Of a stretch of DNA of 64,000 nucleotides, positions 1 to 64,000 are shown in pieces (position 1 is the first letter of the stretch; every line of letters begins with the position of its first letter). The DNA is from Deroplatys truncata (Eukaryota > Arthropoda > Insecta > Mantodea > Mantidae): the NCBI GenBank assembly GCA_030765065.1, contig CM060990.1, positions 663,040,618 to 663,104,617 of the forward strand, written 5' to 3'. The notes beneath the pieces are model-generated. The model was not told the DNA's origin, searched no databases, and worked only from the letters and a program-made list of their open reading frames with translations. A program made the translations under genes and the position numbers.

Positions 1-173
1 ACGTTGTGATGGTTATTTTAGGGCCAATTGACCATCACATCGTCCTCCAAATAAAACACGACTAATGGCATTTACTTTCCCCCATATTAGCAAGCAAATT
101 TTATTCAAGATATTTCTACAACGCTTAGTTTTGGAGATATTTTACAGTCTCATCTTAAATGGTCCACCCTGTA
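1..173. mobile_element. Fold-back mariner-type non-autonomous element, cut by window edge
   Basis: The right arm ends in tggtccaccctgta, the reverse complement of the tacagggtggaccat terminus seen at 15910. The first ~25 bases are the inner end of the left arm (gttgtgatggttatttta), so the element is a short hairpin whose left half lies outside the window. Other copies: 13599-14202, 15910-16250 and the right end of the transposase-bearing copy ending near 30142. Confidence 0.75.
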
Positions 174-1695
174 TAGTGTGGCTCTATGCCGAGTTCTAGT
201 AGTGCTACATTTATTAGTGTATTGCTTGTAAATATTTGTAATTGTATGCTTGTATACGTTTTGGAGATAAATACATTCATTCAAATATATTAACAATTAA
301 AACTTCGTTACGAAATTGTCTGTAAAAAGTTTGAAAAGGAGACCTCGTAGCTTTCATTTTGATTGCTGGAAACAGATCGTGCAAGATCGGACATTTTCTA
401 AGACATCTGAAGATGTTGATGGCACAGCGGTGGGAACCCTTCTCGTTTAGCAGCCTTAACGCTTAGCACTAACCTCGTGACATTCCCGAAGTGTGCTATA
501 ATGCCAAGTATAGTACAGACATTAATTCCTTCCTGCTCGTTGATATTTGTCCGTTAGAAACATGTCTCAAGATTTATCTCATGACAGAGAGAAGCGTGAA
601 CATTGACGGGGTCAGATGTAAATTAGCCAGTTGTGACAGCGTTATGGATGAAACTGCCACCGCTACGACCTAAGCTATGGACAGCTTTTTTTGTTCTTTG
701 CATGAATATGCTCATCATTTGAAGGAAGCTAGTAGTTGCGCAATGCAGTGCGCATTAATATGGCGCCTGAACTAGCTTTTTTATACATATAAAGTGATAA
801 AAAGCAACATCACCATGTGACGTGTAAGTCATAACATCGGCAGTTAACCTTTCATTAGTTAAGGCCCGGGGCTTTGTTGGGGATGAGAAAGTGCGATACT
901 TCATTCAGAGACATGTCTTGAGGTCCATCTTGGAAGGGGAGAAAGGCAGCAAATATCAGCTCGGTGCACACGAATGCGAGTGCAACGTCGATGTCTTTGG
1001 GGTTTTGTAGCGTTTATCTGCTTAGTCATCTCTGATGATCAAGGTGATTCAGCATAAGTAATAAATTTTACTTTCCCTTCTCTTAAGAGTAAATGCCTGC
1101 AAGTTTTTTCCATTAGCACTCGTAATTTTTATGAGTAATGAAGATACCACAAGTGGTATTTTGTGCATTGGGAATCTCTAAAGGTTGTTGGTCTCGGCTT
1201 TCCTAATGAAACTTGCGGAAGTTTACAACTCTACTTTATTGTAACTAAAGACTATAAAGTTGCTGGCATGTCGGTTGATTACCCTAGTTACGATTGCTTC
1301 TGCTACTGTGTTGTTAATGAGGAACCTGGTTCGCTCCCAACGGCAGTATATAAGGCATGTAGCAGATGAAGCGATGCCTGGGCGATTTTCCTCAGTGCTG
1401 AAATATGATTCAGAATTACAAAATGTTGATTTATTTTAAGAAAACGAGCACGTACTACAGAGAGTCTGGAGTCAGACTATACCGACTACCCAACGACTCT
1501 GGAATGTTCAGCAGTTGGCGCACCCGACATATCAATAACCGACAAATCAGGGACAACGTAACTGAACTTCATAAATAAAAATAACTATTTGTTTTATGGT
1601 AATGTTTAACGCTCTTTCTTACTACATACGACGCCACAGACGGTGGTCTCTGATGATGCATGAAATAATAATCAGGAAAGAAGATTTGGAAGGAA
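174..1695. other. No recognised feature
   Basis: AT-rich sequence. Only short open frames (the longest about 68 codons) with no family resemblance that I can name; no tRNA-like head or inverted terminal repeat seen. Confidence 0.5.
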
Positions 1696-1862
1696 GTATT
1701 CCAGGACCAAGTTTAGGGTACCTTCCCGCCATTTGTCAGTTATAAAGGCTAAGGAAAACCCCCCACAAAAAAAAAAAACAGTCAGGGTCAGTCAGGTCTT
1801 GGCGGGATATGAACTGACGACTTCCCGTTCACTTAACGACCTCGGTTACCCGTGTCGATCAA
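1696..1862 (-). mobile_element. tRNA-derived SINE fragment
   Basis: The minus strand carries a tRNA-like head at 1862-1795 with an A-box-like part (gggtaaccgaggtcgttaag) and a B-box-like part (cagttcatatcc), followed by the glycine-type linker common to the SINEs here (gactgaccctgactg) and a ggttttcc motif. The body is short and diverged. Low similarity to the better-preserved copies keeps confidence moderate. Confidence 0.5.
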
Positions 1863-2573
1863 AAATAACTTTGTGCACATGGCTTGGCTTACAGGAATTA
1901 TAGATGTTGATAATTTTGACCTAGATTGCAAACACGTTCATTGTATCTCCAAAAGAGGTTTTGGTCCACGAGCAGAAATTATTATTTTCTGCCCTGAAGC
2001 TGTCCTTTTCCTGTTCAAAAATAACCCTCTGGGCTTGACTTTACTCACAAGATTGTGGATAGTTATGATTGAAATCTATCCGACACTTTCTTGTAGAAAA
2101 GTATTTCACATACATATACACAAAAGCCAGCTATTGCAAGGTATACTCATCCATAACAAATAACTTATCACACCATAAAACACAATTTCACTCCTAGCGA
2201 TTGACAAACTTCCATCCCATAAAACTGCCAGAACTCAGCTTCTAAACACACCCACCTTTAGCCGTTAGCTTGAACGAAACTACGGTAGCTACAACATTCT
2301 TTCAGTCCAAGGCGGCTATCCAAAAGTTCTAGTCTAAATCTAAACACGTAATTAGGCAGGTCACTTACAATTCAACCAGTATTTAGTTAATTATGGTGAT
2401 AGGTTTAAGATAGAAAAAAAAGTCATACTTTATCATACTGTAGACTAAAATGCCTGAAAATTATACAATTTATTTTCCAACAACGGTACACAAGGAATTC
2501 CTTCGTAGGTACTCTAGTAAGAAGTCGAAGACTTAAAAAGCACAATAGATTAAAATTTGATACTTTTACTTAT
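1863..2573. other. No recognised feature; one unassigned open frame
   Basis: A 103-codon open frame spans 1852-2163 on the plus strand, overlapping the end of the SINE head. Its translation has no motif I recognise and base composition is like the flanks, so I do not call it a gene. Nothing else seen. Confidence 0.4.
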
Positions 2574-3223
2574 TTAAGGGGAGACTAAGTGGTGAAAATT
2601 TCACAAAAATAATATTTTTATTTTTATGTTGTCTTATAAATTGGAATTTCCTCTTTATTTGATACATATTTTATTATTGTAAGCAATACTTAGACTTTAA
2701 ATATATTTTTAAAAACGGTACTTATCGCCATTTTGTACTGTGACTTCTGCACCACTTTAGAGTTAAACAATCATAACTAATACAGGTTTTGGAATAGAGA
2801 GGTTAACTTTAGCCCAGCTTTTAGAGAAATTTTTCTCTACAAATTGGTACTACTGTTAAGTATGCCAGCTTTGTGTGCTCAAGTCATGTGGTTCCTTTGA
2901 ATTACTTTTCTCAGAAACTATTGAAGTTAGCTAAATTAAATTTTAGGATGAATAAAAATATCTAAGTACTGTTGTGAATCTGCTTTGGTATCAATAACCT
3001 GTTTGGTTATTTTTTAAAAAAGCAATTGCTAATAAATTTCAATCAAAAGATGGAATAATTAAGGAATAAATCCTATCTTCCTAAATAAACAAATATAGAA
3101 TTAGATCAGTGAACTTGAAGGCACACATCTATAACCTCAATATTTCAGTGTGATATCTCAGTTTCTGGAATAATGGCCTTCGAATTTAGCATATTTAACA
3201 TAGGGTTTTTAGTCTGCCCTTAA
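2574..3223. mobile_element. TTAA-flanked short DNA transposon (GGGGA-type ends)
   Basis: The left end is TTAA followed by ggggagactaagtgg; the right end is ttttagtctgccc followed by TTAA. The inverted ends agree at 10 of the first 11 bases (ggggagactaa against gggcagactaa) and the TTAA is on both sides, at 2574-2577 and 3220-3223. The interior, 642 bp, is AT-rich and non-coding. TTAA duplication is typical of piggyBac and Kolobok elements; the interior does not say which. A related end structure occurs at 27291-28164. Confidence 0.65.
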
Positions 3224-3725
3224 AGAAACTGACGTACGATTTATTGCTATAGGCTTATGCAATACTATTACTCCCTGATGCGCAGGATTTGGTATGGCAT
3301 GTGCAGAAATTCTGTAATCCTGCTGAAGAAGTCTTGATCTGAAAGAAACTATTGGGGGAGACATTTGTATGCTTTTATGGAAACAAGTGTAGCACTTTAT
3401 GACATATAATTAACCGGTTTGTTACAATTAAGAACATGCCAGAAGATAGGTAATTTTTTTTTTTTTTTTTTTTTTTTTTGCTTTTGTTGTAACGTTAATT
3501 TGAGTAACGAATTTTAATAATTATTTTCGCAAATTATTTACAAGTACTGTTGTCTGAAATTATAAACACATATAAGCCTCTCAAACGTGATAATTACGTT
3601 GGTAATATAAATTAGATCAAGTGATGCTATGCTGAAACAAACGAAGCAGGAAATAAAACATACTCCTGTATAATAAGAAATCCTGAGTCCCTTGGAGAAT
3701 CTTTGTTACAAAAGAATTGAAGAAC
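3224..3725. other. Non-coding, with a poly-T run
   Basis: About 28 consecutive T at 3452-3479. No coding or structured element recognised otherwise. Confidence 0.5.
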
Positions 3726-3726
3726 A

Positions 3727-4246
3727 GAGCGGGGTGGCTCATGCAGTAACGTCTGTGGCCCGTATTCGGGAGGTCCCGTGATCAGATCCCGTAGGCTGAC
3801 CAATCTGATTGGGGTTTATTTCCGGTTTCCCTCAGCCAAGGTAAATGCCAGATTGGATACTTAATACCGTGACCCAAAGTTCCCCTTAAGCCTAAAACAA
3901 TAGTAAACATGAAAAATAGATGGTAATAACGAATACTCTGCCATCTATCCACAGATAAAGAAAGTAGGTCGACTGAACGACACCCTAATGCCATCTGTCC
4001 GACACGTGCAGAAGCAGAAATACAGTTGCCTTGCACTAAGGTCTGTGGATACGTATTGAAGCTGTCATCTGCCCGGCACAAGTAGAATCAGAGATACAGT
4101 TGCCTAGCGCTAAGGCCTCCGTGTATGCCTGGCGAGGCACGATGGCATGACACCTAGAAAGCTAACTGTTCGCCACAAACCGAGCCACGAGGTATCTCTA
4201 ACGGATCCATCACGATATGACCACGTAGTTAAAGCGACTGGAAGTA
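3727..4246 (+). mobile_element. SINE, undeleted relative of the 22-24 kb array element
   Basis: Head: gagcggggtggctcatgcag (A-box region) and a tRNA-like gtgatcagatcccg, then gaccaatctgattgggg and a ttccctcagcc motif. The body carries paired blocks with the text gatacagttgcct and ctgtccgacacgtgcagaag. The reverse complement of 3860-4240 lines up block by block with both flanks of the tandem array at 22148-24473, including the 3' end around ttaaagcgact. It is therefore a single-copy form of the element that gave rise to that array. Confidence 0.75.
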
Positions 4247-4712
4247 AATAGGCCAAAAGATTGAAGTGGGGGAATAAACCAAATAGTTCTGATTATTTAA
4301 GCTCTAAACTGGGCCAGTTCTAGGTTTTTAACAATGGAATTAGTTATCGAGGCATTAACTTTTTTTCAATTAGGGATATTTTTTCAGTCAACGGTATATA
4401 CATTTTATATAATTAAATAGACGTTCTTAGAAGATGAAGATTATAAAAACAGCTTTGCTTTAAATTGGAACAAAGGATATTCAAACGTCAGTTTGTATGT
4501 TGTAAACCTTACAGTGGAAACAAAACTCAAAATAATTCAAGGCAAAAAATAACTCCACATCTTGCATTTAAATATTGCGCTACACCATGTCACATAATCC
4601 ATTTTAGTCACAAGTATTTTGCCATTTTAGCCAAAACTTGTCTCCATATCCATTAACAATTATGTAGGCTTGTGTACATTTACATTCTAAATTCAAGAAT
4701 ATTCTAATAGTA
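4247..4712. other. No recognised feature
   Basis: AT-rich sequence with no motif, repeat end or persuasive reading frame. Confidence 0.5.
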
Positions 4713-4836
4713 TATTATGCAACGAGACTATAATGGCAGTAATTAAAACGCGAGTATTATTATTAACCGAGCCAGCGAAGCGAGGTTAATAATTATCATA
4801 CGAGCGTTTTAATCACCATTATAGTCAAGTTTCATA
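4713..4836. repeat. Palindromic (hairpin) element
   Basis: Arms of about 43 bases (4726-4768 and 4784-4826) are nearly perfect reverse complements: both begin or end with gactataatgg and both carry attaaaacg and attaacc. The loop is a GC-rich gagccagcgaagcga segment. The outer bases (atgcaac) resemble those of the second small palindrome at 7466-7553. It may be a very short non-autonomous transposon. Confidence 0.7.
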
Positions 4837-4992
4837 CGACTGTTTATGCTGACCGTGTATCTAAATTAAAGGTTTCATAAGTATTCGTTTCTGGTTCGAG
4901 TGATGTGTTACAATCGTTATTCCTTTATCTAGGGTTACAATACAAATGACCTTGTAGCACCTGACATTTTCTGAGAACGAATTTATACCTTT

Positions 4993-5139
4993 TTATATTC
5001 TCCAATCCATGAATTGTGAATAGAATTTCTCGTACATCTTTCTTGACTTTTGTGGCAACAAGTTATTGGTAAGATTGAGTGCTTTTGTCGTAATTTCTTG
5101 GGGTGTAAGTTGAATGTCACTGTTACTAGTGTCAGACAT
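4993..5139 (-). pseudogene. N-terminal fragment of a Crypton-like tyrosine recombinase (tentative)
   Basis: On the minus strand a 48-codon frame from an ATG at 5139 reads MSDTSNSDIQ and then NLLPQKSRKMYEKFYSQFMDW before a stop. The pattern LLPxKSrxxYEKxYxxFmxW is one I know from the N-terminal core-binding region of Crypton-type and related transposon tyrosine recombinases of insects. The catalytic domain is absent downstream, so this is a remnant. The open frame also extends upstream of the ATG, without recognisable content. The assignment rests on one motif, so another transposon protein with the same N-terminal helix pair is possible. Confidence 0.4.
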
Positions 5140-5149
5140 GTTGACTAAA

Positions 5150-7465
5150 CTCACACTAGTACCGTTGTCGATCGAAACGAGAATAATCGATACTTGCGCT
5201 TTCACAATGTTACGTGGCCACTTCTGTTTGGTCGAATACCAATACTTTAATGACAGGTGTACTTTAATGAGGCCCATTAGAGTACTGCTACCAGTCGTAT
5301 AAATACTACATTTTGGCATGGCCGAGCATAAAGAACTTTAATTGCTCATGTACGTTGCCCGTTAAAGCTCTTAGAGCCATTTTAAAACTATTTTAAGTAG
5401 TGAAGTAGGCGAACTGTAGACCTAAAGCAATAAATGCGATAGTGAACCGTTATGGCATATTTGCTAGAAAAAAATTCTGATGAAGTTGCGAAATCTGGGC
5501 TCCCCCCCCCCCGCTTACTGTAAACATGGGAATGTAACTCCAGCTAATTCATGTCTCATAAAATTATTTTAAACCAAAAAGCTCATGAAGTTTGTCTTAA
5601 CGGGACTAATGTGTTCGAAGTCAAGATTCCAGATTTTTATTAGCTTTGAAGTAATTGGATTGCTTTTATCGAGATGTCTTAAAAAACGTTAACGTGATTA
5701 AAATGCGGATAACTTCCAGTTTTTTGCTAGAGAAAAGTTCCTTAATACCTGAAATTTGGAAAATCCACATTATATACTGTTAAAATTTATTCCAGTTATT
5801 ACACAAAATAACAGTAATATTTTTGCCATGTTTCAAAATTGTAGCTTTTATGCTTATTTAAACACTAATTGTTTATTCTGTAAATTTTAATTCTGTTAAA
5901 ACGCTCAACACGATGCATTTTTAAAAATATTCATAAAAGAAATTCAGGTTTTACAGTAAATGAGTTTACAAAAATATCTATCATATCAGATTTTTTATAT
6001 TAACCCCTAATTATTGTAAAAAATTATGAATTTTTGTACTCCCCAAAATTCTTGATTTTTCAAAAGTTATGTATTTATTTCTCTCAATTGGAGCATTATT
6101 TAAAAAAATATATGGTAATTTTCTTTATTGTACTTTTGAGAGGCAGTGCAAAAATATTGAAACAAATTAGCACAAACATTTATCATATGCAGCATTTGGA
6201 GTATAGAAAAATTGCTTGAAAAAAAAGCTTAAGTTGGGCGTGTTTATTAATAAGCATACGCCTATCCATTTATACCTTCACTTAATTAGTGGTTTAAATG
6301 CGCCAGGTTGGAAAAAAATCTATATGTTTTCTCAAAGCTTAGAATTCATATTATTTTATTATGAAAAATTTTAATTTCACAATTTTGATCAAATGAAGTT
6401 TACCGCAAGACCATGACATTTTAATACTTGCGGTACACTTCTAATTGCACGGTTTCGTGACCTTCCTAGTATAAGAATATATGCGTTTAATCTACGTCCC
6501 GTATAAGAAATTAACATTAGAAAGCAACGATTCGTTAATATGCCGTTAATAATCAAAAGAAATAGGAGGGTGTTCGTTTTTACTTTAGAAGAATAAAGAA
6601 GTTCGATACCCTAATTGCTACTTTGTTAAGAGACTGACTCAGACATTGATTCATCCAGCTCTTAGTAACATCATAAAATTGATTAGCAACGGCTTTCGTA
6701 ATAAACGGTTAAATTTGCTTTAATCTGCATCTTCCTTGGGTAAGACATCAAGGATATTGCGTAGTAACAATTGCATTTCTACACCTTACCGAGCATGACA
6801 ATGATTTATGGCATGCAGTCGCTGGAGACAATTCTAAATCTAATTTGATGTACAATTATGTTACTGTGTGCGCTCTGTCTATGCTTTTGCCCAAGATCCA
6901 TAAGCATAAAGAGATGAATGGATAGTCACATATACATTTGCTCAATGAAGCAAATTTTACTGGATAAGATAAATACTAGCTTTCATCTAATGGAAGTGCA
7001 CTCCTACTTCGTGTACAATATGTCATCATACACTCCATGCTTCACTATAACTTTTTAGGTTGACCACGCTATAATACATGTGACGTAACTGAACTGTAAT
7101 GGCATCCATTATGCTTTAGCGACTCGTTATGATCGCGCACAGCCCATACCTTTTAACACCTTCAAATGTCCACTGCGATCCATTCCCAAGATAAACACTG
7201 AAATGTGTATATTTAAAGCAAAATAAGCTCTGTTCATTGTAATGTTAATATTCTAATAAATTTAGTTCATTTCTTCTGCTTAAATATGTCTTGTTTTCAC
7301 GTTACCCACAATAAAATCAATAAATACGGCATGGATTCAACAGTACTGCCACCTGTTGCACTACTCGCTTGCCAGGTCCTGCGAGCATTTAATTACACAT
7401 AATTAAGGTAAGATCTTTTTGTAAACACTCAAAGTTTTGAAATTTTAGTGTGGTCGACCAAAATT
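5150..7465. other. AT-rich, no recognised feature
   Basis: More than 2 kb with a run of C at 5503-5512 and poly-A/T tracts but no gene, SINE head or terminal repeat that I can support. It lies between the two small palindromes that share the TATGCAAC start. Confidence 0.45.
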
Positions 7466-7553
7466 TGTATGCAACTTGACTATAATGGTAATTAAGAAGC
7501 TCGTATGAAAATGATGAAACTCGTGCCGTAATTATAGGTCTTGTTGCATAATA
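7466..7553. repeat. Second palindromic element of the TATGCAAC type
   Basis: Begins tatgcaacttgactataa and ends ttataggtcttgttgcata, inverted copies with a few differences around a short centre. The gactataatgg motif is shared with 4713-4836. Either two independent hairpin insertions or the two ends of one 2.84-kb element. Confidence 0.55.
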
Positions 7554-7659
7554 CTTATACTATTTTAAGTTGACCTTAGGCTGTTATTGAAAAGTAGGAG
7601 TATTAAAACGAAACGTAATGGTATCATATTTATATTAACATTAAAAACACATTCGCATA

Positions 7660-8645
7660 ACATTCTCTGCTCACTCTTCTACCTGTACAAACTATTCTTA
7701 CACAATCTTCTTCTGTCCTCTTAGTGTTAATCGAAATACACTTTCATTACACATTCACACAAGGTATAAGGAGGATACGGTAGGCTAAAGCGATAGAATT
7801 TTAAACAGAGGATCCCTATGTGCTCGCCTCTCGCCAAGGCGGCTCGAGTTCAATCCCAGGGAACCGCATGTGGGATTTGTGATGGATGAAGCGGTGTCTG
7901 GGCGGGTTTTCTCTGGTTTCCCCCGCCATTCATTCCACCAATTGTTTCATCACATTTCCTTCCATTTGTCTCACCGTCATTTCATATCATCTCCTTCCTC
8001 ACTCATACCAGGCTTCGGGCTGATCACCCATTCTCTCTAATCCATAGTCTGTGCTCCTCGACAGGAGTCTGACCCCAGACACCCGCTTGTAAGTCCTGTG
8101 GGTGTAAGCCCTAACAACAGGGAGGGTAAACAGAGAAAGAGGAATCGCTATGTGATGCCTTTGAAATTCCATACTTCTCGCACGATCACGAGAAAAATCT
8201 AACAGCCACATACCACTTGCTAAAAGTATAAGTATTTGAAAAGTCAAAATGAGGAATATCTCTAAAATGGTCACGGCCACCAAAAAGTTGTGTTTGACAT
8301 AAATTGTGTGCTTTAACGTATGCAGCATTTTTCTAAAAAAGACTTCACAAGCTATTCCCAGAAAATTCAAAGTAAACACCTTGTTTGTCATGAAAATATC
8401 TTAAGCATACGCTATTTTAATCTAAATTATTAGAGATTTTTTTTTATAAAATGACAACTAAAACTTTTCCATGTAAAGAATAGTTTGAGGTGGGTATTTT
8501 GTTGAAAATTTTAATGTGTCGTATACTGAATTTAAATACCAGGTTTGGTATTTAATCCACTTTTCGTTAAATTCGCATGCGCGTTTCTCTAAAAATGCTT
8601 TTTTTTTCTGTTTTGGATTTAGGAACCTCAAGCCGCGAGTATCTT
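7660..8645 (+). repeat. ~0.9 kb interspersed repeat family, diverged copy split by a SINE
   Basis: The first part (ctgtacaaactattcttac, then gttaatcgaaatacac) and the later part (gaggaatatctctaaaatgg, tttgacataaattgtg, atgaaaatatcttaagc) match in order the copy at 37812-38692. A SINE at 7800-8112 sits between them. The 3' end is lost at the next SINE (8657). Confidence 0.65.
7800..8112 (+). mobile_element. tRNA-derived SINE with ACCCCAGACACCC-type tail
   Basis: The B-box-like gttcaatcccagggaac starts the recognisable part, followed by gtctgggcgggttttctc, cattcattccaccaatt, ccaggcttcgggctgatcac and a tail with ctcctcgacaggagtctg. A minus-strand copy at 61283-61545 matches throughout, and 21770-22068 and 47454-47720 share the gctgatcacccat part of the body. 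Confidence 0.7.
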
Positions 8646-8656
8646 ATATTTACCGA

Positions 8657-8905
8657 GCAAGTTGGCTCCGCGTTAACGTTTGAGGCTCGTATTCGGAATA
8701 TCCCGGGTTCGATCCCCGTCGACCGCCCATTCTGACATTGAGTTTTACGTAATATTCCCTCGTAGGTAGGCGAATGCTGTGGTGGTCTCTCATCTAACGC
8801 GATTTCCTTTCCCTCATTTCCTATTCATTCCGTTTCCTTCTCATCTTTCAGGTGTGCTTCTAGATTTCATGGTGTGTGGCGGTGCCGAATAGATGGCGCC
8901 GAAGC
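8657..8905 (+). mobile_element. tRNA-derived SINE (short)
   Basis: The head runs accgagcaagttggctccgc and the B-box-like gggttcgatccccgtc, followed by gaccgcccattctgac. It is related to the SINEs at 50853-51402 and 56672-57187, which share the gaccgcccaatctgac linker and the gtaggcgaatgc block, but the long 3' body of those copies is missing. Confidence 0.65.
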
Positions 8906-8909
8906 TTGC

Positions 8910-9330
8910 TAGGGATGGGCAGAAAATAACCAAACGGTTACTTTGTAACGGTTACCAAAGTAACGAATACAAAGTAACTAGTTAATAACGGTTACCAAAA
9001 TAACGATTACAAAGTAACTAGTTACCAAATTAACGAATACAAAGTAACTAGTTATCCAATAACGGTTATCAAAGTAACGATTACGAAGTAACTAGTTACC
9101 CAGTAACGGCTACCACAGAAACGGCTACAAAGTAACTACTTGCCCAATAACGGTTACCAAAGTAACGATTACGAAGTAGCTAGTTACCCAATAACGGTTA
9201 CCAAAGTAACTGGTTACGCAATAACGGCTACCAAAGTAACGACACGACACAATGTAACTGGTTACCAATAACACTAACAAAGTAATGAATACAAAGTAAC
9301 CAGTTACCCAATAACGGTTACCAACCTGGC
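8910..9330 (+). mobile_element. hAT-like terminus with AACGGTTAC-rich subterminal tandem array
   Basis: Starts tagggatgggcagaaaataa, which is the inverse of the right end of the hAT-like element at 34407. It is followed by roughly nine imperfect ~40-45-bp units built from aacggttaccaaagtaacga and tacaaagtaactagttac. No matching right terminus was found downstream, so this is a truncated or rearranged copy. The repeat wording is shared with 30230-30370 and 33310-34390. Confidence 0.6.
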
Positions 9331-9796
9331 TACAGAACCAAAGCTATGCTGGGAGTTAACCTAATAAGCGTAGCGATAATACTGCTTGTCTTCTGTATTT
9401 ATTTAATACTAGGGTACCAACAAGTGAGCTTATTGTAAATCTCACTATGTCTCTGGAACGCATAGCATAAACTTAGTAGACTCCAGCATTTAGGAACTCG
9501 TATTAAATTGGTAACTGCATACTATTTGTGCAGCAGAACACGCATCTACTGTTGGAGTAACTTTTCTCAAATAGCTACTCGGTGGCCTGTGGTGGAGGTT
9601 TGGAATGTCATTTGTACTAACAGACTATTCTCAGACAATTTTGCGTGTCGTTATCATTGCTTTAAATTCCACCCCATGGGCCCAGGTCCGGGTTTAGATA
9701 AATTACTCGGCTAACATGTTTTGGAAGGTAATTGAAATAGTTACGCGAAGTTAAATTCTGTGGAGAAAGGTTTTGACCATGCCTGTTGTACATTGT
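9331..9796. other. No recognised feature
   Basis: No motif or repeat boundary seen. A 68-codon open frame at 9508-9714 has no recognisable content. Confidence 0.45.
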
Positions 9797-10270
9797 TTGT
9801 TTATTTATTTATTTACCCTGGTAGAGGTCAAGGCCATGGGGCCTTTTCTTCTAACTCTCCAGGCAATACAATACAATACAATATAACATAATGAACATAC
9901 AAAGGTCCAACAAAGATGTTAAAATGAAGAAAAGAAAAATGCTATACAATATAACATTGAAAAGCATAAACCTACAAAGATCTTAAGACGAGGAAAAGAA
10001 AAAATGATAACCAAATTCTTTTTTAAACGGAATATTCCTATAGGTAAAAAGAATTACTTTATATTAGTTGCTAGCACGTAAAATAATAGCAATAATAAAT
10101 GAATGTTGCGAGATATTTGTCATTATACAATAGCAGCAGATTAGTTAGACTATAAACGTATGCCTAACTTTCCCTCTTGAGCCGTACAACGTTCCGGCAG
10201 TCCCTTGTGTTTTCCGGTAGGGAATTTCACAGGCGAGCTAATGCAATTGTGAATACGGTGAATAGAAGAT
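9797..10270 (-). pseudogene. 3' end of a CR1/L2-like LINE (C-terminus plus AAAT tail)
   Basis: Read on the minus strand, 10265-10180 gives FTIALARL, a stop where tryptophan is usual, then NSLPENTRDCRN, matching the RLWNSLP block that closes the reverse-transcriptase protein of many CR1, L2 and Jockey-type LINEs. About 370 bases further the sequence reads aggccttgacctctacc-like text (9815-9850) and ends in AAATAAATAAATAAA at 9815-9797, a simple 3' repeat tail typical of these LINEs. The tryptophan codon has become TGA, so the element is dead. Sequence upstream (10270-10600) is too decayed to assign. Confidence 0.55.
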
Positions 10271-12725
10271 ATAGGTATAGCAAGAATGAAGGAGTTTCTT
10301 GAGCGAGTTTCTCGATTATGACAGTCCGAAAGGTACATATTTAAAGCGAACATTTAGATAGTTTGGGATGCAAGAATGGAGTTGGTAGAGAATTGATAAA
10401 GAACGCAATGTTCTTCGTTCTCTAAGCTGGAGCCAGTGCAGTAATTCAATGGTAGATTACATACAAAGCCTACACACGTATTTTGAGTTCGTTGAAACCT
10501 TAGGGTCGAAACACGTGACGATAATTGGTGTTTACTTCTGAAGACCTTAATGTAGGGTTGTATTCCAATAGACGTCACCCTGTCAATAACGAAATGAAGC
10601 AATGTAATATAATTATTTAATGTAGATTAGGCTTGTATTCAAGTATAAGAAGGGTTAGTTGAGGAATTTGTGTATTTTACTGCTGAGTATTTCTTGAATA
10701 GTCTTTTACCACAGTGCATGCTTATATGACGACGGCCGTAGATTTACTTTCGGAATCTTTGGGGAAGCAGTTAAGTAAATTAAGGTCATTTGTACCATAG
10801 AGAGCTGAATGCTTTCTCTAAAGACGCAAATGGCTGCAGTACTACCGACAAAGGGTGAGTACATCTAACGGGACAACGATTTTATATAGATTTCGGGAGG
10901 CTAACCTAGGCAAACATAAGGAAGCAATCAGATCATTTGGCCTTTTTTTATTTTCTTCTTTCTTTTCTTTTGTTTGGTTGCTGAGCGCGCTGGTATAATG
11001 TAGAATAAACTCCTGCAAAATAATATTTAAATCACTTTATTCTAAGCTAGTTAGAATCAAGAACATTAATTAGATCTGTCTGCAAATATTTCATGATCTC
11101 GTAAGGGACCCCTATTATCATAATTTTTCATCTTACAAGTTTTTACTTCTCTTGAGTACCTACAACTTCTTACTTACAACTGAGATGAAATTTCTGGTGA
11201 AAGGGCATTGTTACTATAATTTCTAAACACAAACATTGTTACACAATATTTGTTATAATTTGTAAGTGTTTATATAAGTTTAGTTTCACAGATATCACAT
11301 GAAGTGCATTTAGCTTGTCAGGTATGGAAAAAAAACAGTTTTCCACGAAGGGTGACCCTGCAGGCGTTTGAGGTAAATGATATCATAGGGAAAAACTGAA
11401 TATTATGAAAGAAATCCTTTTTGGTGAGTGCAGTGCACACATAAAATGAATAAGTTACAAGAGGAAATTGTATTGAATTAGTTTTTCTACTATTATTAGA
11501 GATTAGATTCTACTTAGGGGCCAAATTGAACTCCTACGGCCTTCTGGTGTTTAAATTTGTCAACTCGTGTTAATATTGGTGTGAAATTATTTTTAGGATT
11601 TAACAAACAAGTGTACCTTTAATTTCATTATTGTATATGATACTGTCTAGCGAGGAGAGAGAGAGAAATAAAATAAAATCGGCAATACGCCGTCTTGCTA
11701 TCTTGTTTCCTACACCAAGATCTGTATTCCAAATTTCTTAACTAATTTTACACATTTCATGTTGTACATTATTGTTATAGAGATTTTTTACTTATATCCT
11801 AGTAAACAAAACTTTACAAACAAGGCGAATAAAATAAAAGTAAGCAATTAAAAATCCAAAATTTATAAGTGGAATTGAAATCTAAAAGCCAAAAAATATA
11901 TTCAACTTTTATTACAGGGAGACAACATAAAATAACTCATGGGCAGATATTTCTAATTTCTGCCTAATAATTGGCAAACAAAGTAAAATGTAACAAAATA
12001 TCCATATTTATCTAAACTACTTTGAATTACTGGCTTCCAGCTGTAAAAGTTCAGGTATTTAAGTATCTAGCCACACTTCGTTATTCCTTTTCATCTAATC
12101 ATAGATTACGTATTCTCGGTTTCCTTTACTTGCCATTATATTACTTATTAATCTGTATTAATTTTGTGATAGGTCTTAAAAGGGAGGGAGATGGGGGCGG
12201 GAATGGAATAGAACAGGTTACGTTTAGAATCCTGGTTGCCGGGGTTAGAGTTGAACATAATGCCAACCACACCAGTTGGAGAATATATACTGGTATTTAG
12301 CTGACATTTAAGATAGTCTTTAACCTTTAAGGACCAATTTCTCGTTAAATAATAGCCGATGGCGAACCTTGGGGCATGGATCTGTTAATATTTGTCATAA
12401 ATTGCCTTCCCGAAATGTAAATGAAATCGATTGAGCAATGGCTTTATGACCTCCCATGCTGAGTGTAGAATGACACTACTGAAGGACTTGGAGCATATCA
12501 GCATGGCTTTTCGTGACTTTGCGTGCCGATGGTTCACCCAACCACAGCGTGTCTCTTCCTGTGCATTAATTCTAGGATGATAATTGCTTGGAACAAATAC
12601 AATGGTGTATGCATTGTCCTATTCCGCCAGTGTTAAATTTGACCCACTATCTCAAACTTTATAAAATATTAGACTGGACTTTTTATAGGATTTGGATGCA
12701 CGCCTTCCATGTTCACTGGTATAAT
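10271..12725. other. No supported feature
   Basis: Part of 10271-10610 may be decayed LINE coding sequence continuing from the relic above. The rest is AT-rich with short GA tracts (11655-11670). No exon, tRNA-like head or terminal repeat recognised. Confidence 0.4.
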
Positions 12726-13197
12726 TTAAGGTTACAAGGTAGTCTGAACACATGGAAATTACACCTTAAGTGTGTTAAATTACCAGTGCTCTTAAAGTTC
12801 TAAATGGTTTTTCCTGAAATTTTTATGCATTATTCTATAAATCATGACAATTATTTCAAGTTGTTGTATGCATTCATAGCTTATGTAGTCGAGTCCGTAA
12901 AAATTATTTCGTTCAGCAGAAAAATAATACAATTTACTCTTAAAACATGTGAATTCATGTACCTTTTTCTCTGATACTACTTGCAATACAGAATCACACT
13001 TTTGCATGCTTGTTCTTAGTATAATCAGCTATCTTCTAAATCTCAATTATTTAGTTATGTGTATCAGTTCACTAGGCATTGAAAAAAAATTACTTGCAAA
13101 TTCAAAAAAGTAAAAATGTGGAAAATTTGCAGTGTTGTTGCTTTCTTAATATCACTAATATACATTATAAAATTATGATTGCGGTTCAGAAAGTTGA
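12726..13197 (-). mobile_element. Truncated inverted copy of the 27291-28164 TTAA element
   Basis: Starts TTAA at 12726-12729 and then ggttacaaggtagtctgaac, corresponding to the reverse complement of the right end of the 27.3-28.2 kb element. Long stretches agree in reverse complement, for example atgtgaattcatgtaccttt, acttgcaatacagaatcac and tatacattataaaattatg. Homology stops at about 13197, beside a SINE, so about half the element is missing. Confidence 0.75.
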
Positions 13198-13199
13198 GT

Positions 13200-13365
13200 T
13201 ACTCTAACGGTTACTCTAACCATTGAGTTACCATGGCAACATGCCGTATATTAAATTGGCCAACTGACTGAGTTTTTCCCGGTAGACCACCAAAGCTCAC
13301 TTCAGAGATAAACCTCAGTGGCGACTTAACAATAATTCGTAAGTACTTATTCCCGGGCACATAGT
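13200..13365 (-). mobile_element. SINE, family with TAGCTCAGTTGG head (fragment)
   Basis: The minus strand contains the A-box side of the head (ccatggtaactcaatgg) and the upstream block gaaaaactcagtcagttgg. The order and wording are those of 26995-27286 and 52860-52930. The B-box half is missing. Confidence 0.6.
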
Positions 13366-13381
13366 TTAAACAAACTGTAGC

Positions 13382-13382
<1 letters not shown>

Positions 13383-13435
<53 letters not shown>
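13383..13435. repeat. (ATT)n microsatellite
   Basis: About 17 uninterrupted ATT triplets. Confidence 0.98.
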
Positions 13436-13598
13436 AGGCCTAACCTGGCCTAAGAATTGTTTTAAATTTAGAATCAGTGAAAGATTCAATGCTATAATAA
13501 AAAAAATAATCATATATATTATACTAGTGGCTAATAGCAGCCTTAGCTGAAATTGTTAAAGCAGAAACTGGTTATTAATGTTCATATCTCTGCAATAG

Positions 13599-14202
13599 TA
13601 CAGGCTGGACCATTTAAGTTGAGACTGTACAATATCTCCAAAACTAAGCGTTGAAGAAAATGTCTTGAATAAAAGTTTGTTGATATTATGGGGGAAAGTA
13701 AATGCCATTAGTCGTGTTTTGTTTGGAGGACGTTGAGATGGTCATTTTAGAGACAGTTTAATTTTTTTTAAGTGGGAACCTACATTTTGTATGTTGTTTT
13801 CTCGTTAGAAAATAGTTTATTTATTTTGTGATGAGAAATAAGGAAACAAATTAAAAAACGTTGGTTCCCAATTACGAAAAGTAACTTGGCCCTCAATGAC
13901 CATCCATGGATGGTCCAACCATTCATTGCGCTCTTCGTGTTCAGCCATTAAGAATTTTCGTTGTTATTTACGTTGGTATAAGAATTATTTTTTTATGAGT
14001 GAGAAAACAACATAAAAAAGGTAGGTTCCCATTTAAAAAATTAAATTAACCCTAAAATGACCATCACAACATCCTCCAAATAAAACACGACTAATGTCAT
14101 TTACTTTCCCCCATAATATCAAGCAACTTTTATGCAAGACATTTCTTTCTACAACGCTTAGTTTTGGAGATATTGTAGTCTCAACTTAATGGTCCACTTT
14201 GC
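13599..14202. mobile_element. Fold-back mariner-type non-autonomous element
   Basis: The left arm starts tacaggctggaccatttaag, followed by gactgtacaatatctcc and gaggacgttgagatggtc. The right arm carries the reverse complement of these (gaccatcacaacatcctcc, gagatattgtagtctcaac) and ends at tggtccac. Arms are each about 150 bp around a ~300-bp AT-rich core with no transposase. The termini are those of the transposase-bearing copy at 29425-30142. Confidence 0.8.
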
Positions 14203-14219
14203 CGAACAGAACAATATAA

Positions 14220-14729
14220 TACAGGGTTATTACAAATGATGGACCCGATTTCACGGATTTGCTGTAGCTATACTATTTCACATATTGTCACAGAACTTTG
14301 CAGACATACAGAAAAACTCAAAAAGTTTTTTTTAACATACTACAAGTGTTCTATATGTGCCCCCTACTGATTCTGCGGATATGAAGTCAATAATCAAGTT
14401 CTTCCCATGCCCCTATCAATCTGTTCAAAAGCACTGTTGATGCGAGCTCGCAGCTCTGGTAGGTTTGTTGGTAGAGAAAGCTGAAACACTGAATTTTTCA
14501 CATAAATAAACCTCATGGGGTTAGGTCGGGAGAGTGTGGAAGCCATGATAGCAATTGATCATCCCCACCATGGGTTTCTCAATCTCCTGTTTTAGAATTC
14601 ACGAACACTGTGATGGAAGTAACTTTTGAGAGTTTTTCTGTATGACTGTTGAGGTTTGTGACAATATGTCAAATAACGTAGTTACAGTGAATTTATAAAA
14701 TCGGGTCCATCATTTGTAATAACCCTGTA
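14220..14729. mobile_element. Tc1/mariner non-autonomous element with a transposase C-terminal remnant
   Basis: Inverted termini: tacagggttattacaaatga at the left and tcatttgtaataaccctgta at the right, about 30 bases nearly perfectly paired, with TA at both ends. On the minus strand, about 14560-14385, the frame reads SPDLTPMRFIYVKNSVFQL and then LPTNLPELRARINSAFEQID, which is the end of a mariner-family transposase (SPDLTP block and the LPELRxRI tail helix). Only this C-terminal piece is left, so the copy is a deletion derivative about 510 bp long. Confidence 0.8.
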
Positions 14730-14737
14730 TAACCCCT

Positions 14738-15185
14738 TTATGCTTGTGGCATCGTCTTCTTTTTAGCGTAAGCATTTAATTTAGCTTTAAGCGCATAGCT
14801 AGTTTTAAGCTTGTGGAGCTTTCTTGTTTTTAGCAGATAAACATTTAATGATATTCGTACCAACGCTGTGATCAACGCATCAGCGTTAAATATACACTTT
14901 CTTCCGTTTGATTGCAACAAATGTAGCTGGCTATTAGCTTAAAACAGCCAATTGTTGTAAAATTGAGGCATATTTTGCAATAATACAACCAACAGAACAA
15001 AATAATTTGGTTTTAAGCGCATATTTAGTTTCAATCTTGTGGCACCATCTTCTTTTTAGCGGCTAAACATTTAGTGACATTGTTACCAACTTATTCTTCT
15101 GTTTGATTACAAGTAACAAATGGCAATGAACTTACAACAACCATTTGTTGTGAAATCGACGCATATTTAGCAAATATTTTGGCAA
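14738..15185. repeat. Diverged tandem duplication, ~225-bp unit
   Basis: Blocks ttgtggagctttcttg, taaacatttaatgatattcg, ccgtttgattgcaa and ccaattgttgtaaaattga in 14808-14985 recur in the same order at 15035-15170 as ttgtggcaccatcttc, taaacatttagtgacattg, tgtttgattacaag and ccatttgttgtgaaatcga. A partial third start lies at 14745. No coding content. Confidence 0.6.
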
Positions 15186-15587
15186 TTAACGAAGTAATTT
15201 TGGAATTTAATATTTTTGCGACATTGTAGAGACCGAGAACGTTCAGTTGGTATGCTACATTTAGTCCGTTTTTTCAGGATTAATGCATAAATTCGTGTAC
15301 AGACTCAGATTATATATAGAAGATTCTATGTTGAGAATCAAACTTTTACCCCTCCCCTAAAAGAAGGATGTATCCCTCGGTAGTGAGCCAACATAGTACA
15401 GGTTCAGCATTTAGCAGCACAGAGAATAATAAACCAAAATAATAGTACCGTACATTGAAGAAAAATCACATTTGAAGGGTTCACTTAAAACGTCCACCAT
15501 AGTTAACTTAAGAGATATTGCATTACAGCCTACAGATTTCCTTTATGGCCACCCTCGTAACTGCCATTATCGGGTTCCCGGATTTGA

Positions 15588-15890
15588 TTTCCGGACCTAA
15601 AACGTCGTCCTCCGTGGTTTAAAAGGTCGCGGGTTCAAACCCGGCGGAGGGCGATGGATTTTTTCGGGCGTAAAAGTCCTTATCATGGCTTCCTTCGGAA
15701 GGGAAGTAAAGCCAGTGGTCCCGTGTCGTATATTTACGACCGTAAAAGAACCTCAAACCTGATGAAAAGGGCCTCTGAGTAAAAATACCGGTCTTTCACG
15801 CCCAATATAGAATGGGACGCTAAGAACCACAGCAGTTAAAGAGCGTCCACAAATAACACTCAATTTAATTTAATTTCGGACCTAAAATGT
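15588..15890 (+). mobile_element. tRNA-derived SINE with target-site duplication (family C)
   Basis: The head reads cctccgtggtttaaaaggtc and cgcgggttcaaacccggcgg; CCTCCG at the start pairs with CGGAGG after the B box, as in a tRNA acceptor stem. The body contains gggcgtaaaagtcc, ggcttccttcggaagggaag, tcccgtgtcgta and tctttcacgcccaata, and ends gttaaagagcgtccac. Flanks tttccggacctaaaa and atttcggacctaaaa form a target duplication of about 15 bases. Other copies: 20936-21215, 40631-40848 with 47141-47208, and 54553-54823. Confidence 0.85.
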
Positions 15891-15909
15891 GAATCATTTC
15901 ATTCCTACA

Positions 15910-16250
15910 TACAGGGTGGACCATTTGTGCAATATCTCCAAAACTAAGCGTTATCGATAGAAATGTCTTGAATAAAAGTTGCTTGATATTATGGGGGAAA
16001 GTAAATGCCATTAGTCGTATTTTATTTGGAGGACGTTGTGATGGTCATTTTAGGTTCAATTTAATTTGACCCTAATTGTAGGTTCCCATGTCAAAAAATT
16101 AAATTGACCCTAAAATGACCATCACAACGTCCTCCAAACAAAACACAGCTGATGGCATTTACTTTCCCCATAATATCAAGCAACTTTTATTTCGGACATT
16201 TCTTTGTTTTGGGAATATTGTACAGTCTCAACTTAATGTTCCACTCTGTA
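15910..16250. mobile_element. Fold-back mariner-type non-autonomous element (short form)
   Basis: Left end tacagggtggaccatttgtg, right end gttccactctgta. Both arms contain the gaggacgttgtgatggtc block and its complement, so the element is almost entirely a 340-bp hairpin with a centre of about 60 bases. Confidence 0.8.
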
Positions 16251-16732
16251 TATTCAACTTCGCCGAGGTAGCTGCGCCTTACAGGCGTCCCTACTAGAGA
16301 AACTGGCAATAAATCCACAATACTGGGAGATAATCCCTGTGTATCCAAGAACATGGGTGGCTTTGTTCAAGAAAAACTCATATGCCACAAAAAAAACTGT
16401 GACCTTATTGCATTTGTTCTACCCCAGTAGTAGAATTTTCTGTAGTTCTCTTCAGGAGTACAAATCAAAAAAGAGAGGGCTCAGTTTTTCAAAACTAGAT
16501 TCACTGAATCTGTAAAGTTGCCGTAATGAATCATTCGTTGGAAAAAGTGTAGATACATGGAAATTAAATTCCTACATTCATTTTGAATGGCTTATAAAAT
16601 TTCAAGATTAGGTCCGTTATAACGTGATGAGAACATAATCTTGAAGATAATCAGCCTCTTAGTCCATAATAGTGCCAGGAATTTGTATTCATAATCTTAT
16701 TAAATAAATACTTGTCGATACTTAAATAAGAC
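16251..16732. other. No recognised feature
   Basis: No gene, repeat boundary or RNA seen. Confidence 0.45.
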
Positions 16733-17225
16733 GATAGGATAGGACAAGGTGTGGAGGGGGACTTGGCACCTCGACCTACTCAGATCTTTTGGACCTATGC
16801 CCCTGACGGGGCACCTCCGGGAGGAAGGGATGAGATGAGAGGAGACAGAGGGTAGGATCCCTGCCGGTTACAGATTTGAACTCCCCGGGTGCTGGCTGTA
16901 GCCGGCCCCCCCCCCCCTCCCCCTTAGGCTTACACATGCCCTGGGAGTTCCGGAGACCGCTCGCAGTCCGGAGGACGAAGGTTTCCTCAGATCATCTTTT
17001 CCCCTCCCATGCACACACCGAGACCTCCCACCCACACTTGCAACCCTGAAAGAGACCAAGCAGATGAAGGGTGGAGATGAAATGGAGGGACAGGAAATTC
17101 GGGAGCATTCGCCTGGCGACCCCCTCGAAAAAAACCATGCGTCAGGAAGGTCGGTCGCGGGAATTGAACCCAGGACCTCTCGAATGCGGGCCCAGCCGGA
17201 ACCACCTGAGCCATCCCGCTCGGTA
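16733..17225 (-). mobile_element. tRNA-derived SINE, long-bodied (family A)
   Basis: On the minus strand the head reads accgagcgggatggctcagg, with a B-box-like gggttcaattcccg and the linker gaccgaccttcctgac. Body blocks catttcatctccaccc, ggtctctttcagggttgc and ggaggtctcggtgtgtgc follow, and the 3' part includes aacccggg-like and poly-C text near 16905. It agrees along its length with the plus-strand copy at 52064-52630. Open frames crossing this region are an incidental result of its GC content. Confidence 0.8.
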
Positions 17226-17892
17226 AATATGACTACAAAGCAAACATGAAAGAGAAAAAAAACAAAATGATGTGAGATTTTGCGTGGATTATGGCAGTTT
17301 GCACTTTTTAAGTCGTATTTTTTATTCATATTAAGCAAATAAACCTAGGATCACTCAAACGATTTATTCCGTTAATCTAAAGAATACTTGGTTTCAACGG
17401 CTGTGTCTTTGAAATACTGGAAGGAATTCTCAGTCAGACTGCGATAATACGGAAACATACCTACTTCTGAGCACCCTTGGCTTTTTTTTTCCAAACACTA
17501 TTTAATTATCTTCTCTTAAATGCTTATTAACAGGCAAAGGAAATTTGACACAAAAATTAAACTAATATATTGTGCAATTCTTAACAGTTCAGACAAATGT
17601 AGATTTCTGAAGTGAACTAAGCATTGCATTGCAGATGCGTCCCCAAGTAATAACCGTCTTTATTTCACGGAGTTTTAAGGATTCTCTTAGCATTAAGAGA
17701 ATGAAAGAAAATCAGGACTGTGCTGCAGAGTGTTTTTGGAAATATTCTAGTTTTACATGTCTTGCTAAATAGAAATATTACAGGTAGGTATAAACCAGTG
17801 AATGAGACGATACCCTATTTCTCGATACTCAATACTTTATAAACTGTAAAGGCGTATCTTGATAACAGATTAAACCGTTATTGTTAAGCAAG

Positions 17893-17929
<37 letters not shown>

Positions 17930-18639
17930 CTTCTTTGCTTTCCATTTATGTAACTATATTTTCTGCTGAAAACTTTATTTTAAAGAATTTTCTATCCATA
18001 GGAAACCAAATACTAGTAATTCTTCTTCATTCTGGAATTTGAAAGTATAATATATACATTACATGGAACTCAAACAACTAAAAATGTGTGTGTGTTGCAC
18101 CATTCTACCAATATTCACAACTACCACATAACATATGTATTTTTCCACTCGGTAATAAGTAATTAGCCATATAAAACTCAGAAACATAGTGTTTGTGGAT
18201 TAAGTCTCTCTATACCCACCCTCATACTTCGGCATATACATGTTTAATACAAAGGTTTGTCTTGCGTAAACACAAACTAGCAGAAGGAAGGTAAATGTGT
18301 TAGTTACCGCAGTAGGTGAACGTAATGGCAGAGATTGCAGAAATGTGATTCAGTGCATCAGTTAAATCAGCTTCATTCGCAACTCAGTTAACGCTGCATG
18401 TTACATGAGTACCTCTACTCTTCCCCCATTGTTTTGCACGTTTTCATTTAGACACAAGAATCTATGGAAGTTGCATTTTCATCGCCAGGAAACGCAGTCA
18501 AGATCTATCAAGAACTATAGTCCAGCAACTCTTTGGGGACACGTGCGTGGCAATAACGTGAAGTCTCGACTCCATTCATTCCTGATCTAGCATAAAGTTA
18601 AAAGCAAAAACTCTTCAGTAATACAAAACTTAAAAATTT
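17226..18639. other. No gene; contains a (TAA)n microsatellite
   Basis: A (TAA)n run of about 12 units lies at 17892-17928. The remainder is AT-rich with no supported coding region or repeat boundary. Confidence 0.5.
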
Positions 18640-18719
18640 AAAAGTATCGAAAGCTTATCTCAAAGTATTAGACATACTTCGATGCCACCGAGTTTGAGAG
18701 TATCGAGGTCCCATCCCTA
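18640..18719 (-). mobile_element. hAT-like right terminus with AGTATCGA subterminal motifs
   Basis: The end reads gaggtcccatccctag, the reverse of a ctagggatgggacc terminus, preceded by the repeated motifs aaagtatcga, caaagtattag and gagtatcgag. hAT ends with this start are common in insects. No opposite end found upstream, so this is a solo or truncated end of a family distinct from the AACGGTTAC one. Confidence 0.45.
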
Positions 18720-18789
18720 GTATAATCCTTGTACACCTCGATGACGTCAAATAATTATTTCCCGAGATGGTTTGGTTTGTTATATGGTA

Positions 18790-19160
18790 TACACAGGCGG
18801 ACAAAAGTATTCGTAGATAAAATTCTCATTTTTAATAAACAGAAAGAACAAATAGCATTACGTTTACTTGTTTTGGCAGCCTTCAATACCTTACATATTT
18901 ATTAATTTTACAATTGTTTGATAAACATATCGAGTTTTCAACTTTTTGTGCGAGACCTGATTTGTGGTGAAAATAGGTTGTCATTTGTAGGAAAAATAAA
19001 ATGCCAAAGGCAGGGATTTTCAAAGTTTTTCCTAACTTCTTCATTAACGCCTCAAATTGTACTTTATTGTATTATACATTATAAAACTAGCAAAATAGAA
19101 GATTTTGAAAAACGCAACTACACGTAAAATGTAATACAATTTGTTCTTTCGTGTATTAAA
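18790..19160 (+). mobile_element. Tc1-like transposon end and decayed body (tentative)
   Basis: The text tacacaggcggacaaaagta, followed by ttcgtagat, has the form of a Tc1-type inverted terminus that starts after a TA. No matching opposite end and no transposase motif were found in the following 400 bases. Confidence 0.4.
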
Positions 19161-20222
19161 TACAGAATTTTAATTCTCTCCATTAATTTGACTGCTGAAG
19201 TTTTTAAAGTTAAGACGAATGCTTTTGTGCACATTTGTACATGCTATTATTTGGGTTATTTTGCGGTTCCGAATGCAGTTGTCCAGGGTACGAAGGAAAT
19301 ATTTTCTCCTTGTAAAATCGACACTCCTCCACCACATTCCCAACGAAAGTGCACTTTCTACATTCTGTATGCTTCAGGGGAGATTTTCACTTAATGTTTA
19401 ACTTACAGTTTAATTAAGGAATAATTCCTTTACGATATTTGTTGAAACTTACCAAATATGCAAAAGATGCCTCGTTGACTGTCAAGGTTGATTTAAGCTG
19501 CGCTGTCGGCTTCGCGCAAATGCAGCACGTGGTCCAGTTGTAAACATTCACACCACTTCTATACACTTAAATGCTCTTAAGAAGATACGCACACGCGCTG
19601 AGTAAACAGTATCATCGGTCACTTAACGATCACCACTACGGTAAGGAAGGCCAGAATACGCTGAACAAGTGGCATTGCTAACTTGCACCGTGGTCGAGAA
19701 GCAAGTGGTTTGTCCGGTGCGATGAGAAGGAAAGGAAGTCAACGCTTGCTTGCTCCGCTCTGATGTTCACCAGACCTGCAAATCTACCCGAGAGCGGTCA
19801 TCCAATCGTGCCACGAATTTCATCGCTCCACCGCAGTCCCACAGTAAATTACTTTCTGGAGGTGGATTGCAGCTAGTGGCGTCAACAGCGGACCTAGCCT
19901 CGTAAAAGACTTAATAGCTAATTGTGAATGAAAATTATATTACACGTTAGCAGCCAGGCCCGGAACCACGGTCCACAAAATCCCGTCCTGTGGAGGTCAC
20001 GTATCTTTAGAATTCCCAGTTTTGGATATAAATAATCCAAGTAATTATAGAGTAGTCAGTATGCAGTGCTATAATAACTAAAAGATTGCATGGGTGGGCT
20101 GAGATGGTAAATAAAACACCAGAATATCAGGTTTCAGGAGAGGAAAAACAATACATAATAGAAGATGATAAACACCAGCAAAGAAATATTTGAGAAATAA
20201 ACGGGTGGGAGGTAAACATCAC
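19161..20222. other. No gene; includes a GC-richer stretch
   Basis: 19480-19900 is noticeably richer in G and C than its flanks but has no long open frame and no SINE head that I can see. Not assigned. Confidence 0.4.
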
Positions 20223-20619
20223 TTCCTGACTTTGAGAAGGCTTTCGACAGTATGAATAGGGATGCAATGGCGTACAAACTGAAGTAGTCGGTAATGAATT
20301 AATTGTAGGGCTACAGAAATGATATAAAATACGTTTTGTGTTAGATGTGAAAGAAGCAAAACTACAGTTATATGGTCCCAAATCTGGGTTAAGGCAGGGA
20401 TGTCAACTGAGCCCAGTATTATTTAATCCCAGTTACTGTGCGGAACGAAGTTCCAGGATTGCTGTTTGTTGAACTTATAATAGGGGCATTAACTGTGACG
20501 TATCTACAACATGCTATTGGACGTGGTTAAATTCTGCACAGAGTGGGGTTTAAGGTTAAATAGCAAAACTTTCGATGCGCTGCATTCTTATGATTTTCTC
20601 TACCCCAATATAGTTTATT

Positions 20620-20935
20620 TTTATCTCTCTTCTGCAAAATCTTCTTACAAAAGCTTATTTTTCCCATTTACTTCATGATAATCGAAATAAACTTTGTAGG
20701 AATATTTTCAGTGGACATTTCGCAGGTACAAGGATAACAGATGTTAAAAACACTGGCTTTGAAATTCCATCCTCTTTGCACGACATCGTGAGAAGCAAAT
20801 GAATGGTGACTTAGCATTTCAAAGAATGCACGATAATAGTACTGGATAATTAAAATAATAACTGTAAATATCTCGCAGGTTAATGACAGAAAACATTTTT
20901 GACGTGAATTATGTGTTTTTGCAATTTTTAATTTA
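20620..20935 (+). repeat. ~0.9 kb interspersed repeat family, 5' part
   Basis: The blocks ctcttctgcaaaatcttctt, catgataatcgaaataaac and tttgacgtgaattatgtg correspond in order to the copy at 37812-38692. The 3' half is replaced by the adjoining SINE. Confidence 0.55.
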
Positions 20936-21215
20936 ACTGAGATTTATTTATGGACGCTCTTTAACTGCTATGGTCCTTAGCGTCCCATTCTATATTGGGC
21001 GTGAAAGACCGGTAATTTTGCTCAGAAGTCTCTTTACCAAGTTGAGGTTATTTTGCGTGCCGTAAATCTACGACACGGGACCACCGGCTTTACTTCCCTT
21101 CCGAAGGAAGCCATGCTAAGGATTTTTACGCCCGAAAAAAATTCATCGCCTCCGCCGGGTTTGAACCCGCGACCTTGGGAACTAGAGGCTAGCACGGTAC
21201 CGCTGTGTGTTTTAG
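20936..21215 (-). mobile_element. tRNA-derived SINE (family C)
   Basis: The plus strand shows the 3' end as tttatttatggacgctcttt, then gtcccattctatattggg, gacacgggaccaccggct and cttccgaaggaagccatg, ending in the head as gggtttgaacccgcgacc. Same order as the copies at 15588, 40631 and 54553. Confidence 0.85.
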
Positions 21216-21769
21216 CAAAATTTAATTTTTAGTGCAGTAAGTTTTCGTCTTTTGTAAGAGATGGAAAGGGATAAAATTAGAAATACAGCATTTCTGATAA
21301 TTACGGATATAAAAAAGGCCGTATTGGAAATAGAACCGAGAGAAGATTAAAATGGTTCGGCAATGGGGGGGATGGTAATGAACGGTGGTAGAATGGGAAC
21401 CTTAAGAAAATAGGACGGAGAAGACCAAGAGAACAATGGATGGATAGGGTCCGAAGAAGCAAGGGGTCTAGAGGACTAAGAGATGAAGATGCAGAGGCTA
21501 GGGATTCATGGAGTAGTAAAATTATGCATGCGTTGTAGGAAAACCACTGTGTGGTAGATAATTCTTAAATAAAAAAGTTTATATGCCCATCGCTTAAGAT
21601 TTATCAGTTGTACAAAATAATGCAAGTAATTCCGAATGAATAACAGAACAATAATTCGCAGAAAATTCCAGTTATACATTTTGTCATGAAAATACCACAA
21701 ACATCTAGTGTTTTAATTAAAATCGTTACACTGTTTTATGAAAATAAACACACCATACACTTCTTCGAT

Positions 21770-22068
21770 TACCCTCCGCTTTGGGGGATTTACACTACCG
21801 AGGGCTTACAAGCCAATACCTTGGGTCAGTAGCTTGTCGAGGAGCAAGCAAGCTCAAGATCATAGCATATCCAGGATGGGTGATCAGTCCAACGCCTGGT
21901 ATTGCGGTGAAGAAGAAGGAAATGAAATGTACTGATGAAACGGATGAAATTATCCACTCAGCATTCGTCTAGCGACCGAGGAAAATCGCGAAAAAACCTT
22001 CAGTCAGATTGGTCGGCCGTGAGGTTTTAACCTAGGACGTTACCGCCTGAACCATCCTGCTCGGTCAC
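21770..22068 (-). mobile_element. tRNA-derived SINE
   Basis: The minus-strand head is accgagcaggatggttcagg, then ggtaacgtcctaggttaaaa and ggccgaccaatctgac. The body ends in a gctgatcaccca-like block and in text with gagcttgcttgctcctc and cttgtaagccctcgg. The copy at 47454-47720 shares this tail. Confidence 0.7.
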
Positions 22069-22147
22069 ACCACACACATTTTAAAAATGTGTATTAGATT
22101 ACAGATTTTTTATTATATATGCATAGATTTGATTTTTTTAACTCTTT

Positions 22148-24473
22148 TATTTTACATCGCTTTAACTCCTTGGTCATATCGCGACGGATCTGTTGGTGGA
22201 TAACTCTTAGAACAATATGTGATGGACAGTTAGCCTTCTAGGTCTCATCCCTGTAACCTCCCGCTCCGTCACGTGTCACAGAGACCCTAGCACATAGCTA
22301 CCGAATCTTCTGCTTCGTGCCGTGCAGACGACATTAGGGTGCCGTCCAGTCCAACCGCCCCCCCCATATAAAGGCGGACAATTGGCCTTCTAGATATCAT
22401 CCCTATAACCACCTGCTTCATGCCGTGCAGACGACATTAGGGTGCCGTCCAGTCTAACTGCCCCCCCCATATAAAGGCGGACAATTGGCCTTCTAGATCT
22501 CATCCCTATAACCACCTGCTTCGTGCCGTGCAGACGACATTAGGGTGCCGTCCAGTCCAACCGCCCCCCCCCATATAAAGGCGGACAATTGGCCTTCTAG
22601 ATCTCATCCCTATAACCACCTGCTTCATGCCGTGCAGACGACATTAGGGTGCCGTCCAGTCTAACTGCCCCCCCCATATAAAGGCGGACAATTGGCCTTC
22701 TAGATCTCATCCCTATAACCACCTGCTTCGTGCCGTGCAGACGACATTAGGGTGCCGTCCAGTCCAACCGCCCCCCCCCATATAAAGGCGGACAATTGGC
22801 CTTCTAGATCTCATCCCTATAACCACCTGCTTCATGCCGTGCAGATGGCATTAGGGTGCCGTCCAGTCCAACCGCCCCCCCCCATATAAAGGCGGACAGT
22901 TAGCCTTCTAGATCTCATCCCTATAACCACCTGCTTCATGTCATGCAGACGACATTAGGGTGCCGTCCAGTCCAACCGCCCCCCCCCATATAAAGGCGGA
23001 CAGTTAGCCTTCTAGATCTCATCCCTATAACCACCTGCTTCGTGCCGTGCAGACGACATTAGGGTGCCGTCCAGTCCAACCGCCCCCCCCCACATAAAGG
23101 CGGACAGTTAGCCTTCTAGATCTCATCCCTATAACCACCTGCTTCATGTCATGCAGACGACATTAGGGTGCCGTCCAGTCCAACCGCACCCCCCATATAA
23201 AGGCGGACAGTTAGCCTTCTAGATCTCATCCCTATAACCACCTGCTTCGTGCCGTGCAGACGACATTAGGGTGCCGTCCAGTCCAACCGCCCCCCATATA
23301 AAGGCGGACAGTTAGCCTTCTAGATCTCATCCCTATAACCACCTGCTTCATGTCATGCAGACGACATTAGGGTGCCGTCCAGTCCAACCGCCCCCCCCAT
23401 ATAAAGGCGGACAGTTAGCCTTCTAGATCTCATCCCTATAACCACCTGCTTCATGCCATGCAGATGGCATTAGGGTGCCGTCCAGTCCAACCGCCCCCCC
23501 CATATAAAGGCGGACAATTGGCCTTCTAGATCTCATCCCTATAACCACCTGCTTCGTGCCGTGCAGACGACATTAGGGTGCCGTCCAGTCCAACCGCCAC
23601 CCCCATATAAAGGCGGACAGTTAGCCTTCTAGATCTCATCCCTATAACCACCTGCTTCATGCCATGCAGATGGCATTAGGGTGCCGTCCAGTCCAAACGC
23701 CACCCCATATAAAGGCGGACAGTTAGCCTTCTAGATCTCATCCCTATAACCACCTGCTTCAGTCATGCAGATGGCATTAGGGTGCCGTCCAGTCCAACCG
23801 CCACCCCCATATAAAGGCGGACAGTTAGCCTTCTAGATCTCATCCCTATAACCACCTGCTTCAGTCATGCAGATGGCATTAGGGTGCCGTCCAGTCTAAC
23901 CGCCGCCCCCATATAAAGGCGGACAGTTAGCCTTCTAGATCTCATCCCTATAACCACCTGCTTCATGCCATGCAGATGGCATTAGGGTGCCGTCCAGTCC
24001 AACCGCCCCCCCCATATAAAGGCGGACAGTTAGCCTTCTAGATCTCATCCCTATAACCACCTGCTTCATGCCGTGCAGATGGCATTAGGGTGTCGTCCAG
24101 TCTAACCGCCGCCCTCACACAGGAAGGCGGACAGTTAGCCTTCTAGGTCTCATCCCTGGAAATGCCATCTTGCTTCGTCACATGCCCACAGAGACCCCCA
24201 GCGCATAGCAGCCGGATCTTCTGCTTCGTGCCGTGCAGGTGGCGTTAGGGTGCCGTCCAGTCTTAACTGCTTACATTGTCTGTAGATAGATGGCATAGCA
24301 TTCGCTATTACCACTTATTTTTCATTTTACCATTGTTTTAAACTTAAGGTGGAACTTTGAGTCGTGGTATTAAATATCCAATCCGGTATTTACCTTGGCG
24401 ACTGAGGAAAACCACGAAAAAACCTCAGAGAGATTGGTAGGCTCACGAGATGTGAACCCGGGACCTCCCAAAT
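22148..24473 (-). mobile_element. SINE whose internal segment is tandemly amplified
   Basis: The outer parts are a single SINE on the minus strand. At the right, 24290-24473 carries the linker and B-box side (gtgaacccgggacctccc) and gtatttaccttggcgac. At the left, 22148-22200 carries the 3' end (gctttaactccttggtcata). Both flanks match the 520-bp SINE at 3727-4246. The A-box end of the head is missing. Between the flanks the body is repeated about 19 times. Confidence 0.75.
22270..24270. repeat. Minisatellite array, ~103-bp unit, about 19 copies
   Basis: The unit starts ggcggacagttagccttcta and contains catccctataaccacctg, cttcatgccgtgcaga, cattagggtgccgtccag and a poly-C stretch before atataaag. 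Successive start points are 102-105 bases apart (22373, 22476, 22580, and so on), so copies are closely similar. The first and last copies hold about 55-60 extra bases (with cacagagaccc and gcgcatagc/agcacatagc) that every internal copy lacks. Confidence 0.95.
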
Positions 24474-25861
24474 CATGATCGATTTTAAGATATAACTCAG
24501 GGATTGCTATTATAACAAGTATAGGTTTTCCATTTTGCAATACAAAAATAACTGTAAGAGACATTTTACAGATTTTATGGAAATGGTAAATACACCGGCC
24601 TTTTCTATCATGAAATAGAGAAATTTCACTTCAACTGCTTGTTTTTAAGTTTATTTTGCTAAATACCTTCGTTATGCCGCCAACATTTCTTAAACGTCGT
24701 GAATTATAGTGCCATTCACAATGTAAACTAAACTAAAATGTAGCACGAAATGCTGGCAGTTACGTTAGATAAGGTAATTAATGTGACATTCGGTCAAATA
24801 TCTTGAATTGCGTTGTTATTTCGTGTGTCCCCAGATTTTTGGTGTTGATATTCGCGAATTGTTTGATTATTTTCTCAGGTTGTTTTTCATTTAACTGACC
24901 TGGTTGTATAACAATCAGAGGCGTAGCTGCGGAGGGGTTTTGGAGGTTGGAATCCCCCTTCCTGAAATAAATGTACAAATTAATAGCAAAAATAACTATT
25001 AAAATGATAGCATCATTTTAGATTGGCGGGAACAAGATACTTCCTAATCGTATCACTGGTAGCGCTATATTTGCGCCGCATGTCTTGGACAACATGACCA
25101 AACATGACATGACAACAGGAACTGTACTTTAGATGGCGTGAGTACAACCATGTTAAGATATCGGGAACATGTTTTCGTTCCGGTTTTAGATTTGAGTGGT
25201 TTCCAAATGACTATAATATCTCCCAGTTTAGAACATAACTAGAAATCGTATTTTACAGTGAAACAAAATATCCTGCAGCCGTAATATAAAATGCTTCACA
25301 GTGATCATTAATTCTCATGCCACAACTCATTTGCAGCTTCGAATACGCAAGACATCCTATGCTAATTTTAATTCCAATTGCTGCACCTTAATCTGTGAAT
25401 ATAAATCGATTTGGCAAATATGCCGTTCTTGTATCTTCGTTGAAGTAACTGGAAGAAGCAAAGGGAAATCGAATAAGTTACCTTAGGAGTGAGTTTAGAA
25501 GTAGATGTGATCTCTTCAATAGCTTGTGCCCACCTCTTTTAGGTGTTTTACTTTTATAGGCAAATCGCGTTATGAACAAAGAAAACGTAGCCATGTTTTC
25601 GCTCAAGCACATGCAAAGTGGGAACTGCCAACCTATATGAAAATGTGAAATCCCCTAAAAATGCGATGCGCTGTTGTTACTACTAATTCTTCTTCTTCGT
25701 TTGTTTCCGCTGAAAAAACGCAACGCATTGATAGTAAGAAACACTATCCACCAAAATTGTAATTTTTGTATTGTTTTTGTGAAAGTTTGTTATATTAATA
25801 TGTTATTTCCATTAAATAGAGAAGTTCCTTTATTGTAACCGTGGTAGATAGTTAACGCAAA
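24474..25861. other. No recognised gene
   Basis: A cagaggcgtagctgcggagg sequence at 24914 resembles the start of hAT or similar elements with CAGxGGCGTAGC ends, but no partner end was seen. Otherwise unassigned AT-rich sequence. Confidence 0.4.
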
Positions 25862-26612
25862 CTTACATAAAAAAACCTAACCTAAGGCTAACCTTCCGTG
25901 AATTCAGAAACGTAAGCATATATATAAAAAAAGCTAAACCTAACCTAACCTCCCGTGATTCAGAAACCTAAGCTTAGGAACGCACGCTCGCTTCGCTCCC
26001 GTGCTTTGATGTAACCACTGGTAACTAATTAAAACAAGCTTATATAAAAAAAAACTAAACCTAACCTAACTTAACCTCCCGTGAACCAGAAACCTAAGCT
26101 TAGGAATTCAGAAATGTAATTCATGAATTCAGAAACGTGAGCTTATATAAAAAAAACTAAACCTAACCTAACCTCCCGTGAACCAGAAACCTAAGCTTAG
26201 GAATTCGGAAACGTAAGCTTATATAAAAAAAAGCTAAACCTAACCTAACCTCCCGTGAACCAGAAACCTAAGCTTAAAAACGCACGCTCATTTCGCTCGC
26301 GTGGTTTGATGTAACCACTGGTAACTAATTAAAACAAGCTTATATAAAAAAAAACTAAACCTAACCTAACCTCCCGTGAACCAGAAACCTAAGTTTAGGA
26401 ATTCAGAAACGTAAGCTTATAAAAAAAAGCTAAACCTAACCTAACCTCCCGTGAACCAGAAACCTAAGTTTAGGAATTCAGAAACGTAAGCTTATAAAAA
26501 AAAGCTAAACCTAACCTAACCTCGCGTGAACCAGAAACCTAAGCTTATATAAAAAAAAAACTAACCTAAACCTAACCTTCCGTGAATTCAGAAACGTAAG
26601 GTTATATAAGAT
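25862..26612. repeat. Satellite-like tandem repeat with CCTAA motifs
   Basis: About nine copies of a 65-90-bp unit: taaacctaacctaacctccc, gtgaaccagaaacctaagct, taggaattcagaaacgtaag, and cttatataaaaaaaa. A longer variant adding cgcacgctcgcttcgctc and gtaaccactggtaactaatt occurs twice, at 25980 and 26280, giving a ~300-bp higher-order step. Each unit contains two to three CCTAA pentamers, the insect telomeric word, but not long pure runs. Confidence 0.9.
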
Positions 26613-26994
26613 CCCTCGGCTACGCCCTGTGGTCGTTTCCGCAGTTGCCGTGCTTTGGTGGCATTGCGTTAGTCAAGAGTATGACATAGAGTGACATCTG
26701 TTGAGCTACTGTTTTACATAGAGTGTCATCTGCTGGAAATATACGACATCATCGTTATCCCTGTGGAAGATGCAAGTAGAGCAGAATGTCGATCGATTTA
26801 TTTAAATATTTCAATTCAGGATTAATTCATATTTATCGTCTGAATTTGTATGAAAAACGTTTAAAACATGGATCCCCATACATAACCCCTCTTAATATTT
26901 TCTTGCTGATAAATGCTGATAATTATGTGAAGTTTAAAAGCGTGAAATATCACGGAATGAAACTTTTTGTGTACAATATACATACTTGGAGAGG
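26613..26994. other. No recognised feature
   Basis: An open frame runs 26786-27070 into the adjoining SINE; its content is not recognisable and I do not call it a gene. Confidence 0.4.
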
Positions 26995-27286
26995 TAGAAA
27001 CAGACCACTGAGAAATTCAGTGCCAAAGCACTTGAACGACGGATCTTTCGTTTTCGTCCGGTTGCTCTAACCACTGAGCTACCATGGCAACACGCCGGTA
27101 CGACATTAAATTCCCCAACTGACTCGTTTTCCCCGGTAAACCACAAGGTGATCTCAAATTATTTTGAGATGACATACTCCAATGGCGACTTAACGTTGTA
27201 AGTACTTTGAGTCCAGAGTTTCATAGTGTAACCAATTATTGATTGTCCTAATAGTTGGTGAAACTATTGATTGTCACAATAGTTGG
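26995..27286 (-). mobile_element. SINE of the TAGCTCAGTTGG type (family D)
   Basis: The minus strand reads gttgccatggtagctcagtg (A-box side) and a damaged B-box side with the gtccgttcaa-like text. Upstream blocks read ggtttaccggggaaaacgag and atctcaaaataatttgaga. It abuts a TTAA element, with the plus-strand copy of the same family on the other side. Confidence 0.7.
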
Positions 27287-28168
27287 TTAAGGGGACCAGG
27301 TACTCCGAAATGGTCAAAAATCACAATTTTTGTTTTAGGCACTAATAAAATCTCTATTATTTCCAGTTTCAGAAAATATATACTTTTGGGGGTTAAGATG
27401 TTTTAGAACATTTTTGTATCTTTCAACAACGAACGACTATATCATGCCCAGCGAGCAGTTCAGCAATTAACAAAAGAGACCAGGACCAAGAGAAGGTAAT
27501 CAGAAAAGCTGAAGCAATCCAGGAATGAAGGTGCAGATGATTATGACCCTGGAATGTACTGAAGTGTGTCAGAATTTTAATGTTCAACCTTTAAATTCAG
27601 TTTTCTCAAAACAACGTTTTTGGATACTTGTGTACCTTTTTCTCAGAAATTATGAAAGGTAGTGAGCTGAAATTTTCAGTACATGTATACAAAACATAGT
27701 TAAACTTTCTGAACCTCAATCATAATTTTATAATGTATATTAGTGGTATTAAAAAAGCAACAACATTGCAAGTTTTCCACATTTTTACTTTTTTGACTTT
27801 GCAATTTTTTTTTCAGTTTCTAGTGAACTGATACAAATAACTAAATAATTGAGGTTCAGAAGATATCTGATTATACTAAGAACAAGCATGCAAAAGTGTG
27901 ATTCTGTATTGCAAGTAGTATCAGAGAAAAAGGTACATGAATTCACATGTTTTAAGAGTAAATTTTATTATTTTTCTGCTGAATGAAATAATGTTTACGG
28001 ACTCAACTACATAAGCTATCAATGCAAAAAACACTTGTAATAATTGTCATAATTTATAGAGTAATTCATAAAAATTTCAAGAAAAACCATTCAGAACGTT
28101 AGGAGCAGTGGTAATTTAACACACTTCGGGTGTAATTTCCATGTGTTCAGACTATCTTATCCCCTTAA
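27287..28168. mobile_element. TTAA-flanked DNA transposon, non-autonomous (GGGGA-type)
   Basis: TTAA at 27287-27290 and 28165-28168. The element begins ggggaccaggtactcc and ends gactatcttatcccc, so the terminal GGGGA is inverted. The 874-bp interior has no transposase. Rejoining the flanks at TTAA gives continuous SINE sequence comparable with 58700-58740, which supports exact insertion at TTAA. Most of the right half is repeated in inverse orientation at 12726-13197. Confidence 0.8.
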
Positions 28169-28440
28169 ACTATGAAGCCGGGACTTGAAGTATTTGTGAC
28201 ATTGTAAGTCGCCATTGGGGCAGATCATCTCAAAATGACTTGAGATCACCTTGGTTTACCGGGGAAAATGCGAGGCAGTTGGGGAATTTATTGTCGTACC
28301 GGCGTGTTGCCATGGTAGCTTAGTTGGTTAGAGCACCCGGATGGAAACCGGAAGATCCGTGATTCAAATCCTGACTATGGTATTGAATTTTTCAGTCTGA
28401 TTCTACCTTTCCATCCTTGTCCTACACACGGCTTGCGTGG
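28169..28440 (+). mobile_element. SINE of the TAGCTCAGTTGG type (family D)
   Basis: Blocks in order: actatgaagccgggacttga, cattgtaagtcgccattggg, ctcaaaatgacttgagatc, ggtttaccggggaaaatg, then the tRNA-like head with tggtagcttagttggttaga and gattcaaatcctgac, ending gaatttttcagtctgattc. The head keeps A- and B-box wording. It is in inverted orientation to 26995-27286. Confidence 0.8.
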
Positions 28441-29424
28441 AAGAACAATTAATTGCCTATATACATAATTACCCCAAACTTTGGTTTTTTCCCGATATAA
28501 GTAACGCTATTTCTGTTTGCATAAAAGAAAGATCTCTTTTAAGACAAGCATGAGAACTGTTTGGGATAGTAGTGCAAAGTAATGGAAGATATAGCTTTAG
28601 TGAGCAATGGGTTATCTGCAACTTGTTGCAGTTTTTCTACGTTTTACCATGAATATTTTATTGTAGCGTGTAATTACAGACCGTTCATTCCAGAGCTGAA
28701 GGAGGCGTTTATGTTCCCGACGAGTGTGTGTTTACGTGTAAATATTGCAGTGTATGAAATTAACTGAAAATGCAGAGTCAAAGGTAAAGAGCACTGCAAA
28801 CATTTTAAAGTGCTCAAGAAAAGGGAATGAAACGGTATTTTGGAGACACTCAGCAAGTTACACGGAATTGAAGATAGGGAAGAATTTATGCAAACATATT
28901 TTTGCAGACAAACACTTGGAGAAATTAAAAGTAGTAGTTGCTCGTCAGAATACATTTTAGTTGTTCACAAAATTGTAGAATCAGATAGGGCCGGCTTAAG
29001 GGGGTGTCGAGCCGTGCCACTGCCCAGGGCGACGGGTTTTGGGTGTGAGAATCTTAAACCATGAACAAGATAATTTTGAAAATACCACGGAACTACAAAT
29101 CGTGGTTCAACTCTAGCGACATTCTGGAGATTTTTTGCTATAAAACTGGTGACAAATGAAGCGCCAAAGTTGGTCACTTCGGATGTGACTCTCATTGTTG
29201 ATTATCATCAAAACATTCCTTGCACGGCAGTGTTCAACAATAAGCATCACGTTTATAAAGAGGAGTGTTTCAAGCCACTATAGATTTAACCCTTTCTCCT
29301 AGGGGTGGTAGCCGCAAATGATCTTTCGCGTGGTATCCCCTCCATTAGTACAAATGAATTTGAAAAGTAGGTTTTTCGTTTAACAACTGTCATTCTAAGT
29401 TGCTTCAAAATTCACTCATAGTTT
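28441..29424. other. No supported gene
   Basis: Short overlapping frames on both strands around 28582-29195 have no recognisable motif. A GC-richer patch at 28985-29045 may be another repeat end but lacks a second copy here. Confidence 0.4.
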
Positions 29425-29955
29425 AACTTAACAAGGAATACAATTCTACTCCAAGCATATTGCATGTTATTAATACTGTACACTCTTCCCTGTTAAAGGA
29501 GGTGTTCAAAGTGTCGTCCTTGCCTCTGGGTGCAATACTGTACTCGTCTCTGCACTGAATTTCGAATTCTTTCAACCCCCCCCCCGTATTATCTCGGAAT
29601 TCGTGACAAGCACGTACAATTCTCTGCTCCAGTGATTCAACGGGAGTGCTGTACACTACCCCATAGAGAAAAATCCAAAGGATTGGGGTCAGATGATCGT
29701 GGAGGCCAAGGTGCAGGCCCTCCTCGACCTATCCATCTTGGACCATATCTCCACGTTAGATGTCTTCTTATAATAGCAGCAAAGTGTGCCGGTGCTCCGT
29801 CGTGCATGTACCACATCCTCCGACGTTGCTCAAGGGGAAGCATCCTCAAGGAATTCACGTCAGTGGCGGATCATAACCACACATTCGCAATAAAAAATCT
29901 CGCACACGGCTTCTTTGCTGACCCATGTTTACTGGAACTTTTTAATTCTTTTTAA
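29425..29955 (-). pseudogene. Tc1/mariner transposase, C-terminal part (DD41D-type)
   Basis: On the minus strand the frame from about 29858 reads QRRRMWYMHDGAPAHF, then RWIGRGGPAPWPPRSSDPNP and LDFSLWGSV. The second catalytic aspartate is in HDGAPAHF and the third in NPLDF; 41 residues separate them, the DD41D spacing described for one IS630-Tc1-mariner lineage. A change of frame near 29645 leads into TPVESLEQRIVRACHEF, the usual C-terminal helix. The N-terminal DNA-binding part and the first aspartate are absent. It is followed by the right terminus of the same fold-back family (29956-30142), identifying the likely autonomous relative of the elements at 1, 13599 and 15910. Confidence 0.75.
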
Positions 29956-30142
29956 ATGCGAACCTACAATTAGAGTCATATTAAATTGATCCTAAAATGA
30001 CCATCACAACGTCCTCCAAATAAAACACGACTAATTGCATTTATTTTCCACATAATATCAAGCATCTTTTATTAAAGACATTTTTTTTCTACAACGCTTA
30101 GCTTTGGTATTGTACAGTCTCAACTTAAATGGTCCAAAGTAC
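29956..30142. mobile_element. Right arm of the mariner-type element
   Basis: Contains gaccatcacaacgtcctcc, cgactaattgcatttatttt and gtctcaacttaaatggtcc. The left arm expected near 29300-29420 was not found, so the copy is truncated on that side. Confidence 0.7.
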
Positions 30143-30549
30143 AGCGTTTTAGGGCAAGAACGAAGTAATGTGTAAATTGAATTGTAGTTGAGAGTATGGA
30201 TGGTCTGAAATAGGGATGCGACGGTCATTTTCGAGTAACGGTTGTAACTGCCGTAGTTACATTGCGTTAACGGTTATATGCAACGGTTACCAGCAGTAAT
30301 TAAGTTTGTTTTCATGGTTATCACTTCACAGCTACATAGTATTGCCGGTTACCAGTAACGATTATATGTAATTATCGCGTCTCACGCCTAAGGCCCGGTT
30401 TCACAGTATAAGCTTAAACTTCGAATCGGGCTTAACCAGAGAGTTAAGCTACAGCTGAGTTTTACAGTGCGTAGTTCAAGCGCTAAGCCAAGATTATACG
30501 GGACTCGACTTAAACCGTACTGAACTGCGGTTTACGTTAAGGAGTCGCC

Positions 30550-30990
30550 ATGTTATCTGATGACGACGATTTTAGTGACGAGGAAATGCAAATTATTTTA
30601 AACCATATCCACAACAGAAGACGGCCTAAAGTGTTTAGGATGCGTCCAAATCATTTCCACATATGGAATGACCGAGAATTCTACGAGAGGTTTCGGTTAA
30701 GTAAAGAGTCTGCGATGATGGTTCTAGAGATTATTGATGATGCAATTAAACATAAAACAGACTGGTAAGTAAAACTTAGTATTAAATTTATTCTTACACA
30801 TTTATAATATACTTTATCGCTCATAAGGTATTATTACTTTACATTTCAGGAACAAAGCCCTCTCGTCAGAAGCGATGCTTCTTTTGACGCTGAGGTTACA
30901 TGCAAGTGGAAGCATGCTAATTGCAGCTGGAGATTTTTCCGGCGTCTCAAAATCTACAGCATGCAGGGTTGTGAAAATTGTTTCACATCC
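30550..30990 (+). pseudogene. Harbinger transposase, N-terminal two exons
   Basis: Exon 1 starts at ATG 30550 (MLSDDDDFSDEEM) and runs through FRMRPNHFHIW and FYERFRLSKESAMMVLEIID to 30764, where gtaagt follows. Exon 2 begins after ttacatttcag at 30850 and continues in phase: NKALSSEAMLLLTLRLHASG, then FSGVSKSTACRVVKIV. The pattern (RFRLSK..., L..LRF.A.G, D..GVS.ST..R....V) is the helix-turn-helix region of PIF/Harbinger transposases. About 140 residues remain; the DDE catalytic domain has been deleted near 30990. The ATG and consistent splice phase support the model; the protein cannot be a working transposase. Confidence 0.8.
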
Positions 30991-31350
30991 ATCAATTTGG
31001 ACACCAATTAATTCCTTTATTTCCTCGTCGTTTGGCGTAATTAACGATGGCACAGCCGGACCTCCACCTGTACCTCGAATAGCACATTTCTCGCCAGCGT
31101 ATTTCTTTTTTGTAACTTTCTTCAAATTGTCATATTTCTTTCTCAACACGGTAGCATCTCTGTATATTATTCGCTCTTTGCATTGAATAACTCAGCAATT
31201 TCCTTCCACGTTTGGTTCTTCCTGCTCCACAGTACCTTATCAGATTGCTTGCACTCTATTATGAGTTTATACTGCTTTACAATTTCTAACTGAATGCTAA
31301 CTTGTTGAGAAGTGAAGTTAGCAGTACGTTGGCTCTGATTTTTATGTCAT
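30985..31350 (-). pseudogene. Harbinger-partner Myb/SANT-like protein, frameshifted
   Basis: On the minus strand from about 31350: SQRTANFTSQQVSIQLEIVK, QYKLIIECKQSDKV, then NQTWKEIAELFNAKSE. A frameshift follows near 31185 and the reading continues RDATVLRKKYDNLKKVTKKK, YAGEKCAIRGTGGGPAVPSL. The trihelix/Myb-like wording (NFT...L..IV..Y...IE.K..D, W..IA..FN, LRKKYDNLKK) and the proline-glycine TGGGP block are characteristic of the DNA-binding protein encoded by many animal Harbinger elements together with the transposase. Convergent orientation with the transposase and shared terminal repeats support this. Frameshift and loss of its C-terminus make it non-functional. Confidence 0.75.
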
Positions 31351-31614
31351 TTTAATGTATGTATCTTAATAACCTATAAAACCTTATTTCAGGAACAGCG
31401 TCGCCATAAACAAATGATGGGAATTCGCTCGATGCGCATGCGCAAACGTTACCAACTTTAAAGTTCCGAGGAGTTGTTCAGCTCAGTAAAGCCAAACGTG
31501 GTTGCCCTACTGTAAAACTCGCAAAGCTTTAACCAAAGATTAAGTTTTGTTTAAGCTGCGTTCGTAGCTTAGTAAAGGCTCGACTTAAGCCTGAACTGTG
31601 AAACCGGTTCTTAA

Positions 31615-33300
31615 AGACAGTACAGGTTAAATGGAGCGCACTATTGTCTCATACGTGCGCTCGCAAAATTGGCGCCCTACTGCGAACGCTCTACCAATTT
31701 AATATCATCTTGTGAATGATACATCACCAAATAGTGAAATATCTGCACTGCTATTTAAGGCTGTTAAAAGACATTTAATTTTCACTTGCACTTTGTCTAT
31801 TCTTTTTACTTTTAATACTTCAAAATACCTTTTTAAGGTATAAAAACCTGTATTATCAAAGAAATATGGAGATATAAAATGATATAATTTGGTAGGGTAT
31901 CATCAATGTTTACCCTTGACAAAATTACATTCAACGTGGATGGAATGATTTCAAACAGCAAAGAATGAACGATGAGCCACACTCCGTTTTGCGCTACTCC
32001 ATTCATACTGCATTAACCTATGGTGTTTTTGCTTCTCCCATTCTTTTTTGCTTTCTTTTTATAGGCCCTTAAAGGTCCTTTCATTCGTTCCTTTTTTAGC
32101 CTACACTACTTTTCTGAACACCGGTAGCCTTGGCTGTTTATTTTACTGCCTTACTAACGCTCATTTTACTTGAAAAATAGTCTAAACACGTTCATTATTA
32201 ATTTGCGTTTCTTCTTAGTTTATCAGCATTTCGTCCCTTCCTAGCTTCTCCCTCCATAACCATAAATATTTACGTAAAATATTAAATTACGCTGTAAACA
32301 GACACACTTCCTTACAACTGATATTTACTCATCTGCCCTTTGCCTCAGCCTGGCGCCTATTATTATCTGAATAGATGGATGAGTTTTGTTTGTCATACAC
32401 AATGAATGCAAGAAGTTACACGATTCCGGCTTTTAAAAACTGTCTCCAACCCTCCTCAACATTTTCTCTCGCTTGGTCCCCTTTGTAAACCAATAACAGA
32501 AACGTTTCTCACTGGCTAACTTTCCTGCTGAATAGGTATAGAAGTTTTCGAAAATATTCAATTTAAAAAATTATAACACTCATCTTATTAAAGATAGGAA
32601 TTCAAGCTAGACAGGTATTGGCGCTCTAGTTTACTTTAGCCAAGAAAAAATATTGTTGCGTTCTAACCTTTAGTTTATTAGTTACTGCCTGATAAGCATA
32701 GAATCAGCAAATATTGGAGTTGTACTGAAAAATTCGTTTTATTTAGACATTTGTGCCCATGGAAATCTATAAAGGCTCTAAAAAGTATTCTGCATAGGAT
32801 AACGTGTTCAAAGATGAAACTGGATATTTACACCACATTATTAGCAACTTGGCGACAGCGCGTGAGTAGAAAAGGACCAAGCTAATGGTAACATGTATGC
32901 ATTAGATAGAGACAGAGAGATCCCATTTATCCCCATATCTTCTTTTAAGGTCGAGACAAGTTACACGTTTCAATAAGAACGATGTCGTTGTTTGAACTTA
33001 GTGGCCCGCGCACTACTAAACAGCATTAATTGTTTATTCATACCCATCTATCCGCGAAGTATAAAAGCTTGTGCACCAATAATCGTATGTGAAATACCAC
33101 CTTAATGTAATACAAACAGCTTTGCGGCCAGATTGCTCACTGACTTGTCTCTGTGACCTATATTCGAAACGATAAGCAATACGCTGTAATAAACAAATAT
33201 GTACTTGCAACTTCGTGCGAGGATGACTCAAGTTGTAAACCAATATTGAGGTAACTAGCCCCGATAGGCGATACCAATGCCGCGCACATGCAGTGAATGA
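31615..33300. other. Core of the hAT-like element; no coding recognised
   Basis: The longest frame, 33034-33306 on minus (90 codons), shows no hAT dimerisation or DDE motif. AT-rich and otherwise unassigned. Confidence 0.45.
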
Positions 33301-33407
33301 TGTCACCCAGGCTCGGTAACCGTTAACGCGATAACTAGTTTATTTGTAACCGTATTCGGTAACTAGTTATTTTGTATTCGTTACTTTGGTAACCGTTATA
33401 CGGTAAC

Positions 33408-34318
33408 TACGAGGGCTGCTCAACAAAGACTGAGATTGATTTTTTTTCTCACAGATGTTTATTACTCCAATTCAATGTTTACATGATCTTTTTCAAAGTA
33501 GTCCCCTCCTACTTCAATGCACTTTTTATAGCGTCTCTGCCAGTCCTTGAACACGTGCTGCAGACCATTCTTTGTCAGGTCCTTGATAATCGCCTCACTT
33601 TTCTTGAGCACTGCTTCAGAGTTCTCAAATCGAATACCCCTAAGCTTTGCCTTTAGTGATGGGAATAAAAAAGTCACAGGGTGCAAGATCGGGGCTATAA
33701 GGTGGATGTGGTACACAGGTAATGTTGAATCGAGCCAGAAACTGCATGACTTGATTTGCGACGTGAGGCCGTGCATTGTCATGATGAAGTCGCCACTCAG
33801 TCCGAGAAAGCTCTGGTCGTTTCTTTGCAATGTGCTTCCTCAATGTAGCCAATACTGACGTGTAGTATGCTGCTGTAACAGTAGTGTGAAGGGGAACTGC
33901 ATGCTGGTAAATCATTCTATTACAGTCAGAAAATGTGACCACCATCACTTTCCCTGCAGATGGAACAACGTTTGCCTTTTTTGGTGTTGGAGAACCTGGC
34001 GATTTCCACACTGTGCTGGTTTGTTTTCCTTCAGGATCATAATGATGCAGCCGTGACTCATCACCGGTGATAATCGACTTAAAAAATGCATCCCCTCCAT
34101 CAGCAAAGAGACGCAGCACCTGATTGTCTGGTATGCGAAATGCACGTAGTGTCTACAAAATAGAGCATTACTACCAACCTACCAATACGAGAGTGCTGCC
34201 GCCTACCAACATTATACATAAAAACCCTCTCTTTTAAAATATTTATGTTACAGATACGAAACTATCACGGGAGCTACAGGAAAAAATCAGTCTCAGTCTT
34301 TGTTGATCAGCCCTCGTA
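33408..34318. mobile_element. mariner element, deletion derivative
   Basis: Inverted ends cgagggctgctcaacaaaga (33410) and tctttgttgatcagccctcg (ending 34316), flanked by TA at 33408-33409 and 34317-34318. 907 bp against about 1.3 kb for an intact mariner. The surrounding AACGGTTAC-rich sequence joins up when it is removed. Confidence 0.9.
33462..34145 (-). pseudogene. mariner transposase (DD34D), N-terminus missing
   Basis: The minus-strand reading contains ITGDESRLHHYDPEGKQ (first aspartate), SPTPKKANVVPSAGKVMV, RLHHDNARPHVANQVMQ (second aspartate) and PHPPYSPDLAPCDFF (third aspartate). 34 residues separate the second and third, as in canonical mariners. Near 33665 a frameshift moves to a second frame that continues FLFPSLKAKLRGIRFENSEA and CIEVGGDYFEKDHVNIE to the usual C-terminus. 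The helix-turn-helix N-terminal half is gone because of an internal deletion adjoining the right terminus. The three acidic residues are intact but the frameshift and missing DNA-binding domain make it inactive. Confidence 0.9.
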
Positions 34319-34415
34319 CTATAGTTACTTTATTCGTTACTTCGGTAACCGTTACATTAAGGTAACCCGTACAGTGTAACAGTTGCGTTATTTTCTGTCC
34401 ATCCCTAGTCTGGAA

Positions 34416-34984
34416 TAACCGGGAGAAGTTTGCGTGCTTGTGCACGTCCTATTTCTGCCGTAGTGCTACAGTCTTCTGTTTATTATCGCTCCAATCTTAG
34501 AACCAAACTTGATAAAAACACATGACGTCACTAACTAGTCCGCGATACGCGGGAAACCAGAACACACCATAATATATACCATAAATATTCGCGATTATTT
34601 GTGGAGTTTCAAGAACTTTGTCAATTCAACATAGTTCGAGCTTTTCATTAATATGAAATAGTAAATATGTAATATGAAGTTACACTAAAGAAGGCTGTAC
34701 TTTCCTTCAGTTGTGTGTGGTGTCTCACATCCCTCTTCTGCATTCATACGATAACAATGAGCAGTCAACAAGGTGACAAACATGGCTGCTTCTACAGTGC
34801 TGTTTTCTTGGCGATTGACAATATAGGTGAAAATTAGTGAAACATTCTAAAGGTAAGCCGTTGAAAGCGGCGAGAAACAAATTGTTTTTAACAAACTAAT
34901 CAGGAGAATCCAACCGTCGTTGTAACATTATTAAATAAACTTCAGATTATATTGATGTTTCCTGTGAAGCGTTGTGTGTGCGTA
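34416..34984. other. No supported gene
   Basis: An ATG at 34757 opens a 27-codon frame (MSSQQGDKHGCFYSAVF...) and a gtaagc lies at 34853; too short to interpret. Nothing else recognised. Confidence 0.35.
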
Positions 34985-35237
34985 AAGAACATTGCGAACA
35001 CCATGGAAGAAAAGAAACATACCTAAGCTACAATTAGAAAAATCAGATGACACTACCAAAAGATCTATTCTTAGGAAAGTACACGAGATTTTCTTTAATT
35101 ATGAATCCCTATGAATCCCGTTGTGAATCCCACATGTTCTTAAATTCTGTCAACAAACTGGTAGACATTGGATTTAGGTTTGTGAAGAGAAATGAACTGA
35201 ATATAATTATTGACAGAGAGGATAACATGTGTTAGAG
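34985..35237 (+). pseudogene. IS630-like (DDE_3) transposase N-terminal fragment
   Basis: One frame (34985-35109) reads KKRNIPKLQLEKSDDTTKRS and ILRKVHEIFFNYESL; the next frame (from about 35120) reads VNKLVDIGFRFVKRNELNII and IDREDNM. Together they follow the pattern ...DD..KR.IRRKVHEFF...E, ...LL..LGF.FVKR.RN..LIEREDI of a helix-turn-helix region found ahead of DDE_3 transposases in insect genomes. Loss of about ten residues between the two frames and a stop at 35233 leave it without a catalytic domain. Recognition is from the family pattern only. Confidence 0.5.
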
Positions 35238-35239
35238 AT

Positions 35240-36665
35240 CCAGATTTTATACCTCTTAACGATAGTGTTGCAGCTACAGGTTAAGGTGAGTTTTATTTTA
35301 ATTATCCTGTATTTAATTTCAACTCAGCTTAATTTCGGTGTTTATGATTTTATTCGAATGGTATACCGTTCTGTTGCATTATCAGTGAAGCCCATCCTTG
35401 TCTCTTATGAGCTATGTCGCCTTACCCCATCTCTTTCGTTTTGTGTTATGAAGCATTTCCCCTTTACTCACTCACTGACAGCTGGTCGCAATGACATGTT
35501 ACAAGGTAACCAAACATTGGAGTTTGGACAACCCATGAGCACATGAATACGTCATAGCTCCTCGAACAATGCGTGGGGTAAATCCGCCCTCCTCTGTTTC
35601 GCTTAAGGTTGGGCATCACTGGCATTATAAACACGAGACATGAGTCCACGTGGCATTTGTTTGTGTTTGTTTCTCACAGGTGATACGAACACGAGGTTAA
35701 CGCGGAGGGATACAAAATGTTTCGTTTACATCAAGTTCGATTCTAAGGATGGATCGACTTTAGTGGAATTAACGTAAAATTGTTAGGATAGTATGGAAAC
35801 AGCGGAAGAAGCTTCGTGCACGCCTTTAAGTGTGCACGACCCGTAAGGTAATTATGCCTACCAGTTGCACATGCGCAAAAGCTCATTAAAACCTGCACAA
35901 GTTAAGATGTGCTACCGACCTTGTTGCCAAATTTAATTTACATCGAATTTAGAGAAGTGGCGCAGTAGATTTAAACGTAGTAGATTTTACCACTTATACG
36001 TTACGTTTAATAGCATTCAAAGACAAAATAACTCATAAATCCGCAAGGTGCCAAAAGTTGGGGTGTGCACGTGTTCTTGTGCTCTTATACAACAGCCGCT
36101 ACTAATTAAAATCCCTATCCCACATATTTTAAATCTGCTAAATTCCCAACCATTTATATCAGAACCTATTTAATCCATGAAACTGAAATTGTACAAGGTG
36201 TGGGTGCATACCTTCTAAATTTATTTATCTACTTTTATACCTACAATAAGTTCGTTTATTAAGGAAAATAATATTTTTCCGACAATTACACCTTTTTGCT
36301 TTTCTAAACATACCTACCAATCATATTAACACCAAAGTAGATCCGTAACAGCACTTAGTGGTTATCTTGTTATCCTAAGATTTAATTTAGTTATTTTGAA
36401 TAGTTTCTGGGGAAACGGGTCGTTTGTGCCAGAAAATGTCATTCAAGGAAGAAGTTGTTCAAAGCAAAAATGGAGAAAAACTCACATATATTTTCAAAGA
36501 AAGAAACCACATGTCTTGAAAACACAGAACCTGTCATATTTAATAAAGAATAAATCCTGTGGCGCTACAGCCTGCCAAAAATGAAAAACTGAGAAAAAAT
36601 ACATACTCTTTTTAAATTTATAGCTTATCAGGTACTTATAACTGCCCTGAAGCATATTTTTTCTC
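35240..36665. other. No supported gene
   Basis: A 105-codon frame at 35229-35546 and a 62-codon frame at 36396-36584 show no recognisable content. No repeat boundary seen. Confidence 0.4.
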
Positions 36666-36669
36666 ATCC

Positions 36670-37280
36670 TTTTTCTATTTGGCTTCCTCCTTTTTCATTG
36701 TTGGTAATTTACTCTTCCTGCGAGCTGTTTTCTTCTCAGTTGAAGATCGAACACTTCTTCTGTTGTCGCATCTCTTCATAATCACATCTGATATGCTGCA
36801 AATTGTACAATTCCTTATAGTAGATTTCATTTCTTCTTCCTTAGCACCCCATATTAAATTCTGACCAGCATTTGTTACAGCAATTGTGAAGCTCTTCTTT
36901 GATACAAATATTTCTTTTGGACATTCCTCCATAACATAGTACGCAGCATTCATGTTGATTTTGTGTAATATCTCTTACCATTTATGCAGCAGCTCATCAT
37001 AGGCTAGTCTTTGGTAGACAGGCATTTTCTTGGAAATAGTTCATTCAGAAAGCTGTATGGACATATTACCACTGGCATATGCTTGTGTACCATTAGCTAT
37101 ACTTTTGTTGTAAAAGCACCATGAGTCGGTACCAGTGGGGCATTTGCCATGCTGGGGTTTGTTGTCTGTTGACTTGCAGTGACTGACGATGACATAAATA
37201 GCCTTTTTCATACCACATTTATCAGGAATATTTCCTACTATAGCATTTCTATTGGTAAAAAAGTTAGTTTGCTAAAAATG
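36670..37280 (-). pseudogene. Mutator-like transposase relic
   Basis: On the minus strand 37275-37047 is open: NAIVGNIPDKCGMKKAIYVI, then CKSTDNKPQHGKCPTGTDSW and CFYNKSIANGTQ. This matches the insect transposase pattern AIR.N....MKKAIWA..FHK.STDE.PQH..CP.G.DSWC.Y, which I associate with the Mutator-like transposase domain. After frameshifts near 37047 and 36970 the text continues VMEECPKEIFVSKKSFTIAV and LIWGAKEEEMKSTIRNC, equivalent to the N..W..CPK..FV....L..AV block. The upstream half of the protein is not visible. The superfamily name is from memory of the pattern and should be checked by search. Confidence 0.5.
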
Positions 37281-37811
37281 CCATTACACATTTTCTGTTT
37301 ATTTCAAACCTCTAGATTTTTTCCCCCTTTCTTTCTTTAATGCCACGAGGACTGGAATATTTCTGGGTAGGGCTAAAACCACAATTGTTGCACTGCCACA
37401 TATAATTTTTTTAGCAAAGCCATGTCTTTCTCTAATTTGTAGTCACGTTTGAACACTCACATTCAAACAACCTACTCAAAGTTTGCTTTCAGTACTGCAT
37501 ATGGTACATAACAACAAAGTGTATCAAAAGATCTGTAAGATAGATGTACAAGCAAAGCCTTAAACAACCAATAACGTATTAAAATAACTGCAAAATGCTG
37601 TAAAATGAGATGAGATGGGTATATGGACAGACTTTTAATGAAATAGACTCTTACTGTATCAAAATATAATTTTTCTTTTCAAATTTCTAAACTTGTCTTC
37701 ATTACGTAGTAAATAGTTATGCGTATAGGCGCTAGATGGAAGCACAAAGCAGGCAATTACATGTGATCCCAAAAGGCGGCCAAATAAATCGAAAAAAAAT
37801 CTGTGTTACAC
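37281..37811. other. No recognised feature
   Basis: Possibly decayed upstream coding sequence of the Mutator-like relic, but no motif could be read. Confidence 0.35.
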
Positions 37812-38692
37812 TCACATGACTTTCTCTACTCTTGTACAAACTATTTTTACAAACGCTTATTCTCCATCTACTTCATGTTAATCGAGATAAACATTTGCAG
37901 ACTCTATCTTATTGCTAAGTTTCTTGTAGATGTAAAGGGAATATATATTTACAAGGGCAATATAGAAATACAGTAGCCTTTAAGCACATACATATCTCTT
38001 AATAGCTGATTGCTAAGTGCAGCACCATTCCCTTTGACACAGATTAATATCTTTGCATATCCAAGACAAAAAATGAATAACGAATTCCAATTTGAGAAAA
38101 TTATTGAAAAATTTAAGGGAATAACAAGGAATATCTCGAAAATGGTTCACTCAACAAAAAAATGTATATGACATAAATTGTGTATTTTAACGCGATCTAC
38201 ATTTTTTGTGTTGTAAAATTTTGTCTATCTCTTATGGTTTACCAGTTATGCAAAAGTCCTTCACAATGAAGAATACTTTTGGAGATTTTCCCAGAAAATT
38301 CAAGATATACATTTTATTTGTCATGAAAATATCTTAAACATATGATATTTTAATCAAAATCGTTAGAGACATTTTTGAGAAAATTAAAGTTTTCGAAAAA
38401 TGTTCCATGTAAAGGGTAATCTGGGGTGGGGGGATTTTCCTGAAAACCTTCGTGTCGCATCTCTGGAAGATACTGAACCTAAATACCAAGTTTAGTGTTT
38501 ATCCGACTGTTCGTTTCTGAGTTATGCTGTTCACAGACAGACACACAGACACACACACGGACATGTTTCCAAAAATGCTTTTTTTTGGATTCAGGGGGTC
38601 TCAAAACATGTATTTCCGGTGAAATCTCTGCATCGAATTTTTGGGTGAAATACACTACTACCCCTACTTACTATACGTAGTAGAGAAAGTAA
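37812..38692 (+). repeat. ~0.9 kb interspersed repeat, best-preserved copy, with short inverted ends
   Basis: Starts catgactttctctactctt and ends tacgtagtagagaaagtaat; ACTTTCTCTAC at the start is inverted as GTAGAGAAAGT at the end, suggesting a DNA transposon. Inner blocks: ctcttgtacaaactattttt, gttaatcgagataaac, ggaatatctcgaaaatgg, tgacataaattgtgtatttt, tatctcttatggtttaccag, gaaaatatcttaaacatatg and ggattcagggggtctcaaaa. No coding region. Copies: 7660-8645, 20620-20935, 60925-61090 (minus) and 63465-64000. Confidence 0.75.
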
Positions 38693-39527
38693 TATGCAGA
38701 AATTAGCAAATTATGATGCTTTACATATAGAAATAGAAAGTGGGCGGGTCCAGTGGAGTTTTAAGGGAAGGCACGGATGATTTAAACATGTCGCTTGCTT
38801 TTAAAAATAGCAGATAGTACAAAATGTTTGACCAAAATGATTCACAAGCGTCTATACAATATTTATATGATATAATTCCAAAATTGAAAATTTTGTCATT
38901 TTCATCTAAAGATTCATTCCCAGTGTCCCTTAAATAAATTATTTTGAATGTCATAATCGTGCATGTGACTTAGGCCACTTTCTAGGTATTAATAGTGAGA
39001 TATCTTATACTTCCATTTTCTAATTACAATTTTGGATCTCTACAACTTTGGCATAAATTGTTGTTTACAATAGTAAAAGTCCGTAAAGTTTCGTTTTGGC
39101 GCTCGTTCTAAAATATGCGCACTTGCATGAACAGAAAAGCAAAAATGTTATATTTATATAATATATATATATAAATATATATATAACTATTTGCGCTGTA
39201 ACCTTTGTTTTTAATTTATTTAACATGTTAAGAGGAAAAAAACTACAAAAAAGTGACGTACTTAAACATCAAAGTATTCCGGATAAAGTATACGGTACAT
39301 AACTATGTTTATAAACTTGCTCATTCAAATTATGTAAACAATTTGATTCGCTGATGGTGAAAAACTAGCGTATAGTTGCAATTCTGACATTATTGCACTT
39401 AGAAATAACCTGGATTGAATTAATTAAAACAAGAGCAGATGCGGCAATGCATCAGTTTTTATACTGTATAAAACTAGCACTTGTATGATAAGTACATGCA
39501 TATTAATGATTTTTCACACATAAAAAT
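38693..39527. other. No gene; AT-rich palindromic stretch
   Basis: 39150-39185 is an AT-only self-complementary run (atatatatata with atttata flanks). Nothing else recognised. Confidence 0.5.
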
Positions 39528-39612
39528 AAACATTAACCCGGGTAGGATTTGAACTCGAGATTTTCAGTTCGGTAAGCCAGCGGTTAATCATTTGAGCTAT
39601 CCAGACGTACAA
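39528..39612 (-). repeat. tRNA-like sequence (SINE head or tRNA pseudogene)
   Basis: The minus strand reads ctggatagctcaaatgatta (A-box-like) and gagttcaaatcctaccc (B-box-like) about 35 bases apart. I cannot pair an acceptor stem, and no body resembling the other SINEs follows, so I do not call it a functional tRNA. Confidence 0.45.
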
Positions 39613-40320
39613 CGTAAAGAACTATTGGAAACCGGTTAATTCAAGCGAGCAAAGCAACTGTTCTTTGTCAATACACCATGTCTATCTCTAATTCTATACA
39701 TTGAGGGTCCCAGCAAATATTCGTAATAAATATGGCCGTATCACAGCAAGCACGAATGACACCTCGGCAATTCTCGAGAAGTGACGTCATCACTAAGTAT
39801 TGATTGGTGTCGTACTTCCGTGTACATTACACGTGACGTATACATCTAAAATAATGATAGTAATTATAAGGATCGCTGTTAACAAAACAACACAGCGATC
39901 CTCCCAAAAATTTGTTGATTATTCAAGTGTAAATTCTACCCAATGCCTTTTTTAGGAATAAAACAGTATCTAATAATGACTGTTCTTTATGGCTCCAATC
40001 AAAGCCATTTTAGTCGCAATGACCAATATAATGTCGATTTGTTCGCAGTTTGTAGTAAATAATAATGTGACATATGCAACATTACCACACACACATATAT
40101 ATATGCGCTCATTTGTATTTAAAGTTTTTTCTTTAATTCCATTTATATGGAATAAATAATAAAAGTATACATAAACTAATAAGAATAGTTTACTGCTGCC
40201 ATCTCTTATGGACGGAGCGAATCACCTCGAACACGCTGCCTCTCACAAGCATTCGGAGCACCAGAAAGTAATCAATAATTAAGCGCCTCGAAGCTTATAG
40301 CTTCGGCGTCGTGTCCCGCA

Positions 40321-40322
<2 letters not shown>
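39613..40322. other. No recognised feature
   Basis: AT-rich, with a short CA/TA run at 40087-40103. Confidence 0.5.

Positions 40323-40378
<56 letters not shown>
40323..40378. repeat. (TG)n microsatellite
   Basis: About 28 uninterrupted TG dinucleotides. An open frame on the minus strand crosses it and is not a gene. Confidence 0.98.
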
Positions 40379-40382
<4 letters not shown>

Positions 40383-40630
40383 ATGTGTAATTGCCGTGAT
40401 AAGCTGTAAAATAAAACACAGTTCTCGTAAACTGGGTAAACAAGGGAACTTTAAAAAAGAAACATAATTAACTACTTTGCTTCCTTGCAGATGGTGTTTC
40501 CTACTCTTGGTTGTTTCCCGGAGATGGTTCATATATAGATCCCAATTGCGGCGAACTACCGGTGCCAGATTTACATTCAGTTCCGTAGACAGCATCATCT
40601 TCGGATTCATTAATGTGGAAAAAAATTGCG

Positions 40631-40848
40631 TTTTATTTATGGACGCTCTTTAACTGCTATGGTCCTTAGTGTCCCATTCTATAATGGGCGTGAAAGATAG
40701 GAGATTTTGCACAGAGGCCTCTGTATCAGGCTTGAGGTTCTTTTACGCGCCGTAAATCTACGACACGGGACCACCGGCTTTATTTCCCTTCCGAAGGAAG
40801 CCATGCTAAGGATTTTTGCGCCCGAAAAAATCCACCGCCCCCTGTCGG
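40631..40848 (-). mobile_element. SINE family C, 3' body (split by the LINE)
   Basis: The plus strand reads tttatttatggacgctcttt, gtcccattctataatggg, gacacgggaccaccggct, cttccgaaggaagccatg and ends ccaccgcc, where the copies at 20936 and 54553 continue into the B box. The rest of the SINE resumes at 47141. Confidence 0.85.
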
Positions 40849-41435
40849 GCTTCCCCCCAGGGGCTCACTTTATGTGAGTACGGGTTTGGCGCACCCGCCG
40901 TCCCGAGCCATTCATTGCCATTATCATCCCTCCACCCTCGTCCGTTAGAGGTGGGTTCGTCCTCGTGACCGGGAACACAAGGTAGGCTCTCGTGCGTTCT
41001 GTGCGTTTCATTCCATGCCGCCCCACGCCATCGTTTCTTACTTCTCTAGTCTAGTCTATTTCCGAACATTCCGCACCACGACCATTCACACATCTGTTTT
41101 CGTTCTTCGCCGGCCTACCTTGCGTGCGAAACGCCCACAAACTTTTTGGTTTAATTACACATTTTTTCTTTTAACCCCCCGTGGACACAGCCTGACGGAT
41201 ACCCGCGTACTGGGTGCGCAGCTGGGGGAGTGGGTAATGGCGTCATCCCCACTACCCGGGGTCGTCATGTAGGGTGTGTTCGTATCCGCTGTTCAACTGC
41301 AGTCCCGCGGGGAGGGCATTGCATGAGCTGCTGACTTCCCACGGCCATTGGGTCCCTCTGTGTTCTGGGAGGTGTGACCCTGGGTGAGACTGGTATAGAT
41401 AGGCCACTCACCCAAGCCGGGGTAACGCCCGGGAA

Positions 41436-42782
41436 GTGAGAGCTCGAGGCCGAAGACGGTTGCAATGGTGGAGGATTTCTTTCGCTATGAAGCCCTCTTT
41501 CTCCATTATTTCTAACAAGCGCCGAAAGGTTTTGGTAACAGAATTATCACCACAGATATCTGGTTGTTACTTAGTCATTACGCGAACAGAAGGACAAACA
41601 TTTGAGAAGGTGAACCATTTTATAATACTGAAGGGCATTGACTCAATTGTTGGTTTGTTTAATTTCTGCACTCGACTTAGAAACGGTTCATTATTAGTAC
41701 AAAGCAAATCCGATCAACAAAGTAACACCTTGTTGCGCGCTACGCTTCTCCATGGTTATCCCATCCGTGTTGAGAAGCAGCGCACCTTGAATTCCTGTCG
41801 AGGCGTCGTCACCACCCATAGCCTCGATGGTATGTCGGACGATGAACTGGTCGAATATCTTTCAGAACAAAAGGTGACAGCGTTTCATCGAGTGCAGGCT
41901 AAACGCGAAGGGGTGTTGGTACCCACTCGTACCCTGTTTCTAACATTCGATGGCGTCGATCTGCCTACGAATATTTCAGCAGGGTACGAACGCATTGTGG
42001 TGAGGCCCTATATTCCCAGACCTCTGCGTTGTTTCAAATGCCAACGTTTTGGTCATACGCAAGTCTCTTGTAAGAGTGCCGTTTCCATCTGTGCCTCTTG
42101 TAGTCAGCCCTCACACGATGACACCTTTTCCACAGTCCCCGTCTGCGTTAATTGCAAAGGGTCTCATTCTGCGTCATTTGCCGACTGCCCGTGGTACTTG
42201 GACGAGAAGGCGATCCAGGAGATGTGGGTAAAGGAAAAACTATCCTTCGCTGAAGCCCGGAGGCGTTACCATACGCACCAACCTGCGCCCCTGCGATCAG
42301 GTACATTCAGCTCTGTTGTTGCCTCGCCAGTACCCCGGAAGGATGCCGAAACTCTGACCTGGACCAAGACTGCTTTGACCGCAACTGCCATCCGGCCGTC
42401 CATCTCTGGCACAGTTATCAAGGCATCTAAAGCTGGTCCTAAGGCACTGAAGTCACAAGGCACTAATAAGAAATCCAAGCAGAAACTTCGTAGGGAAGAT
42501 TTTCTTAAAGACCCTCCACGTGCGCGCGGAAAGAAAAGTTCACCTCCTCCTCCTCCTCCTCCTCGGAGGTCGCAGTCCCAGGATGCTCCTAGGACAAGCC
42601 GCGCCCAGCGGCACCCTTCACCCATTGCCACCCAAAACCGATTCTTGGCTCTTGAATCTTTTTCTGGCACTGAACGCGTGGGCCCTCCCTTCGAGAAGCC
42701 AATGGATTCTGACCAACTCCATACCAAAAGCCCGAGCCCCAAGGTTAAGCAGAAGGCTATTTTGAACCGCCCTTCTAAGTAG
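41436..42782 (+). CDS. LINE ORF1 (Gag-like nucleic-acid-binding protein with zinc knuckles)
   Basis: An uninterrupted 448-codon frame. The first ATG is at 41436, but a second in-frame ATG at 41487 (MKPSFSIISNKRRK) is an equally good start, because the residues before it are arginine-rich and unlike family N-termini. Residues ~60-190 are an RRM/PRE_C2HC-type region ending VVRPYIPRPLRC. Zinc knuckles follow: CFKCQRFGHTQVSC (about residues 199-212, CX2CX4HX4C), an irregular CASC...H...C, and CVNCKGSHSASFADC. Residues ~260-285 (WVKEKLSFAEARRRY) match the common post-knuckle helix, and the C-terminus is basic and proline-rich. Such proteins bind the element RNA. ORF2 starts 20 bases downstream. 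No stop interrupts it, unlike ORF2. Confidence 0.85.
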   Translation: MRARGRRRLQWWRISFAMKPSFSIISNKRRKVLVTELSPQISGCYLVITRTEGQTFEKVNHFIILKGIDSIVGLFNFCTRLRNGSLLVQSKSDQQSNTLLRATLLHGYPIRVEKQRTLNSCRGVVTTHSLDGMSDDELVEYLSEQKVTAFHRVQAKREGVLVPTRTLFLTFDGVDLPTNISAGYERIVVRPYIPRPLRCFKCQRFGHTQVSCKSAVSICASCSQPSHDDTFSTVPVCVNCKGSHSASFADCPWYLDEKAIQEMWVKEKLSFAEARRRYHTHQPAPLRSGTFSSVVASPVPRKDAETLTWTKTALTATAIRPSISGTVIKASKAGPKALKSQGTNKKSKQKLRREDFLKDPPRARGKKSSPPPPPPPRRSQSQDAPRTSRAQRHPSPIATQNRFLALESFSGTERVGPPFEKPMDSDQLHTKSPSPKVKQKAILNRPSK

Positions 42783-42802
42783 ACAGTTTATCCCTTTTAT
42801 TC

Positions 42803-45800
42803 ATGGCTATCCTGAACTGGAGTTTACGTGGTGTACGATCCCATAGGGCGGAACTGCAACTTTTATTGCGTTCCCATTCACCTATGGTCGTGGTTTTGCA
42901 GGAGACTAAGCTTCGCCCTCACGATCCTTTTGATCTCCGAGGGTATACTCCGGTTCGCTACAATCTTGCACCGGATGAGGGTACTCCTGCTCATGGAGGT
43001 GTCATCCTATTAGTGCGTAACAACGTTCATTTTCAGATTCTCACACTCCGACTTGCAAGCTGTTGCCGTTTGGCTTCAGTTACCCGGCTTTTTCTTTTCT
43101 ATTTGTTCCGTCTATTCACCTCCATCGTCTCCCCTCGCTAACGCGGACATTCGAGATCTCCTGTCCGCTCTCCCAACACCATTTCTTCTGTTGGGAGATT
43201 TTAATGCCCATCACCCCCTGTGGGGTTCGCCTAGGGCTTGTTGAAGGGGAACATTTCTTTCCGACATTTTTACTCAGTTCAATCTCTCCACCCTCAATAC
43301 AGGTGAGCCTACTTTTCTTTCTGATTCTTCTGGTACATTCTCTCACTTGGACCTTGCCGTTTGCTCAATCCAGCTTGCTTGTCGTCTGCAGTGGAACGTC
43401 GTGGCTGACACCCACTCCAGCGATCATTACCCTTGCATCGTTTCTCTTCTGTCTCACCACGTCCAGCATTCCAGAGCACCTATCTGGCAATTCCATAAAG
43501 CCGATTAGAGACTGTATTCCAGCCTCGTGTGTTTTGATGACCAGTCCTTCACTGACGTTAACCAAATGGTGCAGCACCTTACCTCTACGATTCTATCTGC
43601 CGCCGAACGCACAATTCCCCGTTCGTCCTCCCACCCTCGGCGTATTCCTGTTCCGTGGTGGACCAAGGAGTGTCGGGACGCCGTTCGTGCCCGTAGAACT
43701 GCGCTTAGGGTGTTTCGGCTACACCCTAACTTGATAATTTGGTTATTTTTAAACAATCGTGCGCCAGGGCTCGTCGCAGTATTCAGGATAGCAAGAAGGA
43801 ATCCTGGACTCGTTTTGTAGAGTCTTAATCGATTCACGCCTTCCTCTGTTGTTTGGGATAAACTTCGTCGCTTCTCCGGTAAAGTGTCGCATTGTACTGT
43901 GTCTGGCCTTCAGGTTCCCAGTGCCACCATAGTGGATCCGGCTGCCATTGCTAACACTGTGGGTGCTGCCTTTGAGGCGGTTTCCATTTCTGGCCATTAT
44001 TCCGCCTGCTTTCGCACTCTCAAAGACCGGCTGGATTCCGAGAACTATAGTTTTCGGTCTCCTAATAAGGAGTGTTATAATGAACTTTTCACAATGAGGA
44101 AGCTGGAGCACGCTCTCCATTGCTCTAGGCACTCCGCTCATGGGCCGGACGATATGCCTTAAGATTATAATCGAGCTGCTATTGGTTAATAAAGCGCGCC
44201 AACATTAGCGTCTATTTTTTTATCCAATCAAAATTACGAACACATATGCTCTAGGGAAGATATTCCCTCCATTTCTACAGAAAAGCGCGCTACTCTGACG
44301 TCATTTGTTTGTCTCTTCTAATTGACAAACAACTCACCCCCTCGTTTTATTGTTATCCGCTCCTTTTGTCAGTTTCAGTGAGGCCATGCAAACTTATTTC
44401 CTAACAATGCTTATAATTAACAAACATCTCAAATCATTGTCATACAATAATGCTAATTTACACTACAATCATTCTGGCATTTACAGTGTTGTGATATAAA
44501 ATACTGCCTCACATTCATGTCCTGAGGTTAAAGAACCTTTCAGCCGACAGTAAACTCTTTCTCCTACAGGTCTATAACCGTATTTGGCAAGACGGCTTTT
44601 TCCCTTCCGTTTGGCGCGAAGCCACCATTGTCCCTATAGCTAAGCCTGGGAAGGATCGCCAACTACCTTCCAGCTACCGCCCTATTTCCCTCACCAGTTG
44701 CAATTGCAAGGTGATGGAGCGCATGATCAACGGGCGGTTGACATGTTGGCTTGAGTCTCAGAAACTTTAGCAAACGCTCAGTGGAGATTTCGTCGCCATC
44801 GCTCTACCGTCGACCATCTGGTATCTCTGTCGACGCATATTCTGAATGGATTTCTGAGAAAGTGTCAAACAGTGGCTGTGTTTTTTGACCTGGAGAAAGC
44901 TTATGACACTTGTTGGAGGGGCGGCATTTTACGTACACTCCACGCATGGAATTTACGCTCGTCTTCCCATATTTCTTCGGGAGTTTATGACGGATCGCGT
45001 CTTTCGTGTACGTGTGGGCTCGGTTTTATCTAGTCATTTTATTCAAGAGAACGGTGTACCGCAGGGCTCTGTACTCAATGTCACACTTTTAGCGATTGCT
45101 AACAACCCCAGTGTTGATTGTATTCCCCCTGGCATTTCATCGTCCCTTTTCATTGACGATTTTGCCATTTATTGCAGTTCACGGCGGACCTGTCTGTTTG
45201 AACTCCGTCTCCAGAACTGTATCGACCATCTCTACGCCTGGAGTAACGCCAACGGCTTTACTTTCTCCGCCGAGAAATCCGTCTGTGTGAATTTTTGGCG
45301 CTGGAGGGCTTTCCCTTCGCCCTCCCTTCATCTTGGTTCGGATAGTCTTCCATTTGCAGACGAGGAGAAAGTTTTGGGGTTGACCTTTGATCGAAAGCTG
45401 AGCTGAACTTCGCACATTTCGTTTTTAAGAGCAAAGTGTGACCGTTCTCTTAATCTTTTACGTGTTTTAAGTGGCACATCCTGGGGAGCTGATCGGACCG
45501 TCCTTCTGCGTCTTTATCGCTCTTTGGTCCGATCCAAGCTTGATTACGAGTGCATTGTCTATTCATCGGCACGTCCATCTGTGTTACGTCGCTTGAATGT
45601 CATTCACCATCGTGGCATAAGAGTCGCTACAGGGGCCTTTCCAACCAGCCCTGTACCCAGTCTGTACGTTGAAGCTGCGGAGCCTCCGCTGTCCATCAGG
45701 CGTGAGATGCTTTTGTGTAGCTATGCATGTCGACTCTCAAGCTTGCATGACCACCCGTCCTTCGAGTTATTTTTCGAGGATTCGCTTAATCGGCAATATT

Positions 45801-46835
45801 TAGTTAGCTCCTTTGCATTATTCCCTCCAGGGGTTCGATTTCGCCAGCTTCTTCTGCATTTGGACGTTACGCCAGCGCCGACCCCTCCCAGGGGAGAAAC
45901 ATGTTTTCCTCCTTGGTTGCGCGCCGAGGCCCACTGTCACTTTGGGTTAACGTCGATGCCGAAGAATGAGACCCCTTCTTCAGTCCTTAGATACGCCATT
46001 TTAGAACTTCAGGCGCAATTCGGGGAATGTCATTTTATATATACTGATGTCTTTAAGACTGATGTTGAAGTAGGGTGTGCCTTTATTTTCGGTCGACATA
46101 GTTTTACCTTTCGTTTACCGTGGCAATGCTCGATTTCTACCGCCGAACGTTTTAGTATTTATGAGTCAGTTTTATACATCTAGCGGCACGACTTACAGCA
46201 CTGTGTTCTTTGCACAGACTCTCTGAGCGCCCTTCAGAGCATTAATGCGCTGTACAATTACCACCCACTCGTACAGCGGATAATGATCTCCACTCGCTCG
46301 GTGTTTCTGGCACCAGCGTCTCTTTTATGTGGATTTCGGGTCATGTGGGCGTCTCTGGCAACGAGTCTGCGGATGCCGCTGCCAAATCGGCAATTTTATT
46401 GCCTAGCTGTTTTACTTCTATTGTTCTCTTCATTGATTTGTATGTCATTTTACGTCGCTATGTCCTCTCGCGTTGGCGCGATGAGTGGGAGGCCCTTGGG
46501 GGAACAAGTTGCGGGAGGTTAAACCTCTCCCGGTTGTCTGGGCTACCTCTTCTCGTGCTTCTCGTCGGGAAGAGGTCATTTTAACACGACTTCGTATCGG
46601 ACATTGCGTTTTTAGTCATAGACACTTGCTTAGTAGTAATCCATAACCACTCTGTGATGAGTGTGCGGCACCCTTAACGGTGCGTCACATTTTAACAGTG
46701 TGTCAGGTTTTAGCTCAATTGCGCGTTCGTGTGTCTCTGCCTGTTGGTATAGCCAACGTTTTGGCAGACCACGCGCATACTGTAGAATATCTTTTATGTT
46801 TTATCAGTGACAGTGGTTTTAGTCGACGCATTTAA
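42803..46835 (+). pseudogene. LINE ORF2 (endonuclease, reverse transcriptase, RNase H), frameshifted
   Basis: The start is ATG 42803 (MAILNWSLRGVRSHRAELQL). Endonuclease motifs: VVVLQETKLRP (catalytic Glu), FLLLGDFNAHHPLWGS (about 43180-43235) and the closing SDHYPC (about 43420). The linker PVPWWTKECRDAVRARR lies at about 43645. RT motifs: KPGKDRQLPSSYRPISL (about 44640), FDLEKAYDT (about 44885), NGVPQGSVL and SLFIDDFAIYC (about 45150). RNase H: IYTDVFKTD, STAERFSIY, CTDSLSALQ and WISGHVGVSGNESADAAAKS (46040-46385). The C-terminal block is CDECAAPLTVRHILTVC (46655). Frame changes occur near 43045, 43240, 43810, 44800, 44920, 45405, 46180 and 46400, with in-frame stops, plus a ~360-bp insertion at 44160. 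Usual glycine in TDGS is changed to Val (TDVF), so even the RNase H site is altered. Confidence 0.85.
44159..44527. mobile_element. Unclassified ~360-bp insertion in LINE ORF2
   Basis: The protein reading stops at HGPDDMP (44158) and resumes at LKNLSADSKLFLLQVYNRIW (44528), which would join in frame, so the intervening AT-rich text is an insertion. TTAA occurs at both junctions (44159-44162 and 44526-44529), and atgcct/atgtcct is an alternative direct repeat. No inverted ends were identified, so class is unknown. Confidence 0.55.
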
Positions 46836-47140
46836 TGCACTGAGCGTCTTTTAGTATTGTGATTTTATATTATCCGTTTTAAAGGGGGACTGTTCTCCCC
46901 TGGGGACATATGGCGCTCTAGTCTCGTGACTTCTACAGTTCCTGACACGTAGTTTAATCTTTTATTGTATGATTTACCATGTTTTAGTGTGGTGGTTTTT
47001 AGACTTTGATATGTTTTTTATTGTTTAGACTAAGCAGGTTTGTGTCCCGTATTTTAGTTTCTGGATTTTAAATGTTATACGTTGTAAGGGCGCTGATGAC
47101 CTTAGCTGTTTAGCGGCCTTAACCTCCATATCATCATCAC

Positions 47141-47208
47141 CGCCGGGTTTGAACCCGCGACCTCGGTAACTAGAGGCTAGCATGGTAACCACTACACCAC
47201 GGAGGTCG
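47141..47208 (-). mobile_element. SINE family C, tRNA-like head (split by the LINE)
   Basis: The minus strand reads cctccgtggtgtagtggtta, then ccatgctagcctctagttac and cgcgggttcaaacccggcg. Its A- and B-box wording is the best preserved of the four family C copies. It continues the SINE fragment at 40631-40848. Confidence 0.85.
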
Positions 47209-47453
47209 ACATTATTGTGAATGTTGAGTGTTGTAAACGTAAACATTCTAACATTCTCCGATGCATGCTTTTTATTATTTGACACGCTTGTTCTTCTAGT
47301 TCTGTTTCTTTATTCGTAAAGAAAAGATATACCTATGTATGCGCTCGATTCAAATATCATAGCAGGTATTTCTGCCACATGGAGCAAATTCAATTTTACT
47401 CACATACTCTTTCCTCTCTGTCTCCCTTCTCTTTAACAGATTACCCTCCACGT

Positions 47454-47720
47454 TGTAGGACTTACACCCCCAAGGACTTACAAGCCTTGGATCAGTAATC
47501 TGCTGAGGAGCGAGCAAGCAAGCTCTAGAACATAGCATATCCAAGATGGGTGATCAGCCCAATCCTGGAATGGCAGTGAAGAAGGAAATGAAATGTAGTG
47601 ATGGCAGAGATGATAGGAAAATTCGCGGATCAAATTATCCAACCCAGCATTCGTCTAATGACCAAGGACCGACCCCCCTCAAAAAAAATGAAAGAAAGAG
47701 AAACACCGGGCCTCCCAAAT
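47454..47720 (-). mobile_element. tRNA-derived SINE (tail-preserved)
   Basis: The plus strand reads gtaggacttacacccccaag, gctgaggagcgagcaagc, atagcatatccaagatgggt and gatcagcccaatcctgg, the tail of the SINE at 21770. The head is largely lost after the gaccaaggaccgac text. Confidence 0.65.
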
Positions 47721-47944
47721 TGTGCTAAGAGTTTTACAAATTTGATTGTCTACTGCACTTTGACCCTGGTGACTCATTCAGTAGACAATCACTACAGTTT
47801 ATTTACATTTTACAATTTCTTGTCAATAAATTATCTTGTTTTTTTTTAGTTTTTTTCATTTGCCATTTCCACTCGTTTTTCACTTTTCACTTATTGGTTA
47901 CTTAACCATCACACATTCACTATAGTTTTCCATTCAAGGTAAGA

Positions 47945-48650
47945 TGCGCTACCTCTTACTTTTCTCTTTCCACTGTCCAAATCCATTTATTTTTTACTTT
48001 ACTCAAAAACTGTCCAATGCTTCTAGCGTCCTTGCATATAATTTCAATCATAAGTGTATTTCTATCCCCCTTCAACCACTTCTTGTTAAAAAATTCTTTT
48101 CTCCAATTTTCTGTTCCTTGGCACTTAAATACTATGTGTTCAATGTCTTCATTACCACCACATATCGGACATTGGTTCTGAGGAATACCCTGTCTTAGCC
48201 CTTTTAGTCTCCATGCTCCGATTTTTACTCATGCAATAGATTCTCTCTCTTCTTTGTTTACTATATCTATACATTTTTCCCTACCCCATGTATTTTTATT
48301 GGCCTATAACAAACTAATGAGCTCTTTTCGGCAATCTCACTGAACATGATTTGTATTTCTATATCTTCCAGGCTTTTCCTCGCCTTTTTCCAAAAATTTT
48401 TCCCGTTATTTTCTCTCTTTCTCCACATATCTCCTAACCCATTTTTCTCCAAAATGTTCCGTAATTTACTTACCCATCCATCATTCATTAAGCTATTCTA
48501 TTGGTATTAAATACATTGTCTTAGCACATTACTTTTTCCTAGATTTAAAGTTCTGAACCAAAATTTCAAAGCTCTTTCCATTATCTTCCCCTTAGTTGAC
48601 ACCCTGCCCATTTGTAATTGTGCTACCTGTCTTACAATTGACTTCGAATC
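47945..48650 (-). pseudogene. LINE C-terminal relic with zinc-binding block
   Basis: On the minus strand from about 48640: QVAQLQMGRVSTKGKIMERA, LKFWFRTLNLGKSNVLRQC, a stop, then MNDGWVSKLRNILEKNGLGD and ...DIEIQIMFSEIAEKSSLV. After a further stop comes LRQGIPQNQCPICGGNEDIE and HIVFKCQGTENWRKEFF. The CPxCGG...H...C pattern followed by WR..F is the C-terminal zinc-binding element of several LINE clades, and the upstream text is the usual region after the reverse transcriptase. The RT core itself is not visible. Clade is uncertain. Confidence 0.55.
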
Positions 48651-49984
48651 GCTGCGATATATTCACAGTAGTTAAAAGCGCGTGGACTGCCCTTGGCTTG
48701 GTTTCTAAAATGTATACATGTTTGTGCTAAAACTGTTTTTTCTCCCTAAAACGTAAACTTCTCTCTCAAGTTTGAGAATTTTTTCGTCATTAGTACCTAC
48801 AAGTGAATTTTAAATCAGCATTAGTCGACAGGTGAAGTTTACTTTTTGAGGGGGCAATGGTTACAACGTTGATAATGCCCTTTGTTTTGTTTCCCTATAT
48901 TCCTGTCTCTCTTTTCTATCACTGGAAACCTGTAGAGCGATTAAGAAACGATATGCTTAAAATATTTAAAGCTGTAACAGAAAATATTAATTTATGTTGC
49001 AAAACGAAAGGAAAACCATAGGAATATACCACAAAGTTAAATGCAACCTAATATAGATATGTGATAAGAATACGTAAAATCCCATACCAAATTAAAATAT
49101 TTATATTCAACTGAAAATTTATTAAAACATCATATTTCCACATAACGTAAGTTTTATTACCGAAATAGCTCTCTTATTGTTGCAAACATCGAATCATGTC
49201 CGGGTAAGTATATCTGGAAAGGATTTCCTCCCCTCCGCTCTCTCAGTTTTTTCCGACTTAGATTTGGTTATAAATCACTTCTAATTTATCTTCACTACAT
49301 ATTTAGATCTCTTTAATTTTTGGAGCTTATATGAAAGTGGAAGCTATACTGAAAACTCATCTTAATCTTCGTACTATGATTGCAAAATAAGTCCACAAAA
49401 TTGGTACATTTTGTTTGTTACATTCTATAAATTATTTTTTTAAAATCCAAGCAACCATTTAAAATATCAGTTTTCTCGTTGGAAATTTACCTCATTATGT
49501 CTACGTGCTCGTACAAAAAGCTACACAGAAATTGTGTGCCTTAATTTTATTAACTTTTTTTATAACAAGTGAAAAATGTTTCAAAATTTGTATTTACACA
49601 CACGAAAAATTGGAATAATTTACTTCCATAATATAAGAGCAAAATCCCCCCTTTTTAATACCTCTGTAGCTACCACAGGTACCTCTAACTAAAATTCTAT
49701 GCAAACAGATAGAAACTGAAGTCAACTGTGTTCCCTTAATGAGACAGTTTCTGTTTTTTAACGTGAAAGATCGACCAAAATTATCACATTTTTAGAACAG
49801 TCTCCGCTTTAACAGCTTTGAGAATTAAACTTACTAGTCAGGGCTTGTAAACACTTTAGCACAATTTCGATAAGAAGACAAAAAATTAAATCGCTGAAGT
49901 ACACTACAAGTTGTCAGGCAAAATTCTGAAAAATTTATACACCTTTACTGTTCTATAATTTTACGTAAAGGTATCTGAAGTAGC
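48651..49984. other. AT-rich, no recognised feature
   Basis: About 1.3 kb with no supported gene, repeat end or RNA. Confidence 0.5.
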
Positions 49985-50310
49985 CGAGCGAGTGCCTCCC
50001 CCGTAACGCATACGACTCGAATTTGAGGGGCCCCGGATTCAAACTCTCGGGGCCGATCAACCTTGGCGTGGGGGTAGCGTGTCTGCCTCACGTTCAAGAA
50101 GACCGAAGTTCGAATCTCGGTTAGGGTGAGTTAACCGGTTAAGACTTTTCAGGATGTGGGAAAACCCTGGAGAAGATAAATGTCGGGTAGCTTTAAGCTC
50201 TATGGACCCCGGGCTCATTTGAACCTCATTTCACACATTTAATTCATTCATCATCTGATATGACCTACCAATTAAAGGACGTTAAACTATAAAGAAAAAA
50301 ATCAAATGTT
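49985..50310 (+). mobile_element. tRNA-derived SINE ending AAAGGACGTTAAAC
   Basis: A head-like part with gccgagcgagtgcctccc is followed by a second tRNA-like part with cgtgggggtagcgtgtctgc and gaagttcgaatctcggttag. The body reads gataaatgtcgggtagcttt and the tail is attaaaggacgttaaactat with an A-run. The double head suggests a composite of two tRNA-like units. Confidence 0.65.
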
Positions 50311-50852
50311 CTATGCATGTCAATATATTGAAGCTTGCAACAGTGCAAAACTTTTAATAGTGAAATAAAGCATGTACAATGAACAAAAATAAAGTCTTAG
50401 AAATTAAAGGGACTGAATAATGTTCAAGAAAGTGACTAAAAGAATGCTAAGAAGTTCGTATCTACCAAGCCTTAAGAATTACTGACGTGAAATTTCACAG
50501 AAATAATGCAATTAAATATACCTATAATTATATATACCTAAATTTAAGCACTTAGATTTAGTAGTTAAAGGGTACAGACAGATGGTTTATTTGCCAAAAC
50601 AAGTACATTTTATCACAACGTCACATACAGAAATGCTAATAAAATTTGACGTTGGCATAACATTCATTAAAACAACAAAAAGGATTTTACACCAAAGTGC
50701 TCTTCACTGTCCACTTAAAATATTAAGAGCTTTAGTGTTATTAGAAAGTGTATTAAACAAATTAAGTGAAGTTATCTCAAAAGAATTTAGAATTATGCTT
50801 TATTTAAATCTATTAATGTAAACATTAGAACTAAAGGTAAAACTACGGAAGA
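50311..50852. other. No recognised feature
   Basis: AT-rich; the 79-codon frame at 50582-50821 has no recognisable content. Confidence 0.45.
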
Positions 50853-51402
50853 ACGGAGTTGCCCCCGCAACCGTGGCAGAGCACGGCAAGTGTAGGCCCT
50901 TTTTGCTTCCACCGTGACCCCTGGGAGGAAAGGATGACGCGAAGATCGACCAGATCCGGATGACGACGGGTTTAAACATGGACGGGATCCCCAATGTTTC
51001 GAGATCGAACACATCCGACGTCGCCAGGACCCACCCACAAGCCTCTAATCCCCCGGGGTCCCCCGAAGGTCCGAGAGCACCCAGAGGTGGTCCTTACTGA
51101 GCAGTTGCGCCACGACGCCAGGGAAGGAACCTCTACAGAGCGTACATCCACCGTCCAGCCGCAACCAGCCGAACACCGTCGCCTGGTCCTACAACCCTGA
51201 AACAGATGACAATGAAGATGATAGGTACAAGAAATGAGGGGCAGGAATGTCGTGGTAGAAGATGAACCACCCCAACATTCGCCTGCCGACCCTGGGAAAC
51301 CACGAAAAACTCAAGGGTCAGAGTGGGCGGTCGCCGGAGATCCAACTGGGATCTCCCGGATGGGAGTAAAGACGTTACCGCGGCGCCACCTCGCTCGGTA
51401 AC
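50853..51402 (-). mobile_element. tRNA-derived SINE, ~550 bp (family B)
   Basis: Minus-strand head: ccgagcgaggtggcgccgcg, ggtaacgtctttactcccat, then the linker gaccgcccactctgaccc. Body: gtttcccagggtcggcaggc, ttcttgtacctatcatcttc and gtttcagggttgtaggacc. The 3' part contains cacggttgcgggggcaac at 50853. The copy at 56672-57187 follows the same order. GC-rich frames over it are incidental. Confidence 0.75.
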
Positions 51403-52063
51403 ATTACAACTACCATGGTCATGAACCTCAGAACATAATGTATATTTATGTAGTAGATACGTGACTTTATCAGTAATGGATATGCAACTTTTTAAAACTG
51501 GTATCATAAATAAACTTTTACTTATTGTATTAGCAATATATGCAATTGATGTGCGAACGCCAGCCTAAACTCGGCTAGAAGTGAATTTAGGTATTCACCC
51601 TTAACATACCAGTGTCTCCAGTAATGTCCAAACATACTTGCTAGAGAACCCGGCAGCTTCTGCCGTATCATGTGCTGTGTGGTTAAATCTGTGTAGACCA
51701 CAGAACTGTCATAAGCGAAATTGTGAATTTCTTGTAAAAAAGGGGGAGCCGGGTAGCTAAACCTTCAGTTCGATGTTAGTGTTGTGTGAAGGCAAGTAAA
51801 TTAAGAACAACGCGCCCAATTCAAGTGGACCATTGAGATGGCTTGGGAACAGCGGATTCGCCTCAGCTGGCGTAAGAATCAGTGACCTGATTTCGACGAA
51901 CTTTCATAGCGCGCTTTACGGGACATTAAAGACTCATCAGCATGCACACTTATCCCAAAGGCTAATCAAGCTAGTGTTTTGGTTGAGGTAGGGTTTTCAC
52001 AAAGAGTCCTGTGCAAGTTTTGGCAATGCTGGTAGACAAGAAAACTTAAAATGTCATACCGAG
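51403..52063. other. No recognised feature
   Basis: Nothing assignable was seen in about 660 bases. Confidence 0.45.
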
Positions 52064-52630
52064 CGGGATGGCTCAGGCGGTAACGTCTGTGGCCTGCATT
52101 CGGGAGAACGTGGGTTGGGTTACTGTGGCCCACCTTCCTGACCCATTGGCTTTTTTCGGGAGTTTCCCCGGGCCGCCAGGCGAATGCTGGGAAGGATCAT
52201 TACATCCCCGGAATTTCTTGTCCTTCCATTTCATCTCCATTCTCATTTCGTTTCACCTTTCATCTGCTTGGTCTTTTTCAGGGCTGCAAGTGTCAGGGAG
52301 GTCTCGGCATGTGCATGGCAGGGGATAACGATGCTACGATGAAACCTTCGTCTACCAGACTGCTAGCGGTCACCGGATCCCGGGCCCCCCAGGGATGTGT
52401 AAGCTCACAGGGGAGAGGGGAACCGGCTGTGCCAGCCAGCACCCGGGGTGTTCAAATCTGTAAATGGTAGGGATCATGTCCTCTGCCTTGTCTGCCGTGC
52501 TTCCTGGCCCGGCCACCCTGTGACTCCTCTCACTTCATCCCTCCCTCGGTCCCTAGGCACAAAGGTCTGCGTGGGTCGGGGTGCTAAGTTCCCCTCCGCT
52601 TCTAATCCTATCAAAATCTCAAATGCCATT
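52064..52630 (+). mobile_element. tRNA-derived SINE, long-bodied (family A)
   Basis: Head: ccgagcgggatggctcaggc and ggtaacgtctgtggcctg. The linker is ggcccaccttcctgaccc. Body: gggagtttccccgggccgcc, ggtctttttcagggctgc, ggaggtctcggcatgtgc. The 3' part has agccagcacccggggtgttc and aatcctatc. It matches 16733-17225 on the opposite strand. Confidence 0.8.
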
Positions 52631-52639
52631 AGAACGTTT

Positions 52640-53050
52640 CATTCATCTGCTTCCTACTTGCCGAGCAAGGAATGACACTGTAAGCTCAAAATCCGCGGTT
52701 CAAATGTCGTCTATGGCATTGAACTTTTCGGTCTGATTCTATCTTTCCTATTTTTAGCCTACACACCTTTTGTGTGAAAGAATAATTAATACTTATGATA
52801 TTGTAAGTAGCTTTTGGGGTATTTTATCTCAAAATGTATTTGATAACGCCTTGTGGTTTACCGAAAACTGAGTCATTGGCGAATTTAATGTGTTTCGTCA
52901 TGAAGTCATGGTAGCTCAGTTGGATAGAGCAGGGGAACGGTAAGCCGAAGATCCTGGTTGAAATCCCGGCTATGACATTCAATTTTTCAGTGTGATTCTA
53001 GCTTTCCAACTTTAGCTGCACACGGATTGTCTGGAATAACAATTAATTAT
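52640..53050 (+). mobile_element. SINE family D, tandem partial copies
   Basis: A B-box half (cgcggttcaaatgtcg) and the tattttatctcaaaatg and ggtttaccgaaaactgag blocks are followed by a complete head, tggtagctcagttggataga and ggttgaaatcccggctat, and then the tail fragment again (cattcaatttttcagtg). The unit therefore repeats with a period of about 250 bases. Confidence 0.7.
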
Positions 53051-54151
53051 ATGCTGTCTTCCCTTACACATTTTTTATTTTCTCTCATTTGTTAACAGTG
53101 CTTAATAAACCCGCATTTGTGTAAAAAAAATTTCAATGGATTATTTTCAAACATTTCCTGGCGCCTCTCAATATTGATGCTTAGAGTAATGTCCTGCAAA
53201 AATATATGAATAGGTTTCAATGATAAGGAAACAGTTTTAAAAATGTAACTACTTTAAGATATGACCAACTATCTTGAGAGCAAATCGACGCACCAAGACG
53301 TAGATGGAAGGGGAGAGCATGGGGAGGGGAGTCTAGTGAAACTACTACTCTCTTTTTCATGTCTTTCACTTTTGCAGCAACAGCAACTGCTGTACAGCCC
53401 CAACCCTCCCACCCCTTAACTTAACCCCTTACATTCATTGATCTTGCAAATCCTCTATCTAGCTGCACAGAAGACTTCAACTACTACTGTTATCATGACT
53501 CCGGAAATGTGGAATAGGTGCACTTTCATACTATATTTGTATTTCAAAATAGGTTTATATTAATATTAAGTTTTGAGGCTTTTACCGCTAGTTTTACATT
53601 TACTTGAGTAAAATAAAACTCGTAACCTTTAAATTAACATATTTAGGTTTATAAATAACAGTTACTGAGGAAGTTGCACCTAAAATAGTTGCACTTTTAA
53701 AGATTTCTTCTGATCATCCAACCCATTTTAAGATATTTTTTCTGCAGAACATGTAGAAGTTTATTAAAATACCCATTTAGTATAATTTTTTTCGCAGCGT
53801 TATTCATTTCCGAAATATTGGTTGTGCAATGTTTAAGTCTTTCCAGGGTAAAGCTTAGATTGGTAATCACACTCATATATAATCATTTGAAACTGAGAGA
53901 TTCCCCGTTTCATCACATTAGTTCATGACAAGCAGCTCTCCATTTGTGATATAATCAGCTGCCCATTGTTATCGCATCTAGCATATAACCAACTGCGTAT
54001 GCATATTTTGAAATCTCCTCTGGGCAAAACCTATTAATGCGTATGGTAAAGTGAATAGAAGAAAAGCTTTTATATGAAAACTATGACACTGGAGGGAAAT
54101 CTGTGAAATGGTAATGGGTCGATGAGGGAGTGTGATTATATCACATTAGAT
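53051..54151. other. No recognised feature
   Basis: AT-rich, no supported coding or repeat content; the last part may be decayed coding sequence of the LINE that follows. Confidence 0.45.
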
Positions 54152-54539
54152 GGAGTTATGGAACAAGTCCTAATGCAGCACTCTTGAACCTGACTCCATT
54201 GCATTTAGTTGTAATGAAGGAGGCAAGAGTGGTACTCTATAGACTGCAAAAGCTACTTAGAATTCCTGAAATAGACGTAGGCTTGCTAAGAATTAGATAC
54301 ATAGGAGATACAACTTTAGAAATACCGTCAGACTATAATTCCAATTAAACAGTGTCATTGATCCTAAATGTTGGACGAATAAAACTCTGGAAACTCCTGA
54401 GAAAACTTTGATGTGGTTTACAGACGGCTCAAACGATGGCCCAGGAACAGGATCCGGAGCATATACTATAAGACCAAGGTGCAAAAAGTTTTTTTTTCCC
54501 TTGGGTGAATATGCTACTGTTTTTGAAACAGAAATTTAT

Positions 54540-54836
54540 GCTATTATTCAATAGAGAGTTTTATTTATGGACGCTCTTTAACTGCTGTGGTCCTTAGCGT
54601 CCCATTCTATATTGGGCGTGAAAGACCGGAAATTTTGCTCAGAGACCTCTTTATCAGGCTTGAGGTTCTTTTACGTGCCGTAAATCTACGACACGGGACC
54701 ACCGGCTTTACTTCCCTTCCGAAGGAAACCATGCTAAGGATTTTTACGTCCGAAAAAAAAATACATCGCCCTCCGCCGGGTTTGAACCCGCGACCTCGGG
54801 AACTAGAGGTACCACTAGTCCACGCTATTATTCAAT
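54540..54836 (-). mobile_element. SINE family C with 13-bp target duplication
   Basis: gctattattcaat is duplicated at 54540-54552 and 54824-54836. Between them the plus strand reads gttttatttatggacgctct, gtcccattctatattggg, gacacgggaccaccggct and gggtttgaacccgcgacc, a complete family C copy. The duplication lies in the LINE reading (EIYAIIQ), so the SINE is younger than the LINE. Confidence 0.9.
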
Positions 54837-54889
54837 GCATACATAAAAACATCGATGACAACGTAATATATTCTTCCACCCAGATCATC

Positions 54890-55825
54890 AAGGACGTCAC
54901 CACTGACCACCGCGACAGCATCGCCGAACATTCAACAAGAGTGCTTAGGACCCTCCAGCTCTACATCATGCCTCCAGGAAACCACGGACCACCACAACAC
55001 CATAGACCTCAACGCTGTCCAGCTACCCCTGGACACACACCGAATGCCCGGAGGTAACAGGCCCGAGCTCGGAGCCATCATCACCTGTTAAGACACCACT
55101 GCTCGTAGGTTCCTGCCAGGGAAATTGTCTAAAACTAATATAACACAATAATAGTACAACCTAGCAGTAAGTTAATGCTAAGTCATGTGACACGCAGGCA
55201 CTCCCTGCAAACAACACACATTTTTAGATCTTAGGCATTATTAATCAAATACTAACAATATAAGAAACATACGCAAATAACCCACTGGTATTGTTCAGGC
55301 TCCATGGGCAATACCAGCAAGTAACATTTGACGCGCTCGCATGCAATGCATGTCAGCTAAGTAGCTATTCACATACTAACCGGGGTCTATGCGGGACCCG
55401 ACTAAAAGCATGCAAACATAAATGCACGATACTACTCAGCAATATACAATTAACTCGTGGTAGGGTTTTTTAGTGGGTATTCCGCTTCTGAGCGGCGAGC
55501 CCCACATATCCCCCCAGCCATTGCACACCGGCTGGAGGTCGAATGCAATAATGCATTTTTCCCCCCACGGAAAAAAAAAAAGCCAGGGCTTTAGCCATGG
55601 CAGTTACCTAACAAATTCACCGCGGAGAAATCCGCCATCATAACAATCATCCACAATTTGCCGGGTTGCTTCGGCGGAACCGGCCACCATTATCGCCAAC
55701 TTGCCTCAATAAATAGAATCCCCACAGAACAAAACCCTTTCTATTCCTCTTCCTTCTTCCTACCAAACATCCATTATATCTCGTTTTCCTTTAAACCTTT
55801 AATCCTGTCCCCCCAAAAAAACTGC
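54890..55825. mobile_element. Unclassified ~0.94-kb insert in the LINE relic
   Basis: LINE text stops after VIYSSTQ and resumes at the ELVFELPKH block. The insert begins atcatcaaggacgtcaccac, includes gtagggttttttagtgggta, ttccgcttctgagcggcgag, catatccccccagccattgc and a run of A at 55570. Boundaries are approximate and I cannot assign it to a family; the composition (CA- and GC-rich early part, A-run) could fit a retroelement 3' end. Confidence 0.4.
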
Positions 55826-56671
55826 ACTTAGGATATAAGTAGTCATAAGGTAACGCCAGAACTGGTTTTTGAACTGCCTAAACATGCTCATGAGCTGGCA
55901 GAACAGAATGAAGCTCAACTCATCTGGGTGCCAGGTCAGTACTATATAGGGAAATGAAAAAGCTGATGAATTTGCAAGACAAGGAACAGCTTCAGCAGCC
56001 GTCTGTAGGAACACCTCGATGTTTAGTAAGAGAACTTATTAAGAACTGGTCCAAAGCCTGGCTTAAAACTCCAAGAAACAAACATGGTAAACTATTTATT
56101 AGAAAACCATGTAAGAAAAGAGCTGAAAGCTTACCTAAATGTAACAGACTTCAGTGGAGAACAATTATTGCATTTCTCACAGGACGTGATCTTAATACGA
56201 TGGTAGTGTTTCAGAGTAACTTAGATTGCAGATTGTGCAAGAAAGAAACTGAAACAGCCAGCACATTGTATGCTCCTGTGAGCCAAAGGCTCACAGGAGA
56301 TATATTCCTTTTGAGAAAATGCTTTTAGAACCAGAAGAATTTGAAACCATATCTGTTATGAGAGTGTATTCCTCGGTAAAGGGTGCAGACATAATGAATT
56401 GGCTTTAAAACGATACAGGTAGCACAATACGCCCAAGGCTGAAGTGCGTCCATAGCAATGACAGAAATCTGTATCTCATAAGACAAGAGAATATCACATT
56501 AGATACTTCATTATTTTATTCATATATGTATGCTTGTATTATGCTAATTTTCGATTTGCTGAAACTCGAATTATCGTGATCCTACTGCATGTACCTAAAT
56601 ATAGTATATCGATTACAGTATTATTGTAAGCTCATTTTAATCCTTAAAAATGGTAAGGGAACATATTTACT

Positions 56672-57187
56672 AGGGGCCCCGCAACCGGGGCAGAGCACCG
56701 CACATAGGCCATGTGGGCCTTTGTGTTTAAACGTTACCCCTTGGAGGGAGGGATGAGGGGAGAGACCCGAAGGGCGAGATACGGATGACGATAGGCGCAG
56801 GCATGGACGGGGTCACTAATCATTCCAGATTAAACGTATTCACCGCCGTCCGACCCCACCCCACCCACAAGTCCTTAATCCCGGCGTGTGGCCCATTTCG
56901 GAGGCGGGTCCCGTCTGACGTCAAGGAAGAAACCTCTACAGAGTGCGCATGCACCGCCCAGCCGCAACCCACATCACCTGGTCCTACATTCCTGAAACAG
57001 ATGACAATGAAGGAGATGATGGGTGCAGGAAATGAGGAACAGGAAAGTCGTGGTAGAAGAGGCATTTGCCTGCCAACCCGCGTAACTACGTAAAACCCGT
57101 AGGTCAGATTGGGCGGTCGTCGGGAATCGAGCCCGGGACCTCCCGAATTCAGTCCACACGCTACCGTGGCGCCACCTCGATCGATTT
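56672..57187 (-). mobile_element. tRNA-derived SINE, ~515 bp (family B)
   Basis: The minus-strand head reads cgaggtggcgccacggtagc, with a B-box-like gggctcgattcccg and the linker gaccgcccaatctgac. Body: gtttcaggaatgtaggacc, caggtgatgtgggttgcggc and gcatgcgcactctgtagagg. The 3' part is ggtgctctgccccggttgcg at 56700. Same order as 50853-51402. Confidence 0.75.
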
Positions 57188-58436
57188 TTAAACCTAAACT
57201 GATCATCTGTGAAAGCATTAAAGAAGCCGAAAGTGGTAACATAAAGCAAGTATTTAGTAACCAATCTTTGGTTTGGAAGAAAGTAAGATAACACCCTTAA
57301 GATTTTAAACGCTTGAGTTATTTAAAATCATGAACTCCAACAAAGCAGTTCACTTCTCTCTTCATTGATTTTAGCTGAGCGAAATAATCTATGAAATATA
57401 GGTTCGCCATGTCTATGAAGTTAACTGTGCTTCTGTGGAGGCATACTTACTTGTCCTCTTAACTTAAAAACACTCCTTGGTCTTGTCGGATCATTGGAGT
57501 CTATTTCTACCTCGTAACCTTTAGGCATTTCTGAGGTCAGAATCTCTTCCAGTCCCGCAGAGCTACAAGCCCTTGAAGATTCTAGTTGGGAACACCTAGT
57601 GCAGAATGAGTTTTATGATTACTCGTATTATCCTTCTGACCTCTGAGACATTAGTGACCTGTATCCGTTTCTGTGTTGAGAGCACCTTTAGGGCAGGATC
57701 AGGTAATTCGATAAAGAAGCTAACGGAAAATTGAGAAATAACGAATTAATAATTACGAAAGCAGATAACACATCATTAATTACAATCCGGAGGTAAACTT
57801 TATACAGATAAAAAAGATGATCCACGTTATGTTTAAACCGGATAAATTACCAGACTTTGGGTAAAGTTATGCAGATGGGCCATAGGTCCATCTTTGTTAC
57901 CCGTTTTATGTAATTGATTCCACAAGCTCCCACACTTAATGGGGAAAAAAAACTCTTTAAGGAACGCAAAGTACTCCAGATTGAGGTTAAATGTCGGATC
58001 TGTACAAATAAGAAGCTATAATCTACAACCAATTAAGAGAAATTTGTGCATGCCAGTCCCGTCACGCAGAAGATATTAGACAAATATTTCAATTCTAGCG
58101 TGAAGAATGACACACATTTGACATATATTATAAAATAATTTCTGCCATTGAATTAATACAATTCAAACGTACAATACAGGCTTCAAAGTCATGCCTAAAG
58201 TCTATCATAGAACACAGCTTCCAAGTATTAACAATCTCGCCTAGTATAAAAGTAGATTAAAGTTACTGAAAAGTCAATGCGTTTCAGGGTTGTAAATAGC
58301 TAAATGGTATCATGGCCGTTTGTAGAACGTTATGCGTGAACAGCACAGAGGCCCATCTTTCTTTAGATCTTGGGATTGGATATTATGCCTTAAAATGTTA
58401 TAAGAGTTACAAGTAAATTATACTAGTTACAGTCGA
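57188..58436. other. No supported feature
   Basis: A short text IITKADN at about 57750 recalls Penelope-like proteins but is not backed by other motifs. Otherwise nothing recognised. Confidence 0.4.
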
Positions 58437-58790
58437 CTGAAAAATTCAATGCCATAGCCGGGATTTGAACCACGGATCTCCCGGTCTCCGTCCGGTTGCT
58501 CTAATCACTGAGCCTCCATGGCAGCATGCTGGCACGACACTAAATACTCCAGCTGATTCGCGTTTTTCCCGGTAAACCACAAGGAGATCTCAAATTGTAT
58601 TGAGATGACGTGGTTCAAATCCCGGCTATGGCATTGAATTTTTCAGTCGCATGATTCTACCTTTCCAACCCTGGCTTGTGTGGAAGAACAATTAATTTCA
58701 TTAATTGACCTAATAGTGGTCGAAACTATGAAGCCCGAGACTTAAAGTACTTACAGTATTGTAAGTCGCCATTGGGGTATGTCAATACTA
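58437..58790. mobile_element. SINE family D, inverted composite
   Basis: 58437-58610 is a minus-strand copy (ccatagccgggatttgaacc, gctctaatcactgagcctcc, ggtaaaccacaaggagatct). It is followed at once by a plus-strand fragment: gtggttcaaatcccggctat, ggcattgaatttttcag, gaaactatgaagcccgagac and gtaagtcgccattggggta. The two copies are head-to-head/tail-to-tail around tcaaattgtattgagatga, so the block is nearly self-complementary over its heads. Confidence 0.7.
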
Positions 58791-59495
58791 TGTTCAAGGT
58801 AGCATTTATATGATCGCATAGAGCTTTAAACATTGCCGATGTTGGTAAACCAAAAACGTCAAATGAAAGTTTGGGGTGTAAACATAATAAAAGACAAAAA
58901 CACAAACGTAATTCTCCTGCATATTTTCACAGGTGCATTGCTTTAATTGATTTGAAGAGCTACCAAACGTTGTCTTAGGCTCATTTTCAATACTTTGCAT
59001 ACAAATATACTCCATATGGCCTATTTAGACAAAGGTTTGCACATTTATGCTATAGAGCATGGCAAAAACTGAAGTCTACCTTGCAACCTTCAAAAACGAA
59101 GCTCACCTGTATTCCCCACGCCTTATGTATACATATGTACACCCGTGTACAAAAAATTAGTCAACCCCAGGTTCCGTGTGGTGATCGGAGGGCTTCGTGT
59201 ACCTTCGTAACAGCTGCATTCACACCGCACATACAGGAACTGTAGAATGGTCCCTGCCCCTTGAGCACAAAAGTCACCTTATAACGGTGTTTCTCGTTGG
59301 TGACGCTTTTAGTCTACTGAAAAGAGAGGCGGTAAAAACGTTTCGTTGGCCGAGAGGTTAAAAAGGTACTGCTTGAGCTCAAACTCCTCGGTCCAAATCT
59401 CCCATTAGTTATTGTTATTCTTTATATCGTTTATTTTATGACTGGATGTGCAGAGCATAATATTGCATTAATATAACTTCAGCATGTTAAGTTTC

Positions 59496-59533
<38 letters not shown>

Positions 59534-59757
59534 TCAAAAACACAATAAGATCAATACTTTGGTTTTTGGAAAATTCACCCATCGGTCCGCTTAGTGATGT
59601 TAGTGACGGTATGTTCCAAAACGACATCTCGGTTAGTTTTGTTTTGCATGTGAATCGCAAGAGTCAATAGCAGTCTGATTGGCCGAAAAATTTCTAATGG
59701 GCGTTTTCCTTTTTGGAGCTTGGAAGCATTAAAGCAGGGAGTATCCAAGGTCTCGCA

Positions 59758-59809
<52 letters not shown>

Positions 59810-60660
59810 CCGTATCTATTTTTTAATTTATGCAACGTGCTAAGCGAATATTTGATTTACGCCTTTCTTGAATGCCTTCTAATGGCTGATTTGCATAACA
59901 CTTTATAGAGGAGGGATAGATAACTTAGTGCATAATTGTTTTACAGGGCTGAATGCAATCGCTGTGTATGTCGATACAAAAAACACCCCACCCCAACACT
60001 GGGATCTGCAGTAGCACTTTTTACAAAATTTTATTATTTAGCATACATTCATGCACACCTTTGAAAACGCCCCTGAAGGAACAGCCTACCACATGCATCG
60101 GTTGACAAAATCATTTGAAAACAAAATGACATATCTACGCAGTGCGACCAATTGGATTTAAGCCGTCAGTCAACGTTGTACAGCCTTGTCAAAAAATGCT
60201 AAGTATTAGGTAGATAATTTCACTTATATCACATATTTCAGATCATACAGTAATTGTAATGACTGATGCAGTTTATTTTTTTTGAATTAAAACTACCAAA
60301 CACAGCTCAAAACACTGTATAACGCTGCAAAAAGCGTGTAAAGATTCGAGGCGGGATCTAGTTCTACTAATCGCAGGCAACGTTTCCCCAGTCGGCTACA
60401 AAGCGAACGGAAAGCTTTGAAGCCTGACCATAAACCCATCAGTAAACGATTAGTAGGGTCTTCCCATCCCTCAACTACAATGCGTGGTTCTTTCTTTAGC
60501 TCCACCAAAGCAAAGCGTTGTTGCAATGTCATTTCTGTTGTTTCTTCGGTTTCAGTGCGTTTTAGCAGCTGTGACAGTTAAGCTTATATCTTAATTCTTT
60601 AGGGAAGTTATATAGTGTTTTACTTAGTGCAGTTCTGTAGGTTTAGCAGTGTTTAATTGT
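58791..60660. other. Non-coding, with two microsatellites
   Basis: (TA)n at 59496-59530 and (CA)n, about 22 units, at 59757-59803. A tRNA-like gttggccgagaggttaaaaa at 59347 has a weak B box, so it is not called a gene. The minus-strand frame at 60293-60532 (79 codons) is unassigned. Confidence 0.5.
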
Positions 60661-60686
60661 TATTAGCGTTTAATAGTTTAATTAAG

Positions 60687-60884
60687 ATGTGGAGACCTTG
60701 GGAAACGAACCAAGTTGCTGACCCTCCGGCCGCACAACAAATGACTCTGCCGAGTACCAGTAGTGCCAAGACCACGAAGAAAGGGGCTACAAAAACTTTG
60801 AATAAGCAAAGCCAGATTTTTGTGTGTAATGTTCACGAACATGTAGAAAAGAACCCTTTACGTGGAAAATGTTTGCTATTGTTT
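60687..60884 (+). other. Possible transposase N-terminal exon fragment
   Basis: An open frame from ATG 60687 reads MWRPWETNQVADPPAAQQMT, then KTTKKGATKTLNKQSQIFVC and NVHEHVEKNPLRGK. The LNKQSxxxxxNVxxxxEK part resembles the first helix of the helix-turn-helix leader of DDE_3/IS630-type transposases of insects. It ends after 66 codons, at the edge of a repeat. The resemblance is weak and the frame may be chance. Confidence 0.3.
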
Positions 60885-60924
60885 TGAATTTCAAAATAGC
60901 TATAACGATTTTTAGTAAAATACC

Positions 60925-61090
60925 GCATGTTTAAGATATTTGCATAAAAATAAAATTTGTATCTTGAATTTTATGTTCTGGGAATAATGTAAATTATTCC
61001 TCGTTCTCAACTTTTTGTATAACTGGTACACCGTAAGAGATAGACAAAATCTTACTGTGCGTAAAATGCAATCTCAGTAAAGGACACATT
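60925..61090 (-). repeat. ~0.9 kb interspersed repeat, minus-strand fragment
   Basis: The plus strand reads tgtttaagatatttgcat, tgtatcttgaattttatgt and gtaagagatagacaaaatc, reverse complements of blocks at 38225-38345 of the 37812-38692 copy, in the correct inverted order. Confidence 0.65.
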
Positions 61091-61282
61091 TTAGGTCAAA
61101 TTATGTTAATCATTTCCGGGAAAATCTTTGTTATTGGTTTGAATTTTGAAATACAAGTTGGAAGTCCGCATTTGTATTTTCCTCGTGGTCATGTCAAAGT
61201 CATCATCTGGTTTTTAATAATATGACTATCGCTTTGGCCTATGAATCCCTATGAATTCGGACGCTGTTTAACCTCAACTTAC

Positions 61283-61545
61283 AGGAGTTACAGGTGGGTG
61301 CCTGGGGTCAGAGGCCCGTCGAGGAGCAGACAGAATGTCCAGGATGGGTGATCAGCCCGATGCCTGGTATGGGATGAAGGAAGTAGATGAAACGAAATGA
61401 CGGCGAAATGGATGAAAGGAAAGGTGATGATGGAGCAGTTGGTGGAATGAATGGCGGGGGAAACCGGAGAAAACCCGCCCAGACGCCGCTTTGTCGACCA
61501 CAAATCCCACATGCGGGTCCCAGGAATTGAACAATTGATTTCAAT
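61283..61545 (-). mobile_element. tRNA-derived SINE with ACCCCAGGCACCC-type tail
   Basis: The plus strand reads ttacaggtgggtgcctgggg, cgaggagcagacagaatg, gggtgatcagcccgatgcct, ccggagaaaacccgcccaga and cgggtcccaggaattgaac. The 7800-8112 copy matches in reverse orientation. Frames crossing it are incidental. Confidence 0.75.
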
Positions 61546-62040
61546 TAGGTACCTTGCTACCTGACGACAATGCTTCAAGGACAATGATGAACTGCTCTCT
61601 TTCTCGATCGAAAAGTACTGAAATTCTCGGATTCGACATAATTTTCTGTGTGGCATTTTTAAAAATAGAATTGTTATTTTTTTATTTTTGGACCTTCTGA
61701 ACAAACGGTATGAATTATTTCTCCAAGCAAGTGTCATAATCTCTTTGGAACATATGCTGTATCTTAGAAAGGAATGTCTTTCTATTTGCTCTTCTCTGGA
61801 TAAAAGAGGCCCTCCGGATTATGTGATCTCCAGGTTAGAGAATTACACTTTGGGATCATACTCCGGCTGTTTTTACATAAATAAAATCGTTTACTCATAC
61901 TGTGTGTCTTGTCAGTATTATTTTACAACCCTTGTAAAGAATAGTTGTGGTACGTGAAGTAGAATTTCAATAATAAACAGGTTGCACCGAAGTTTTGCAA
62001 TTATAGCTTTGTGTTTGCTCACTAGAAAATAACGACTGCA
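61546..62040. other. No supported feature
   Basis: May include decayed coding sequence upstream of the LINE relic that follows; a frame at 61688-61957 shows no recognisable motif. Confidence 0.4.
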
Positions 62041-62961
62041 TGGTGTTCCACAAGGTTCGATTTTGGGTCCATTATTGTTTCTAATATATGTCAACGACCT
62101 CCCCAGAGTAATAAATGAACATGCTCACCCAGTTCTCTTTGCAGATGATACAAGTATTATAATTAAAGAACACATCAGTCGCCTCTCAGAGTTATCCAAC
62201 AGTATTTTCAGTGTGCTAAATAATTGGTTCGATAGTAACAAAATTCATATAAACTTTGAAGAACTAAGTATATCAATTTTCGCACAAAAAATAAAAGTAT
62301 TGCAGACATAAGAATTGAACACGAAGGCAACGAAATTACTGAAACTTGTAGCATAAAATTTCTTGGTCTTATTATAGATCATAATATGAATTGGAAAGAC
62401 CATATTGACTACATCCTACCAAAACTAAGCTCTGCATGTTTTGCAATTAGATCATTAATTCATTTTACAAATAAAAGCATCCTAAAACAGCATATTATGC
62501 TTATTTTCAGTCAATTATGACTTATGGAATAACATTTTGTGGAAATTCAGTAGACGCAAAAAAATATTTCTTTTACAACAAAAGGTGATAAGCATAATGG
62601 CAGATGTAAAGCAATCAACTCGTTGTAAACCACTATTCAAAACATTTGGAATTCTACCATTAGCCTGTGAGTATATTTTAGCTGTACTTTTAACCGTGGT
62701 TGACCACCCAGAAGTGTTCATAAAAAATTCAGACATACACAGCAAACAAACCAGAAATGGGCAGGACTTACACAGGCCAAGCAATAACCTACAAGTATTC
62801 CAAAAAGGGGCTTACTACAATGGTATAGTATTATTTAATTCACTTCCATCATATATTAAGGAACTAAAAACTAATAAAAATAAATTCAAGTTAGCATTAA
62901 AAAGATATCTCATCACTCACACCTTCTATACAGAGGAGGATTTCTTTCATTCAAAAAAATA
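62041..62961 (+). pseudogene. CR1/Jockey-type LINE reverse transcriptase, 5'-truncated
   Basis: Reverse-transcriptase motif B HGVPQGSILGPLLFLIYVND (62041) and the catalytic motif C PVLFADDTSIII (about 62130) are present with both aspartates. VLNNWFDSNKIHIN follows. A shift near 62290 leads to CSIKFLGLIIDHNMNWKDHI and PKLSSACFAIRSL. Another near 62515 leads to MTYGITFCGNSVDAKKIFLL, the C-terminal TRCKPLFKTFGILPLACEYI and KRYLITHTFYTEEDFF with a stop at 62960. The order and wording (FLG..ID..L.W..HI, KLSSACY.IR.L, YGI.FWGNS) are those of CR1/Jockey-group LINEs. The endonuclease and fingers are absent, as usual for a 5'-truncated insertion. Of the LINE relics here this is the least decayed besides the 40.8 kb element. 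Confidence 0.8.
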
Positions 62962-63464
62962 ACTGACTGTAAAATGTTACCAAATTTTATAACTATATTA
63001 AGTATAAATAATATTGTTTTAAATTTTTTAGCTCTAACGTACTCTACATAAGAACTACAATTTATTTACATACAAGTACACAATGTAATTATGACGTAAT
63101 CTACATCCTAGAGTAGACTAGCTTTCCTTAAGCTGGTCTAGCTCACTATAGGGAATATAGATTGAGATCTTATGTTATGTTATTGTCTGAAACTGTTAAT
63201 ACAGAAAATAAAACTGGATAGGACTTCATTTATTACACAAGCTCGTAGTGTTTAACTGCTATGCAATCTCGAATACAGTGATGGAAACACAAACGCAGAA
63301 GGAAATGGGAAAGATCAGACCCTTATCATCATGCAGCACTTCCATTTCCTTAGAGCTTAGACGATTCACAGTCATAGAATATGAAGTGGGCGTGGACGTT
63401 GTAGCGCTTTTCACGTCTACACGTGATACCTCACCTGGAATGTAAATATGGGGGAAAAATCGAT
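62962..63464. other. 3' untranslated remainder of the LINE and unassigned sequence
   Basis: AT-rich sequence up to about 63230 probably belongs to the LINE 3' untranslated region; no clear tail was seen. 63240-63464 unassigned. Confidence 0.4.
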
Positions 63465-64000
63465 GTGTTACACTCACATGACTTTCTATACTCTTATACA
63501 AACTATTTTTACAAACGCTTATTCTCCATATGCTTCATGTTAATCGAGATATCAAGATGTCAATCTTATTGCTAATTTTCTTGTAGATGCAAGGGGAATA
63601 TGGTAGGTTTTAAGCGATAGTCAAATATTTTAACGCTGGTTGCTATGTAGCGCATTCCATTCTCTTTGCATGTCCAGGACATAAAAAAAATGAATAACGA
63701 ATTTGAGAAAAAGTATAAGTATTAGAAAATTTAAGGGAATGACAAGCAATATCTCGAAAACGGTTCACTCAACAAAAGAAATGTATATGACATAAATTGT
63801 GTATTTTAACGCGATCTACATTTTTTGTGTAGTAAAATTTTGTCTATCTCTTATGGTTTACCAGTTATGCAAAAGTCGTTCACAATGAAGAATACTTTTG
63901 GAGACATTCCCAGAAAATTCGAGATATACATTTCATTTCTCATGACATTATCTTAAACATATGATATTTTCATCAAAATCGTTCGAGCCATTTTTGAGAA
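63465..64000 (+). repeat. ~0.9 kb interspersed repeat, cut by window edge
   Basis: Starts gtgttacactcacatgactt and follows the 37812 copy almost base for base: ctcttatacaaactattttt, gttaatcgagatatc, gcaatatctcgaaaacgg, tgacataaattgtgtatttt and tatctcttatggtttaccag. It is the closest pair of copies in the window. Confidence 0.8.

Follow-up and report, generated by a model that had tools for sequence, protein, structure and literature searches.

The beginnings of satellite DNA are mostly inferred from finished arrays. Among described systems, the SINE-derived satellites of squamates (sSats; Vassetzky et al. 2023, PMC10702118) consist of tandem units cut from a tRNA-SINE, the terminal ones being longer and running on into the SINE, and have alternating subvariants, all of which are seen at the locus described here. 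In the sections of that paper that describe them, most sSats retain a single SINE end, those with both termini being termed an uncommon variant, and the words TSD and target site are absent from its main text. A mouse VNTR derived from SINE B1 (Bois et al. 1998, as given in part of the review PMC9659126, where older SINE cases are tabulated) is likewise a minisatellite grown from a SINE. However, its repeat is the 6-bp (GGCAGA)n, whereas the unit here is 103 bp long and lies in retroposed copies. The SINEs of the German cockroach, known here by description only, are 306-658 bp long with 10-15 bp target duplications according to the relevant part of PMC9191728. A literature search, which covered subscription journals poorly, found no such arrays reported for the tRNA-SINE of any invertebrate.

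The DNA analyzed here, called the window, is a stretch of 64,000 nucleotides (C16:663040618-663104617) in a genome of 4.29 Gb. We conclude, with a probability of roughly 85%, that its tandem array belongs to one copy of a tRNA-SINE subfamily with a built-in tandem seed, which would have arisen by duplication and deletion in a master element, spread by retroposition and then expanded locally through its short unit.

Architecture of the array-bearing copy

Table 1. Features of the window, with the evidence by which each was delimited.
Feature	Position	Strand	Evidence
Array-bearing tRNA-SINE copy, 5'-truncated	22142..24473	-	Array flanks both align, in order, to SINE 3727-4246
SINE head and linker remnant (B-box side)	24258..24473	-	79% to SINE positions 38-288 over 257 bp; match extends into unit F
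First long unit F, 160 bp	24098..24257	-	Unit splitting, alignment
17 short units S, 101-104 bp, pairwise alternation in part (units 9-13, 15-18)	22347..24097	-	TRF, unit splitting
Last long unit Z	22225..22346	-	Unit splitting (starts at 22346), alignment
SINE 3' region and A-rich tail	22142..22224	-	77% to SINE positions 418-511 (95 bp); match extends into unit Z
Plain (array-free) SINE, same family	3727..4254	+	TSD read at 3710-3722 / 4255-4266 (AAAAGAATTGAAG / AAAAGATTGAAG)
74-bp internal duplication in plain SINE (3989-4044 and 4063-4118)	3989..4118	+	SINE positions 263-318 / 337-392, 80% over 56 bp
Further tandem array, mixed periods (~30-74 bp)	8945..9324		
Further tandem array, mixed periods (56-77 bp)	25867..26609		
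tRNA match	28309..28382	+	Rfam
tRNA match	52905..52977	+	Rfam
tRNA match	58450..58522	-	Rfam

When the single plain SINE was compared with the whole window by BLASTN, two minus-strand matches were obtained at the array flanks (24473-24218, E 6e-55; 22251-22157, E 3e-14), and they lie in the same order as in the single SINE, as the first-pass annotation had proposed. TRF called one array at 22310-24157 with a period of 103, 17.9 copies and 95% matches, and also called a period of 207. Cutting the array at a conserved anchor yielded 19 units, namely the long first unit (F), 17 short units (S) and the long last unit (Z). None of the 17 internal units carries the block kept by the first and last units; S lacks 57 bp relative to F (160 vs 103 bp) and, by alignment, ~49 bp relative to Z. 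The single SINE has a longer, related block where F and Z keep their extra segment. The annotation's account of a short unit amplified about 17-fold between two longer ones that retain such a block is thus an accurate description of this copy.

The S units have a mean pairwise identity of 0.952 (n=17) and are 81-86% identical to F. Two variants alternate in units 9-13 and 15-18, and units two apart are more alike than in random orders (p 0.0005), with the excess over adjacent units alone not significant (p 0.17). Assembly is difficult where the units of an array are nearly identical, and exact copy numbers may be off, but it is extremely improbable that array length is an assembly artefact, as the window units differ from each other (~95% identity) and independent loci whose flanks differ show the same design. 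The unit junction in the window has a G run of up to nine; two founder copies (see below) read GGGAGCGG there.

The window copy is cut at its 5' end at ~24473 and its A-rich tail extends to ~22142. The A box is absent along with the missing 5' part, a B box at ≤1 mismatch was not found, and there is no recognizable target-site duplication (its score of 5 equals the mean against other loci). Because the 5' promoter part is missing, this copy is dead as a SINE.

The plain SINE is ~77% identical to the best 40 of 10174 first-look candidates in the genome. Plain SINEs have no second unit and have the 74-bp duplication in the corresponding region instead. In one plain copy (G000:C2:274098349-274098898), overlapping matches are offset by 75 bp, as would fit three or more copies of the 74-bp repeat and so an independent second case of tandem growth within this SINE family. 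Given the array units, the 74-bp duplication and these offset matches, the body of this SINE seems prone to tandem duplication. As for the three Rfam tRNA matches, their surrounding stretches match each other by BLASTN, so they are probably heads of another tRNA-SINE family and not tRNA genes.

Array loci across the genome

We searched the genome with two S units as the query and scored the best 40 of 1986 first-look candidates, which after clustering of the listed matches placed arrays at at least 35 loci besides the window. SINE sequence lies beside the array in 33 of the 34 loci fetched, on both sides in 26 and on one side in 7, some of the latter being loci where the fetched piece ends within the locus. 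At two of the seven (L039, L058) no SINE head was recognized by the array, though the fetched piece extends past it, and at the remaining locus (L068) no SINE sequence was seen, array units occupying the entire 3-kb piece. Array loci contain from 3 to at least 38 units, as counted by a unit caller that overlooks certain F and Z units whose anchors are altered. The longest has at least 38 units in a 6.1-kb piece that is cut at one side (L041). The arrays share a design of tandem units homologous to part of the SINE and longer terminal units continuing into the SINE, and several loci have four or more middle monomers (for example 17 in the window, 11 in L042 and 26 in L043).

Queries built from the ends of the element revealed further members. 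A head+F query gave near-full-length matches at all of the best 40 of 4039 candidates (92-95% for the 39 besides the window), and a Z+tail query did so at all of the best 40 of 1555 candidates (95-97% for the 39 besides the window). As the S-unit, head+F and Z+tail sets overlap little, the array subfamily occupies at least 112 distinct loci besides the window. F and Z are each conserved across loci, and the first unit, deletion, junctions and last unit of the window recur at many of them.

This recurrence bears on two alternatives. The annotation had the short unit arising and being amplified only within the window copy, and local amplification with two-unit alternation is indeed visible there. 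However, many other loci share its F, deletion, junctions and Z, and the heads of array-bearing copies fall on one branch, which makes a private origin very improbable. The annotation's broader suggestion, that the array catches the start of a satellite from a dispersed repeat, holds insofar as the array grew from a SINE; it fails insofar as the event was not private. The second alternative is the invasion or conversion of SINE copies by a satellite that existed beforehand. In its favor, S units taken from different loci are ~90% alike. Against it, plain SINEs without an array have a body to which F, S and Z are all homologous, and SINE sequence is kept at all fetched array loci except the one whose piece is all units, so that this reading is very improbable. 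The annotation named as grounds for refutation flanks that fail to align with the SINE, or units abundant outside any SINE context; the flanks do align, and 33 of the 34 fetched loci retain SINE sequence next to the array. It also took many array loci as a sign of mobilized or recurrent expansion, and the subfamily shows both, a mobilized seed and what would be recurrent expansion.

Two loci show repetition of larger segments. The intervals between the three SINE tails of L051 (G000:C4:47453300-47458800) include 1208 and 2341 bp, so that array plus tail recurs, and in L041 (G000:C12:21415300-21421400) a Z-type unit recurs within the array, 11 units (~1.19 kb) apart.

Retroposition of the subfamily

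At ≤1 mismatch, an A box was present in 14 of 16 array heads and a B box in 13 of 16, with starts mostly at positions 9 and 53. The heads of 16 array-bearing copies form one clade relative to those of seven plain copies. Target-site duplications are supported as a group (p 5e-5) in the 13 of 21 loci that have both ends, the other eight, the window among them, being omitted because an end was missing. Taken one by one, the duplications of a number of loci are poor (L042, L043, L050, L057), and some array-locus flanks have other repeats in common with one another. The single head clade, the group-level target-site duplications and the conserved order of F, S and Z show that the family was retroposed to many sites.

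Many array-bearing heads have a run of 6-7 T (GAGGTTTTTTCGTGG) at about head position 88, directly after the tRNA-like part (for example in 24258-24473, minus strand). A T6 run is expected to stop pol III. This counts against the retroposition model, under which a transcript of at least 0.7 kb would be expected to pass the pol III stop. Finally, viral (two scans) and prokaryote (one scan) contig collections gave no matches to the exact patterns, as expected for an animal genome.

Founder-type copies and a proposed origin of the short unit

We then considered a small set of 11 founder-type loci picked without the S unit, 9 from the 39 head+F matches and 2 from the 39 Z+tail matches, all being top-scoring rather than random. 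Their structures were F-S-Z (four loci), FS (two), FZ, FZSZ, FS3, FS9Z and FS11, and thus include intermediates of 2 to 12 units. The few neighboring matches of the Z+tail hits had raised the suspicion that these were mostly single-unit SINEs, which was dropped when both fetched loci turned out to be F-S-Z.

In the F-S-Z copies the F-S and S-Z junctions are of different types. In long arrays the first junction is of one type and later junctions are mostly of another, and both types are present in most of the 21 loci examined. This pattern was first read as a sign of a master with many units, an idea that was dropped since F-S-Z copies, with a single S and two junction types, explain the junction order of long arrays.

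Alignment with plain SINEs identifies F and Z as copies of the SINE body that have diverged from each other, and S corresponds to a Z-type unit without ~49 bp, the loss being flanked by imperfect direct repeats (7/9). The origin of S as a deletion derivative of a long unit is therefore supported, and the alignments further suggest that F and Z came from a tandem duplication and that the F-S junction may hold a filler of roughly 18 bp. In the sequence of events that we propose, a body segment would first have been tandemly duplicated in the master SINE, its copies diverging into F and Z. A Z-type unit would then have lost the ~49 bp between ACGAAGCAG and ACGGAGCGG to give S and a master of the form head-F-S-Z-tail. 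Such an element would account for the retroposed copies at many sites, at some of which S presumably increased in number through unequal exchange or slippage, at times in steps of two units. The window copy would be one such local expansion. Weighing against this history are the small and top-scoring set of founder-type loci, the poor target-site duplications of single loci and their absence from the window copy, the repeats shared between flanks, the array sides of L039 and L058 that lack a recognized head, the T6 run, and the want of a clear rise in homogeneity with array length. Because F and Z are conserved across loci and minimal F-S-Z copies exist, we infer that duplication and deletion happened once, in the master SINE. 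The annotation held that one unit lost a segment and was then amplified within the SINE. The array inside a SINE, the deletion derivative and the local multiplication, evident in locus-private variants and alternation, all stand; what does not is the placing of duplication and deletion at the window, since the same units and junctions occur at many loci and F-S-Z copies exist.

Probable multiplication of S units within loci

Of 264 S units from 21 loci, 213 have their nearest neighbor in the same locus (chance 7%), and S identity is 0.929 within loci and 0.897 between them. S units at the same position in different loci are not closer than others (first unit, 0 of 15 loci; last unit, 1 of 15), and S-unit similarity is not correlated with head similarity (r -0.05, 120 locus pairs). 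Taken together, the own-locus clustering, the lack of a position effect and the lack of a head correlation indicate that S was multiplied or homogenized after insertion, separately at each locus. The unit-similarity data alone fit both processes, and it is the F-S-Z founders that favor multiplication over homogenization. Homogeneity shows no clear rise with array length (rho 0.35, p 0.14, 19 loci). A hairpin at the S-S junction was tried as a driver of growth and rejected; a stem of ~10 bp is predicted in all three units folded, with whole-unit z of -1.3 to -1.5, which is not significant.

These results also bear on whether long arrays were themselves retroposed, from at least one master with many S units, short copies then being contractions. 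Copies with up to 32 S units do have intact ends (L040, L043), and the presence of both junction types in most loci would follow from a long master. However, both junction types are already held within the F-S-Z founders, which makes a long master unnecessary, and the clustering of S units by locus, the distance between same-position units of different loci and the lack of correlation with the heads all argue against it. We therefore regard retroposition of long arrays as unlikely and favor growth from an F-S-Z seed at individual loci.

Chromosomal position

The mean relative distance to the nearest chromosome end is 0.142 for arrays (n=35), 0.185 for head+F loci (n=39) and 0.221 for Z+tail loci (n=39), these being best-scoring and not random matches. 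On the same best-scoring matches, arrays are nearer the ends than head+F and Z+tail loci together (p 0.014) and than plain SINEs (p 0.0003, one plain match on a small contig dropped). A preference of long arrays for chromosome ends or subtelomeres is described for squamate sSats in the portion of PMC10702118 that treats their location, and the arrays here may share it. Head+F loci are end-biased too (KS p 0.0006) and Z+tail loci are not (p 0.17). The idea that long arrays are the only end-biased loci was dropped since head+F loci share the bias, leaving weak support for an array excess.

C16 (707 Mb, 16% of the genome), which holds the window, contains none of the at least 112 other array-subfamily loci, where 18.5 are expected by length, a deficit with a chance of 1.7e-9 if loci are spread by length. 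Plain SINEs, which are older, do occur on C16 (6 of the best 40 matches, one of them within the window). C16 may be a sex chromosome, or may differ in age or activity. We think it reasonably probable that an identical three-unit seed was spread by a retroposon and that satellite birth was then repeated independently at many loci, more toward chromosome ends and with the giant C16 remaining almost free.

Discussion

One genome thus holds, at separate insertions, the likely starting element F-S-Z, intermediates of 2 to 12 units and long arrays of 38 units or more. Comparison of loci, individuals and related species could allow measurement of rates, of the effect of position and of how arrays grow, whether by two-unit steps, hybrid units or changes at junctions. 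If our reading is true, the family provides parallel births of a satellite from a starting state that is known.

Several known systems share parts of this design. The ape SVA/LAVA elements, as presented in part of PMC4432496, are also retroposons that have a central tandem domain with conserved end units, a variable middle and growth at the DNA level. However, these are composites of Alu, VNTR and other parts mobilized by LINE1, whereas here a tRNA-SINE of a non-ape animal draws the units from its own body, so that we claim only a likeness to SVA/LAVA and not membership. In the oyster, Helentron arrays (Cg_HINE, from the part of PMC7492417 that describes them) similarly have a mobile element dispersing short tandem arrays genome-wide, but those elements are DNA transposons whereas these are retroposons. 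Finally, unlike squamate sSats as characterized in part of PMC10702118, both SINE ends are present here at 26 of 34 loci, target-site duplications can be tested for, and the seed was found as a form of three units. What seems new is that three things come together: a tRNA-SINE that travels with such a seed, the occurrence of the seed form as such, and expansion at many loci from it.
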